A stretch of DNA of 64,000 nt from Brienomyrus brachyistius (lineage: Eukaryota; Chordata; Actinopteri; Osteoglossiformes; Mormyridae): NCBI RefSeq assembly GCF_023856365.1, contig NC_064542.1, positions 19,506,863-19,570,862 of the forward strand, in the 5' to 3' direction. The notes beneath the pieces were generated by a model. The model was not told where the DNA came from. It saw only the letters and a list, made by a program, of their open reading frames with translations, and did not search any database. The translations under genes were made by a program, and so were the position numbers. Positions 1 through 64,000 of the stretch are shown in pieces. Positions within the stretch are counted from its first letter, which is position 1. Every line of letters starts with the position of its first letter.

Positions 1-1600
1 ATTACTAAATATTTGTGTTCCCACAAACGCTACCATACAGGAATCTAAGAATTCTAAGGATCTGCATGGTCCCCTGGCAGAGGAATCTGCCACCCTGCTG
101 TATTACTTTCCCAGGCTCCAGTCTCACCTTACTATTGGGTATGACTGACCTCTGACCTCAAAGCCATCTTCTGCATACTCACATATGCATGCAGTGTCTG
201 AATGAAAGAGATTCCCAAACAATCCAGCCAGAAAGATGCTGAGAGACAGAGCGGAAAGGGTGTGTCTTTATAATCACATGAGTATGCAGAGTGCATGCAT
301 GTGTGTGATGTAACTGTGTGACATCAAGGTGACTTCAGCTTTTGTAAAGGGAATGTTTTGTGCATCTGTGTGAATGTGCACAACCTCTTTCAAGTCCTAG
401 CAGCCTTTAAAGATTCCACAGTCCCACAGGGCATTTCATACTCTCGTGTATTCTGACTAATGTATGGGCATGTGCATTTCTTAGCTGCTGTCAGTCTGCA
501 ACCTTGGGGCATTTTCTGCATTTGCTTTCATCAACCCATTGTTCAACCTGGCTGTAAAGCTTTGACAACCTACTTTTGAAACTTTAACGTTGGTTTCCTG
601 CAGAATCTGAAGTTATACCCATGATGACCTTTTTCTTGTTGTCCACAAATTGTCGATTAAAGTCAGCTTTCGATCTATAAATGGATCAGATGTATATCAT
701 TCTTACCTATTAAAATTAAGATAAAGGACCAGTAAATGTTAGCAGCTAGAGGGTATACCCTCAAATGGGTAAACGTATGAAAAAAAAAATCACTGCTCAT
801 CATCCACAGTGTTTTCCTACATTATGTCTGACTTTTTAAAATCCTCTAGACATTATGTGCACCCCTCCCCTTTGTTAGATTTGAACTCCTCTTTGTAGGA
901 AGGAGACCTCTTGCTGAGTTTGATTAACAGCAGCTCCTGGTAAAAGAAGGTATGAGTTTTAGCACTGTTAGCACAAAATGCCGTGCATAATATAACGCTT
1001 GAGGCTATAACCTTAAATCCTCCTCCCCTTCAATTAACACCCCCTCCACCTACAACACCTTCCAGATTCATCAGAATCAACTGTACCCTCAACACCCTGC
1101 TGACTGCTCTTCTCAATGTCCTCCATCCCTCCTCGTGATCTCATGGCATCACATTAAGTGTTTGATGTAACATTTGTTTAAAAGATAGATATTCTGGAAT
1201 TGTTCGCATTAAAATCACCTGACCTTCATTGTTTTCCCAGAACATACTCTGAAGCCCTTTGATGTAGTAGTTAGGCCTAAGTAACCCTATAACCCACTTG
1301 GATAATGGCAATCAATGCAGCTCTGTGGAAATACTCACAGACCATTGGCTCTGTTATTCTCTTCCCCAGGGAGGCTGTCTCACTCTAAAGAGGCTTAGTA
1401 CTCTCTCAGAAAAGTCAACTAAACAGAGAGGAATCTGGGTTAAAGGTTATGATGGGCCAATCCTATACTGAAGAGGGCAATGCCTGACCTGGTGCTTTGC
1501 ATGTGCCAGAATCCACGGGATAGAATGCAAGACTGTATCTAAATATGTCTGCCTGTAACAGTATCTGCATTTGAGTGCTTATATGGCTGTATTTGAAATT
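1..1600. other. intergenic, no gene recognised
   Basis: No exon chain, RNA gene or clear transposon end was found here. Only short AT-rich tracts and T/A runs are visible. Confidence 0.5.
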
Positions 1601-1609
1601 GTGTTTGCT

Positions 1610-2190
1610 TCCATTTTGTTGGGTGTCATCCCATCTGCCTGGAAAATGGAACTTGTTGTCCCTATCTGAAAAGAGAAGGGTGTTCGCCTGCATTGCGGCA
1701 ACTACACGGGAGTAATATTTCTTTCAGTGCTGAGTAAGGCCCTTGCTAGGGTCAGGTTCAACAGGATTTGTGATCACTTGTTCACTTACTAGCAACCGGA
1801 GCAGTCTGGTTTTATACCCATGAAGCCTACCTTCGACTGCATCCCGGCACCGAGATTTCTCATCGAGCGCAAATGCAAATATCGGCAAAGTTTCTTTGCA
1901 GTCTTTGTTGATTTTGTTGAAAGCGTTCAATCACCTTGAACGCGTTGCACTGTGGTACATCCTGAAACTTCACAGTATCTGCAATGCTGAGGACCCGAGC
2001 GGTTAGACCAGGACAAGGGGACACCCATGTAATACCTGGCTGCGGAAGACAGATGGCTATTTTCGGAGGGTGGGACTGGTCCACGTATCAGCCTGGGGGG
2101 TTGCCAACTGGGATCACAAGGTGTTTTATTGTGTGGTGAGTATGGCAACACGCTGTACCGGTGCATGCTCTGCAACCTGACCTGACCTAT
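1610..2190 (+). mobile_element. LINE (non-LTR retrotransposon) fragment, internally deleted
   Basis: The plus strand, with frame shifts, reads like the reverse transcriptase core of a fish LINE: a stretch like NYTGV.LLSVLSKALARVRFNRI (about 1690-1765), then PEQSGFIPMKPTFDCI and a VDF-type motif (1795-1925). It then passes directly into sequence resembling the 3' end of the same kind of ORF, near GVANWDHKVF and ending RCTGACSAT (2030-2190). The middle of the polymerase is missing and stops are present, so this is a dead copy. The exact clade is uncertain. Confidence 0.6.
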
Positions 2191-2350
2191 GTTGCTGCTT
2201 TAATGGTCTAGGTGGTTGTGTAGCCCAGAAGATGTTCCCAAGATACTTTCAATGCAGCACAGCTCACCTCCTCCGAGAGATAGAAACCTTGGCAGTGCAC
2301 AGAAGCCCAGAACTCCAGTTCTGTCTCCATATCAGTTTATAGCACATTTA

Positions 2351-3105
2351 CAGTACTGTGCAAACTCCATGAGTGAAAATGATGTTTAAATGAGCACGTT
2401 TGTGTAAAACTATGACATTATGCCCGTGGCACAGTATCAGCTTAGCCATTATGGTTATTTGCAGTAACCAGCCAATTCACCCATTTACTTTTTCACCAGA
2501 CCACTAGCACTCCTTGTGTGGCTAATCAAAACCTCACTGAGTAATTTCACTAATTAAGATTAATTAATTGAGGTGATTGTGAAATTTACCAAACATAGAA
2601 AGGCTGGGGTGCCATTGAAGAGAGGTCTAGAACCCAAAGCAGTGTTCATCCCACATGATATCAGTAACGTATTGGAGAACAGAACAAATTCTTGTTAGTT
2701 ATTATTACTGTAGCTGTTAATTCATGTCGTGACTAGCGCAGGCACGAAGCGGGGAAGCAGCAGTCAGAGCAGGCAAGTCGAACGAAAGAAGAAGAGTTTA
2801 ATTGTAAAACAAAGACCACGATCCACTAGAAACAGGACGGACGTTAATGAGTGGGGAAAACACACCTAATGCAGACGTAAATACATTGATCTAGTGACAG
2901 CAACAGAAAACAGCTGGTAAACACGGGGAATCCACAAGAGGTTAATGAGGGGGCGTGGCACACGGAAGGAGCGGACGATCGGGGCAGGACAATTCACATA
3001 TATTCTAATATGAAATTGTGTTTTTTTTTCCTGAGCAAAAATACATTTACATAAATAGCTTTAATAATTTTTTTTAACTGCCAAAGACTTTTGCATAGTG
3101 CTGTG
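2351..3105. mobile_element. Tc1/mariner-type non-autonomous TIR element, hosting a nested LTR
   Basis: The left end starts CAGTACTGTGCAAA after a TA (2349-2350). The right end, read on the minus strand, starts CACAGCACTATGCAAAAG next to a TA (3106-3107). These imperfect terminal inverted repeats with TA target duplications fit Tc1/mariner insertion. No transposase is left inside. A solo LTR (2725-2991) sits within it, so this element is the older insertion. Confidence 0.65.
2725..2991 (-). mobile_element. solo LTR with 5-bp target duplication
   Basis: The segment has TG...CA ends (plus strand TGTCGTGAC to GGGCAGGACA) and is flanked on both sides by ATTCA (2720-2724 and 2992-2996). A 5-bp duplication and TG/CA ends are typical of LTR retroelements. 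On the minus strand it carries a GTGTGCCACGCCCCCT segment shared with the LTR at 60746-61164, and an ATTAAA. No internal coding region or second LTR is present, so it is a recombined solo LTR. Confidence 0.75.
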
Positions 3106-3107
3106 TA

Positions 3108-5846
3108 TGCTGTTATGTGACAGATTAGGTCATTATTATGTGACGGATTTAAATGGATGGCCCAATGGGATACACTGTGGCCACTTGCCTCCAGAGTTGG
3201 GTCTTTGAATTCTGCTTCTGCTCCATGTGCCTGTGCGGTTTACCTATTTTCTCAGTGTTGTGCAGATTTCCTCTGGGAACTCAAGCTTCCAGGTGACCCT
3301 GACCAGCATAAGTGTTTAGGAGATGTATGGATTAAACTTTAAATGCTTAACAGTTAGAGTGTCTTTAAATGAAGAAATGTATATCTGGAGATTTAGTAAA
3401 ACAGTGAGGTGCACATTACTTGGCTGTTAATGATTTTAGCTAATTGTTTAAGAATGTGGGAGTGAAAACGTTAAGCACCGACAGTCTCCTCAAGAAAAAG
3501 AATCTGAACACAGTCAGCATACTTCATATGCGCAGCATTAATTGCCAGCTAGCATGTTTGCGCCGATTCGTCTAAGAAGAACACAGAGATCAGATTCCAG
3601 TGTACAGTCAATTGCTGACAAAACATATTTCTTTTGACAAATACTTTTATCTGTTACTAGGTGAAAGGAGTATGTCTGCCTGTAGGGGTTTGTAGATCAA
3701 GGCCTCGAGTGTGTGCGTGATTGCCGGATTCAGACTTGTGTTTCCACTTAGTGAGTCTTGGCAAAGCACACTTCCCCAGCTTCAGGTAACAGTCACCTCA
3801 GGCCCAAGCACTGTAGGTTTACTAAGAACTTATTTTTTCAGTTTTTATTATTTAGCCAGTAAATAACTTGGACAAAATTGTCAAAGACTGTTAAATCAAG
3901 GGGAAGCATGTACAGAATAGTAATTTCCTGCATTTATGTACTTCCTATTTCCATGGAATTCCCTTAGGGTGCCTGTCTACTTCTGAGGCCTCAGTGAGTC
4001 TAACTGTGTTTGCAGATCATGGCACTGGCCACAAGGGGCACTCTTTCACCCTCACTTATTGCTGCCCACTGCTATCACCAGGAGGGACAACATGTTGTCC
4101 CAGTAAAGGAACAGAGCATTTATGAGGCTATTAATCTTAGCATAACTGTTATCAGAATCACTCTCTCTTGTTTCCTCTTCCAGTTAAAAAAAGGCATTAA
4201 TCTTCCGCCCCATCTACAGGGTTGCAAGTCCACACCACCAACTCACAGGCTCACCCATCCCAGATCCAGCAGGGACAGGTGGCCAATCAGATGGCTGGTG
4301 GGCAAAAGGACCCTCCCACTGAGCCTCCCAAGGTCACCCACAGGGAAAGGAAGCTAGCTGCTCACAAAATGCCATGCAAATGCACATGAAAAGATGTAAT
4401 CAGCATCCACAAAACCAAATAAACATGCATCACATCGCTCTAGAAATCAGTCTGTAAATCAAACACCAAAAATTCACATTTTGGGGCCCAAATAATTATA
4501 ATGCCCATTTTAGAAAGAAAGAGCATTAATGACTCCAATGTTCAGTATTTTATCTCACATTTATTTGACACACAATGACTTTACAGTTGCGTTGAATATT
4601 TCATTTCACTGATGTGTTTTGTTTAATTTATAAAATTTGTTTAATTTATTAAATCTGATTAAATTCTGAACCAGGTATCCTGTTAGGCAGTGACCTGGGT
4701 CAGTTATGGCACAGTTTATGCCACTATTTTGGACAAAGGATTCAATGGGGTACGGCCTATAGATATGACAACACCACTGAAACGTGAGATGAGAAAAAGA
4801 GACGTTTTGAAACATAACACCTGCATCCCTATGTCTGCAAAACTCCAATACACAGTATACAAAACCTAGGCACCACAATGAAGGATATTCCTGCGTAGTA
4901 GGTCTGTGAGATTGGAAGTCAAAAAGAAAGTATTTAAGCCTCAGTAGTTTGGCTGGTGAGAGAAGCTGTGTAACTTGGTAACAGATTAGGTAACATACTG
5001 TGCTGGAGCCTAGCCTGAAAGAGGCCACCAAGTCAATCCACGTCAGTGACTTTGGTCCTGTTAGATCAACAGTAACTCAAACCTTCCAGCGGCCACCGGT
5101 AGGTTACGAATCCACCGATCCTAGCGGCTCTGCTAGATAGAGAAGCACCTGCAGGCTATTCTGTAAATCGGAGTTGAAGTAGAAGCCATCTGTCACTGCC
5201 TAAAGGCTGTGGAGGCAAGACAGGAGCTGTTCACACTGGCCAGGGGTGGAAGGTGAGAGAGCAGAAGTGTAACTGACTGGTAGAGAGAGACGTGTGTTAC
5301 CATTCGGCAATTCCACCCTACAAAGGCGAAACGAAGCAACTGCACTAACACTGAAACTAAAAAAAGGGGTTCAAAGTTTTCAACTGTGCACCCATTTATA
5401 CAGTGGGCATGTAAACGACAGTGTTTTCATCAGTACCGATCATTGTCAAACTAAAATATTTTATCACTACAAGTAGAGCCAAGAGACACGATTTAAGTCA
5501 GGTATACAGTGTGTACATTATATCCTTTAAAACACACACATTCAGAATCATTATGAAAATGGAATAAGGCAGGAATATTAGGCTACTACAATTGTTCCAG
5601 AGTAAAAATTTGAATGCATTGTTGAAATAGATCAATGTGGTTTGGGTACAGGTACTAAATAAGAATTACATTTTTGAGATTAAAGACCTCAGTCATTTTT
5701 CTTTTTACAGAATTATTCTAAATGCACGTATAGAGAAATGACAGCTATTTTCATTTGAGAGAATTCATTAGAAACAACATGTAAACAGCCTTGCGGCGGG
5801 CAAGTGGTAATCTTATGTGTGTCCTTTTTTCGCATTTGCGTGTGTG

Positions 5847-5848
<2 letters not shown>
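3108..5848. other. intergenic, no gene recognised
   Basis: Several open frames occur, the longest 141 codons at 4606-5031 on the minus strand. None shows a recognisable domain or a splice-supported continuation. Confidence 0.5.

Positions 5849-5850
<2 letters not shown>

Positions 5851-5923
<73 letters not shown>
5851..5923. repeat. (GA)n microsatellite
   Basis: Uninterrupted AG dinucleotides, about 36 copies, preceded by a short TG run. The open frames through it on both strands are artefacts of the repeat. Confidence 0.97.
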
Positions 5924-5927
<4 letters not shown>

Positions 5928-7685
5928 GGAAGCTTCTGACTGCATGACGGCACTTGAAGACAGATGCCGTGTGCGGTAGTGCGAATAGGACACACCGCGC
6001 AGGTTATCGCACTCAACATGATTGAACCAAAACCGGCAGCTCAGAATAACACCACTCGTTTTTAACCACTGTATTTTTTAACAGGACGTATTATTGGTGT
6101 TTGATCATTTTCCTGCTATATACGACATCAGAGATACCATTGCATGGGACTGCGTCTGTCTGCATTGGCCGCTTTTACTGTATTGTGAGATTCAATCAGG
6201 AATGAGGACGTTGTAACACGTTCTTTATTTTACGCAAGACTTGACAGCGTACCGAGGACTATGTACTGAAGAGTCGGTGGGGGTGCTAGAAAGCAGCGTT
6301 TTAACCCGCATGACCGGCTAACAGAGAGGGGAAGGTGACTGCAGTTCCGCTACTTTAAGTTGATCTCAATATCAGCCGGTCCCGCGATCTACCATTTTGT
6401 TATTCGCACCATTTATCTAAACTGTTCCGCCTGATACCGAGCGGGGGAAAGAAACAGGCAGAGGATTTAAATCGAGCTAGTCTTGACAATCAACTTTGAA
6501 TCTATAATGATTTCAAGTATCATAACCATTGCCAAACATGCGGATACTACGTAAATATTGCGATCACTGGCGTTGGAAACAACTGAAAAAGATTCAAAAG
6601 GCAACATTGACAGGTAGTTCATGCGAAACGCTGTGTCCCGAAGCGATCCATTATTCTGACCTGTTACCTCGCATGCGGATTTGAATGAAATACAGGTGAC
6701 AAGTTTTTTTTTTCTACAGAAATCGACTGGAGTCATTGATCACCGAAAAATACAGGTAAATAGATACATTTAATGGAAACATACATAATGCACGAAGAGC
6801 CATCAATAATACAATATGGAACAGCAAAATATATTGTTAATCCCACTATCTAGATTCACATGACCTACTTTCACAAGGTGCTTTTTTTCAGATGCGAGTT
6901 AAAATCGCTTTGTTATTCGGCAGAATATTGCTGTGTGAGACGTCGAACATAATATATGGCATGTTAATAAGACAATATACTTGTATACAGTGATCAAGTA
7001 TTTTAATTTTAAGTAATGTTGTATTGCTGTGGATAAAAATTGTCGTCGAGGAACAGAAAACTGTTTTACAGATAATTCATTATCACGCGATGAGCTGAAT
7101 GACAGCGGTAATGAAAAACAGATAAAATATTAACTTGTTGTTTGTGACTTTGTTCTAACGTATTGCAAGGTCAGGGAGAAGCCCAAAGATAAAGCATAAG
7201 AGAAAGGAACAATTATACATTTTTCCGGCCATTTTAATATACGCATTTTTTAGATGTTGAAACCAAAACTATTGTTAGAACCCAATTAGCGGTACATCGC
7301 AAGGACTTTTGCTGTCTGTGAAAAAAAATGTTTATGGACACATGTCTACAAGCAGACATTGTACTACAGTGGGACTTTGGATTACAACCAGGAAAACCTC
7401 TATGGAAATCAACCCTTTGGACTTTGATTAATTGCAAAGAGTTGTACTCGACTACTTAATGAAATAGCATTATTTTGAAGAATTTTGCACAACTTTAATA
7501 AGTTCATTGATGAAATTAGCTGCTGGTTTAAGAGTGCCTTGGTCTGATGGAGTCTTTCTGGCTGAATCACATTGACTGGGAATGAAGACAGTGGAACGTA
7601 CACAAGCTGCATCAGTAAGCAATATCCGATCCGACCTTTAAGCAGGATTTCATTAAGGTAATTGAACTGTCGCTCCTGATCCGCC
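5924..7685. other. upstream region of the PAQR gene
   Basis: AT-rich, with no second gene visible. It probably contains the promoter and any 5' untranslated exon of the PAQR gene, but no core promoter could be placed. Confidence 0.4.
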
Positions 7686-8837
7686 ATGCTGCTGAGATGC
7701 AGCCGGCCCTCGCAGCCTTTGCTGAGGCACACCGACGTACCGCAGCGTGTGACAGAGAGCTTCATCCTCTCAGGCTACCGTTTCCCCAACTACAGTCTAC
7801 GCGAGTGCCTGGCCTCCGCCTTCCGGCCCACCAACGAGACCGGCAACTTCTGGACGCACTTCCTGGCTGTGTTCGTCTTTGCCTTCCACTTCCTCGAGCT
7901 GTTTGGCTGGGAGGGCCGGCCATCTTACGGCGACCCATTTTTCTACCCCTTCTGGAACTACTTCATCGGTGTCTTCTTGCTGTTGATGGCTAGCAGCCTG
8001 GCTCACCTTCTCAACTCCATGTCGCTGCTGATCCGAGAGATCTGCTTCTTTGTGGACTATGGCACCATCAGCGCCTATACTGTGGGCTCCTCACTAGCTT
8101 ATTTCTACTACATCCATCCAAGGGCCGGGATCACTGCACTAGGACATCACAATGTCACATGGGAGGTGAAGACAGTCCACGAGGGGCCCCCTCTGCGTCC
8201 TCCTTCCCTCTTGTCCCCTCCGTCGGCCTTCCCAGAGTTCCACATGTTCTTTGAGAGCTTCTATATCCCTAGCGCTTGTGTGGTGGCGCTCATCTGCACC
8301 CTAGCCTGCTGCAACACCCGCCAGCGCTGGAGAAGGCACCGCTATGTCATCCGCACCCTGGTCTTCCTGTTGCCCTTCATCGTGGCATCCACACCCATCT
8401 TTTACCGCCTCCTCCGACCATCAGTTGCCTCAGCCCAGTCCTCATCTCTCTGCCCCGGATCTCTTGGTCTTTTCTTCTCCCGGCACTGCTTCTGGCTGCT
8501 GGTGTCAGCACTCTTCAACATCAGCAAGTTCCCCGAGCGGCTGTCCCCCGGGAAGTTTGACATCTGGGGCCACAGCCACCAGTGGTTCCATTGCTGCACC
8601 TTCCTCTCCATCCTGGATGAGCTGCACATGATCAAGGCTGAAATTCGGGCCCTTGCCCTGCATCCAGCCCTGACCCTACCTGCCTTGGCCCCACCCCCGC
8701 TGCCAGGGCCCACCCTCTACTCCACCTATGGTGTGATGTTCACCCTGCAGGGCTGCATTGGTGCCATAATCTCCTGGTTTTCCTGGGGGGCCTGTCGAAA
8801 TCAGGGCACCAAGGCAGAGCACCTTAAGTCACATTGA
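7686..8837 (+). CDS. PAQR-family membrane progestin receptor, PAQR9 (mPR epsilon)-like
   Basis: A single uninterrupted 383-aa frame. PAQR proteins are seven- or eight-helix membrane proteins related to adiponectin receptors; the mPR branch senses progestins at the cell surface. Family marks, in order: VPQRVTESFILSGYR (18-32), the TNET..NFWTH box (49-58), H107 in the second helix (SSLAHLL), DYG at 124-126, an FW-rich helix at 269-280, and FDIWGHSHQWFH (291-302), supplying the HxxxH pair expected for metal binding. A hydrophobic stretch at 345-368 suggests an eighth helix. The ECLAS...PTNET run, VACC-type fourth helix, intronless frame and length fit PAQR9 (about 377 aa) better than PAQR5-8. 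A Pro-rich insert lies at 166-184. It could be a fish paralogue rather than the strict PAQR9 orthologue. The frame is intact and presumably active. Confidence 0.85.
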   Translation: MLLRCSRPSQPLLRHTDVPQRVTESFILSGYRFPNYSLRECLASAFRPTNETGNFWTHFLAVFVFAFHFLELFGWEGRPSYGDPFFYPFWNYFIGVFLLLMASSLAHLLNSMSLLIREICFFVDYGTISAYTVGSSLAYFYYIHPRAGITALGHHNVTWEVKTVHEGPPLRPPSLLSPPSAFPEFHMFFESFYIPSACVVALICTLACCNTRQRWRRHRYVIRTLVFLLPFIVASTPIFYRLLRPSVASAQSSSLCPGSLGLFFSRHCFWLLVSALFNISKFPERLSPGKFDIWGHSHQWFHCCTFLSILDELHMIKAEIRALALHPALTLPALAPPPLPGPTLYSTYGVMFTLQGCIGAIISWFSWGACRNQGTKAEHLKSH

Positions 8838-10620
8838 AGCCCCTCAAATCACCAGCCCTGACCTCCTCTCATCACTTTTTTCTTTTCAATTCTCGATAAG
8901 TTGTATTCCATTTTACATGTATGAGAAAACTAGTTCTCAATAAGTCCTTTTGTGATTCAAAATCATTGTTTGTACACGCAGGCTGTCAGCAGCCTTGTTT
9001 CTACCTTTGTGCAAATAGGAGGTAATTGCCTCGTCATTTTCATCAGTCGAGTAGCAATGAAACTGCATCTCTGGTCTGACGCACAGTTGCTCCCAGGGCA
9101 ACACATTTCTGTATGTTTTATGAAATTCTGATTGTAGAGATTCATAGCTTACAAATCAGGGTATGCTTTATACAAATGATAATAATTTTTTTTCTTGTTT
9201 GAGTCTCATAAATAGTCTTTTTTATTATCTAAAATTAACATGCAAAACATTTGATTTCTGAGCACTGGTTCTGAGTAACTGATAAATATAGCAAAATATA
9301 ACGTTAATATAATTGTCACAAGTACTGTAAAATCATTATCTATTTGTATAGTACTGTTCTAATGTTGCTGTCAGCAGTGGCAAACAGCAAGCATGTGACT
9401 TGTTTTCAACGAATCATTTTTAAACCAGATTAGCGCTGAGCTAGATGCTGCAATTGACTGGTGGAGTCCATTCTACCTGGATTGGAGGAGCTTTGCTTAA
9501 ACAAATGATCGACCGTCGCAGTGAGAATACACAAATTCAGCGGAGGAGGGCACAACCTTGGGCATGCACATCAAACACAAAGTTCCCCATCGCCTTCTTC
9601 ATCCCTCATGATGAATCCAGAGAACAATCTCTGGCATCGGTCTAACATACAGGGGCACCCTGCTTGTGTGGTTTGAAAGATCATCTCGTAGAAGCTGTGG
9701 CTTTGTTGTAGAGTGTGTTTGGTCAGATGGGGGCGTAGACAGTCACAGCCTCTGGTACATGTGCAGAGTGATTTTACCCAAACTTCCCGTCTGCCTCCTT
9801 GCCATCTGCCTGCTGCTTTCTATATGCTCCCGTTCTCAGTAACTTTGCCCCTCCTGTCCATTGTTCTGCTAGTTCGTCCATATGTTCCTCTTCCGAATAG
9901 GTTTGCCCTTTTTGTTAATTGTCCCGCTAGTTCCTATCCCCTCTCTAGCTGCGTACCTCTGCTGTTCATCGTTACTTCAGTTTGTCAGCCATCGATTCCA
10001 TTTTAAAAAGGATTTTGCATCGCTGGGTGACAGTGGTAAGGTACGGCAGTCGCAGTTGAATTATTGTTTTTGGTGTCTTTGTGCATTTCCTTAGAGTTTC
10101 CGGAGTTGTCTTTGCAATTTGTGACAGCTCCAGTCCTCTAGGTGGCCTATGGCGTCGGTCCATTTTTTCATGGGCAGCTCTAAGACAACTGTGATGGAGA
10201 ATGGCTATTGTGACTGGATGAAGCCAGTGTCTCCTTTGACAGGGTCCTGTACAGCTACAAGGTGCTTTAAATGTCTCTGGTTCATTGAATGTAGTCAAGT
10301 GTCGCTTCTCATCTCGTCTTATCCTTTGCCACCTCTTTCCATGCTTTTCCTAGTTCTCCTACTATACCTCTCTCTCACTCTCACTCTTCCTCACTGCTTT
10401 TTCCCCGTGGCCTCAGTCTCATTTCCTCTTCTCGGAGCCTTGAGGGGAGGCGGAGCAGTAGACACAACACAAATACTTTTGGCTGCAGGGCAGTTGTGCC
10501 TCCAGATTAGCAGAACTGAGAGCCTGTAAGTAAACAGGCCAGTGAACTTGCTCAGGAGACCGTTTTTGTGTCAAATTAGGTAAAGCGAATGGATAGAATT
10601 AGAGCAGTAAGTTTTGTGAG
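8838..10620. other. 3' flank of the PAQR gene and intergenic DNA
   Basis: The start presumably holds the PAQR 3' untranslated region, though no clear AATAAA was found close by. The rest shows no gene or strong repeat. Confidence 0.4.
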
Positions 10621-10621
10621 G

Positions 10622-10954
10622 GTCCATCCGTCCATCTTCCAAACACTTATCCCTGTGCATGGTGACAGGAGGGCTGGAAGCCTACATGAAGCAGCATTGG
10701 GCACAAGGCTTGGGATCACACTGAACAGAATTCCAACGCATCCATTATATGACATATAGACACAGACACACACTGTGGGCAAATAAGAGACGCCCAAGAA
10801 GCCTAATTGCATGTTTTCAGACAGCTGGATGAAACCAGAGAACCCCAAAAAGACCCAAACGACTCAGGAAGAACATGCCAACTCCACACACTGAGCAGAA
10901 GCAGGAGTGAAACCAGCGTCTCTGGAGGCAACAGTGCTATCAACCACGATGCCC
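10622..10954 (-). mobile_element. tRNA-derived SINE, diverged copy
   Basis: Same family as the full copy at 19643-19997: the reversed (ATGG)n tail (CATCCGTCCATC), a reversed 'cactgggc' box, 'gaacatgccaactcc', and the reversed head 'acagtgctatcaacca'. It is diverged and has lost a clean B box. Confidence 0.7.
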
Positions 10955-11084
10955 TTTCCTGAGACTCCATTTTACTTATTTCAGTAAAATTAAAAATATC
11001 AAAGCCATAATTTGCATAGAAAGCCATATCGGAATCTCTCTTTTTTTTTTTTGTTTCGCCTCAGACTTTGAAGTACTCATGAAG

Positions 11085-12115
11085 CCAATCCGCTTGTTAA
11101 GTCACGGTGTTTGAATCACACGATGAAACTGTTTGTGGGGCCAACCTGGGTACAGACTAATACAGTATCGTACACCTCAGTGTTTTAATCAATCTTAAAC
11201 AAAGAAGAACAAAATAATTGTCTTACTTCTGCTTTCCACGTAACAAGAAAGAGAAGAGGAAGTGGCTGCGTAAACTAAACAGCCGTTTATTTTCGAATTC
11301 GCAATTCTTTAAATGCTAATGTGTCATGCATTTCATTTTGTGTATAATGGTACACAAAATTCACAGTTTAGTACAAACCTCATTTTTGGGGTCACCGTTC
11401 TGTGTAATTTCGATACAGCAGGGAAAACAGAATTTGCTCTGAGACTATTTGTTATTAAAAACTGCAAAAACAAATTAGGAAGAGTTGTAAACCAGAGGAA
11501 GTGTGGCCGTTGACATGTCTGAATAACATGAGGCACTTATTTGCAACATATAAAATCTTCAATTGAAAATATAGCATCATAATTTTAATTGATTAAATCC
11601 TGTGTTCTTTAGTACTCAGTATGGTTGCCTATGTGTAGCTGAATTTGCCTAAATGGCACAGGGAGACTAACTCACAGAGGCTGTTTCCGCCTTGCTCCGG
11701 TCATGCATACATTTAGATGACGTTGTCTTGAATGAGTTAGCACGTTGGCTGTGTTTCCAGCTGCATGTCCGAGTTCGATATAACTGAGCTGACAGACACT
11801 CTTGGCCTAATCACCCACTCTCTCTCCAGTGCTGGTGTAATTTATTGAGAAATCAAAATGTTCCCAAACCGTCGATTATGACTGGCTGTGACCAGGAGTA
11901 GCCGTAACTCACAGCAACACTTAGCACAATGTTTTCCATATCTACTTCTGAATTTAGGTTCTGCTTGTGCTAAGAGATGTGTTCATGTGTTAAATTGTGC
12001 GTAGCAAACTGAAAATGATGCACCAAACGTACCGATAATTCCTTCTCGGAGGACAGCTACACCCATCACTCAGTTTTTACGTCATGCTTTGGGTCAGACT
12101 TAACAAGCGGATTGG
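11085..12115. repeat. 1.03-kb segment bounded by a perfect 19-bp inverted repeat
   Basis: CCAATCCGCTTGTTAAGTC at 11085-11103 recurs as its exact reverse complement at 12097-12115. No transposase-like frame lies between, and no convincing target duplication is seen. It may be a non-autonomous DNA transposon or an old inverted duplication. Confidence 0.6.
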
Positions 12116-13523
12116 GAACCACATGACTGGCAATCCTTAAGGCCTCTAGGCAACTTGATTGTTAATTTGCAATCGATGCTTTGACGAAGCAAGAGGGTCA
12201 CATGGAATCTGCTCTTTTTGAGAGTTTTGTTTTTGGTTTCATGCTGGCGTCTTTTGTCAGGTCATTTTTTACACAGTGGTGCTCATTTGAGTCTGTTTAT
12301 CAAGCGAATCCAGATTTACCTTCCCTGTCTGTCTGTAAAATGTTTTTAAAAAGTACATAGGCGCTCTTTATAAGACAATCCCTATATCCATAGCTTTAGT
12401 GTGAATTATTGTGATGTTTTAAAGATGCAGCTTAATGAACACAACTCTGGTTGGAGCACTGGAGGCAGTGGTGATGTAGGTCACTGCGGTGATGCCAACC
12501 AGTTATATCTTTGTTTTAAAATGGCAAATTAGATTGTTAACAAGAAGTGCTGCTGTTGTAAGTAGTCATTTCTGATATTTATTTGCACACTGGGGAAAAA
12601 GCTTTTGATGTGAAGTGAGGGATGGGCTGGGTTATTCCTCATTTTAGAATGGATGGTAGAAAGAAATATATATGTCATGCAGTAACCTTGGTGATTATGT
12701 GTCCAGCCAATCGGAGAGGCCAAGCATCCAACCATGTGTTTGTGTGTCTGGCCAATTAGAGAGGCCGGGCAGTTTGCCATGATACACTTATCATTGCCAG
12801 ACTTAAGGGTGGCATAAATCTGCAACAATCAAAATGACGACTTTATCAGCATAAACCCCTTTACTTGCCTTTTTGTTTGTTCCTTTTCCTGTGAGGTAGA
12901 ATACCCATGTGTCACTGTTTTTTAATGCGTGGTGTATTCCGTGTCAGACATGCACTCTACAGTAGACTGCACAGGTCACACACCTGTACTGTAACGGTGA
13001 TCTTATATTAGGTAGATCGCTCCCACTGCGATGCTTGTAAAAGTTGCTGCAATGTCACAGGCATGAAGGGGAGGACTTTTAAAAACAGGCGACTAATGTG
13101 AACATGTCGAAGAGACGACAGCGAATCGTTCTCAGGGGGAATCAAATGCAGATTTTTCTAGCTGTCTTCACTGACTGAGTGTGCGCTAGTGTTAAATGTC
13201 TAGTGTTAAATGTCTCTTCTCAAACTTCTGCCACTTTTCATAATGATGGATTATGCACGATTCTCTGATTTAGGATTAATAAAGTTTCTCATGCTGAAAT
13301 GAATGATCTTAGACTCTATTTTGCATTTCCATGCCAAGCTCTGAATTATTCAAATGTACAGTGGGTGAGAATCTGTTTGAAGAGAGACTGGAGGAGAATG
13401 CCAGGCGTCTGTTTGTGTCTGTGGCTGGCCATAGGCGTGATCACACTTCTAACTAGCACACTGCTAACCCATCTCAACATGATTTTCCTCTTTACCTCTG
13501 CATGTTCATGTGTTCCTATGAAC
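12116..13523. other. intergenic, small tandem duplication
   Basis: No gene recognised. A segment with GTGTCYRGCCAAT and GAGAGGCC occurs twice, at about 12699 and 12744. A 14-bp direct repeat lies near 13190-13210. Confidence 0.4.
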
Positions 13524-13656
13524 CAGTGTTTTCCAGTCCGGTCCGTGGAGATCCACAGACAGTCCAGGTTAAATGTAGACGGTCTGGCGGGGACTTGGGA
13601 GGCAGCAAAAACGTGGACCGGCTGTGGGTCCCCGAGGAGCGGATTAGAAAACACTG
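13524..13656. mobile_element. hAT-type MITE (133 bp)
   Basis: Both ends read CAGTGTTTTC inward, and similarity between the inverted ends continues for about 47 bp (including CCACAG). The flanking 8-mers CTATGAAC (13516-13523) and CTCTAAAC (13657-13664) match at six of eight bases, fitting an aged 8-bp hAT target duplication. Confidence 0.8.
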
Positions 13657-15374
13657 CTCTAAACAAAAGATTATAACGCTTATGGACGATTTTATTTTTT
13701 TCTGTGTATGTTTTAAAGGGCCGAAGTGCCTCTTGATTTCTACCATGTAAACCTTTCGTCTCTTTTGTCGTGATGGCTGTGAGTGTGTTTGTCTGTGTGC
13801 ATGTCTCACGGGGCTGAGTTACAGGAGCAGCTGGTAGCTCTAGTGTTATGTCATAGACCCCCCGCCCCACTCCCCCCCCCCCCCCCCACCCCCCCGGTGC
13901 CCTCACCGAGACAGCCTGAGAAACACGAGATGGATGGCTGGCTGTACAAAGCAGTAGGCGTGCTTATGGAAACAGAGGGCAGACATGTGCCCAGGGATTA
14001 AGAGTGAATGGGTCTCTTCCCTCCCCTCCCTCTCCCCTTTGTCTGAGTGGTGGTGCATGTTGCTGTCCCTCACCAGCTCCTCTATCTGTCACTTTCCCAT
14101 GTCGGTGAATCTCTGTGCGTCCAGCCTGCATGTGTTAGCGTGTGACAGGCAGAGGGAAAAGGGAAGAGATTCCCAGCAGCGAGAGATTGCGTTTCAATCC
14201 CACCCCAAATATAAGCAACTGACCAGATTCAAAACTGTGGCTAGTAACACACTCCATTATGCTGAGGTGCTCGTATCTGAAACGTAAAAAATGGGAAGCA
14301 CTAAACATACTGAAATGAAGCGGAAGAACTGCCTGCCAGTCTTACAATGAATGGATCAGAGCTTTAATGCACGTTAAAGCCAGTTTATGGATGCAGCCCC
14401 TGGTCTCCTAATACGCTACATAACCAATATCGCAGTCCACCACTATGTGTCCTCATTGGCTTGGTGTTAAATTTCCAGAAAGGACCCAGCATCCTTTGCT
14501 TTGCTTCCTGCCTTTTCAGCAGGAAGCTCGTGAATGGAATTTGACGGAAACCGAAGTGCTGCCCCCAGTACATGTGCAGTGCGTAAATACCCTTTCACAT
14601 TCACTGCACTGCATGCTGTCTATGCCCCTCTGTCATTGGACGCCTCACTGTCAATCATGGAATATAAATAGCCAGTAAGGATGCTGTTAATGCTGCACAG
14701 CACTGCATCATTAAAAGAAGGATAATATGTACACAAAGTGATATGAATGCAATCGTCATGTACACAATGGTCGTGTGATCCATCAAAAGTGGTATTTCTT
14801 TCCTAATGGTGTGAATGAAAGAGTGCTGTTTAAACCGCCTTTTAACCTCTTAAACCCTCGTTTTGGTCTCGTTTCACCCCATACAATCTGACAAAGATGC
14901 TCGAGGCATGAGGCACGGAGACGCCACGTGCTACGCGCTACTTAATAAACCCTAAGCATTCGCGTCGCTTCACATCACTTTGATGAATGAGACCAAACAA
15001 CGTGCACCATGGCCTGAAAGCTATATTTTATAAATCAACAAAGGAATACATAAGACAATTATAAGTTATAAAAAGCACGATATCTATGAAGATATATGGT
15101 GAAAAATTTAACCGTAAAGGCCGCTTGTGCAAAGGCCTTGTAAAAGCTCACTGAACAATGCTGTCTGTGTGGCAGTTCGGCCTCCCTTTTATAGAATACT
15201 TTTTGGCCTGCTTATACCTCCTTGAATATGTTGGAGTTTATAAACTGTCTGTTTCCTTAATGTCAGTTTCATTTCCTATTTGGTTATTGCAGCCTTAATT
15301 GCCCGGGCTTGCAGTACTGCGATCACCTGGTTGACTGGATTCATGCCCTGTGATTGGTCACCCAGGCCATCTGG
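13657..15374. other. intergenic plus pcolce 3' flank
   Basis: Contains a C-rich tract near 13870-13897. The right end must include the 3' untranslated region of pcolce. No poly(A) signal could be assigned with confidence. Confidence 0.4.
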
Positions 15375-18300
15375 TCAGCACGTCCGGCTCACGAGATTGG
15401 TCAGGAGTTTCTGGTGGTCTGCCTTGTAAGGGAGAACAAAACTGCTGGGGACCAAAACACCACGTCCCTCCTCGTCCACCTGGCCCATCATGATGTAGTT
15501 TGACCCTGAGGAAGAGAAAAGATCCATATGCTGATCACCCATCGAACTGTCAGGTTGTCAGTTTAATTCTAAAACACAGCACTCAGATGTTACAATGTGG
15601 CATTAACAGTTGCACAGAGGAAGGATTTCCTTAGCCATTAATACTGCAATCCCATAACCATGGTCTTTTTATAGGTCATACGTGGTACATAGGTTGTCAA
15701 AGAGAATCTTGTTGATTGATGATTTTCTGGCTTGCATCCAGTTGTAAGGTCACACTTGTTATACACTATATTGCCAAAAGTATTGAGACACCACTCCAAA
15801 TCATTGAATTCAGGTATTCAAATCACTTCTATAGCCATAGGTGCATACAATCAAGCACCTATGCATACAGACTGCTTCTACAAACATTTGTGAAAGAATG
15901 AGTCACCCTCAGGAGCTCAGTGAAATCAAACGTGGTACTGTGATAGGCCACCCGTGCAATAACTCCATACGTGAAATTTTCTCACTACTAAATATTCCAC
16001 GGTCTACTGTTAGTGGTATTATAACAAAGTAGAAGCCATTGGGAAGAATAGCAATTCAGCCACAAAGTGGTAGGTCATGTAAAATCACAGAGTGGGGACA
16101 GCGCAGGCTGAGGTGCACAGTGTGCAGAAGTTGCCAACTGTCTGCAGAGTCAATAGTTACAGACCTCCAAATTTCGTGTGGACTTCAGATTAGCTCAAGA
16201 ATGGTACGTAGAGAACTTCATGGAATGGGTTTCCATGGCCGAGCAGCTGCATCCAAGTCTTACATCTTAATACTGCAGCCTTCAAAGCCATTTTGGACAA
16301 TTTCATGCTCCAGACTTTGTGGGAACAGTTCAGAGATGGCACCTTCATGTTCCAAAATGACTGCGTACCAATGCACAAAAGAAGGTCTATAAGGACATGG
16401 ATGAGTGAGTCTGGTGTGGAAGAACTTGACTGGCCTGCACAGAGCCCTGATCTCAAACCAATAGAAAACCTTTGGGATGAATTAGAGCGGAGACTGTGAG
16501 CCAGGCCTTCTCGTCCAACACCAGTACATGACCTCACAAATGCCCACTGGATCTGCACCCGGTAGAGCATCTTGGTGCAGTGCTTCACTGTTTTGCATAG
16601 CAGTTCCTCAACACAATCCCGTGTAAGATAATAATGATCTTATTTTCAAGACAATACAGCACCTCAGCACATATGTGTAACATTTCCAAGGTCATTCCAT
16701 CCTGCCACTTCACTAATCAATGATCCTCCAGTAAATTTTGAGTCCATGTAATTGTGAATGTCACCCGAGGGATATAGCTTCCATTTACAGTTCTTGTTTT
16801 TGCTAAAGACCATTAAACTATAGTACATTGTGTCTAATGCCCAAATTACAGTTACAAAAATAATTTTGAATGTTTAAGTAGCTCAGGGATTGTTGATGTG
16901 AAAATTCAGTATGTCCATGAATGAGAAAGACTGTGACTACAATGGTAATGGTATTTTGGCAAAAATGGAAATGAAACCTGGCCCAGGAGACAAGAAGAAA
17001 ATAATGTACAAAGTGTAATACGTTCATAAATAGGTGTCTGTCTGTGTGGGTACAGGGGGCATGTGTCTGTACCTTTGTGCAGACTGGGGCACTTCTGGCA
17101 GACGGAGGTCACTTTGACGGACGCGGTTTGGACGCCCTGGCCAATGGCCAGCCTCCCAGGCTTGTAGGCCCGGATGACAGACACGGTGACTGACAGGCCA
17201 CCCTCGGCCCTTGCAGCCACAGCCGCTACCTTTCCTGTGATCACTACACAGTGGGGAGAAGCAACAGATTTAGTTCATCCTCTGCAACTTCGAATCAAGG
17301 TAATTGTAGTTCCATTTTTTTTAAAAAGTAGTTTTAATTTTAATATGTTTTTTTCAATTTTGTTTACCTCTCTGTTTTGTTTCAGTTTAGTTTTCTAAGT
17401 TGTTAATCATGTTATTACTACATGAGCTACATGAATTTTTTACATTTTAGTTTTAGTTTAGTTTTAGAAGCCGTCGGTAGACTGTGTGTGTATGTTGGGA
17501 CGTGCGGGGTGGTTGGCTGAATATCCATGCCTTAGTGAATAACCATAAAAGTATATATTTCTAACACTTCTCTCAGTTGTGCTGTTGCAGTGTCCATCTG
17601 CGCAAGCAACAGACTAATCAGTCTAGCAGCGTCCGGCAGTATCAAGGCCAGCAAGTTACACAACCTGCTTGTCATGGCCGGTGATTGAGCTGAAAAATAC
17701 TTCAAAGGGGATGGAGGGGGTCAAATCCTTGTGGGCATGTGGGTTTACAGATACATAATTTGTGGTTTACCCTTTGCAGATAGGTTCATATTAAGTCTTA
17801 CAGTTGCTGGCAATGAAATTTGCCAAGCTTATCGCCACAGATTAGCAAAATGACCTCATGTAATTTTTTATTCTCTGGAAAATGAAAGATCGATCTGCCA
17901 GTCAGATTTAATAATGAATGATCAGTTATAAATTATACACAGTCATGTTGCTGACTGGTACTTTGTGATTTCTTCTAAGTGGTGAATGAGTCAATGAAAT
18001 CTCCTGTTCCCCATTAAGGAAAAGGGAGGGAATGCATAATTTCGTCTGTTTGGGATCCGTATCGTCAGGTTACATTCTCTGTCGATTATTTATAGGAGGG
18101 ATGTCTGGTAGCTGTTAGCCTATAAGTAGGCTTTTAAACTCAAAAGTATAACTCAAATTTTCATTTCTACTCATTTTTGTTTTAGTTTCGTTTTGGAGAT
18201 TGTTTTAGTTTTGTCTGCGCGTCTCACGTTTACGTGAGCTGGGCCGTCGCACGTTTAGTTTTGATTAGTTTAAATACACGAACTCGTGGCCATAGGTGGA

Positions 18301-21300
18301 AATTAGCGGGAGAACATTTCAAGCTGGATTTAAGGAAGCACTTCTTTACACAGCGCGTAGTCAGAGTATGGAATAGCCTTCCTGATAATGTAGTGCAAGC
18401 TGAATCCTTGGGTTCCTTTAAATCAGAGCTAGATAAGATTTTAACGACTCTGAGCTATTAGTTTAGTTCTCCCCAAGCAAGCTTGATGGGCCGAATGGCC
18501 TCCTCTCGTTTGTATAGTTCTTATGTTCTTATGTTCTTATTTGATTTTAATTAACAAAATGCTTTCATCATTATTTTTGTTTCCGTATTTGTTAATGAGA
18601 GTACCCTTGCCTCAAATATAGCTATGAAAACACATTCTGTCTACATTCTGGAGGTATGACAGCAATGCTGAAGTCCTCAAGGAATAATAGCATTGCAGCT
18701 GTCCTATCAGAAATATGGAGATGACTATTGTCCATATGTACTGACTCTCTTAATTCAGGTGTCCTCAGCAGGTGCCTCAGTGTAATTATGAATGTTGTCC
18801 AGCTTAGGCTTATTCTCACTGGCAGATTTATGGTGGTGAGGTTCATATGGAGCTGCCGTACAGAACCAAGTTCCAGGGTTGAATAAGTAGAACTGTATTC
18901 ACATGCTTGTACATGATTCTTAACTTGATGGTGTTGGTGAGTCTGCGTAAATGTGTATGACTCACCAAACTGACTAGTGCAGAACCCAGCCTCGGGAGTA
19001 GTATTCGTTTTACACAGCTGGGGGCACGGTGAGCTTGTTTTCACAGCTGCAAGCCACACACACAGTCAGTATCATACTTATCTACACTTAACTACCATCA
19101 CACACACAGTAATATACAAACAGAGTAACACAAGATGTATAAACAAAATATCACAAACAACTAGACAAAACTGTAACACTACATGACAGGGCACAAATAC
19201 TTAGTAATAACTCCGTTACTATCGAAGTACAAATTATGAACAAGTCATCAACAAATATAGTTGCTACGAGTTAAAAGATGCGTCACGATTCATTAATGAT
19301 GAACAAACATGAGATCAGTATTTCACTTGTGTTATTCATTACTTGTTCCTTTAGTAGTTCAGAAAGGTTTACTGAATTACTGTAACAGATATAGCAACTA
19401 ATAAAGTAATTGCTTGGGATGAAAGATGCATCATGATTTATTAATGATGAACAAATATGAGATCAGTATTTCACTTGTTATTCAGTACTTGTTCCTTCAA
19501 TAGTTCCTTCAGTAGTTCATAAAGATTTAAAGAATTAACAGATATTGTGACCCAGTAGGATAAACGGTTTGGAAAATGGATGGATGGATGGATGTAACAA
19601 ATGTAGTAAATGCTTGAGATAAAACATGCATCATGATTCATTCATCCATCCATTTTCCAAACTGCTTATCCTACTGGGTCACAGGGGGTCCGGAGCCTAT
19701 CCCGGAAGCACTGGGCACGAGGCAGGGAACAACCCAGGATGGGAGGCCAGCCCATCGCAGGGTACACTCACACACCACTCACACACAGATGCACTCCTAC
19801 AGGCAATTTAGCAAGTCCAATTAGCCTCAGCATGTCTTTGGACTGTGGGGGGAAACCGGAGTACCCGGAGGAAACCCCACGACGACATGGGGAGAACATG
19901 CAAACTCCGCACACATGTGACCCAGGCGGAGACTCGAACCCGGGTCCCAGAGGTGTGAGGTAACAGTGCTAACCACTGCACCACCATGCCACCCCCCATC
20001 ATGATTCATTAATGATGAATTAACGTGAAATCATTATGTAACCAAGATGCAGTTTGGGGTTAATTAGTACATAAGTATAATACTATATTATTTGTGCCCC
20101 ATCAATTTGCAACACAGTAACATGACACTACATGGGCTACACAGATAGGAGACTGTACACTTTCTGCAGAAGATCTGACATACTCACGCTTCTGGTTTCC
20201 TCCAGGTTTCTTCACTAATGTTTTGGTTCTGTTTTGGCTCAGTTTGTTCATTTCAGTATCTACCTTGGACTTGGATTTTGCTGCAGGTTTCAGAATGGGT
20301 TTAGTGTCAGGCTTGGGAATAGGTTTAGTTTCAGCCTTGGGAATGGGTTTAGTTCCTGTCTTGGGAATGGGTTTTATTCCTGGTTTAGGAACTGGTTTAA
20401 TCCCAGGCTTGGGTGCAGGTTTGGTGCTAGGCTTCTGAATGAGTTTAGTTCCAGGTTTGGGAATGAGTTTGGTTCCAGGTTTTGGAGTAGGCTTGGTTCC
20501 AGGTCTGAGGATGGGCTTAGTTTGAGTTTTAGGAGTGGGTTTGGTGCCTGGCTTGATCTGGGGTTTGAGTTTAGGTTTAGGAAAAGGTTTAGGTTTTGGT
20601 CTTGGTTTTGGTGTCACCTTGGGATGACCTGGTGCGGCTGTTGGTTTTATGGCTGATTTAGGGTTAGGTTTGGGTTTGGGTTTTGGGGATAGAAGGACGG
20701 GCTTGCTGGGCTTAGCACGAGGGGGTACTGATGGTACTCTGGGTCCTGGGATGATATCGTTTCCTGCAGTAGGTGTTCTGGACCCACGGGGTACACTGGA
20801 GTAGCTGGCCATGAAGCCATCAGAGGTCACACTAAGGTCAGACACAAACTGGACCAGGAGGTTATTCCCACTGGTCACTATGGTCCTGGAGGGGGACAAA
20901 AGAAAACAGACATAATGTCACAGAAGGTAAACAGCTGAACTTGACTGCTGAGAACCCAGTAATAGTTCTACTTTAATAAAGGAAATAATAATTAACAAAA
21001 TAAACGAAGCATGAGTATTGTTTATCCATCCATCTATCTTCCAGCAGCTTGTCCAGTGTAGGGTTGTAGGGGGGGCAGACAGCTTAGGGCAGAAGGCAGA
21101 AAAACACATGATGGGATGCCAGACCATTCTAGAATACACAGACGCACACACACACACACACACATACACACAGCCAGACAGACACAAAGTCACACAACGG
21201 GAATTTTTGCAAGATACTTCTAAAAGTCAAACATTTTAAGGGGACATAGGAAACAGGGTTTTGTGTCAAAGTTTGAAACCTTATCGCATACCATGTCTAC

Positions 21301-24300
21301 ACATACAGTGTCCCATGAAAAATTTACAAGAAAATCAATGTTTTCTTTTTATTGCATAAGTTTCATATCTGTGGTGCAGGGGGTTTCCTGTCCAAAGTCA
21401 ACATTAGGGCATTTAAGTATCACTACCTCACTTATTTTCCAGGCAGTAAAGCTTCAATAATACAATAATTGCAGGAGCTGCTAAGGAGTGAACCTTTAAG
21501 AAAGAAAGATATTCAATACCTGTTCCAGATGGACATCTGCATTATTCAGGTCAGTAAATGACCGACTTAAGTCCAGAGACTCACTTGGGCACCTCGGTGC
21601 CGCAGAACTTGCCAATCCGCTGGGAGTCGTCCGTTTCGCCGCCGTTGAAGAACGCCACGTAGTCATAGCGACAGTAGCTGTCAGCCTCTAGGTCGAACTT
21701 GTCAAACTTTACTTCAATCAGCTGTGTGATAGGAAATACACGCACTCTGCACGTCACGTGACCCGCCTGACAAAGAGCATAATGTTGAATGATTCCCTAA
21801 TAGAATCAATAATTTAATAGGCTAAGGAGACAGAGTGTCCATATCGAGCTGGCAGGCTAGTGGATGAGCAGCCGGGTCCAGAAGCGGCTTTGCTTAGATG
21901 AGGGGGCCTTTGATTATGTGCTGACTTGCTGTACTTTCAATGACACTATTCATTCCCCAGAACAAGCTTGGCACCTGGGCTGGGCCCAAACACACAGAAC
22001 CCCCCTGTCAGAGCGGAAGAGGTGGATTGGGGTGAGAAGGGGGGGGGTCCTACCATGTTGGGTTCCACGGAGATGTGCCAGGAGCAGCTGATGCCTGCTG
22101 GGTAATCCACCTCCGGCCAATTGGGCGTCTTGACTGTCCCCTGCGGCTTCGTCAGCCGACCTCCGCAGAACTGGTGCTCTTGGATTCGGAGGAACAGAAG
22201 CCCTGAAATCCCTTTTGCACACCTTTTATATTCTCATATCTAACCCTGACGGTTCTCTTCTTGTGTTACTACGTGACATTCCAGTTCTTGAATTAATGAC
22301 TTCACACTGAAGTTTAGTAATTGGGATGGGGGAGGGGGAGAACGGGGACAGGACAAGGGTGCAGAAGAGCAGTGCTTTGACTAACACTTTACTTGAGGAG
22401 GCACAAGTAACTCAGTTTCAACTTATGTACAAATCATGAACTAAAATAGTTCCTGCATGAAATACATGAACTGTTGTTGAACAAACAAGGGATCAGTATG
22501 TAACTAATACTTGGTTTCTGGTTAATTAAAACATTAGGTAAGAGTATACTACTACATTTGCATACTACTACCTCAAGTAAGGTGTTACCACCTTATATGA
22601 TATATGCCTTATAACACTGTATTAGGAGTGTGTATATAACTTCTTTATTACAGAACATATCCTTTCAAAATAACAGTATCCTGCTTATTCTTATGGTGCC
22701 TTCATTTAACTACCCCTGCGAGATGCAAGAAGGAAACAACGCAGAAATAAAGATAAAGAACATTATTCCTGGAAATACAGCGTCTCAAAGGTACAAGCCT
22801 GGGAGAGAAGAGAGTGCAGGCATGACGATGATGAGGCAGAAGATTTACAGCGTTCTCTCACCATCCACATGCGGTTTGCCCCCACGAAAGTATGCTAGGA
22901 AGCCGCGGCCCCCCGTCTCCGAATCTGACTCCATCTCCACCATCATGGTGTTGCTGGTGGAAATCAGGCTGCCAGGACGGAAGGTTCCACAGAACCGGCC
23001 CAGCATCTGTGCTGTGCGGGTGTGCCCGTTGTAGACGTCTACGAAGTCATAACGGCAGCGTGGGTCGGCCTCCAGGTCGAAGACGCGGAAGGACAGCATG
23101 ACCACATGGCCTTCTGGGACCTGGCGTGGTGACAGTTATAGCTGATTGGGTACGAGGCAACCAGACACTGAGCTGCAGCAGGGTGATGTATGCATGATGT
23201 ATACGGAGGGGAACTTGGGCCAAGGCGCAGGGGACTCACTGTGATATACCAGGTACATTTCCGGCTGGGTTTGTAGTAGTTGGGGAAGCTTTCGCTAGCA
23301 AAATAACCAGAATCTGTAACAAGACGACCACCACAGAGAAACACTGGCCTGAAGAGAGGGACAGAAATGGAGAAAAGAAAACTTTTTTATATGGAAATTT
23401 TAGTTTTAACCACAATTACACCAGTGCTGCGTAAAAAGAAATCTCTTCATATTCAGGAAGTTTAAAAGCAAACAGTTATTAGTGAGATCTCAAGAAGTTC
23501 TTTGCTAATCGTTTTGGCACAGGAAAAATAGTCCATACAAAAAATATAGAATAATTGTTATGAGTGTGTTTACTCTTTTCTGGAGGAAGGAAATGGCTGA
23601 GTGTCACTTGAGGGAGTTTCAAGCTATTGAAAAGATCAGGGGCTAAGTTAAGTTTACTGTTTTTTTTTGAGGGAAGGTCGGCATCGAGGCTAAATCGCCC
23701 CAAGTTATCAGACCTAGCTAGGCCCATGGTGTTACTTTAATCCAGATCCCAGCATCATAACTCACAAAAAACGTGCCAACACAGGAGAGGGGGTTTCAAA
23801 CCCCTGACCATGCAAAACATTTTTCAGATTAGATTTTTTTCATTTCTGCTGACCCTGGGATTTGAACCAGCAGCCTTCCAAACCTGGGGCCTACATCACA
23901 AAGATTTGTTGAGTGGTTAGATCATTTTTCAGATTTAAGATAACCCAGTTTAAAGGCACTTTATCTTCGGTCATTTCCATTTAACGTAGACTACCTTAAA
24001 TCTGACAAGTGATCTTGTTCACCAAAAAACCCAGCTTTGTGATGCAAGAGCCAGGAGAGTCACGCATCACAGTTTTCGCATTAAAAATATTTTATTGTCT
24101 CAGTCATTTTATAGTGTCATACGAAAAGGTTGTGGGTATTATGTCAAAGCCCAGATCTTTTCTGACTTCAGCAGCAGAATGGGGGTGATGAACTTGCCTT
24201 CAAAACCAGTGTTTTTATAAAGGTTGGTCTGTTGGAGTGCACTAACACAGCACACACTAATGTGGCCCACATGCACCCCTCCCCCCCCCCCACCCCCGCC

Positions 24301-25373
24301 ACACACACGTAAACCCAGAAAACTCACAGAGGCTGTATTAAGGGCTACAGTAAACATACACACACGTCAGTGTATAATGACACCTCTGCAAACACACATA
24401 CACACACACACCTTACACTGCAGACATTGATCTGAGTCCGAGCACCTTCCCTTTTTACTGCACCTTAAGTTTTTACTGCAAGATCCTTCCTTGCCTCCCA
24501 AAGCTGCTTTAAAAGCTGTTTTAGACAGAAATGTGTTTATCTGGAAAAATGTAAATTTTAAATTTATTGTGAGCTAAAGCCAGAAAGCAGAACATGCAAA
24601 AATGTTATGGTTCTGTTACCCGTTGAGTGCATTCACAAATACAGTGCATTCTTTAATTGCTGATTGTATGGTTAAAACACACACGCACGCACAATTTCGC
24701 AGCATCCATTTATTGAAATTGTCAGCTTTCATGTGATTTGCTGTGTCTGTAACTTGCTGACCGTGTTAGTCCATCCATAACTTCATTCATCCGCATGTCA
24801 GTCTGTACGCGACGCTGCGTAACGGTAAGGTAGCCGGGAACCTGGTCATACACACCTACAAACATTCGACTGGATGCAATTTGCTAAAATCAATCGCCAC
24901 TTCTTAGAGTTTGGGTAATCTCGGGAAAATTAGCCAGACTTACTTTATTTATGCTGGAAAAAAAGTGGCCAGTGAACCCAGGATCTTGAGCTATGTCCGC
25001 CTACAGAGCATAAATTGTCAGCAACCACCGCAGCAGACTTAATAGCCTGGTATTATATATGGATGCTGTGTCTATCCTCACCATGCCTGGGACAGGCTGA
25101 TTGGCGCACAAGCACACAAAACTAAGCCTGCAGCTTCACATGTATAGCACAAAGACAAAATATAAATGAGATTAAGCGAGACATACCCTCCCTCACACCG
25201 ACACACACACAGATATGACGGTACGTGGGCGACACTCACGGCTGGCTTCTCAGACACATGCCGACTTACCTGGTGAAGTTGCTGGTGTCTGCGCCGTGGG
25301 CCTGACCCTGTGCCCAGCCGATGGACAGGCAGAGCAGGACACTGAAGACACACACGCCTGCCCCACGCCACAT
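15375..25373 (-). CDS. pcolce: procollagen C-endopeptidase enhancer (PCOLCE)
   Basis: A secreted matrix glycoprotein that binds fibrillar procollagen C-propeptides and enhances BMP-1/tolloid cleavage. Nine coding exons, all phase-consistent: 25270-25373, 23240-23348, 22862-23120, 22054-22178, 21585-21721, 20188-20885, 18966-19046, 17073-17243, 15375-15505; 604 aa. Signal peptide 1-25 (MWRGAG...AQGQA), then the family junction [11 protein letters not shown] with a sequon at N32. CUB1 about 36-152 ([21 protein letters not shown]), CUB2 about 160-280 ([29 protein letters not shown]), Lys-Pro linker about 285-475, NTR domain about 485-604 starting CPQLCK and ending in Cys. Human PCOLCE is 449 aa, so the linker explains the extra length. 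The start Met is the only one giving a proper signal peptide. CUB1 and the C-terminus also resemble PCOLCE2; the N-terminus and CUB2 favour PCOLCE. Confidence 0.96.
15764..16620 (+). mobile_element. degenerate Tc1-like transposon in a pcolce intron
   Basis: The left end CACTATATTGCCAAAAGTATT follows a TA and is a typical fish Tc1 terminus. Inside lie remnants of the N-terminal helix-turn-helix ([13 protein letters not shown], 15908-16030) and the C-terminal catalytic part (QNDCVPMHK..., [23 protein letters not shown], 16340-16497), the latter with the final acidic residue region. Stops, frame shifts and a deletion in the middle make it dead. No matching right terminus was found. Confidence 0.8.
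18230..18540 (+). mobile_element. CR1/L2-like LINE 3' end in a pcolce intron
   Basis: The frame 18234-18461 ends with a typical non-LTR C-terminus ([22 protein letters not shown], then SFKSELDK and a stop). A short 3' UTR with GGGCCGAATGGCC follows, then tandem TTCTTATG copies (about 18515-18540), the short-repeat tail of this LINE type. It is a 5'-truncated insertion. Confidence 0.8.
19556..19594 (+). mobile_element. SINE 3'-tail fragment
   Basis: TGACCCAGTAGGATAAACGG followed by tandem ATGG units. It matches, in the opposite orientation, the tail of the full SINE 50 bp downstream, so the two form an inverted pair. Confidence 0.65.
19643..19997 (-). mobile_element. full-length tRNA-derived SINE with perfect 13-bp target duplication
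   Basis: ATCATGATTCATT flanks the element on both sides (19630-19642 and 19998-20010). On the minus strand the head carries a Pol III A box (TGGTGCAGTGG) and B box (GGTTCGAGTC). The tail ends in ATGG repeats. It is the best copy in the window and the reference for diverged copies near 10.6, 21.0, 24.8, 27.8, 30.1, 59.4, 60.0 and 62.9 kb. Confidence 0.88.
20280..20580 (-). repeat. coding minisatellite, Lys-Pro octapeptide repeats of the pcolce linker
   Basis: In the pcolce frame, about eleven imperfect units of the type TKPIPKPG (24 bp each) run in tandem, with frequent Ile/Thr/Leu swaps, preceded by shorter PKPKPKP runs. The tract is basic and Pro-rich, with no Cys. Confidence 0.85.
21021..21190 (-). 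mobile_element. SINE tail fragment with (CA)n
   Basis: Reversed tail 'atccatccatctatcttcc', then 'gatgggatgccaga', and a CA-rich stretch (21145-21177). It is a truncated, diverged member of the SINE family in a pcolce intron. Confidence 0.55.
22382..22587. mobile_element. 206-bp MITE in a pcolce intron
   Basis: The ends are TAACACTTTACTTGAGG (22382-22398) and the inverted CCTCAAGTAAGGTGTTA (22571-22587), differing at one base. There is no coding capacity. The internal GATCAGTATGTAACTAATACTTG stretch is shared with the element at 19188-20100. Confidence 0.75.
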
Positions 25374-27744
25374 GCTGCCGGGCTCAGCCGACCACGGGGG
25401 ACAGAGAGGGAGGCAGGCGGGGAGGCGTGGAGACAGGGAGAGGGAGGAAAGGTCAGGCACGGCAGGCAGCAGGAGTGACTGAGAAACCTGAGGAAAGGGA
25501 GGAGAATTTGGTGGGAGAGGGAGACAGGAGAAGGCGGGGATAGCGTTAAGAATTTCCCAAACGCTGTTTCTAACTTGAAAGGGAAGTGATTAATCAAACT
25601 AAGTGATGTCATTCGGTGTGTATGCATGTCTGTGAGTGTGTTTCACCATTTCTTCTGCCCAATTATCACACGGGAACACAGAGATGTACCTCGTCCAGCT
25701 CGGCTATGTTTTTTTTTTGTGTTTGTTGTCATTGCAGGCCACCTGGACTTCCTGCCAGTGTGTGGAAACAGGAAATATGCCCGGTGGGTAAAAATGGACC
25801 ACATGACCCTGACAAAACGAATGCGAGAGCTGTGGAGACGGTCCCAGCGTGAGCGCTCGGACTCAAGACCCGCTGGAGAGCTATGATGTGTACAGTGTGT
25901 AGGTATATTTGCCAAACGTAACAAGCAAGATACAGAATGTTAAGGAACTGTTTGGATTATTCTTATAGAGGCTATATATATATATATGAAACATTGTACA
26001 TTTACATTACATTTATATATATATATATAAATTTACAATTGTGTCCTTCAAGTGTTTCTGCCTTGTTCAAGCAATTAAAACTCTGCAGATCTTGAATAAA
26101 CCTACAACAAGCTAAATGCAATGTGGTCTTAAACTAGCTTAAGTCACTATGCTATATGTGAGTGATGTAAGTCAGTGTTGTATGAGTCAAAAGGGGGGTA
26201 GGTCATTAATAACAGTTTAGTTAAAAACAGATAACTTTGCTGATGATAGTTTCAGAATTTATAAGATTTATGTTAAGGTAAAGTGCATAATTTAGTATCT
26301 GGTAATGTCTGAATGTGAAGTGATTGTTTAGTAATAATTCTGATTGGACATTTTTTTTTGGTGAGTTTGAGCTCGATATATTTGGAAGCGACAGTTTGAC
26401 GGTGTACCTGGTATTATAACTGTGTGTTTTAAAGTGAATACTTAGAAGGAAAGTTACATTGTCTATTCACTCACATCATGAAGAACTGTCTGTCTGTTTG
26501 ACAGTGGTACAGACAGTGTAGGTGTCTTTCCTAAACGGAAGACTTTGGTGTCTAAAGTGTCGGAAAAAAAAGAAACTTCCATGTTCTGGCCCCATGTCCC
26601 TGTGCTGTATAAGACTTTGGAAGAGGGATGGACTATGAAGTAAATTCCCAGTTGCATGTGTGTCTGGACTGGTATATTGCAGTAAAACCTTGCTGTGTTG
26701 GACTACACAAGTATGACTCAGAGAGCCAAACTGCTTTGAAATCTAGTTTTGCCCTCAGCTAAGTTTATATATAACTAGTATTTTATGTTCCAGTGATTGA
26801 ATACAACCCAAAAGTACACATACTTTATACTCAGTACTTTGGGTCTGGCAAGGGATTTGGTCTGTCGTTAAAGTGGCTCGGTCATCTTTCACATTGCAAC
26901 ATGCCCATCTGTCTCCATAACTATTCACTGAAGTGGTTCCCTTCTTCCCTACTTGTATTCGCTCTCTTCCTCTCTCGCTCCCTGTTCAGCTGGAGCTCAG
27001 CCTTGAACGCAGCTATCTTCCTTTGCGTGGGAGCATGGCCGCTCGCTTACGCTTTCCTCCTGGAGTTCTGCTTGTTTCCATAGAGCTCCATCAGAAACTG
27101 GCCCATTTCTGGGCTCCTCGTTGAATATGACCAGCTGGGAACCATAGTTTTCACTTGGCTGAACTCACTATTAATTAGCCTGTGCTAATTGACTGCCATT
27201 CGCCATCTTCCCATTTTGTGGTAGCTACCTGTAAGAGATGATCAATATGAAAAGATGACAGTAGCAAACAGCTGCTGTTGGATGTTCACCCGTCTGCTTT
27301 TGCCTCTGAATGCAGATCGTAACCCAACGGCAGTACTATAGTAGCCGCAAGAAGGAAATACTGCATGTCTGAAATGAGCAGAAATCATTTTTAGCACACG
27401 TTTCAGCAAACCTCCTTAGGGAGTGCTGTTAATGCAAACTGGCCATTTCAGCTGGCATTGTAACGTGCAATTGTGGCTGAGTATGATGGGATGGATGGTC
27501 AACGAGCCACCCTATGATTCTTCTGCCGGGCCTATGGGGTTAGTTGCTAAATGATGACTTCATAAACATAGCACAGGTTTTACCGGTTGGACTGGCGGCA
27601 ATGAACTTTTAATTTTGCTGGAAAATGTTTAACATCTATTTCTTATGTTGACTTTTATTTTAGTTACAGATGCATTATGGGTATTTGTGAAATCAGAAGA
27701 CTACATGTAGTATTGATATCATTTTTATAACATATACCACACAT
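25374..27744. other. upstream of pcolce; one unexplained exon-like frame
   Basis: No gene could be assigned. On the plus strand, a pyrimidine tract and CAG (25737) precede an open frame of about 49 codons (25738-25886, GHLDFLPVCGN... to a stop) that looks like a terminal exon of no recognised family. Two (TA)n tracts lie at about 25975 and 26015. Confidence 0.35.
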
Positions 27745-28040
27745 CTACCAAATGTTCATCCCTGTACAGGGTCATGGGGGGAACCTATCATAGGCAGTAT
27801 AGCGCACAAGACTGGGATACCATGGATGGGATGCCAGCATATTGTAGGGCGTATGTAGACAACAACTTAGAATCAATCTCTCTAAATATCTTTGGGCAGT
27901 AGGACGAAAGCAGAGAGCTGAGAAAATATGGAAAGAGAACATGCCAACCCCACAGTCTTAGAGAGCAGGAATCGAATCTCCAGGACCAGAGGTGTGAGGC
28001 TATAGAGCTACGCTCCGTAATATTTGCCACACGGTGACAG
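27745..28040 (-). mobile_element. SINE, diverged copy
   Basis: Matches the order of the full SINE on the minus strand: 'cctgtacagggtcatgg', 'gggatgccagca', 'gaacatgccaacccc', then 'accagaggtgtgaggctat' of the head region. Confidence 0.6.
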
Positions 28041-28733
28041 CAAGTTAAACTACACAACCTCATGCTCCACCATTTCCCCCTTGAGCCTGTTTTCCCACAA
28101 GAACTTTTGTGTCTTTGTACTTGATATAGTGTAGATGTCAGTTAATTACATTCTCTCTTAGGGGACGTTTCTCAGATCTATGCCACTCTAGCCTCCTCCC
28201 AGGTTGCTCCCCACTTTGGCCCCAGTTAACAGACATGCCATAAATGGTGAACTTTGTTCAGCTGGCAACAGAGCTGTTTAACCTGCTTTGGTTTAAATAT
28301 TTTTACTCACCCAAAGTTTGCTTTCATCGCCTGCTTCTACCCCCTGAATATCCAACTAGTAATTCTGTATCCATCATTCTCAAGGCCTCTTATATCTCTT
28401 GTTCAATGCTGCCCTTGGAAAAACATTCCAGTTCCCCCTATGAACAAGGGTTTTAGGATTAGCTTGGGGCCTTGGGGCCTGTCTCTGCAGGTTAAGGCCC
28501 TGGGCCTGTTATCAGAAGCTTGTCAGCCTGGTATCAGCTTCTTCAGAGGGATCAATAAAGCATCTTTCTGTTCTAATCATTTTGAAGAGTTTACTCCAAT
28601 TCAAATTAATTTACACAGGGTTTTTTTTCACGCTTCCCAGTTTGTGGGTTAAAATCCCATCTCAGTGTGTGTGGGGTTTGCATGTTCTCCCTGTGTCACA
28701 TCGGGTCCCCTTGTCCATAGCGTGTGCTGTATA

Positions 28734-29248
28734 CAGTACCAGTTAAAAGTTTGGATACACCTACCCATAGAATGGATTATTTGTACTACTGTCCACATTG
28801 TGAATTATTATAAAGACATCGAAACTATTAAATAACATTTATGGAATTATGCACTATCCAAAGTATTAAACAAAATATATATATATTAAACAAAACAATT
28901 TGTCGGGGTACAGCTCTGTAGGTTCAGACTCAGAAGGTTGCCAGTTCAATCCTGTGGTCAGCAGAGTGATCCCACCAACAGGGCTTTGATCCTTTAACCC
29001 CAATAGCTCCAGGGACTGGTTGACCCTACTGTCTCCTTTACCCCAGTTTCATGAGGTGGCCTCCTGGGAAGCTCTGAAGGAGGTCCCACACATGCTTAGC
29101 ACTCATTGGTGGTTTTCATGTACTCTCTGGTCACACTCCTCCAAAACCACTTCTACTGATTTTAGGTCAGGTGGCCAGGTCATGTGATGCGAGATTATCA
29201 TTCTCCTTTATAGGTGGTTTGGCGTGTCCAGACTTTTGACTGGTTCCG
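28734..29248. mobile_element. Tc1-like remnant with both termini, split by a SINE
   Basis: The left end CAGTACCAGTTAAAAGTTTG and the right end, read on the minus strand, CGGAACCAGTCAAAAGTCTG are matching Tc1 termini, each next to TA. Sequence near 29160-29210 (GGTGGCCAGGTCATGTGATGC) resembles the 3' part of fish Tc1 transposase genes. Most of the transposase gene is gone. Confidence 0.8.
28903..29135 (+). mobile_element. second tRNA-derived SINE type (fragment)
   Basis: It begins with a tRNA-like head (TACAGCTCTGTAGG as A box, CAGTTCAATCC as B box), then a body with 'gatcctttaacccc' and 'ctccagggactgg', as in other fish SINEs. It lies inside the Tc1 remnant. Confidence 0.5.
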
Positions 29249-30615
29249 TATGCCCTGTGATGGACCACAACACTATCTAGGGTACAGGCTTTGTACCCTG
29301 TACTGTCTGCATAAGTTCCATTTAACCTGATCTGGTTAAGTAAAAGATGGAAGGATATTGAGAGTTTGACTTATAACAATCAACTCACTCTTACACAACT
29401 AAAGTAATGATAGTCAAACCATGTCCCATTGGATTGCACTTTATGTTTTGGTCTGAGATGCAGAAGCTACAGATGTCTGACTGATTTATTGAATGCTGTA
29501 AAGTTAGTAGTATGAATAAAGTAGAAAATGAGACAGTTCTAGCTAATTGTAACAGGCTGCAGAAGCATTTGTAGTGGAGTTTCCAGTTAAAACCAGTAGA
29601 GTCTGGATTTCTCACTGCTGTGCCACATGTGTCGATTGCAATGAGGTCAAGAGAGCAGCCTGAGCCTACAGGCTATGTGTGTCTGTGGCACTTAGCGAAG
29701 TGCGGTGGTTTCTAGAGCTGCGTCTACTGTGAGCCATGAGGCTACTGAACGGTGACGTTATCTCCACGAACAGCCGTCACTACTGAGAAACAGCAGGCCC
29801 ATTCTTGGCCATCTGTGACAGCTTGACAACTGCACTCCTGCTCGTTTCCCCTAGTGTTCATGCTTAGATAAGGGCAGCAGATAAACAGCCCCCTTAATCT
29901 AACGAGCCCCTGCTCTGCTCCATATAGCTTAGACTCGAGAGACCACATACACAGCTTGAGGATCGAGAGGGAAATATAGGCAGATATTTAGGCGAATATG
30001 CAGCGCAATGCTAAATTCAACATACAACATTAAACTGGTTTTATAATGACGTCACCGAGGGTTCAAATCTTGAAGCCGCTCTTTGCATTGGACGGGTTTT
30101 CCCCTGCAGTCCAAAAGCATGCAGCCCAGCAAATTGGTATCCCTAAATTGCCTGTGATCTGTGAGTGCATGTGTGTGTGTTCTGCCATCAGCTCACATTC
30201 CGTCCACGGCGTCACCCTGCCTTGTACTTCCTGGGATAAGCTCTAATCTCTCCATTATACCGGACAGTGAATGAATAATGACAAACTACAGGGACATCTA
30301 ATGGCCGCACTGTGAATGAAACATTGGCTTAGGAACTGGCTCGCTTTGGAACTCTGATACTCTACAAAAGTTTATATTTTAAACACACTTTACCATATAC
30401 AACTTGCGAGTTTCCAAAATCAGTTCTGGATCTGGCCCACTGTGCAGGTAGAAATAAAACCACAGACTTTACGGCAGCAATTTCTGAAGCTAATACATGA
30501 CATGTCACATGTTCTGGCCATGCGTGTGTGACCATGCGGCCGTTACTATTGAAACATTTTCCACTATTAAAATTCCACTGAAACAAAATAGACAAAAGGC
30601 ATATATTTCATCACA
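29249..30615. other. intergenic, one faint SINE trace
   Basis: No gene recognised. At about 30055-30250 (+) a weak copy of the main SINE can be followed ('agggttcaaatcttg', 'gtccaaaagcatgca'). Confidence 0.4.
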
Positions 30616-30621
30616 TTTATT
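30616..30621 (-). promoter_or_regulatory. possible per1 poly(A) signal
   Basis: AATAAA on the minus strand, about 1.1 kb past the per1 stop codon. If used, the per1 3' UTR covers about 30600-31717, including an unassigned 82-codon frame (30691-30936). Confidence 0.4.
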
Positions 30622-31717
30622 AGAAAAAGAAAAAATTTAAAATCACAAAAAATAACTTGACCACTGATGCAATGAAGAATCACACTCCACTCACGACAGT
30701 GGGACTGCAGGACTCACAGAGAAAGTGACATTGAGACCCAGGGGCACAACGGGGTCACCGAAATCAGTGCTGGCTGCTGCCCCCTGCAGGTCGGAGAGTA
30801 CAGAACATCCTCCCACAATCCAAGTGCCATGGAAATGACTTCTACTCCTACGTCCATTTGCTTTTCCCTCCTTGTCACAATCTGTGCTGCGGACCTGAAA
30901 ACACTCCAAATGTCTAATATTATTTACAACATACAAAAATATACATACTTTTAAAAAATTGTGAACATTTGGTCTAATCTGTGTTTCTTAGGCTAAAAAA
31001 ACTTGGGATAACAGTTTAACATCAGTAGAAACAAGAAAACAGTTGGGAATTTAAACTGGTGCTTAACAAAAAAAAGCTCAGTGGTAAATTCCATCTGGGC
31101 AACAACCAGCAACTCAATTTTGTTAGGGAAAGCAGTGCATTCTGGGACAAGGGCAGTGCATTCTGGGGCTCAATTCTTCTTAGCCGTTTAATAACATTCC
31201 TAGTGCAATTTCATTGCCTTTCACTGAGCCTCGAACTTAAGCATAAAATAAATATAATAAAAGTAGATTCATTAAAAATCGATTAGATATCAATTTACAC
31301 TGGAGCTTTCCATGATTATCTGAGTGACCAGAGACTCAGTAATGACCATTCCTCCGAAGTAGCAAGGCAAGGATAGATCACTTTTTCCTTTTATCTCATT
31401 CTTTTCTTTCTTTTTTTTCACTTTTTCCAGAGATGAGTTTCTTGGAAAGTAGTGTCAACAACAAACTGCGGCCAGTTTTGATAAAACTGATAAAAATGTT
31501 AAATATTGTGCTAAGCCGCGTGGCGTGTACAGAGCTGGGAGCTGGACTGTCAGCACTGACACACACAGACCGCACGCCAGCCAAAGGCATAAAAGATAAC
31601 GTGGTCTCTATTCACATACACTTCTGCTGAAGTCATGCGCTGGCAGTGGGCAGGACAACAGAAGTGTTAAATTAACCAGCACCCTGTTAATCTTTCGCCA
31701 TCAGCCTTCCCCCCAGT

Positions 31718-34700
31718 TCAGTTGGCCATACTGGCTAAGAGAGGACGCTCGTCTTCGTTGGCCTGTGAGGTCACTTCCTGCTCCTCCACTGACATTTCCT
31801 GGTCATTGACGTGGGTGCTTGTAGCTCCACCCTCTGACTCCTCCTCCATGGCTGTGACCGATGCGGCGCCAACGACTGGTGCAGAACCGCCCTCCTTGGC
31901 AGGCTCCAGCACGGTGCCCAGCTCCATATCGTGGATCTCCACGTCGAACGGGGCGGCCTCCTTGACAGAGGGGTGAGACTCACAGCCGACGCATGCCTGA
32001 GGACGAGGAGGAGAACAGCCTTCATCATTACATCCCTATTTCATACGGCGTCATCTGAGGACTAGTCCACTTAAACACTGTGAGCTGTGGAAGGCTATTG
32101 GCTGGGTGTGTGCAGCACCAGGGAGGGAGGAACTCACAGACACATTGATGGCCCGGGGCAAGCGTCCCGTGCGGATCCACGGATGGACTTGGCTCAGCTC
32201 CCGCTTCTGCCCCTCTGTGAAGCAGGGTTGGTGCTTCTGCATGGAGCGCAGTGCCTCCCTGTCCTCACGCAACACCGTGTCTCTGTCCCTGGAGGGATAA
32301 TCTGGGTCAGAACACCACTGCATATGCCCTTATCCCAAACTCCTGACCATTTCTCACTCCTGCATCAGCAGAGCTACGCTGTGATGGGCGACAGCTCACC
32401 GGATGGGCAACTGGTAGGTCATCATCACTTCTTCATTAGTGTTGGCCATCAGCAGCCAGATGGGGTCCTGCAGGACATACTTGATGAATTGCTCTTCGTC
32501 GGCGCCCCCTGCTGGCTGCCTGCGGGAGTGGTCGTTTTCAGACGAGTCAATGCTGCCGAAGTACTTGCTGGTGTGGCTGCTTTGACTGCTTCCTGTAGGC
32601 AAAACATCGGACATCCGGGTCATGAAGGAGGCGAGACAGTTGTTTAACTCAGCTGACAATTCACACCTGCACTTATTATTAGTGTTGTTGTTGCTGTTGC
32701 GCCCAGCTGGGGATATATTTACAAGGAGCTGGTGGTTTTCAGAGAGACACACACTGGGCCATACACAGGTGAGAGAGAGGCTCAGTGTCAGACAGCAGGG
32801 TCAGGCTGTTTATCTGGCTCCTGAGGAGCAGCCCAGGTTCAGGGTCTTGCTTAAAGGCCCAACAGTGATATGATTACTCTGCCAGCCTAGGGGTTTGAAC
32901 CGGTGACCTTTCAAAACACAGGCCTGGACCCTGCAGAGTCACAACATATTTAGGGCACCTGTGATGTTTTATATAATTGCAGTTTTTTGTTTGATGGACG
33001 AATTGAGGACCTGAGGGAAAGACAGACAGGAAGTGAAGCAGGATAACGAAGCAGAACAGCTACTGTGTGCAGGCAGGGAGGCCGACATATGGAGCTCAGT
33101 GCGGCACCTAATCTCAGCCCCATCTGTGACCTGACACCTCTGCGGGCACCATATCTGCTCTGCTCGCCTCGCACCATTTATTCCTGCACTCACAGGCAAG
33201 GTTTTGTTCAGTTTATGTTTCGGTCCAGCACAGTTGAGGGGGGACTCACTGGTTCCACTTCCTGTGGTGCTGCAGCCATTGGAGCCAGAGCCCGAGGACC
33301 CCGAACCGGACCCCGAAAACCCTGAGCCCGAGGCGGCCGAGCCAGTGCCCGATTGGGAGTCCTCCTGCAGCAGGAGGTCCAAGAGGTCACTGGAGGTGGA
33401 CATGGCATCCTGGTTGGACTCATTTGCTTCTGCCTGGATGTACAAAGGAAGGAAAACTAATATTGAATAAACCAGTATATGCCAACAAAAGACATTTATG
33501 AAGAACTTAAATCAAGTACAACTAAGCTACATAAATTCACAAGGACTCACATTCTCATTCTCTTTGGAATCTCCTGTCCCGTTGCTTTGGTTGGGTGATA
33601 CCCGGCCCCCAGTGGTGCCTCCCTGTTTCCCTGTCCACTCCTGCGCAGCCCCTCCAACAGGAGGTGTGGTCTGCTGGGTGGCAGCCAGAACTGATGTGAC
33701 TTCTAGCCGGTTGCTAGGTGACTCTTCCAACTGCAGCAGGTTGAGGGGGGAGGAGCATCGGGACTGGAAGAGGGGAGACTCCACCCCCTCACGGTCAAGT
33801 GGTGGTTGGCTGAAGGATAGGGGTGTGCTGGACCGTGACGGGGCACACGGGGTTGGGGCAGGTGTGGCGGGGGCCGGGGGGGCAGCTGGAGGTACGGGGA
33901 CAGGAGTCGGGTACGAGAAACCAGGATTTGGGTTATAGAAGGGCTGGGGCATTGAGGTCATGGGTGGGTTCAGCTGTGGGAACATATAGTTTGGCAGAAC
34001 AAATGCCACCATTGGGGGAACCAGAGATGGGGGAGGCTGCAGGGGGTAGCGCAAACTGGCCTGAAGGGGGTCAGGGGCAACAGGGGCCAAAGGCTGGGCC
34101 AAGGGAGGGGGGTAAAAGGGGAACATTGGCAGGACCCCTGGAGGGTGTGCCACAGGGGGCAGGCTGGCCTGGGATCCTACAGAGGCTGGCCAGGATGAGG
34201 AAGAGGTAGCTGCTCCTGGGAGCAGGGAAGGGGGGTGTGGGCCTTTAGGCTCCCCCGCCATGCCCTGTAACTGGCCTGAAACGGCCTCCCCCAGTTCCAA
34301 AGAACTGCTCTGATCAGACGTCTTCTGCTGTTTCAGCCTCTTGCCTCCTCGTCCACGTCTGCGTCCACTGCTGCCCCCTACAGGATAATCCCTGGAACTG
34401 CGCACCCCTGAGATGAGGACGATAGGACCGAGTACTGAGTATATTCCCTTTAGTATGACACAGCTGAACATGATTTTAACTGAAGTTCAAGCTAATTCCT
34501 GGACCAGAACCTACTCAGGTCCTCTACATCTGATGGTGCTTTGAGTTTCATGAACCAGGATTCAGTCTTGGATGTACCCTAACTGCACACATCACTCATA
34601 ACAGTGACTCGGATTTTTAGAATGTATTTCAACATGAGCCGTCAGAAGGCAATGTGCCTACTCTCTAAACAACAGGTTACAGGAACAGCATGTAGCGAAT

Positions 34701-37700
34701 GAAAACATTCAGGCTGAATTAGCCCTTAACAGCCGCGATCCTGGTCTCCCCGCAATTTCCCAATGGCTACAGGCATTTCTTCATTTTACTTCAGCCTTGT
34801 TTTCTGTAATCATCCGTCGAACAAAAATTCAGCTACAATGGTGGTAAATTATTACTCCTTTATGATGGATATCGTGATTTTCTAATTAATTATAGATGAC
34901 AGATGTCTTATGGGCATGACAGGCCCTTAAAGCGTAACAATTTCTATATTTTTTTATATGAGATTTAGAAGTATAAAATAAAAAAGGGATATTTCCTGTA
35001 TTTTGCACCCTAAATGAAAAAAGTTTCACTATAAGGATATTTTTCACTACCTCGTATTTAACCATAAGACAGATTCATCCAAATGAACTTGAAAATCATT
35101 CGTGTTGCTGTCAGAAGTTCTCAAATACATTCAAATACACTGGATGACCCCCCACTCCAAGTGGCTACCTTTGGCGAAGGGCGTAGCTGTGTGGCGCCGC
35201 TGAGGGGCGGAGCTGGGGTCAAACACACGCAGCTGACTCAGGTCCCGGAAGCGGCTGAGGAAGGCCTGCTCCTCCTGCTGTGTGTGTGCCGACAGCACCT
35301 CTTTGGTGAGGCCCAACCGCCCCGCAACCCCCCTCCGACTGTCTGGCGGTGGTGGTGCGGGGCTTGGTGGAGCTGCTGATGCCAGAGGCATGGGCGGAGG
35401 AGGAGGAGGGGGTGGCAACTGGGGCGGGGCCTGAGTAGGAGTAGGAGGGGCCTCCTCCATGACAATGTCTGCTTGAGAAAACAGGAGAAGTACAGTGAAG
35501 GTGCAGGATTTGCTTAAGTTTATTATAGTTATTCACAGAACACCATTAGGGCATTTCGGAACAATGAGAGCCGCTAGGGAGTGGCAGGGCAAACAGAACA
35601 AGATGGAGGTAACATAGGGTGGAGTCAGCGGGCTGTTTCTCAATACCAAAAAAGATCTTACTTGCGGTCTTGGCAAGACCAATCTTGCCAACTTGCCTCT
35701 CAAGAACGATCTTGGTGAGCTATGAATCATGGGATTGGTATGAATCATGGGATTTGGCCAGGATGCAAAGGACGTATCCTTGATATATGGACCGGGGCAA
35801 TAATGACACCTGGGGATTTTTACTGTCGTCCATACTGCTGTTCCCGAGCATTGGAACTTTGGCAATGGAAGATGACGTAAAAGGGGTACACGAGAACACG
35901 AGTACGGTCAAGTGCACATATTGAGAAACACTCCAGATGTAGGGGAGGAGACAAAGGAGAGGCGGGGCATACTGTATAGGACAAGAAAGATGTCACGCAG
36001 AGAAGGCAGAGCCTATCAGAGGGCTTATTTAACAAGGGGAGGAAAGTGAGGGCATGTGGGCGGGGGCAGGCGTACCCGACTCGGGCGGCTTCTTGTCGCC
36101 CACGTGGACGATGGTGCTGCTGAAACTGCACTGCGACGTGACGGACGCCACACTCTCCGTCTTACTGTGCAGTGCCAGCGGGGGCAGCGCCGTCCCATCA
36201 GCCCCTAGGGCCACCGATGCGCCTGCAGCGTGGGGCACGAACAGACAGCAATACAAAGTGAAAGACAGCACAGGGAGGGGGCTTTACATGAGACATTAAA
36301 TAGAAATATATGAAGGCTGACAAGGGGTTTATTTTTTATAAGGTTATGATGTATAATCTCTATCTCTTTCAGCTGCAGCAGATCCAATTCAATACAGTCA
36401 GAATGTGGCATGGAGGTGAGGCTGCTGGCTTCTCACGTTTTCTGGTGCCCGATGACTCCTTCTGCTTGTCGTCATCGGAGGTGGAGGACATTGTACAGGA
36501 GGAAGAGCCACACTTCCTTTTGACAGTGTTGGGCACGTTGCAGCTCTCCAGGTAGCTGGAAGACACAATGACACCAGGACATGACATCAGGACATGACGT
36601 CAGGACATGACATCGCGAGAAGTTCAGCCAATTGGTTGCTTTGCATTTGATTGAATTAAGCTCTTCAGACGGAGACACAGACAGACACACACCGTATGAT
36701 GCTGTCCAGGCAGTTGATTTGCTGGTAAGAGTAGGTTGTCGGTGGTTCCTTTCTCACAGGTTCCACTGTAAGCGTTTCTGATGGAAGTGCAGCCTCTTTG
36801 CTCACATCCTTGACTGGCCTTGCTGGCTCTGTGGCTCCCAAGGTGCCCACTGCTGCTGCAACCAGGAGAGGAGAGGACATGTGGGAGGGGGTGTTTGTGT
36901 CTACCGCAAGGGTGCCAGGGCACACCAAGGTCAGCTGCTGTACACTTACCTGGACTGGGATTTTTTCGGGGTGGGGGGCGGTTGCGAGACTCTATGAAGA
37001 CCTGCTGACCATTGGTCTTCACCATATGGACGTCCTTGCAGATCTGCTGGAATGTCATCTGAAAGTGGAGTGGGGAGGGGTTACAGTGATGTACTGGAAG
37101 TGTACCATGGTGTTTTCAGAAAGGATGCTCTTATACATCTTTGTGTCTGAAAGATATGTTTGTACGGGGAGACAGAAATCAGGGAGTGTCTGGGAATGAC
37201 AAGCACTCAAGGGGTTGTGTGTAGGACTCACGGAATGTCTGGGACTCACGAGCTTGTGTATAGGACTCACGGAGCGTCTGGGACTCGCGGGCTTGTGTAT
37301 AGGACTCACAGGCTTGTGTATGGGACTCACGGGCTTGTGTATAGGACTCACGGAGCGTCTGGGACTCACAGGCTTGTGTATGGGACTCACGGGCTTGTGT
37401 ATAGGACTCACGGAGCGTCTGGGACTCACAGGCTTGTGTATGGGACTCACGGGCTTGTGTACAGGACTCACGGAGCGTCTGGGACTCACAGGCTTGTGTA
37501 TGGGACTCACGGAGCGTCTGGGACTCACAGGCTTGTGTATGGGACTCACGGGCTTGTGTATAGGACTCACGGAGCGTCTGGGACTCACAGGCTTGTGTAT
37601 GGGACTCACGAGCTTGTGTATAGGACTCACGGAGCGTCTGGGACTCACAGGCTTGTGTATGGGACTCACGGGCTTGTGTATAGGACTCACGGAGCGTCTG

Positions 37701-40700
37701 GGACTCACAGGCTTGTGTATGGGACTCACGGGCTTGTGTATAGGACTCACGGAGCGTCTGGGACTCACAGGCTTGTGTATGGGACTCACGGGCTTGTGTA
37801 TAGGACTCACGGAGCGTCTGGGACTCACAGGCTTGTGTATGGGACTCACGGGCTTGTGTATAGGACTCACGGAGCGTCTGGGACTCACAGGCTTGTGTAT
37901 GGGACTCACGAGCTTGTGTATAGGACTCACGGAGCGTCTGGGACTCACAGGCTTGTGTATGGGACTCACGAGCTTGTGTATAGGACTCACGGAGCGTCTG
38001 GGACTCACGGGCTTGTGTATAGGACTCACGGAGCGTCTGGGACTCACAGGCTTGTGTATGGGACTCACGGGCTTGTGTATAGGACTCACGGAGCGTCTGG
38101 GACTCACAGGCTTGCGCAGCTGTATGGTCTCTTCAGCTGCGGTGTCACTGGAGGAGGCGGCGCTCATGTGTTGCTCCTGAGAGCCGTTGCTGCCCAGGCT
38201 ACAGTAGCCCTGGGAGCCACTGGCATGGACGGGCTGCACCAGGACCCGGTGGATCTGCTCATTCAGCTGGTGGACCTCGGGCACCATGGCCCGGCCCTCC
38301 CCACCCTGAGGGGGGCTGAACACGTCTTCGTTTAAGGGACTCCTGTGGGAAACATACACACGGCGTCACTTACGTCAAAGGACAGCAAAACAGAGCTGGG
38401 TGAGAAAGACGATCTTTGATCGCATCAAACGGGGGACCACAAACTCACGCTCGCACTTTGTGGCGGCCTATGATGAAGGCCACCTTGCGGCTCCAGGGGT
38501 TGACGAAGCTGGACCAGCTTGTGTCGATAGTGAGGTACTCCCCACTGCGGGCACACATGCGCAGGGGGGAGTGGTCGAAGGGCTGCCCCGCAAACTGCAG
38601 GACTGCGGAAGGGGAGGAGGGGTTGAGAGGGGAGGAGCTGTGATAAAACAGCAGATGCATGGCATGGCGTGCCTGTTTTATTAGGCTGTTAGTGTGGGGC
38701 TCGTGTCAAGAGACCTAACTGCTAGCAGATAATCAGTATGGACTGACTGACAGCTCTACTCAAGGTCTAGTGATAGGCTAGCGGCATGCTAGCTTTACAC
38801 CACATGCTGATTTTTAATTGGTAGCTTAGAGCAGGAAGATGCTAGCAGGGAGCCAGACAGCTAGCGGCATGCTAGGTTTGCAGCACATACTGCTTTTTAA
38901 CTAGTAATTTAGAGCAGGAGGATGCTAGCAAGACACCAGACAGCTAGCGGCACACTAGCATTCAGAGGAGCAGTCCGCTAACAGGCTCAAAGGTCGGGGT
39001 ACTCACTTTTCTTGTGGATGGCCAACATGATGGGCCTGTCCTCAGGATGAAGATACAGCAACACAGGTGTGCCCACCAGGTCCTGGGGCAGGTAGCCCAG
39101 CAATGGGACCGCCCTGTCACACAACAGCCCCGTTACAGAACCCCTGCTACCCGCGTGTTCGGAAGCGACACACATGCTCGCCGACGTGCACAAAATGCAC
39201 CCACCGTTCATCGACATCCTGGAAGAGGCAGCTCGGAGTGTGGCTGGTGGTGAAGACCCTCTTATCGGGAGGGATACGTGGAGCTGAAGAGCACACGCAA
39301 CACGATTCAGACAGGGCATGGGGAGACGGATGTGGCGCATGTGGTGCGAGGAGGCGGAGCTTACCTTCGTAACCCGAGTGCACCCGCTCAGCGATGAGGA
39401 GGCAGCATGGCTGGGCGGCTGCCATTTCCGAGTCGCGCAGGGTAAGCCTGTAGGGGGTCAGGCGGAAGGGGTAGTACCGGACCGCACCCTGGTAGACCCA
39501 TCCGCCGCTTATGCGGCAGAATATGGATTTCTCCTGTGTACAGTCCATGGGGGAGGGACCTGTAACAGAAAGATAGCAGGTATTGCTTATCTGAGGCACC
39601 ATGCCTGTCTAAATTTACGATCTGACATTTAGAAAAGGGCCTGACCTGAGCCCATGCAGGTAGACCACAGGGGTAGCCGACATGGCGCCGTGTTACTGTA
39701 GAAGGTGTTCAAATCCTGAGGGGCCAGCAGCTCCGAGAAGAGCGCCCCCTGCAGGCTGTCCGGCTTGCAGCGCAGGAGAGAAGAGCCCTGCGGTGAGATG
39801 TACACCACCTTCCCCGACAGGAAGGACACAGCCATGGTGAAGGTGTCCTGATGGACAAGCAGGGAGGGGCATCGTTAAAGAGACAAAGGATCATCCAGAA
39901 TATGCAGGAGTCTCAGTCTGTCTCTTTCATTTAAAAGTATAGTAACAGAAAAACCGGGCTGCTGCACAACAAAAGACCGAGCTGGGATGGGGGCAGGGGA
40001 GACTTTATGTCTACAGAGGACACAAACAGATTAGGGAGAAGTACTCACTTTGTCTTTTCGGTATTCTCTACTTTAAGGTTATATGTCGTGTTTGTAGAGT
40101 ACACTCAAGGGAGAGATACAGTCCGTTTAGGTCTCAAAGGTGAGATGCTGTGTTTTTAAATGCGTTGCACAATAACACAGTGTTTTTGCTTTATGTTGTT
40201 GGGATTCAGTGTTTTGTAGAGTGTACTCTGTTGTTTTTGAGGGTGTAGCAGAGCTAGGGCACTGTGATCTTGTGTTTGAGATACTCACTGTGTTTTTGAG
40301 GGTGTACTCGGAGGTGATGTTGTCCAGTTCCTCTACAGTGAACGTGGAGAGGTCCAGACTGCAGCTGTGACTCTCCTCCACACTCCACTGTCGATAATAC
40401 TCCTGGTTGGCTGTAAAGCACAAACATGCATGCACATTTAGAACACCAAAAAGAAAGACCTTAAAACGAATCTAATTTTTAATTACCAAACAAAGTCCTT
40501 TTGGAAAAAATATACAACGCCTCACCTCGCACTTGCTTGACGCAGTTGAGAGCGTACTTGAGGGCGTCGAGCGTCCCCGATCGGCCCTTACGGTCGGCCG
40601 GCACCCGGATTTTCAGCTCCCGCAGGGCCTTCCTCAGTGCCTTCTGCGTCTGCACGCGGGCCGACTGGTCGCTACTGCAGCCGCTGGTGGAGGGGTGGTC

Positions 40701-41613
40701 CTGCTCGGAGCTGGCACTCAGCAAGCTGTACGCTGCAGAGCTGCTGGGAGGCGACGGGCTGTGGGAGTTGGAGCTGCGGAAGGTCGGGGGGCATGAGTGG
40801 AGGGTGCATTCAAAACTTTTTTTTTTTTATTTCTAGGTCCTTCTCCAGAGCCATGTGTCATCTACCAGCACAGCTCACCAGAAGGTGGCCCTAGGCTCGC
40901 TCACATACCACCACCTCCCATCGTGACCCGGCCCTGTGCTGAACCCAGGAGACTCACTTCCTGATAGAAACAGGCAGTGGAACCAGTTTCTAGATACCTG
41001 CTTGCTTGCTAATCAATCATTCCTTCGGTTTCTCTGATTTCTCATTAGCAGCAGATAATATTTGGAGCTTCTCAGTCATATAGCTGCCGTCACGCCACAT
41101 ATTTTACCGCTCCCTTTATGGGAAGACGCAGCGTTGCAGCAAATGCAAAAACACATCAGAAAAAAGTGGTTGTAATGAGTAAAATATGGCCATTTCATTA
41201 CATATCTGTTAAAATGTATTTATTTATCAGACACTTCTCCCTTCATTCCCTCTTCTTCCTCACCTCTTGTTGCTCTCGGTGGTCTCCAGCATTAAGCCAG
41301 AATCTTTTCCAATGTGACTCGAGGAGCTCTGGGAGCTACAGGTGGACTGGCGTCCCCGGGATCCGCTCTGCCTTTCCATCCGGCCCTCGCTCTCCCGCTC
41401 CGCTGAGTCATTCCCGCTAGACAGGGCATCAGTGTCATCTGGTCTAGTGCCTGGCGGCTGCCTAGATAAGCCTCGCGGCCCCTGAATCCCCGTCGGGGGG
41501 GCCGCAGTCTCACCAGAGCCAGAGAGAGCCCTGGGGGCAGTCTCCTCTCCAGCTCCTCCCCCTGTGCCCCGTGGGTCACTGCTGGGGGCGGAGTCTGAAT
41601 TGTCATCACTCAT
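31718..41613 (-). CDS. per1: period circadian regulator 1 (PER1)
   Basis: Core clock repressor: it binds CRY and CK1, enters the nucleus and inhibits CLOCK-BMAL1. Nineteen phase-consistent coding exons: 41264-41613, 40526-40773, 40289-40410, 39646-39847, 39365-39559, 39205-39283, 39007-39113, 38449-38602, 38108-38342, 36950-37058, 36693-36855, 36437-36555, 36076-36222, 35169-35468, 33551-34407, 33250-33433, 32400-32592, 32138-32288, 31718-31996; 1397 aa (human about 1290). Visible parts: Ser-rich N-terminus; [19 protein letters not shown]; bHLH-like segment about 160-200; PAS-A about 241-373; PAS-B about 374-486 ([26 protein letters not shown]); [10 protein letters not shown] (566-575); CK1-binding motif [38 protein letters not shown]; Pro-rich middle; SG repeats; CRY-binding tail [18 protein letters not shown] and [13 protein letters not shown]. 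Exon 4 ends at a weak donor, GTCAGG. The model uses the first of many donors at exon 9. Teleost a/b copy not assigned; the upstream non-coding exon was not located. Confidence 0.97.
32775..32940 (-). mobile_element. SINE fragment in a per1 intron
   Basis: On the minus strand GGTTCAAACCCC (a B-box match) is followed by 'ggcctttaagcaagaccctgaa', the body motif of tRNA-derived fish SINEs. It lies between the exons at 33250-33433 and 32400-32592. Confidence 0.5.
35634..35930. mobile_element. 297-bp MITE in a per1 intron
   Basis: TGTTTCTCAATA (35634-35645) and its exact reverse complement (35919-35930) bound the segment. It contains a 15-bp palindrome (GGTCTTGGCAAGACC) and a doubled 'tgaatcatgggatt'. 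No coding capacity. A Harbinger-like origin is a guess. Confidence 0.65.
37226..38107 (-). repeat. 60-bp-period minisatellite of tandem GTGAGT splice-donor motifs after per1 exon 9
   Basis: On the coding strand the array follows exon 9 directly (last codons QLRKP, exon end 38108). One 18-nt module (reads VSPRRS) and usually two 21-nt modules (VSPIHKP) make a 60-nt period, repeated about 15 times with small variants. Every module but one begins GTGAGT, about 44 copies; the exception starts GCGAGT (37284-37289). All lengths are multiples of three, and exon 10 (37058) starts in phase 0, so each GTGAGT is an in-frame potential donor. If spliced at the first, the array is intronic. If spliced later, it adds SP/RS-rich repeats, up to about 290 residues. 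Confidence 0.93.
38778..38958. repeat. 83-bp tandem duplication in a per1 intron
   Basis: The block starting CTAGCGGCATGCTAG occurs at 38778, 38861 and, partially, 38944 (CTAGCGGCACACTAG). Several GCTAGC palindromes lie within. It is intronic, between the exons at 39007-39113 and 38449-38602. Confidence 0.85.
40090..40310 (-). repeat. partial duplications of the per1 exon 3 end
   Basis: Exon 3 ends TACACCCTCAAAAACACA then GTGAGT. The first 16 of those bases recur exactly about 60 nt into the intron, and a diverged TACACTCTACAAAACACT follows. Neither intron copy keeps a GT donor at the equivalent place. Confidence 0.6.
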
Positions 41614-43600
41614 ATTAAAAGGAAATTTGTTTGGATTTTGGCTTCTTAAAAAAATTCTCAGCTTCCCAGATTAAGTCGGGCTGGTCTGACTACAAAACGG
41701 AATCATGTTTGAAAATGCTTTGCTAGTAGAATTATGGAAGTATCATCCACTTTATCTGCACAATCCAGCAGCTTCCGCAGAAGCTTCTAATTCGAAATGT
41801 AATCAAAGCATCCGGCTTTCAAGCTTTTCAATCTTATTCCTATGAAGATTCTGTGATTCCAGGTAATGACACCCTGATGAGCACAAAAATGTGATTTTAT
41901 ATTTATTAGCAGAATAAGTTACTGATAAAAACCATCCGCGCAGAGAGAGCAGGCAGGAGGACAACCGGAACTGCTTCTCAAGGAAAAGACTATATTCTTT
42001 GTCGTTTTCTATCCTTCTCTTGCTCCAGTTTTGTAGTTCCTTGGTCTCAAACTGACCTGTAAAGAAGACAAAACAACATAGGCTAAAGTTTCAAACAACA
42101 CAATTATTTATTTTATTTCAAGTACAATTTTTCTGGAATCTTCCGGAGACTATAAACAGTAATGGAACCCAACACAAAACCTGCAAGGAAACATTAAATG
42201 AGGACAAGGTTTTGCGGGGGGTTAGCATGGAAGCCTCTCTCAAACAAGCACAGGGCACGAGGGTGAGGTACACCCTGAACTAGGCCTGCATGTTGTGTGC
42301 TGTTAATAATAAAATGGTTGTTCCTTTTCAAGATTATATAGTATATTTTATGGGAAAAAAATAGGCTAAAGTTTGCTGCCACTGCTCACGTACTGCACTT
42401 TCCAAGCCGATCATAATCATCTTTGTCCATGTTGCTAGATTCACTTATGTACAATATGCTATATTTGTGTTGAAATTCAAAACCCACACCGGCCTCAGCT
42501 CTAATATACGTTACTTAGGCTTGCATACTGTAAATATAGGTAATCATTTTTATTTACTCTGAATATCAAAATGAAATACCAACTAATTTGCATAATTTTA
42601 ATTTGTATAATTGCCTGATGCTGATACGCCACCCTGCCGTTTCTACGACCAAAGTTCTTGTACAATAAAGGCAGGTCAGATAGCTGGTCTTAAGTCTGGG
42701 GGGGGGGGGGGGGAGGTCGTTAGATTTAAAAAATGCAACTAGAAGTCAATCCTGCATGCAATAAGATTCCTTTTAGTATATAAAATACTGTGATTTTACA
42801 GGCAATTATACTGCATCCTCACTGACCCTGAAGAACTGATGGGCAGGTCCAGCATTATGGATGTGATAGACTCACACTGGCAAACAAAATGCAAAATGCA
42901 TCCAAGATGTGGAAAAGCTCAGAATCAACGAGTCAATTTGTATACATTTTCATGTCACCTCCTGGATTGAATGTTAGGGATACATTATACCTCATGAATG
43001 TGACATTACATGGGGAAACATTTACGGGAGATATTACTCAAATTACTCAAATGTAAAGTGTAAAGTTCAAAGTTAGAGTATGTTCATTTTCTCTCTGGCG
43101 CGGCTGACTGCTGGGTCATCAATGTGCTAAGAAACCTACGGTGAGACAACAGCAGATGACCGAAAGCCTGTAGAGTCAAGACTCAAGGGATTTAATTTTG
43201 CTATTGGAAAACAGCAACTTTATTTGTGTCACAAAAGTATATAACAAAATGTATATAGCTAACTTTACAACTCAATCATACTATTTTGAGACATGTATAA
43301 GGACAAAAAATAATTCTGCTTTTTTAAATAAAAAAAAAAAAAAAACTGGATTTCTATGTTCAGGCATATTATGCCACAACTGACTAGTCACTATAAAAAC
43401 CATCAAAATGAAAACTGTACTGTAACATTAACAATATCTACAAAATATGTATTTCATGAATGGTGATCAAACCAGTTCAAATACAAAGTCATACGTGACT
43501 TGTATGTTTGGACACTAAAAACCAAAAACTTTAATGTCGTCATATATCGGGGAAAACAAAGCTTAACGTGGAAGTACATGTGAAGCGCAGCAGAGCACGC
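41614..43600. other. per1 5' region: first intron or 5' UTR
   Basis: Mostly AT-rich. Contains a G tract of about 17-18 (near 42698-42715) and an A run near 43330. No coding exon upstream of the per1 start Met is visible. Confidence 0.4.
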
Positions 43601-43619
43601 CAAAAAAAATTCACATGTG

Positions 43620-44010
43620 GCGCCAAGCGAGACCTCGGGAGCGGAAGTCCCGGTTATGCAACGCAGCGGCTCGCGTCGACACACAACGCCGATGACGTTA
43701 CGTACAACCGCACGCACCCCTTACCCTAAACGACGGAGATACGCGGACGTGCTACTCCTGGAGGCAGCGCTCCCTTCGGCTGTTGCCATGGCTCTTTTTT
43801 CGGGGGGGGGGGCACCGCGAGTGACGGGCGCGCGCGGGTGCGCTCACAAGCACACTAGCACGCGGACATGGACGCTCAGGGCTCGCGCGTAACGCCTCCC
43901 TTTCACCTGATCACGCCCACTGTATGGCTCAGCAGTCAGCGTCACATCTGATTGGCTGCTGGGAAACCTGACTCAGCTGCCCTACTATGGGTACACATGA
44001 AACACGTGCC
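43620..44010 (-). promoter_or_regulatory. GC-rich candidate per1 promoter with E-box and CCAAT box
   Basis: A CpG-rich block (43620-43880) about 2 kb upstream of the per1 start codon. It is followed by an inverted CCAAT (43951-43955) and a perfect E-box CACGTG (44003-44008). A CRE-like TGACGTTA lies at about 43692. Mammalian PER1 promoters use E-boxes and a CRE; assignment here is by position and motifs only. Confidence 0.45.
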
Positions 44011-44447
44011 CTCGACTGCAGTCTCTCTCCCAGCCCAGCCCAGCCCAGCCACCTGCCAATGTGCTCAGTAAAGCATTTAGTAAGACGGAAACTTGGAGAC
44101 TGCTTTCCCGAAAATCTCGCTAAAAAAGCACGCTATTTACATTTCACTGAACTAAGCTTTCCCGTATCCTATGAAAATATTTTTATGCAATATTACAATT
44201 TAGTTCACAGCATAAACACTGTTTGGCTCAACATAAAAGTACTTCACGCTGTTCAATACTTAAAAAGGTCAATATAAACAAATAAATAAATGAAACTGCG
44301 TACAGGACAGCAACACGCATAAATGTGTGCTAGTGATATTTAAATATTCCACTCCTCATACAATCAAAAATGGGAAGTGTCAGCTGCATTTTAAGAGGAA
44401 ACACGCCCTTTCCCGCTGTTACGTTATTATTTAAAATGTGACAGGTG

Positions 44448-45797
44448 TTATGTAACATGTTGTAAACAGGTACACAGGCACATGACATTTGCCCCTCCCT
44501 CATGTGCACCATTTTTTTTTTTTTTATGAAAGGTATCAGATTTTTGGCCAAAGCATTTCTTCCCCTTCAGATAAAAGGGAGCATGACGCAACAAATCACA
44601 CGTTTTGACACTTATATAACCTGCTTTATAAACAAAGTTATGTAACATATAAATGTGAAAAGGTTAAACCCATTACTTGGTATGAGTGAGCTAGCAATGA
44701 CACCTTATGCCTGATCACCTTTGACAAGAAGCAAATTAAACGATGCCCCAAATTTCCATCCACATATGCTAACTAAATAAACCTCGAAGAATTAAATGCA
44801 AAAAAAATGGTAAAGATCAGGTGCTGCAAAGCACTATATGATCACACAGCTTATAGTAAGAAAACGAATCAAAACACCTATTTGCCATGAATTCTTATTT
44901 GGGATTTTCCAAGATTACTAGATAAGTACTAGTCTTTTCCTCCTCCTACGTTATCCTACAGATAATACCACAGCTGGTGAACCTCTGGGTCTAAACCTTC
45001 CTCTGGAGGATGGCAGTAGGGGAGACAGAGGAAAGGCGGGAGAGCAGCTCTTTGCTTACATGCCTCTGGAGTGGTCTGAAGAAAATCACATCTTGACACA
45101 CATGTCCCATATATATAAGCACACCTTCAGCTTAAGTTCATGAAATTTTGAGCCACATGTTTTTTTTACTCCCAGTATTAATTGGTTTTAAATAGACAGT
45201 GTAGGTACCCAAGACAAGGCAGCAGACTAGACAGACATGCAGTAGTGGAGCTGCAAGCTGCCCACATAAGACTTCTTAAATGTTGTTCCTGAGCCATTAA
45301 TCTCCATAAGTTACTAACACTTCCTTGAGAATGGCTTAGTTGGGTCGGCATTTCATCAGCACAAACAGAATATGAATTTCCAACTCAAGGTCATTACCTA
45401 CAATCGTTTTTGAGATATGGCTGTTGGGGTCCCCCTGACCTGATGAGTGGGGACCTCATTTTTATTTCCAAGGTTTCTATGCGAAAACTGAGGGTGAATT
45501 TGTTCAATGTTTTAATTTAAAAATGCCGAAAATCATTGCATTTCACTGGATTATATTAGTTTGGTTTTTCAAAGAAATAACGACAAAAATACAATTTTTC
45601 CAACTAATACCATGTCACATTAAAATTTAAGGTCTTTGCCATGTTGTGCAATAGGAAATTAAACATTAAAATGGTTACATCTTATCTGTGTGGACTATAA
45701 AACTGCTGTATCTGCATAGTCCCAATGCAGCCCTGTCCTATCCTGGTGGTTTACTTAAACCTTTGTAGAGGATTACAGCCAGCTGTTACATAACGTG
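44448..45797. promoter_or_regulatory. cluster of D-box-like sites with an overlapping E'-box
   Basis: TTATGTAA occurs at 44448-44455 and 44638-44645, and its reverse complement TTACATAA at 45786-45793. The last overlaps AACGTG (45792-45797), the E'-box. D-boxes next to E-boxes form light-responsive modules in fish clock genes; here the link is only by motif and position upstream of per1. Confidence 0.3.
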
Positions 45798-47359
45798 ACA
45801 TTACAACATGTACATTTTGAGATGAACCATGCTCAAGTTGGCAGGAGTCTCAGTCACAGCTAATTCCACATCTGGATGTTCTTCTCATACTGAGGCCCGG
45901 GTTACCTGTCTGATTTTAACCAGGGTTTGCCATCACTCCTGAAACAGGCAATCTGGGGTAAAGGGAAACTACGAAGGCTGCTAAAAATCCAACCGTTCAC
46001 CACCGGACAGAATTACCGCATTATGCTACTACTCTTTTACTTTGTGTCCGTCTTTTCTTTTTTTTTCGTTTTGGAAATTCAAAGCATTGTGGGTCAGTGG
46101 GAATTTCAATCCAGCGAATCAAAAGATATTAAATAAACCTGCAATTTGTTTTGTGTTAAACCAGACATTGGCTAAAGGAATTTACACGTTATAACACTCA
46201 ACAAATACTGTTCCAAAAATATTAAGCAAATATACCTTTGGTATTATAACTGATGACTACATTTCAATAAGATAAACCCAATTTTGGCAACATTTGCACA
46301 CCTTAAATATTGTTTAAGACTTTCTCAAGTAATAGGTCTAGTTATACAAATTAATTCAACCAACAGCTAAGGATCTATGCAAAAGTTCTGCAGAAATACA
46401 AACTTGGGTTCCCTTCGGCCTGTAAGCCCTGGAAAAGCCCACACATCCTATGCGACACGGGTGGCTAAATCTGAGCTGCAGCTTTTTAATATACTTTCAT
46501 ATTTTAATTAGTACACGACTGACTACTGAAACAGCAGGCAAAGAGACTTTTTAGCAAAACATTTACCTTAATAAAGACATGAAGAGCTTCGGCAGTGAAC
46601 AATGCGGCGAAAAGCTGCAGCGTTAGCAACATCTACTCTGCGTCCATCAACATCGCTCCTGCAACCCCTCTTACAACATGTATGCCTTCCTCAAACACCT
46701 TATCTCATTTACATTTTTTTTTCCTCTGGCCACAAAAGCACAGAGGTGGTTACCTATCCTTTAAATTTTCCCAGTTTCAGGATTTGGAAATTAGACTTTT
46801 TAATAAAGGGAATGGAGTTATTGTTATAACATTTTTTTTAATGGAAACAAACAAAACAGGTGAGAGGGAAGGGGGGGGAAACAGAGCTGATATTGTGCTG
46901 ATATCTACAGCTCATTATAAGTTTTTTTTTATCATGTTAGTGCTTAAGCCTTTGTGTGAATGTGCAATAGCAGTGATGAGACCCTCACAGCAGGTAATGC
47001 ATGGCCCAGCTATCAGGATCCATTAGCCCGGCACTCATTATTTTTAGCTTAGCATACATTTCAATTAAAAAATATAGTCCAAGGAAAAAGTAAATGAATT
47101 CATTTTTGGTACTTGAACCTTGCTTTTCAAAGGACAAAAGCAGCCCCTTCATCATATGTGGGTATATCCTGCCAGCTGATCTGCCTGGCAGGCGGGATTC
47201 AGCACCCAACAGGCTGGGTTTGTTCTTCTATGACGTATTCAATAAAGGGACATGAAAATTCTGCACCTCCCATATGAACGGCGAGTTGTTACTTATGGTC
47301 ATCCATTATGCAGCACACAGAGGAGCTTGGGTGGTTTAACAAGACTGCACAGGAAAGCC
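45798..47359. other. intergenic, no gene recognised
   Basis: AT-rich DNA. The open frame at 46595-47026 (+) has no recognisable domain. Confidence 0.4.
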
Positions 47360-47442
47360 CCCCTGGGATCAATAAAGTTTACTAATCTAATCTAATCTGA
47401 TCTAATCTAATCTAATCTGATCTGATCTAATGTAATCTAATG
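47360..47442 (+). mobile_element. LINE/SINE 3' tail with (CTAAT)n pentamers
   Basis: CCCCCTGGGATCAATAAAGT, a common 3' end of fish L2-type elements, runs into about twelve imperfect CTAAT/CTGAT pentamers (47382-47442). Confidence 0.6.
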
Positions 47443-50400
47443 TCCAATGGGAAGAGCCAAAATGATTTCAAAACCACAAGTATAAAGGGGCATTTAGAAA
47501 AAATGTCCCCTTCACAAAGTGTTAGAGTTACAGATCAGTGCAAAGTTCACTTTTACCTCCACTTGCACTTAAAATACTAAAATGCTCAAATAGGTTTATG
47601 ACTCTCACAGAAATACTCACATGCTAAAATGTAGCATTTTACTTTAAAGAAAATACAGGTAAATAGAAAAAAATAGGAATAATATATATATATATATATT
47701 ATATATTATATATAACTTTATATATATATATATATATATAAAGTGTTTTGCATAGTCCAGTGCCAGACATGGCCCATTTCCTGTTTACACTCGTTTTGTT
47801 CAATGATAGCACCACTTTACAGATTTTTGCAATTTTAACTTCCAGGACCAAATTAAGAAACTGCTCCAATCTGATCACTACTATAACAACGACAATATCG
47901 GAAAAAGTAAATTGACTTAGTTGCAGCTAATTCACTCATACGTAAAGTTTTGTAAAATAAATAACCTATAACAGATATTGTTTAAAATAAGCTATTCATG
48001 GTCTTTATCGTTATATTCAGTTTGTATTTTGGTTATCTAATAATGCAGTTATTTTGCAGAACTCCAGGAAACCAACAGTATACAAATAAGTACATAAAAG
48101 TAAATTAAAAAGTATACAATGCGTAGGTTACATGGAATCTTTGCTTATTTATCGCTCTTAAACCGAATTCTTGAAACGAATCATACCTCCTTACCAATAT
48201 AAACAAGCTGCAAACCAGAGTTAGTCTACTTAATAAATTTCTTTTAGGTCAATGCAATGCATTACGATTATCCAAATGCTCAGCACGACTTAGATCCTTA
48301 CAGGGGATCAGCTCGTGCGCCTTAGAGCGCGCTCCTCGTGTTGGTACGTGTGCCTGGCTGTTATGGCTCCGCACATAGGTTTGAGGTCTGCGCCACACGC
48401 CGCTGCTTGTGCATACGCAGCGCACGCGCCCCTTAAATCAAAACCATGGGTCCGATCGTCAGAGAAAGACTGATCACGAAGCTGTGCCATCTGACACAGG
48501 AATTCGACATCATACATATGGCAAAAAATTGCAATTTAAATGCTAGGGATATGTAGTTTGTTTTTGTCACGCCTCTCGTAGACGCCCAACTTGAACCAAA
48601 TTTGCTGTAGACTTTGTGCAGGCGACTCCATGCGCGCTACATTGTGTCTGTGTTTCGTGAACGCGTCCTATTACTATTACAAAGCAGACGCCCATCGGTA
48701 TACAAGGCCTACCTGATTCACAACAACAGAGCAGATAAGACGCAGCAAATGTGAAACGAGACACATTAAACGCAGAGTACAATCAGGGCATACGCAGATT
48801 ATGAAAAATACATAGGTAAACTTTTACCGCCCTCGTCTCATCCATATGGTACGACTAAATCAATATAGCGAACACAAAAGACGTATTTCAAGCAAGTAAA
48901 AGGCGTTATGGATTTCGAAATAGAAACCAAACTAAGTGTACGAAGTGTCACGATTTCACGCTGGTTCGCTGGCCAGCGAGTTGCGAACCTTGCGTTAAGC
49001 TAATGGGTGCAGTTGTAGGTGGACAAGGCGAGTATTTACAAACACGTGAGTTACCCTATCGAGATTCATACAACTCGTAACCAACAAGTAGTATTCTATT
49101 TGCGATATTTTATACTCCGGCCACCTTATGTGGCCATCTAGTGTCAACTGCACGGGATCTAACCTTCAGTCTGCCAATAGAGATAATGGAGTCCCCTGTC
49201 GTAAAGCCTACAATTATATATCCACTGTTCAGACTGCACAGCATCAACCAACTGACAACGCTAAAAACTGTAAAAATATAATCTAATTCTAGTAGGCAGC
49301 AATCAGATTAACAAACAAAAGGCTGATGACAGAGAACCACCACCCATTGACAGTTAGCCAAAGTTAATCTTACCCTTTCGTTGAATTGTCTGGCTCACTT
49401 GTCGCATATAATATCCTTTTAAGGTTCTTCGTTAGATCACTAATTTACTTAAAATCAAGTAGCAAGATAGACAAGTGCATTAATCCCAGCTGGTATATTC
49501 CTTCCGAACGGTTAGACTAGTTGACTTGACGTCTTCCTATGACTGCCTATTGTTCAACACAAATCTTGCCTCCCCACGCCAGCAGACACGGAGAAGTACA
49601 CGTGCCTTTGCACTTAACGGTTTGCGCTAAATCCTAAGAACCCATTGGTTCCACGGGCAAGAAAACCACGCCCACCAATCGACCCATTGGCTGAGTAAGC
49701 CATAGTCTGCTGCACGAGTCTCTGCTGTCACGTTGCTGCCTGCTTGCTCTAAAGCTCAAACAGAACTGTCCGCTGTCATAACGCATCGTAATATGCCAAA
49801 TAAGTGCGCACGTTTGAACGGGTATCGTGCTTGTAAGGCGGAAATTAAAGCCTAACAACTATCAATTCAGACCAGGTGTACACGTTAGTTATGTGATCAT
49901 TGAACATTAATAAGCTAATTCTTATTTTCTGTTATTCTCTATGACGAGTCCGCGTTTATAAATTGAATTTAAATTACTTTAAACATAATTATCAAAATAA
50001 ACATCAAATTTATAAGCGCTTTTAATTAATACACGGCTGAAGAACCTTGCATGGTATTATTATTTAAACATATTAATTGCCGAAATTTTACTTCTGCACA
50101 TTAGAACTATATATTACATTTTAAATAAATTCTTGTCATGTAAGAAACTAAAAAAGATTAACTAAGACGACATTATGTGTGAGTTTTTCGTTTTGATGAT
50201 AGAAATTCTACATTTAAGCTGCAACATTTCTAGGCTCGTACCAATTCCGAAGGTATTTCTTGCACTGACATTGTTTACTATATTCGTTTACCATGTCACT
50301 TGGCAGTTGTAAAGCAGAACCACTTCTTGCTGGCTTACGCTTTTTAAGCGCACCGCTGTTGGTGTCATTACGGGACGAAGCAGTCCTCGCATGCAGAACT

Positions 50401-51455
50401 CCACGTGTTAGACCATGACGCTGTTTTGTTTATTCCTTGCCCGCCCCAAGAAGTCACGCGGCTCTGGGAGTGGAGGGACTGCAAATGCTTATAAAGAAGA
50501 AGGCGAGTGGAAGTACCTCGGTTAGCCTTCTGTTTAGTAGAAGTCTTCTGTGAAGATGTAAATATTGTGAGATCCAAATGTTAAACTTGGTGGGCTGAAT
50601 CACTTGCCAAGTGGTTTACTGGCAGTTTTGCTTATACAGACATGAAATTTATATCATCCTACATACCTAAAACACATGATGTGGAGAACCCTTTTCCCAA
50701 GCAGCTGCACTAAATAAAACTACTAAAGACACATAAAGCCTAATAATAAGATATCTCTTTTTTCCCACTGTAAATGAGCATCAAAAAAGCACATATGCTT
50801 GGTGCTTAATTGTTCATTAGTACTGTATGCATGTTCTCAATTTCTTGTGTTGAGATATCATTTTAAAGAACACTCTCTCTTTGTAGCATATTCTACAGGT
50901 AAGTTTTATATACTTAGGGCTATCAAAAGGGTTAGGAACAGTGACAGATGGAAGTACACATGTCTAGTTCCAGATTTCAGAGGACACTTTCCATCAGGAA
51001 CTAGGGTGTTCCTGATGATGTCAGTGCCAAAAATGAGTGACAGGTACAAGATCCTCCCTTCCCTGCAGGGCTACGCAGACTCACTCTGGTCAATAATACC
51101 GTCAGAAAGAGAACAGAAGGAGAATTAACGGAAGACTAACATCTGCATACTAGCTGGTGTTGCAGAATAGAAATACACATTGCATTTACCCAGAACAACT
51201 TCTCAGTCAAACCCTTAACTAGACTGTGATTTGTGCATATGGCTAAAGGCACAGTCTCCATTTAAAGCATTCTTACTGCATATTAATAGAATTACAGAGG
51301 GCTGGTGTGCAGCTGCTGTGGTGGAATTTTTGACTTCTAAGGTTCTAAAATATATTAATTGAGATAGAAAAAAGAAATAGTACAATGTCAAGAAAATGGA
51401 GAACCATGTTCTGTTGCTGGCTCAACTCGTGATATACTGTATATCATTTCCTTAC
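47443..51455. other. intergenic; (TA)n tract and promoter-like motifs
   Basis: A (TA)n tract lies at 47679-47741. CpG-richer DNA occurs at 48300-48450. Three CCAAT-type boxes cluster at 49644-49690, and at 50402-50494 an E-box CACGTG, a CCCGCCCC box and a TATAAAG occur in that order on the plus strand. No coding exon follows on either strand, so these could serve a non-coding transcript or a distal per1/VAMP promoter, or be chance. Confidence 0.35.
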
Positions 51456-51504
51456 CGATGATGGTGACAATGATGATATACACACATATTACTCCCAGAA
51501 TCAC
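51456..51504 (-). CDS. orphan exon resembling the VAMP1/2 transmembrane exon
   Basis: A 49-nt block between a CAG acceptor (after a T-rich tract) and a GTAAGG donor encodes VILGVICVYIIIVTII plus one base. Synaptobrevin-2 ends with a membrane anchor containing ILGVICAII and a run of Ile. VAMP proteins are vesicle v-SNAREs. As far as I recall, the corresponding mammalian exon also ends after one base of the next codon, followed by a tiny last exon. Position (upstream of per1, same strand) fits human VAMP2. Neither the SNARE-motif exon upstream nor the short last exon could be found, so this may be a relic or a gene with unrecognised exons. The match is short; chance cannot be excluded. Confidence 0.5.
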
Positions 51505-53473
51505 CTGAAAGATATAAAGGACAAAATAAACAAAGAAGATGCAGATTTATGAATATAACCTCACTAATATTCTTGTCTTGTTTCAAATTATGAATGTCAG
51601 ATGATTTTTTCTGAAAGTCAGACACAACACAGGTGCCTGAAATTATGTGTATATTAGTCTAATTATGATGATCTAAGGTATATCATAATTTATTGTTTTT
51701 CACAATTATGGGGAAATTATGTCACAAGAGGTTCTGCTTGATAACAAATGTCATGTTTACATAGATGATTTGACTAATCACAGCTTTAGGCTGTTTCGAT
51801 GATTGCGAAAGGTACGAATATAACTAGTCTAGAAAATCAGCAGTGTATAATACAGTTTTTAGAAGGAAACAATTTTTTCGTATCAACATTTGGTGTTGCA
51901 TTGAAATATGTAATATGAAAAATGTGTAAATTGCAGGGTATGAGCCATATTAATTCTGAAAAAAAATTATCAAACACATCGCCTAAATAATTGTCAAAAA
52001 GAATTCCTTAGCGCTGATAATATTTTTATGCTTATTCATTGTGCAGAACTGTGTTGTTGCAACAATTGCACCTACATTAAGGTCATAATTAAAGTATTCC
52101 CGGTTACTTAGACACCTGTAGCTTGTGTAAAAAATTGAAGATTGCTTTTTCCCTGTATGATCTTGAGTAGGCAGTATTATACAGTTTACAGCCTTTGCAA
52201 CCAGGCATTTCGATGTCAGGATTCACTACCCATCTTGCCATGTCCCATGTGCTTTTTCTTTGTTTGGATGGCGTGTCCCGCTGGCTGTCCAGTTTGGTGT
52301 GAAAAGCATCTCTGCTAACAGCATCTTTGATAAATGCATCTTTGCTAATAACTCAAGCTTTCAATGTAAACATACTTTAAAAACCGATGACTTGGTACTA
52401 CATCTTTTCCAAGAGAAATTCAGGACCTAAAGAAAGGTAAATGAGCAGCATGTTCAATATTGTGTTTTTGTTCCCTTGTGGAGAATGTGCCTTTACCATA
52501 TACTAAAGTCAAGTATGTGTAAACCAGCATCTGGAATGAAATATTTGCGTGTTATGCCTGCCTATGGATTTGTCATATAACAGGCACCTGTAAGTCCAAG
52601 AATCTAGAAGGCCTACACATAAGACTGTGGGGTCTTATTGGTTGTCGTGACGACCAGTCGTGACGATCATGTTCGTAGATTAGAAATTAGGACCATTTGA
52701 AAAACTCAAGATTCAAGGGTATAGATTTGGCCATGAATGATAGGGACCCTACCAGGATCGTGGGAGCACCGGGGAGCGGGGCATTCAGGGTTAATCCCAC
52801 AAAATCTCCTCCACGATCGCGAAAATTTACCGAGAGGGTCTCCTCACCTCCCCGGTCAGTCACGACCCCCTTTTCGAGCATCTGACCCTAAAAATGTCTG
52901 TGCACTTCCCTGCACACAACTGTTTAATTAAATTGTGGACTGTGTTTTACTCGCCCAGCTGCAAGGGTTGTTTCCCTATTGGGAACCGGGGTTGGGGTCC
53001 CCCTCAGGAGATTTTAGTTATCGAAAAATGAGCATTTGGAACATTACATGGGGGATTTTCATTCGTTCAGGCAAAAGGGGATCAGGAGCTCAGGCACCCC
53101 CAACTCCCACCCCCAAATGTACCTGCTACGATCCGCTAATGAAATCTGCTAACCGCACCGCTCGAAAGACTGACACAGGAACCCATCGTCATTTGTCATC
53201 CGGAATTAGCCAGTTTGTTTGTTGAACATTTCCAAATAATTAAATGTAATTGGCTTGGTAATCGACTAAAAATGCACAACTTTACAAAACAGATCAAAAC
53301 TGGATGTTGCCGAGGATGAGAAAATTTTATCATCCATAAAACGAACCTGCAATTTATGTGCTGGTTACAATCGGGACCTTAAGTTTCCATATATTTGTAG
53401 TGTTTGTAATGTAGGAATACGATTTTCATATATATATCAAATATTCTCATTGTTGGTTTTACATTAGTTACCT
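51505..53473. other. intergenic, no gene recognised
   Basis: This is where SNARE-motif exons of a VAMP gene would be expected on the minus strand; none were recognised. A GTCGTGACGA-rich segment lies at about 52640-52670. Confidence 0.4.
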
Positions 53474-53477
53474 AAAA
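53474..53477 (-). terminator. Pol III T-tract terminator of the tRNA
   Basis: TTTT on the minus strand, five bases past the discriminator base of the tRNA-Leu gene. Confidence 0.85.
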
Positions 53478-53481
53478 GTAC

Positions 53482-53563
53482 TGGCAGCGGTGGGATTCGA
53501 ACCCACGCCCCCGAAGAGACTGGAGCCTTAATCCAGCGCCTTAGACCGCTCGGCCACGCTACC
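53482..53563 (-). tRNA. tRNA-Leu (anticodon AAG)
   Basis: An 82-nt class II tRNA on the minus strand. GGTAGCG pairs with the 3' CGCTGCC, discriminator A follows, and the D-arm has GGCCGAGCGGTCTAAGGC. The anticodon stem CTGGA/TCCAG holds loop TTAAGGC, giving anticodon AAG (53527-53529). A long variable arm and a T-arm with GGTTCGAATCC follow. There is no intron. A and B boxes are intact and a T-tract follows. It appears identical or almost identical to vertebrate tRNA-Leu-AAG. Confidence 0.97.
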
Positions 53564-54517
53564 ACACCGTCAGCCAATCAACACGTATGTAAACAAAGGG
53601 CAAAGTAAAACTTTATAAACTACGACACTTATAGTTTCGGCTGCTAAATATGTTGAATCTACCTTCGATGGTACAACAGCTCTGGATGACATTTGTCGAC
53701 TTTCGTAACACAAAGAATTCGAGACGGTTTCTTGACACGTGGCAGTTTATTTTAAGTATGTATAAAACGTTAAACTGACATACAACCACATTAATTGTAT
53801 ATTTACAAGCTTTACATACTAGACACATGAATACGTATTTATTGTGAAATATATATATGAAAAGTTATTACCGCTTACAACACAACTTCCCTAGATTGTT
53901 CCTTTGCACATTTTCTTGTTTTTCGAAGCATAGTACCCGCCGCACCACTTTGAATATTGGTTTCACTGCCAACTGAACTCCTAAATAACATATCAAACTG
54001 CTGATTTAACCACAAATACAGGGGACCGTTCCTTCTACGTAACTAAAATCAGCATGCCAAATATTCCTGCCTAATTTAAAATTAGTCAACGAACTGGTTA
54101 AATTAATCGGTTTACACTTTACCCTTTTGTACAATCATTTACCAATTAACTTAACCAACCCTTTAAATATTGACTAGCTAAAACAATTATGTAACCAATT
54201 ATTGACAAAACATTTGTACAATGTGTTTAAAAGGCAAAAAAATCTCTACCCCTCCAATTCCATGCCAGTCCCTGATTAATATACAAAAAAAATATATATA
54301 AAAAAAACCCCCAGAATATTAGGGACTCGGTTGTAGTTTTGGTTTATCAATAAATTTTATGCAATGGTTTATATTCCAACAACATTGCAATAAAGGAAAA
54401 TTAGGCACTGAGCTGCAATGAAAATCAGTAGGACACCAGACTGAAGTTTGAGATTAAACAGCTAAACAGCATTGCTTCCAGCAGAGTACAGGGCATAGGG
54501 CCTACACCATATACAGC

Positions 54518-55573
54518 CTAGGCCTTTTTGGGTGTGTAAACAGGGGGGAGGACTCTGCGGGAGTTGGCCCGGACCCAGGGGTGGTTCATGACGCCTTGCA
54601 ATGAGAGTCGTGCAGAGGGGCTGTGGCGCAGCAGCTTGGAGATCAGGTCCCGGGCTCCGTCTGAAATCACCTTGGGGAACTTCAGGTCCACCTGTCCCGC
54701 GGAGCACAGATGTAAACTTAACTGCAGTTTTGGATTTGCTAATTTCATTTAATAAGACAGGAGGCTATGCGCATGGAAAGTTTCAAATGAATAAACACAC
54801 AAAGCCTCTTCCTCATACCACACACTCTGCTCACAGAATTAGGCTTTCTGTAGCACTCCCTGAAAACTCCAGCACTCCAGTTGAATCAATGGATGTCTGA
54901 CCAGACATCAGATTTGCAATACATGCAACTGAGTTACATTGGAGCATGTTAATGTACTTTAAATTTCTGATCATCAATCAGCATCACTAAAGGTCTGTTA
55001 ATACTTGTTGACATGCGGTTCTCTGCAGCTGAACGACTGCAGCAGCAAGATTTTGTCCCGGCGCAGCCACTGACTGCACTGGTCCTCACCCATTTGGCCA
55101 TGTCTATTTTAGAGTAAATTAAGGACAAAATCGTTACCCAATTAAAAAACAAAAAACAAAAAAAACCTACTACTTCATGCAGAGGACTTGTGCGATTCTG
55201 CAGAAAATATGAATCAATTTTTTTCACTCAAAAATAAGACTGCTGTGACCCATTTGCATGGAAATGTTGTGAAAGTGTATAATTGTTTATATAGCTTTCT
55301 ACTGGGCTGTCCGGGGGCTTGAACTTCCAGTCAGAATTTCAGTTCCACTCTGGCCCGGACTACTTCGCTTTGTTTACTTAACTTGCTCCAAGCCAGACAT
55401 ACAATTCAGCATCAAACAAAACAATGAACTTCTTCGTTGAAATTCACATATTTTGAGCTTCATTGGTTATGATTAAAAGCTGAAATATCATCTTATGGCA
55501 ACAAGACAATGCATTACAGACTGAACCCTTTGCCCTCGAACAGAATATTAGCCTCAGTACATCTTAGCACCTT

Positions 55574-55609
<36 letters not shown>

Positions 55610-58596
55610 AGAAGATAAATTTCTTAACGTTTAATACCCTTTATGGCATTATGTAAAAATAAAAGGACATTAATGAAATATTTATTCATTATTCATTTAT
55701 AGATATATTTATTCAATTTAAAGCAGTTTAGTTATCCTGGAATGCGCCAATAACTTTATTTCTCCTCCTACTGTTAATGTTTGGCAGATTTGGCATATGA
55801 AAGTGATTCAAGTGCTTATTGCTGCAAGTTGCAGGAAAGTGAGATATGATTACAAACAGTTGGTCTAGAGCAGGGCTCATCAACCTTTTTGAAACTGAGA
55901 CCTACTTCACGGGTATTGAGCCATACAAAAGGGCTACCAGTTTCAAACGCCCTCCTAAACTGATCTAAACTTCATGTACAATATGTGTTAAATGCTTTTT
56001 TTAATATTGTCATTTCCAAATCTATATAAATGTGGTTAAAAAATAGCAACAGGATAAAATTAATTTTAGACGCTGCTCACTGGTGAGTTGTGCTATTTTT
56101 AGAACAGGTCCGCGGGCAACTCATGTGGTCCTTGGGGGCATCCTGGTGCCCGCAGGCACCATGCCGGTGACCCCGGTCTAGACTCATGTGGAGACGCATG
56201 TTAATACCAGATGTAAACAGACCGTCAGTTTTCCTTACTGTGATGCACTGTAACTCATGATGCTATATATAAACCTGTCTTGAGGGAATTTAAAGGATAG
56301 GTTACTACTGTAGGATCAAAAAATTGAATGTACAATACTTTTTACTTAAGTATTTTTTTCCCCCACTTTTACTTGAGTACTGTTTTACCGGATGACATTT
56401 ACTTCTACATGAGTAACATTACTATGACCTCAAATTCAAAATAGAACTCAAAGGATCTACTTTGCCTAAAGTTCGCTGTGATTTTAGCCTCTCCCCGGTA
56501 TCGTGCTAACCTTGGTGATGCGTCTGTAGGTGTCCGTGTGGCTGGAGGTCTCAAAGGGGGGATTGCCCACCAAGCACTCGTAACAGAGCACGCCGATGCA
56601 CCACAGGTCCACCTTCTCATTATGGGTGTGCCCCTCAATCATCTCTGGCGGAAGGTAGTCCAGCGTTCCACACATTGTTCGCCGCCTGGTTGGGGAAAGA
56701 AAGGACTCGCACCTATTTTCTATAGCATGTTCCCAGAAAACAGGGCTAGTTTAAAAAAAAGAAAACGGAGATGGAAAAGCGTGGGACTGACATCTCCTTC
56801 TGACGTCTTGTTACAAACCCCAACTAACCTAACATCACTAATGACAGAGGTACGGGCACTCACCGCAGGGATGGTGCGTGGACCGACCAACCGAAATCGG
56901 CAATCTTTAGCTCCCCACGAAAACCGAGCAGGAGATTTTCAGGCTTGATGTCCCGATGAATGACCTTCCGCTCATGGCAATATTGTAGTGCATCGGACAA
57001 CTCCTCCATGTACTGATGAGCATTAACATCACATAAGACCACCGTCAATCTGCTTCCTAAATTCCATATGCTCATTTCTTTCTCCCTCTCATTAAATGAG
57101 GTGCCTGAAGAACTGAATGCCCAGGATGGACCAAAAATCTGCATCTCCATACAGATGCACGTACAGAGGCGGTATTGCAATCCCACCTTCCCCTCACTCA
57201 CCGTAGCAGTGCGCTGGTCGTCGAAGCGACCGCACCGCTGCAGCTCCTTGTACATCTCGCCCCTTGGGGCATACTCCAGAATCAAGAACACCCGTGTTCG
57301 GTCATGGAAGTAGTTATAGAAGCGTAGGATGTTGGGGTGTCTGCGGAGGATTGGGAGAGAAGAGAATTAAAACTACATGTACTTACACAAGTGGGAACAT
57401 GGATGGACATGGACACAGACTGAGAGAGACACACATACAAGCGAGTCATGTGTTACCTAACAAACTAATCTCTCAAGTCACAAAGCAAGCATGTGGCAAA
57501 AATGTTTAATGGGCCAACCTGAGGTGGGACTGGATCTCAATCTCCCGCCGGAGCTGATGCTCCACCCCCTCCTTCTCAATCTGGGACTTGAACAGAACCT
57601 TCAGCGCCACAATGAAGTTCAGCTTGCGCTCGCGAGCCAAATAAACATTCCCAAACTTTCCCTTACCCAGTGGCCGGCCAATGTCAAAGTTCTTAATAGA
57701 AAACTTTCTGAAATAAGAAAATTAACAGCCATTGTAAACTTATGTTCTAGTTGGCCTAAATGATCCAAGCATGATAAGCACATTGTTACTTTTAACAGTT
57801 CAACATATTTAGCATTGTTATTTTGTCAGTGAAACTGCACAGACGCCCCCTTTCCCACTGAAACTCACATGTTTTGGTTTGTACCAGTAGCAGAGGTCGA
57901 TACCACAACGCCAGGATCTTTGAAAAGACGAAAAGAGTGACTTGCCACGATGAGCAATTGATTATGTGAAGGAAAAAAATACGTCTTAGTTATACATAAG
58001 CATTTTAAACCTAAATTTTACCCTTTTCACCGGCTGCCATGGCCGGGTACCGCAACACTCGCTGGGGACCCATCATTCCCGTCGGCTTCTTGAACTGGGA
58101 GGAAAAGAAATGAAGCCGTCAGCATGCAAGATAAACGCAACTTTGCTACTGTTGTACAAACCAGCGAAATTCCTGTCCCTGGTGAGCCAAACCAAAGTAG
58201 TTAACAATTCAAGCAATGTTGTTATTAATACACAAGCAATATATCTGAAAAGACTACATGATACCGGCGCGCGTATCGCTGGCCTACCTCGCCTGGGTTC
58301 CCTCTAGGTTCCTGATTCTCTTTATTCTGTTTGGATACATCAGTGTTCAGTATTATGTTACTCGGACGACAAGAATGTTGTCACTCTAACAATTAAGAAA
58401 GCAAGTAACAATTAAAAGTAAAGTACTCATCTCATCTGAATCAAAAAAGGATAATACGCAAGTCATTTCAAGTATACAAAAACTACACAGAGTGTATCCG
58501 TTTAGTTTCGTGCTCTTTTAGCTTTAACTTTTCCCAACTCGGAGTTTAACGATCAAACGCCAATAAAACTAAACGTGCATTACTAATTACCTGCAT
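54518..58596 (-). CDS. aurkb: aurora kinase B
   Basis: Catalytic Ser/Thr kinase of the chromosomal passenger complex (with INCENP, survivin, borealin), acting at centromeres and the midzone in mitosis. Eight phase-consistent coding exons: 58591-58596, 58031-58094, 57869-57917, 57519-57707, 57202-57340, 56864-57012, 56511-56685, 54518-54691; 314 aa (human 344). P-loop [13 protein letters not shown] (50-62), catalytic K76 (ALKVL), HRDIKPEN (168-175), DFG (188-190), activation loop [15 protein letters not shown] with T202. The tail [14 protein letters not shown] marks Aurora B rather than A. The first coding exon is just ATG CAG; the MQ start agrees with remembered fish aurkb. The N-terminus is short. 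Donors GTTGGC (57518-57513) and GTTAGC (56510-56505) are weak. A hAT MITE lies in the last intron. All catalytic residues are intact. Confidence 0.96.
55576..55607. repeat. (CA)n microsatellite
   Basis: About 16 uninterrupted CA dinucleotides inside the last aurkb intron. Confidence 0.95.
55871..56175. mobile_element. hAT-type MITE in the last aurkb intron
   Basis: It starts CAGGGCTCATCAACCTTTTT, a common hAT-like terminus. Flanking 8-mers GTCTAGAG (55863-55870) and GTCTAGAC (56176-56183) match at seven of eight bases. The right terminus is diverged. No transposase frame. Confidence 0.7.
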
Positions 58597-58709
58597 GATG
58601 GAGTTACTTGCTAGCTATTCAGATATTGAAGAAAGTAATAATAACAATAAAAAAAAAACCCCAGAACGTTACAAACCAAACTTCTCACTGACAATGAACC
58701 GCTAACGTT

Positions 58710-58769
58710 TTCAAACGCAGTACTTCTCAATGATTGGCTACAGCAAAGAAGAACCTATGCGTTCATTGG
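58710..58769 (-). promoter_or_regulatory. aurkb promoter: two CCAAT boxes and a CHR-like site
   Basis: Read on the minus strand: CCAAT at 58769-58765, a second CCAAT exactly 32 bp on at 58737-58733, and TTTGAA at 58715-58710 preceded by GCG. Paired NF-Y sites about 32 bp apart with a downstream CHR (TTTGAA) are the usual layout of G2/M genes controlled by DREAM/MuvB, including mammalian AURKB. The site lies 110-170 bp upstream of the start codon, in the right orientation. Confidence 0.65.
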
Positions 58770-58799
58770 CTGAAACGTCACCACATGAAACCCTGCTGG

Positions 58800-60740
58800 T
58801 GACTGCTAATCATTTTGAAAAAGTCCCTTTAAAGGTTTAAATAAAATATTCACTCATATATCCAGTTTTCAAATGTAGTCAATGTATATTGCAATTTAAA
58901 TAAATAGACAAATGGTTTAATTGTTAAATTCCTTAAATACCAAAACTTAATTTGTGGAGAAGTGACTGATGGAAGGAAATCCACTGGCCAGTTGCACGAC
59001 CTAGCCGCAGAGATAAATGAAAGCTTAATTTATATAAAATAAGTGTATGTGTCGTTTTATATTTCATTTTAAACCATTGAGAATATTATACATACAACAA
59101 CGAAGAAATAACAGAGAAACTGTCACTCACCACACGAGGGAGCCAATAACCTGCAGGTTGTGCGTATTCCGTTTCAAACATTTACAGCCTCAGATAATTC
59201 TCAAATGACCGTTAATACAATCACACCAGTGTGTGCAACTACTATTTTTATCTTGGTTCATGACTGCATAATTATTTTAGCCGACATTTGTTCAAGCTGT
59301 TTCTGATAACCTTATCTGTTACGAATGAAATGGCATAATAAAACACCCATCCATCCATTTTTTGTAACCACACGGGGTCCGGAGCTTATCCGGAGGCTAC
59401 GGAGGCAAGGGAGGGAGCAACCCAGGATGGGCCGCCAAATCATCACAGGCCACTCACACACCATTTGTTCACACATGCCCACCTACAGGCAATTTGGCAA
59501 CTCCAATTAAGCTCAGCATGTTTTTGGACAGTGGGAGGAAACTGATGTACTTGGGGGGTAAACCCCACAATGCAATTAGTTTTATGTTAATAGCATTAAA
59601 AAACTTAGTATACATACATACAAACCATATAGTTTATTTTATTAAGTGATAACTATACCAATTACCTTTCAATAGTTTAATGTGTTTATGTCCTACACAC
59701 ATTTGCAGTGGCATTTAAGTGATTCAGTATGATTCAGCTTGACAGACGTGGCTTTAGAGCTGTTTCATTTGAATGACTGTAGACTTTGTTTAATAAGCCA
59801 TTATTGGTGATCAGCAGCAATTTCACTGGTCCCTCTTACTGTGAAATACACTTCTTTGCACAGGAAGGGCAAGCGATCCAGTCCCATGCCTGCTTTGCAT
59901 GGTTGACCAAAATATATTCATCTGTTAACCCATCTAATTACTAATAATTAATTATCCAGCACAGGTTCTTGATGATCCTGGGGCTTCTCCCAGGAAGCCT
60001 GGGGAACAAGACAAAAGGCACCACAAATGGGATGCCAATCAATTGCACCACACACAGGAACACAATTACAACAATTATTAAACATCACTTTCCCTAAAAA
60101 ATTGTTTTTGGATTACAGGTGGAAACCTGAATACTCAAAGGAAACTTACACAAATCAAAAAGTTGAAAATATTAACAATTACAACATATGCAGGTTAACT
60201 CTTCATTCAAAATACTAACTCAGTCAATAATCAATCACCCACTTTACTAATGTACTGTTAGATAAAACTTTGGAAATATTACTCCTTTTAAATATTACAC
60301 TGGAAACCAAGCTTTTTATCTGATATGATATCTACATTCTGGTATCTTTCACAGATTTCAAAATCAGTTCTTGCTGAATGCTGAACCGAGTGAGCTATTC
60401 GTGTATGGGGTGAGAGAATAATAATATTGTATTAGAACATTACAGCGATGATGCTGATGGATTTTATTTCTTATTCACAGAGGGCTGCTGTTTGAAAAAA
60501 GGTATTTATTTGTATAAATCATTTTTACATATTTTACCCTGAAATTTCATGAACAACAAAATATACATTATTATAAACATACAAACAGAAATAAACACCT
60601 ATAGTAAGCAAAAACTCTCAGTATACCTCTCACTTACTAAAGAGATCTCTCATACACCATGCTTATGAAAATGTTTTAATTATGTGACGATGTTTCTATT
60701 AAATAACACATTTAAAGCACAGTATTCCCTGAGGTATAAG
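58800..60740. other. intergenic with SINE fragments
   Basis: A headless SINE copy lies at 59346-59572 (-) and a more diverged one at about 59945-60150 (-). No gene seen. Confidence 0.5.
59346..59572 (-). mobile_element. SINE, head-truncated copy
   Basis: Matches the tail and body of the full SINE at 19643-19997: CCATCCATCCATTTT, 'ggggtccggagctta', 'caacccaggatggg', 'caatttggcaactcc'. The tRNA-like head is missing. Confidence 0.75.
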
Positions 60741-60745
60741 TGTAC

Positions 60746-61164
60746 TGTCACGCCCAGCTCGTCCGATCCTCGTGTGTGCCACGCCCCCTGATTATCCACG
60801 TGTGCTTTCCCGATCGTGCCCAGCTTTGTCTGATTATTTTCAACCAGTCCTGTCTTTTTAAGTCCACGTCTTGCCTGATGCCTTTGTCTGTCATTGATGT
60901 TAGTCGTCGTGAGATGTTCCCTGCACCCTGTTTGTCCAATAAATCCCCGTTCACCCTGCTCTTGCCCGCTCGCCTGTTACCTGCCCGCTCGCCTGTTACC
61001 TGCCCGCTCGCCTGTTACCTGCCCGCTCGCCTGTTACCTGCCCGCTCGCCTGTTACCTGCCCGCTCGCCTGTTACCTGCCCGCTCGCCTGTTACCTGCCC
61101 GCTCGCCTGTTACCTGCCCGCTCGCCTGCCAGCGCGATCACCCGCTTCTCGAGCGAACGTGACA
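60746..61164 (+). mobile_element. solo LTR with 5-bp target duplication
   Basis: The ends are TGTCACG and its inverted CGTGACA. TGTAC flanks both sides (60741-60745 and 61165-61169). An AATAAA lies at about 60940. The GTGTGCCACGCCCCCT segment links it to the older LTR at 2725-2991. No internal region remains, so it is a solo LTR, Gypsy-like or ERV-like. The perfect duplication suggests a fairly recent insertion. Confidence 0.85.
60964..61128 (+). repeat. 19-bp minisatellite inside the solo LTR
   Basis: Eight identical copies of GCCCGCTCGCCTGTTACCT and a partial ninth, just after the LTR poly(A) signal. Confidence 0.95.
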
Positions 61165-61727
61165 TGTACGACTATAAAATCAATTATTACCATATTTCTC
61201 TTTTGCCAACATAGATATTATAGTTACTCAATCAATACCACTTTGTTTTGGACTGAAATGTTGAAGATATCACTTAATAAAATATACTCCGCTCCTGGTA
61301 AACTGATACTCTGTAGGAATTTTAAAATGTTACAGAATATTGTCAATGCTAACATAAAGTAATAAGACAGTCAGATAACAGTAATTTGAGTCACTGCAAT
61401 CGGTGAAAATGACAAAAGCACAGAATATTGAAAAACAGAAAAAACAAATTATCCAAAAATGAGTTAAAAAGTGGGTACAGCTCGAATGGCACACACAGCC
61501 ATGAAAGAACCTATGCTTGAAATTCTAATACATAACTGTGTCAAGCTTGGTAGCAGACACCAAGTTTTTGTGTATTGAAAAGTCTGGCCAGTATTTAACT
61601 TTTATCCTGGATCCCATGGTTAATGACCGAGCTGACTCTTGCGGCCCCTTGTGAGCCCATGTTTCTCGATGAGACCGTAAAGCTAACGAGGTCAAAGAAA
61701 GGATGACCAGGGCTCAGTCCAGGCTTC

Positions 61728-62531
61728 TTACAGCGGCTTCTTTTTCAGGGCAAAGACAGAAACGAAGAGGAGGATTTCCATCAATGCAGGGAGAGCACTG
61801 TGAGCAAGGAACACAGAATAATGTCAGTGTTCTCACACGTCTTAAATAAAGTGGAAAATTAAAAATGTCTTGAAATTGACATTACATTTCAATATCTTTG
61901 CACTATAGATATCTTCATAATGCATTATAATGGTCGATACAAGAATTGAGGATGCTTTGTACTGCATTATGAAGGTATTTATAGTGCATTATAGCAGCTT
62001 CATAGAGCATTCATAATGCATAATAAACATGGATATAATGCGTTATACCTTTTTATAAATAGTTATAGCCATGTTATAGCCTTGATTTATTAATGCATTA
62101 TAATGAATTATGAAGGCATCTATAATGCATTCTACATGACTGCCTTAAGTAAAGCGAAACCAAACACACTAACCTAAAATGTAATGTCTTAATTCAAGGG
62201 ACCTTGCTTATATCTCAAGCTGGATTTATGAGACTTGGGGGATTTTTCTACCTGCAGAAGGTGAACACAAACCAGTATGTCCAGCACTCCCATTGCTGAA
62301 AGACGAAGAAAGACAGGCACACGGAGGCGCTGCAGTGGGCAGCCAGTGCTGACAGGAAAGGCGAGTCAGGGATGGAAAACCATGGTGCATTGCAGGAGGG
62401 CCAAACGTATACATAAAAGGTGAGTGACACTAACCTGCAGAAGCCAAAGATCCACCAGTAGATGGCACAACTCCACTGCTCAAAGAGAAAGAAGAGTAGC
62501 GCAACGGATGCACTGGCGTGGGCTGCGATGG
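61728..62531 (-). CDS. tmem107: transmembrane protein 107, 3' part with duplicated exon (5' exons outside or not seen)
   Basis: TMEM107 is a small four-helix protein of the ciliary transition zone (MKS complex). The last exon 61728-61797 encodes ALPALMEILLFV.VFALKKKPL and a stop, very close to the family C-terminus. Upstream lie two alternative copies of the preceding exon, 62252-62348 and 62435-62531. Either copy joins the last exon in phase (TGC AG then T). The N-terminal exons would lie above 62531; none was recognised before the Tc1-like element at 63137, so they are probably beyond the window. Confidence 0.9.
61890..62155. repeat. AT-rich dispersed repeat with many GCATTATAATG motifs, in a tmem107 intron
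   Basis: Short inverted and direct copies of TGCATTAT/ATAATGCA recur about ten times, ending near CTGCCTTAAGTAAAG. The end resembles the CTTTACTTGAGG terminus of the MITE at 22382. No coding capacity. Confidence 0.55.
62252..62348 (-). CDS. tmem107: tmem107 third-helix exon, copy A (3'-proximal)
   Basis: 97 nt, acceptor CAG at 62351-62349, donor GTAGAA. Encodes LAAHCSASVCLSFFVF, then QQWECWTYWFVFTFC. This is the closer match to the family motif AHCSASVALSFF..WEC..YW. Enters after one base of a codon and leaves two bases into the next. Confidence 0.88.
62435..62531 (-). CDS. tmem107: tmem107 third-helix exon, copy B (5'-proximal)
   Basis: 97 nt with the same entry and exit phases as copy A; acceptor TAG at 62534-62532, donor GTTAGT. 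Encodes IAAHASASVALLFFLF, then EQWSCAIYWWIFGFC. 19 of 31 residues match copy A. Only 86 nt separate the copies. Upstream intron sequence near 62571-62582 (reversed TTCCCTGACTGCC) also matches that before copy A (62360-62373), so a block of about 180 bp was duplicated. Open frame and both splice sites are intact. Confidence 0.82.
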
Positions 62532-62849
62532 CTAAAGTGTGACAGGTGTGGTGTGTTTGGTGGGAGAAAAGGCAGTCAGGGAACGGTAACATAAAAACTA
62601 ATTATAAACACGGCTCTGGTTTGCCCCACCCTTTAAACATTATATGTGCCGGTATGAATTTTAGTCGCGAATCCTTTCTCATAGTCACTCACCAGATCAT
62701 GCTATTGCTGGTTTATCCTTTCACTTATTCTGTCCATCTTCCTCTCACTTATACATTTAGCATAAAGCACAAGCCAAGCCTACACTCTGGACAGGATGCC
62801 AGGGCAAATACTATATAGTCAATTCACAGCCACCAGTCTATATCTGGGC

Positions 62850-63115
62850 GACATGGTAGCTCAGTATGTATCACTGTTGTCTCACACACCTGGACTTCAG
62901 GGTCAAAATTCCACCTTGGGCATGTGCGTGTGAAGTCTGCATGTTTCATCCGTGTCATGAGGGTTTCTTCTGGGTATCCCACTTTCCTCCAGCCATCAAA
63001 AGACACGATTAGTCTAACTCTAAATTCCTCATAGTGTGTCTATATGGGCCCTGTGATGGACTGGAATCACATCCTAGGCATACCCATGTTCTGTGCCCAA
63101 TGTTATCCCCTAATC
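62850..63115 (+). mobile_element. SINE, diverged copy
   Basis: Plus-strand order matches the full SINE: 'catggtagctcagtatgtatcactgttgtctcacac' (A-box head), 'gcatgtttcatccgtgtcatgagggtttcttc', 'cccactttcctccagccatcaaaagacac'. The B box is degraded. Confidence 0.65.
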
Positions 63116-63136
63116 ACAGAAATATGAGGTAACATA

Positions 63137-64000
63137 TACTGAACAAAAATATAAACGCAACACTCTTGTTTCTGCTCCCATTTTTCATGAGATGGACTTA
63201 AAGATCTACAATTCATTCCAGATACACAATATTACCATTTCTCTCAAACATTTCTCACAAATCAGTCTAAATGTGTGATAGTGAGCACTTCTGCTTTGCT
63301 GAGATAATCCATCCCACCTCACAGGTGTGCCACATCAAGATGCTGATCTGACATCATGGGTAGTGCACAGGTGTACCTTATACTGCCCACAATAAAAGGC
63401 CACCCTGGAATGTGCAGTTTTTTGCTTTATTGGGGGTCTGGGGACTCAGAACCGGTCAGTATCTGGTGTGACCACCATTTGCCTCATGCAATGCAACACA
63501 TCTTCTTCGCATAGAGTTTATCAGATTGTCAATTGTGGCCTGTGGAATGTTGGTCCACTCCTCTTCAATGGCTGTGCGAAGTTGTTGGATATTAGTGGGA
63601 ACTGGTACACGCTGTCGTATACGCCGGTCAAGCACATCCCAAACATGCTCAACGGGTGACATGTCCGGTGATTATGCTGGCCATGCAAGAACTGGGACAT
63701 TTTCAGCTTCCAAGAACTGTGTACAGATCCTTGCAACATGGGGCCGTGCATTATCTGTCTGAGTGGCTGGTCTCAGACGATCTTGGAGGTGAACCTGCTG
63801 GATGTGGAGGTCCTGGGCTGGTGTGGTTACACGTGGTCTGCGGTTGTGAGGCCGGTTGGATGTACTGCCATATTCTCTGAAACGCCTTTGGAGACGGCTT
63901 ATGGTTGAGAAATGAACATTCAATGCACGAGCAACAGATCTGGTTGACATTCCTGCTGTCCGCATGCCAATTGCACGCTCCCTCAATGCTTGTGGCATCT
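63137..64000 (-). mobile_element. Tc1-like transposon, internally deleted, running off the window
   Basis: The left terminus TACTGAACAAAAATATAAAC is a known fish Tc1-like end. The minus strand encodes the transposase N-terminus (MPQALRERAIGMRTAGMSTR, helix-turn-helix through about 63790), then jumps to the C-terminal part (DNARPHVA, a stop, SPDMSPVEHVWDVLDRRIRQR, to a stop at 63456). The first catalytic region is missing and a stop interrupts, so it cannot make transposase. The other terminus lies beyond 64000. Confidence 0.85.

What the first reader, a model, noticed from the sequence alone, without database searches (positions are those of the whole stretch)
37226..38107. per1 exon 9 is followed by about 44 tandem, in-frame copies of a 5' splice-site motif
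Seen: every module of a 60-nt-period minisatellite starts GTGAGT, a strong U1-matching donor core, spaced 18 or 21 nt apart, starting at the exon end itself. All modules keep the reading frame, and exon 10 accepts phase 0. Use of any donor would therefore give a valid PER1, differing only in the number of Ser-Pro/Arg-Ser repeats (0 to about 290 residues). Known: a VNTR in the coding part of human PER3 is a well-studied clock polymorphism. Inference: this could be a length-variable splice-donor array that tunes PER1 isoforms, a U1 decoy array, or a repeat that grew from a duplicated exon boundary. I know of no described case in per1.
Basis: partly seen in the sequence, partly recalled or inferred. 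Interest (0 to 1): 0.86.

Follow-up and report, generated by a model that had tools for sequence, protein, structure and literature searches.

The report
Repeated splice site in fish per1
In a fish clock gene, per1, the splice signal at the end of one exon is followed by 43 more in-frame copies of itself; the array is likely an intronic repeat that is usually cut out at the first copy, although use of any other copy would lengthen the PER1 protein.

Summary
On the minus strand, per1 intron 9 starts at 38107 with 44 exact GTGAGT motifs (38107 to 37231), 18 or 21 nt apart, plus one mutated GCGAGT. All 44 are in phase 0, so each would join exon 10 and add 0 to 292 residues. The best protein hit is PER1 of the mormyrid Paramormyrops kingsleyae (95%). 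Only one match was found in the 985-Mb genome. The array likely grew from the exon 9/intron 9 junction: 13 donors, the real one included, share 25 identical nt (7 exonic in the first). The junction is older than the array: 119 of 120 listed relatives join P directly to MTFQQ, and none shows the repeat. Selection is not visible: 6 of 7 substitutions change an amino acid, the donor hexamer is not specially conserved, another frame is open too, and the distal edge has decayed. The donors are weak, not strong. Best reading: a junction-derived minisatellite, usually removed from the first donor. Closest known kind: the human CBS 31-bp repeat across exon 13/intron 13. A PER1 length ladder is not excluded; RNA must decide.

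The parts
38108..38342 (-). per1 exon 9 (235 nt), ends CAAGCCT, phase 0 at its 3' end
   Evidence: hand-made gene model; homology to 120 listed PER1 proteins
37059..38107 (-). per1 intron 9 (1049 nt), longest of the 18 introns of the model
37211..38107 (-). minisatellite: 45 modules of 18 or 21 nt in three types (A GTGAGTCCCAGACGCTCC; B GTGAGTCCTATACACAAGCCC; C GTGAGTCCCATACACAAGCCT), mostly in the order A-B-C (60 nt)
38102..38107 (-). first GTGAGT: the conserved exon 9 donor
   Evidence: P joined directly to MTFQQ in 119 of 120 listed relatives
38090..38114 (-). 25-nt junction block CAAGCCT|GTGAGTCCCAGACGCTCC, present 13 times including this one
37226..37231 (-). last exact GTGAGT; its use would leave a 173-nt intron and add 292 residues
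37271..37288 (-). module with mutated donor core GCGAGT
37180..37210 (-). decayed distal edge: TTGAGT, then CCCAGACACTCC with the flanking hexamers lost
   Evidence: alignment by eye
36950..37058 (-). per1 exon 10 (MTFQQICKDV...), accepts phase 0

Best explanation
Intron 9 of this fish per1 gene begins with 44 head-to-tail, in-frame copies of the GTGAGT donor, a minisatellite that likely grew by tandem duplication of the exon 9/intron 9 junction and is likely spliced out from the first, ancestral donor in most transcripts. Shown: the copies, their phase, the 25 identical nt around 13 donors, the single match found in the genome, and the conservation of the junction in relatives without the repeat. 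Inferred: the duplication origin (exon-end codons and donor copied together, then spread by unequal exchange or slippage), the dominance of the first donor, and the idea that the array is tolerated because modules of 18 and 21 nt keep the frame, so that occasional use of another donor would only add Val-Ser-Pro-rich residues before MTFQQICKDV instead of breaking PER1. No regulatory role is needed to explain what is seen.
For: The 25-nt block CAAGCCT|GTGAGTCCCAGACGCTCC occurs 13 times, 7 nt of it exonic in the first copy. In this window only 2 of 7441 other GT sites are preceded by 7 or more nt matching a module end. Junction: 113 of the 120 listed proteins have KPMTFQQIC and 116 have PMTFQQIC; three of the other four join P directly to MTFQQMC, so 119 of 120; the list is the best 120 of 2178 found. 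The best hit, Paramormyrops kingsleyae isoform X1 at 95% identity, has no insertion. P0133, a protein called from a 4673-base contig, appears to read through its introns: HKP|VSPGW...LLQ|MTFQQ, 28 codons, so an intron 9 opening like the module (HKPVSP) exists without an array. A per2-like paralogue on C17 has AAGCCG|GTGAGC, an intron of about 150 nt and no such array. Substitutions away from the module types: 6 of 7 nonsynonymous (0.72-0.74 expected without constraint), 1 of 7 in the hexamer (2.1 expected, P(<=1)=0.33); five of the seven lie in the modules at 37288, 37249 and 37231. By the weight matrix no other donor of the array beats the first: 13 tie with it and 30 score lower. Genome-wide, three-GTGAGT arrays are no commoner than the reversed pattern, 6027 against 6913 matches.
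Against: Local sequence cannot favour the first donor over 12 others that are identical over 25 nt, and by U1 duplex the other 43 GTGAGT are equal or slightly stronger (-5.5 to -5.8). The other 17 introns of the model are short (81-761 nt, 9 of 17 under 140 nt), so pairing across the intron could favour a distal donor (173 nt left). It is not known whether P. kingsleyae has the array, and only the representative of its 8-member cluster was seen. The exon-tail match beyond the 7 nt needs a 6-nt gap and is weak alone: 57 of 2000 shuffles and 204 of 17999 windows reach its score, and the tail of exon 7 scores nearly as high (17 against 18). The substitution count leaves out the two synonymous differences that separate types B and C; with them it is 6 nonsynonymous of 9. 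So few changes give little power, and 44 of 45 intact hexamers could reflect recent growth or selection.
Confidence: 0.62

Rival explanations
1. PER1 length ladder: several donors are used regularly, giving PER1 proteins with 0 to 292 extra Ser-Pro-rich residues, and copy number tunes the clock.
For: All 44 donors in phase; 13 donors locally identical; short introns elsewhere in the gene; no stop in the frame.
Against: None of the 120 listed relatives carries the repeat. Two searches with the array found no PER1 containing it: 11 hits, none named PER or bearing PER domains, 10 hits, each aligned over at most 20% of the query, and the five whose ends I read have no array. Insertions of one or two modules would have been missed. 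No purifying selection on the peptide (low power).
Confidence: 0.17
2. Array without protein output: the 44 weak donors bind U1 without splicing and affect intron retention, transcription or processing of per1; retention would give a stop at exon 10 and likely decay of the mRNA.
For: Each copy can pair with U1 over six bases; retention meets a stop at exon 10.
Against: Hexamer not conserved beyond the rest; U1 duplex energies among the weakest of the gene. Predicted accessibility is low at the array donors (0 to 0.024), but also at the real donors of exons 8 and 10, so it does not decide.
Confidence: 0.08
3. Transcriptional element: 44 copies of TGAGTCC, one base from the AP-1 site TGAGTCA (site recalled), act as an enhancer.
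For: 44 TGAGTCC in the array.
Against: 0 exact AP-1 sites and 0 of the five E-box, D-box and CRE strings tested, which were recalled.
Confidence: 0.04
4. Assembly error: the copy number is wrong, collapsed or expanded.
For: Near-identical copies over about 900 bp; no reads available.
Against: One match in a 985-Mb assembly, with scattered variants (CTC ends, ATA/GTA, decayed distal edge) that a simple duplication artefact would not be expected to give. Presence of an array is not in doubt.
Confidence: 0.08

Closest known systems
Human CBS 31-bp VNTR, c.1444_1467+7(16_21) (exon 13-intron 13)
   Same: Tandem repeat across an exon-intron junction; by its published coordinates each unit holds 24 exonic nt and 7 intronic nt, so each carries the donor (PMC2630376, passages; location also in a table of PMC1395315, passage).
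   Different: 31 nt is not a multiple of 3, 16-21 copies, and it is polymorphic in people. Here the modules are 18/21 nt, 44 donors, all in phase 0; polymorphism untested. That CBS transcripts use several of the donors is my recollection of Lievers et al. 2001, which is not held.
[quoted passage not shown]
   Same: Duplicated exon boundary giving two competing splice sites; the paper says that one is strongly favoured (PMC2630376, passage).
   Different: One duplication, at the other end of an exon.
Human PER3 coding VNTR (54 nt, 4 or 5 copies)
   Same: Repeat in a period gene, tied to clock and sleep traits (PMC4046067 and PMC4164614, starts of abstracts in listings).
   Different: Lies inside a coding exon of another gene; that it holds no splice-site copies is recalled, not tested.

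Membership tests
Junction-spanning tandem repeat (CBS type) | Repeat array overlaps an exon-intron boundary | tested here: met
   Array starts at the exon 9 donor, and the last 7 exonic nt match the repeat
Junction-spanning tandem repeat (CBS type) | Each unit carries a copy of the 5' splice site | tested here: met
   44 of 45 modules start GTGAGT
Junction-spanning tandem repeat (CBS type) | Copy number varies between individuals | not testable with these tools
   One assembly, one match
Junction-spanning tandem repeat (CBS type) | More than one donor used in mRNA | not testable with these tools
   No RNA data; two protein searches found no isoform with the array
Coding VNTR of a period protein (PER3 type) | Repeat is translated in the main protein | tested here: inconclusive
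   119 of 120 listed PER1 relatives join exon 9 to exon 10 without it; this species' own mRNA was not available
per1 gene | bHLH-like and PAS domains and PER1 orthology | tested here: met
   Pfam PF23170, PF21353, PF14598 in the first 695 residues; 95% to P. kingsleyae PER1

The most novel reading that the evidence does not exclude
A natural splice-donor ladder in a clock gene: the spliceosome chooses among 44 in-phase donors, 13 of them identical over 25 nt, and makes a graded series of PER1 proteins with 0 to 292 extra Ser-Pro residues just before the conserved TFQQICKDV segment, so that allele length sets a PER1 isoform mix.
Probability: 0.15. Interest if true: 0.85.

Novelty: new variant of a known kind. 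Interest (0 to 1): 0.5.

Why it matters
How a spliceosome picks one donor among equals is, as I recall, usually studied with built constructs of two or three sites. Here a vertebrate gene offers 44 in-phase donors, 13 of them identical over 25 nt, where every choice leaves the protein readable and each product can be told by its length. One long-read cDNA experiment would show whether position alone (first, last, or spread) decides. If several are used, PER1 would have a length series next to a segment conserved in the relatives listed. If only the first is used, the array shows how harmless an in-phase junction duplication can be.

Tried and rejected
Exact array elsewhere in the genome: one match only (that search skips very common words). 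PER1 proteins carrying the array: 11 hits, none named PER; I read a stretch of three of them, two Timema proteins and one unnamed, which hold Ser-Pro repeats; 10 hits, mostly period proteins; I read the ends of five, none with the array. Scleropages P0132, 595 aa, looked like a truncated isoform; it jumps from within exon 9 to a later exon and says nothing about the array. RNA accessibility did not single out the first donor. The gapped exon-tail alignment as proof of origin was weak alone, so the in-register 7-nt match and the 25-nt block are used instead. Literature: ten searches ran. Only (15 of 30 papers listed; 10 of 5009 listed) had per1 among the terms; no per1 repeat of this kind appears in the listed titles or abstract starts. 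The library lacks most subscription journals, so this is a thin basis for absence. Two period paralogues (C17, C21; per2-like by eye) show no such array in the 3 kb read of each. In the C21 copy the exon 9 equivalent was not located.

Full report
What is there. The window carries a complete per1 gene on the minus strand. My hand-made model (splice signals plus homology) has 19 coding exons (41613 to 31718), no internal stop and 1397 residues. Its first 695 residues match the Pfam PER bHLH-like and PAS families, and the best protein hit is PER1 isoform X1 of the mormyrid fish Paramormyrops kingsleyae, 95% identical over the full length; Scleropages is at 82% over 99% of the query and Arapaima at 82% over 54%. 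The species is therefore likely a mormyrid or a close relative. The window's assembly is held: 985 Mb in 1384 contigs, window on C10.

The array. Intron 9 is 1049 nt and starts with 44 exact GTGAGT from 38107 to 37231, spaced 18 or 21 nt (one gap of 39 nt over a mutated GCGAGT at 37288). There are 45 modules of three types, mostly ordered A-B-C (60 nt). All 44 donors are in phase with exon 10, and their use would insert 0, 6, 13, 20 ... 292 residues. Retention of the whole intron shifts the frame into a stop at the start of exon 10. A second frame is also open over 317 codons, so an open frame alone says little. The array DNA gave one match in the genome (that search skips very common words).

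Where it came from. The real junction, CAAGCCT|GTGAGTCCCAGACGCTCC, is found 13 times including the first. Only 2 of 7441 other GT sites in the window are preceded by a match of 7 or more nt to a module end. A longer gapped match to the exon tail exists (CCATACA, 6-nt gap, CAAGCCT), but it is weak by itself (57 of 2000 shuffles, 204 of 17999 windows; the tail of exon 7 scores 17 against its 18). The junction is old. Of the 120 proteins listed (best of 2178 found among 7985 scored), 113 have KPMTFQQIC and 116 PMTFQQIC; three more join P to MTFQQMC, so 119 of 120 have no insertion; the exception, P0049, has an unrelated stretch there. P0133, from a 4673-base contig, appears to read intron 9 through: HKP, then VSPGW and 23 more residues, then MTFQQ. 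Its intron thus opens with codons for Val-Ser-Pro, as the modules do, and would be only 84 nt. A per2-like paralogue on C17 has AAGCCG|GTGAGC and an intron of about 150 nt without such an array. The simplest account is that the ancestral junction was duplicated in tandem, exon end and donor together, in this lineage. I infer this; no close relative's intron could be read.

Is it selected? Seven substitutions separate modules from their type sequences (one, CCC to CTC, is shared by four modules; the double change at 37249 counts as two). Six change the amino acid, about as expected without constraint (0.72-0.74), and one falls in the hexamer (2.1 expected; P(<=1)=0.33). The two differences between types B and C, both synonymous, were left out; with them it is 6 of 9. 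Five of the seven lie in the modules at 37288, 37249 and 37231, and beyond them the repeat fades (TTGAGT, CCCAGACACTCC). This is the look of a repeat that grows near the exon and decays at its far edge, but the numbers are small. Repeats containing GTGAGT are common in this genome: the three-donor pattern has 6027 matches against 6913 for the same pattern reversed. AAGCCNGTGAGTCC has 48 sites genome-wide, 24 of them in this array.

How it likely works. The exon 9 donor is weak: U1 duplex -5.5 kcal/mol, tied with two others as second-weakest of 18 donors. The other 43 GTGAGT score -5.5 to -5.8. By a weight matrix with recalled frequencies, 13 tie with the first and 30 score lower. Nothing in the local sequence tells the first from 12 others. 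Two forces oppose each other: conserved use of the first junction in relatives, and the short introns of this gene (the other 17 are 81-761 nt, 9 of them under 140 nt), which could favour a distal donor that leaves 173 nt. I commit to the first donor as the main one, with occasional in-frame insertions, at 0.62. Regular use of many donors is the most interesting alternative (0.15-0.17). PER1 and PER2 anchor CK1 through a conserved kinase-binding domain (PMC7012598, passages); that the MTFQQICKDV segment lies in or beside that domain is my recollection and was not tested.

What is known. The closest described case is the human CBS 31-bp VNTR, whose published coordinates c.1444_1467+7(16_21) place 24 exonic and 7 intronic nt in each unit (PMC2630376, passages), at exon 13-intron 13 (PMC1395315, passage). 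The present array is the same kind of object in another gene and clade, with more donors and with all of them in phase. The PER3 VNTR (PMC4046067, PMC4164614, abstract starts in listings) is a coding repeat and not the same kind.

Limits. One genome, no RNA, no second individual. P. kingsleyae is represented by one sequence of an 8-member cluster, and its intron is unseen. The array searches would have missed insertions of one or two modules.

Noticed in passing
window 20105-20917 (-): Open frame of 271 codons with a Lys-Pro-Gly-Thr-Lys-Pro type repeat (TRF period 24/72 at 20277-20555), no Pfam match, not far from a CUB-domain frame at 22848-23135.
   Followed up: partly
window 60963-61128: Perfect 19-bp tandem repeat TGCCCGCTCGCCTGTTACC, 8.7 copies, 100% matches.
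   Followed up: no
window 36568-36614: 13-bp repeat (3.6 copies) in per1 intron 11, close to the exon 12 acceptor; a second repeat near a splice site of the same gene.
   Followed up: no
window 38777-38959: 83-bp repeat, 2.2 copies, in per1 intron 7.
   Followed up: no
window 56863-57366 (-): Frame with a protein kinase match (Pfam PF00069); resembles Aurora kinase by recall, which would fit PER1 neighbours as I recall them.
   Followed up: no
window 63675-63998 (-): Helix-turn-helix frame (Pfam HTH_23, HTH_28; weak match to the Sleeping Beauty HTH, below its cut-off), perhaps the N-terminus of a Tc1-type transposase.
   Followed up: no
G000:C1:8836173-8839135: Long minisatellite rich in GTGAGTGG (many listed matches): many GTGAGT in a row is not in itself rare in this genome.
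   Followed up: no
P0133: Protein from a 4673-base contig that seems to read per1 introns 8 and 9 through in frame; its intron 9 of 84 nt opens Val-Ser-Pro.
   Followed up: partly
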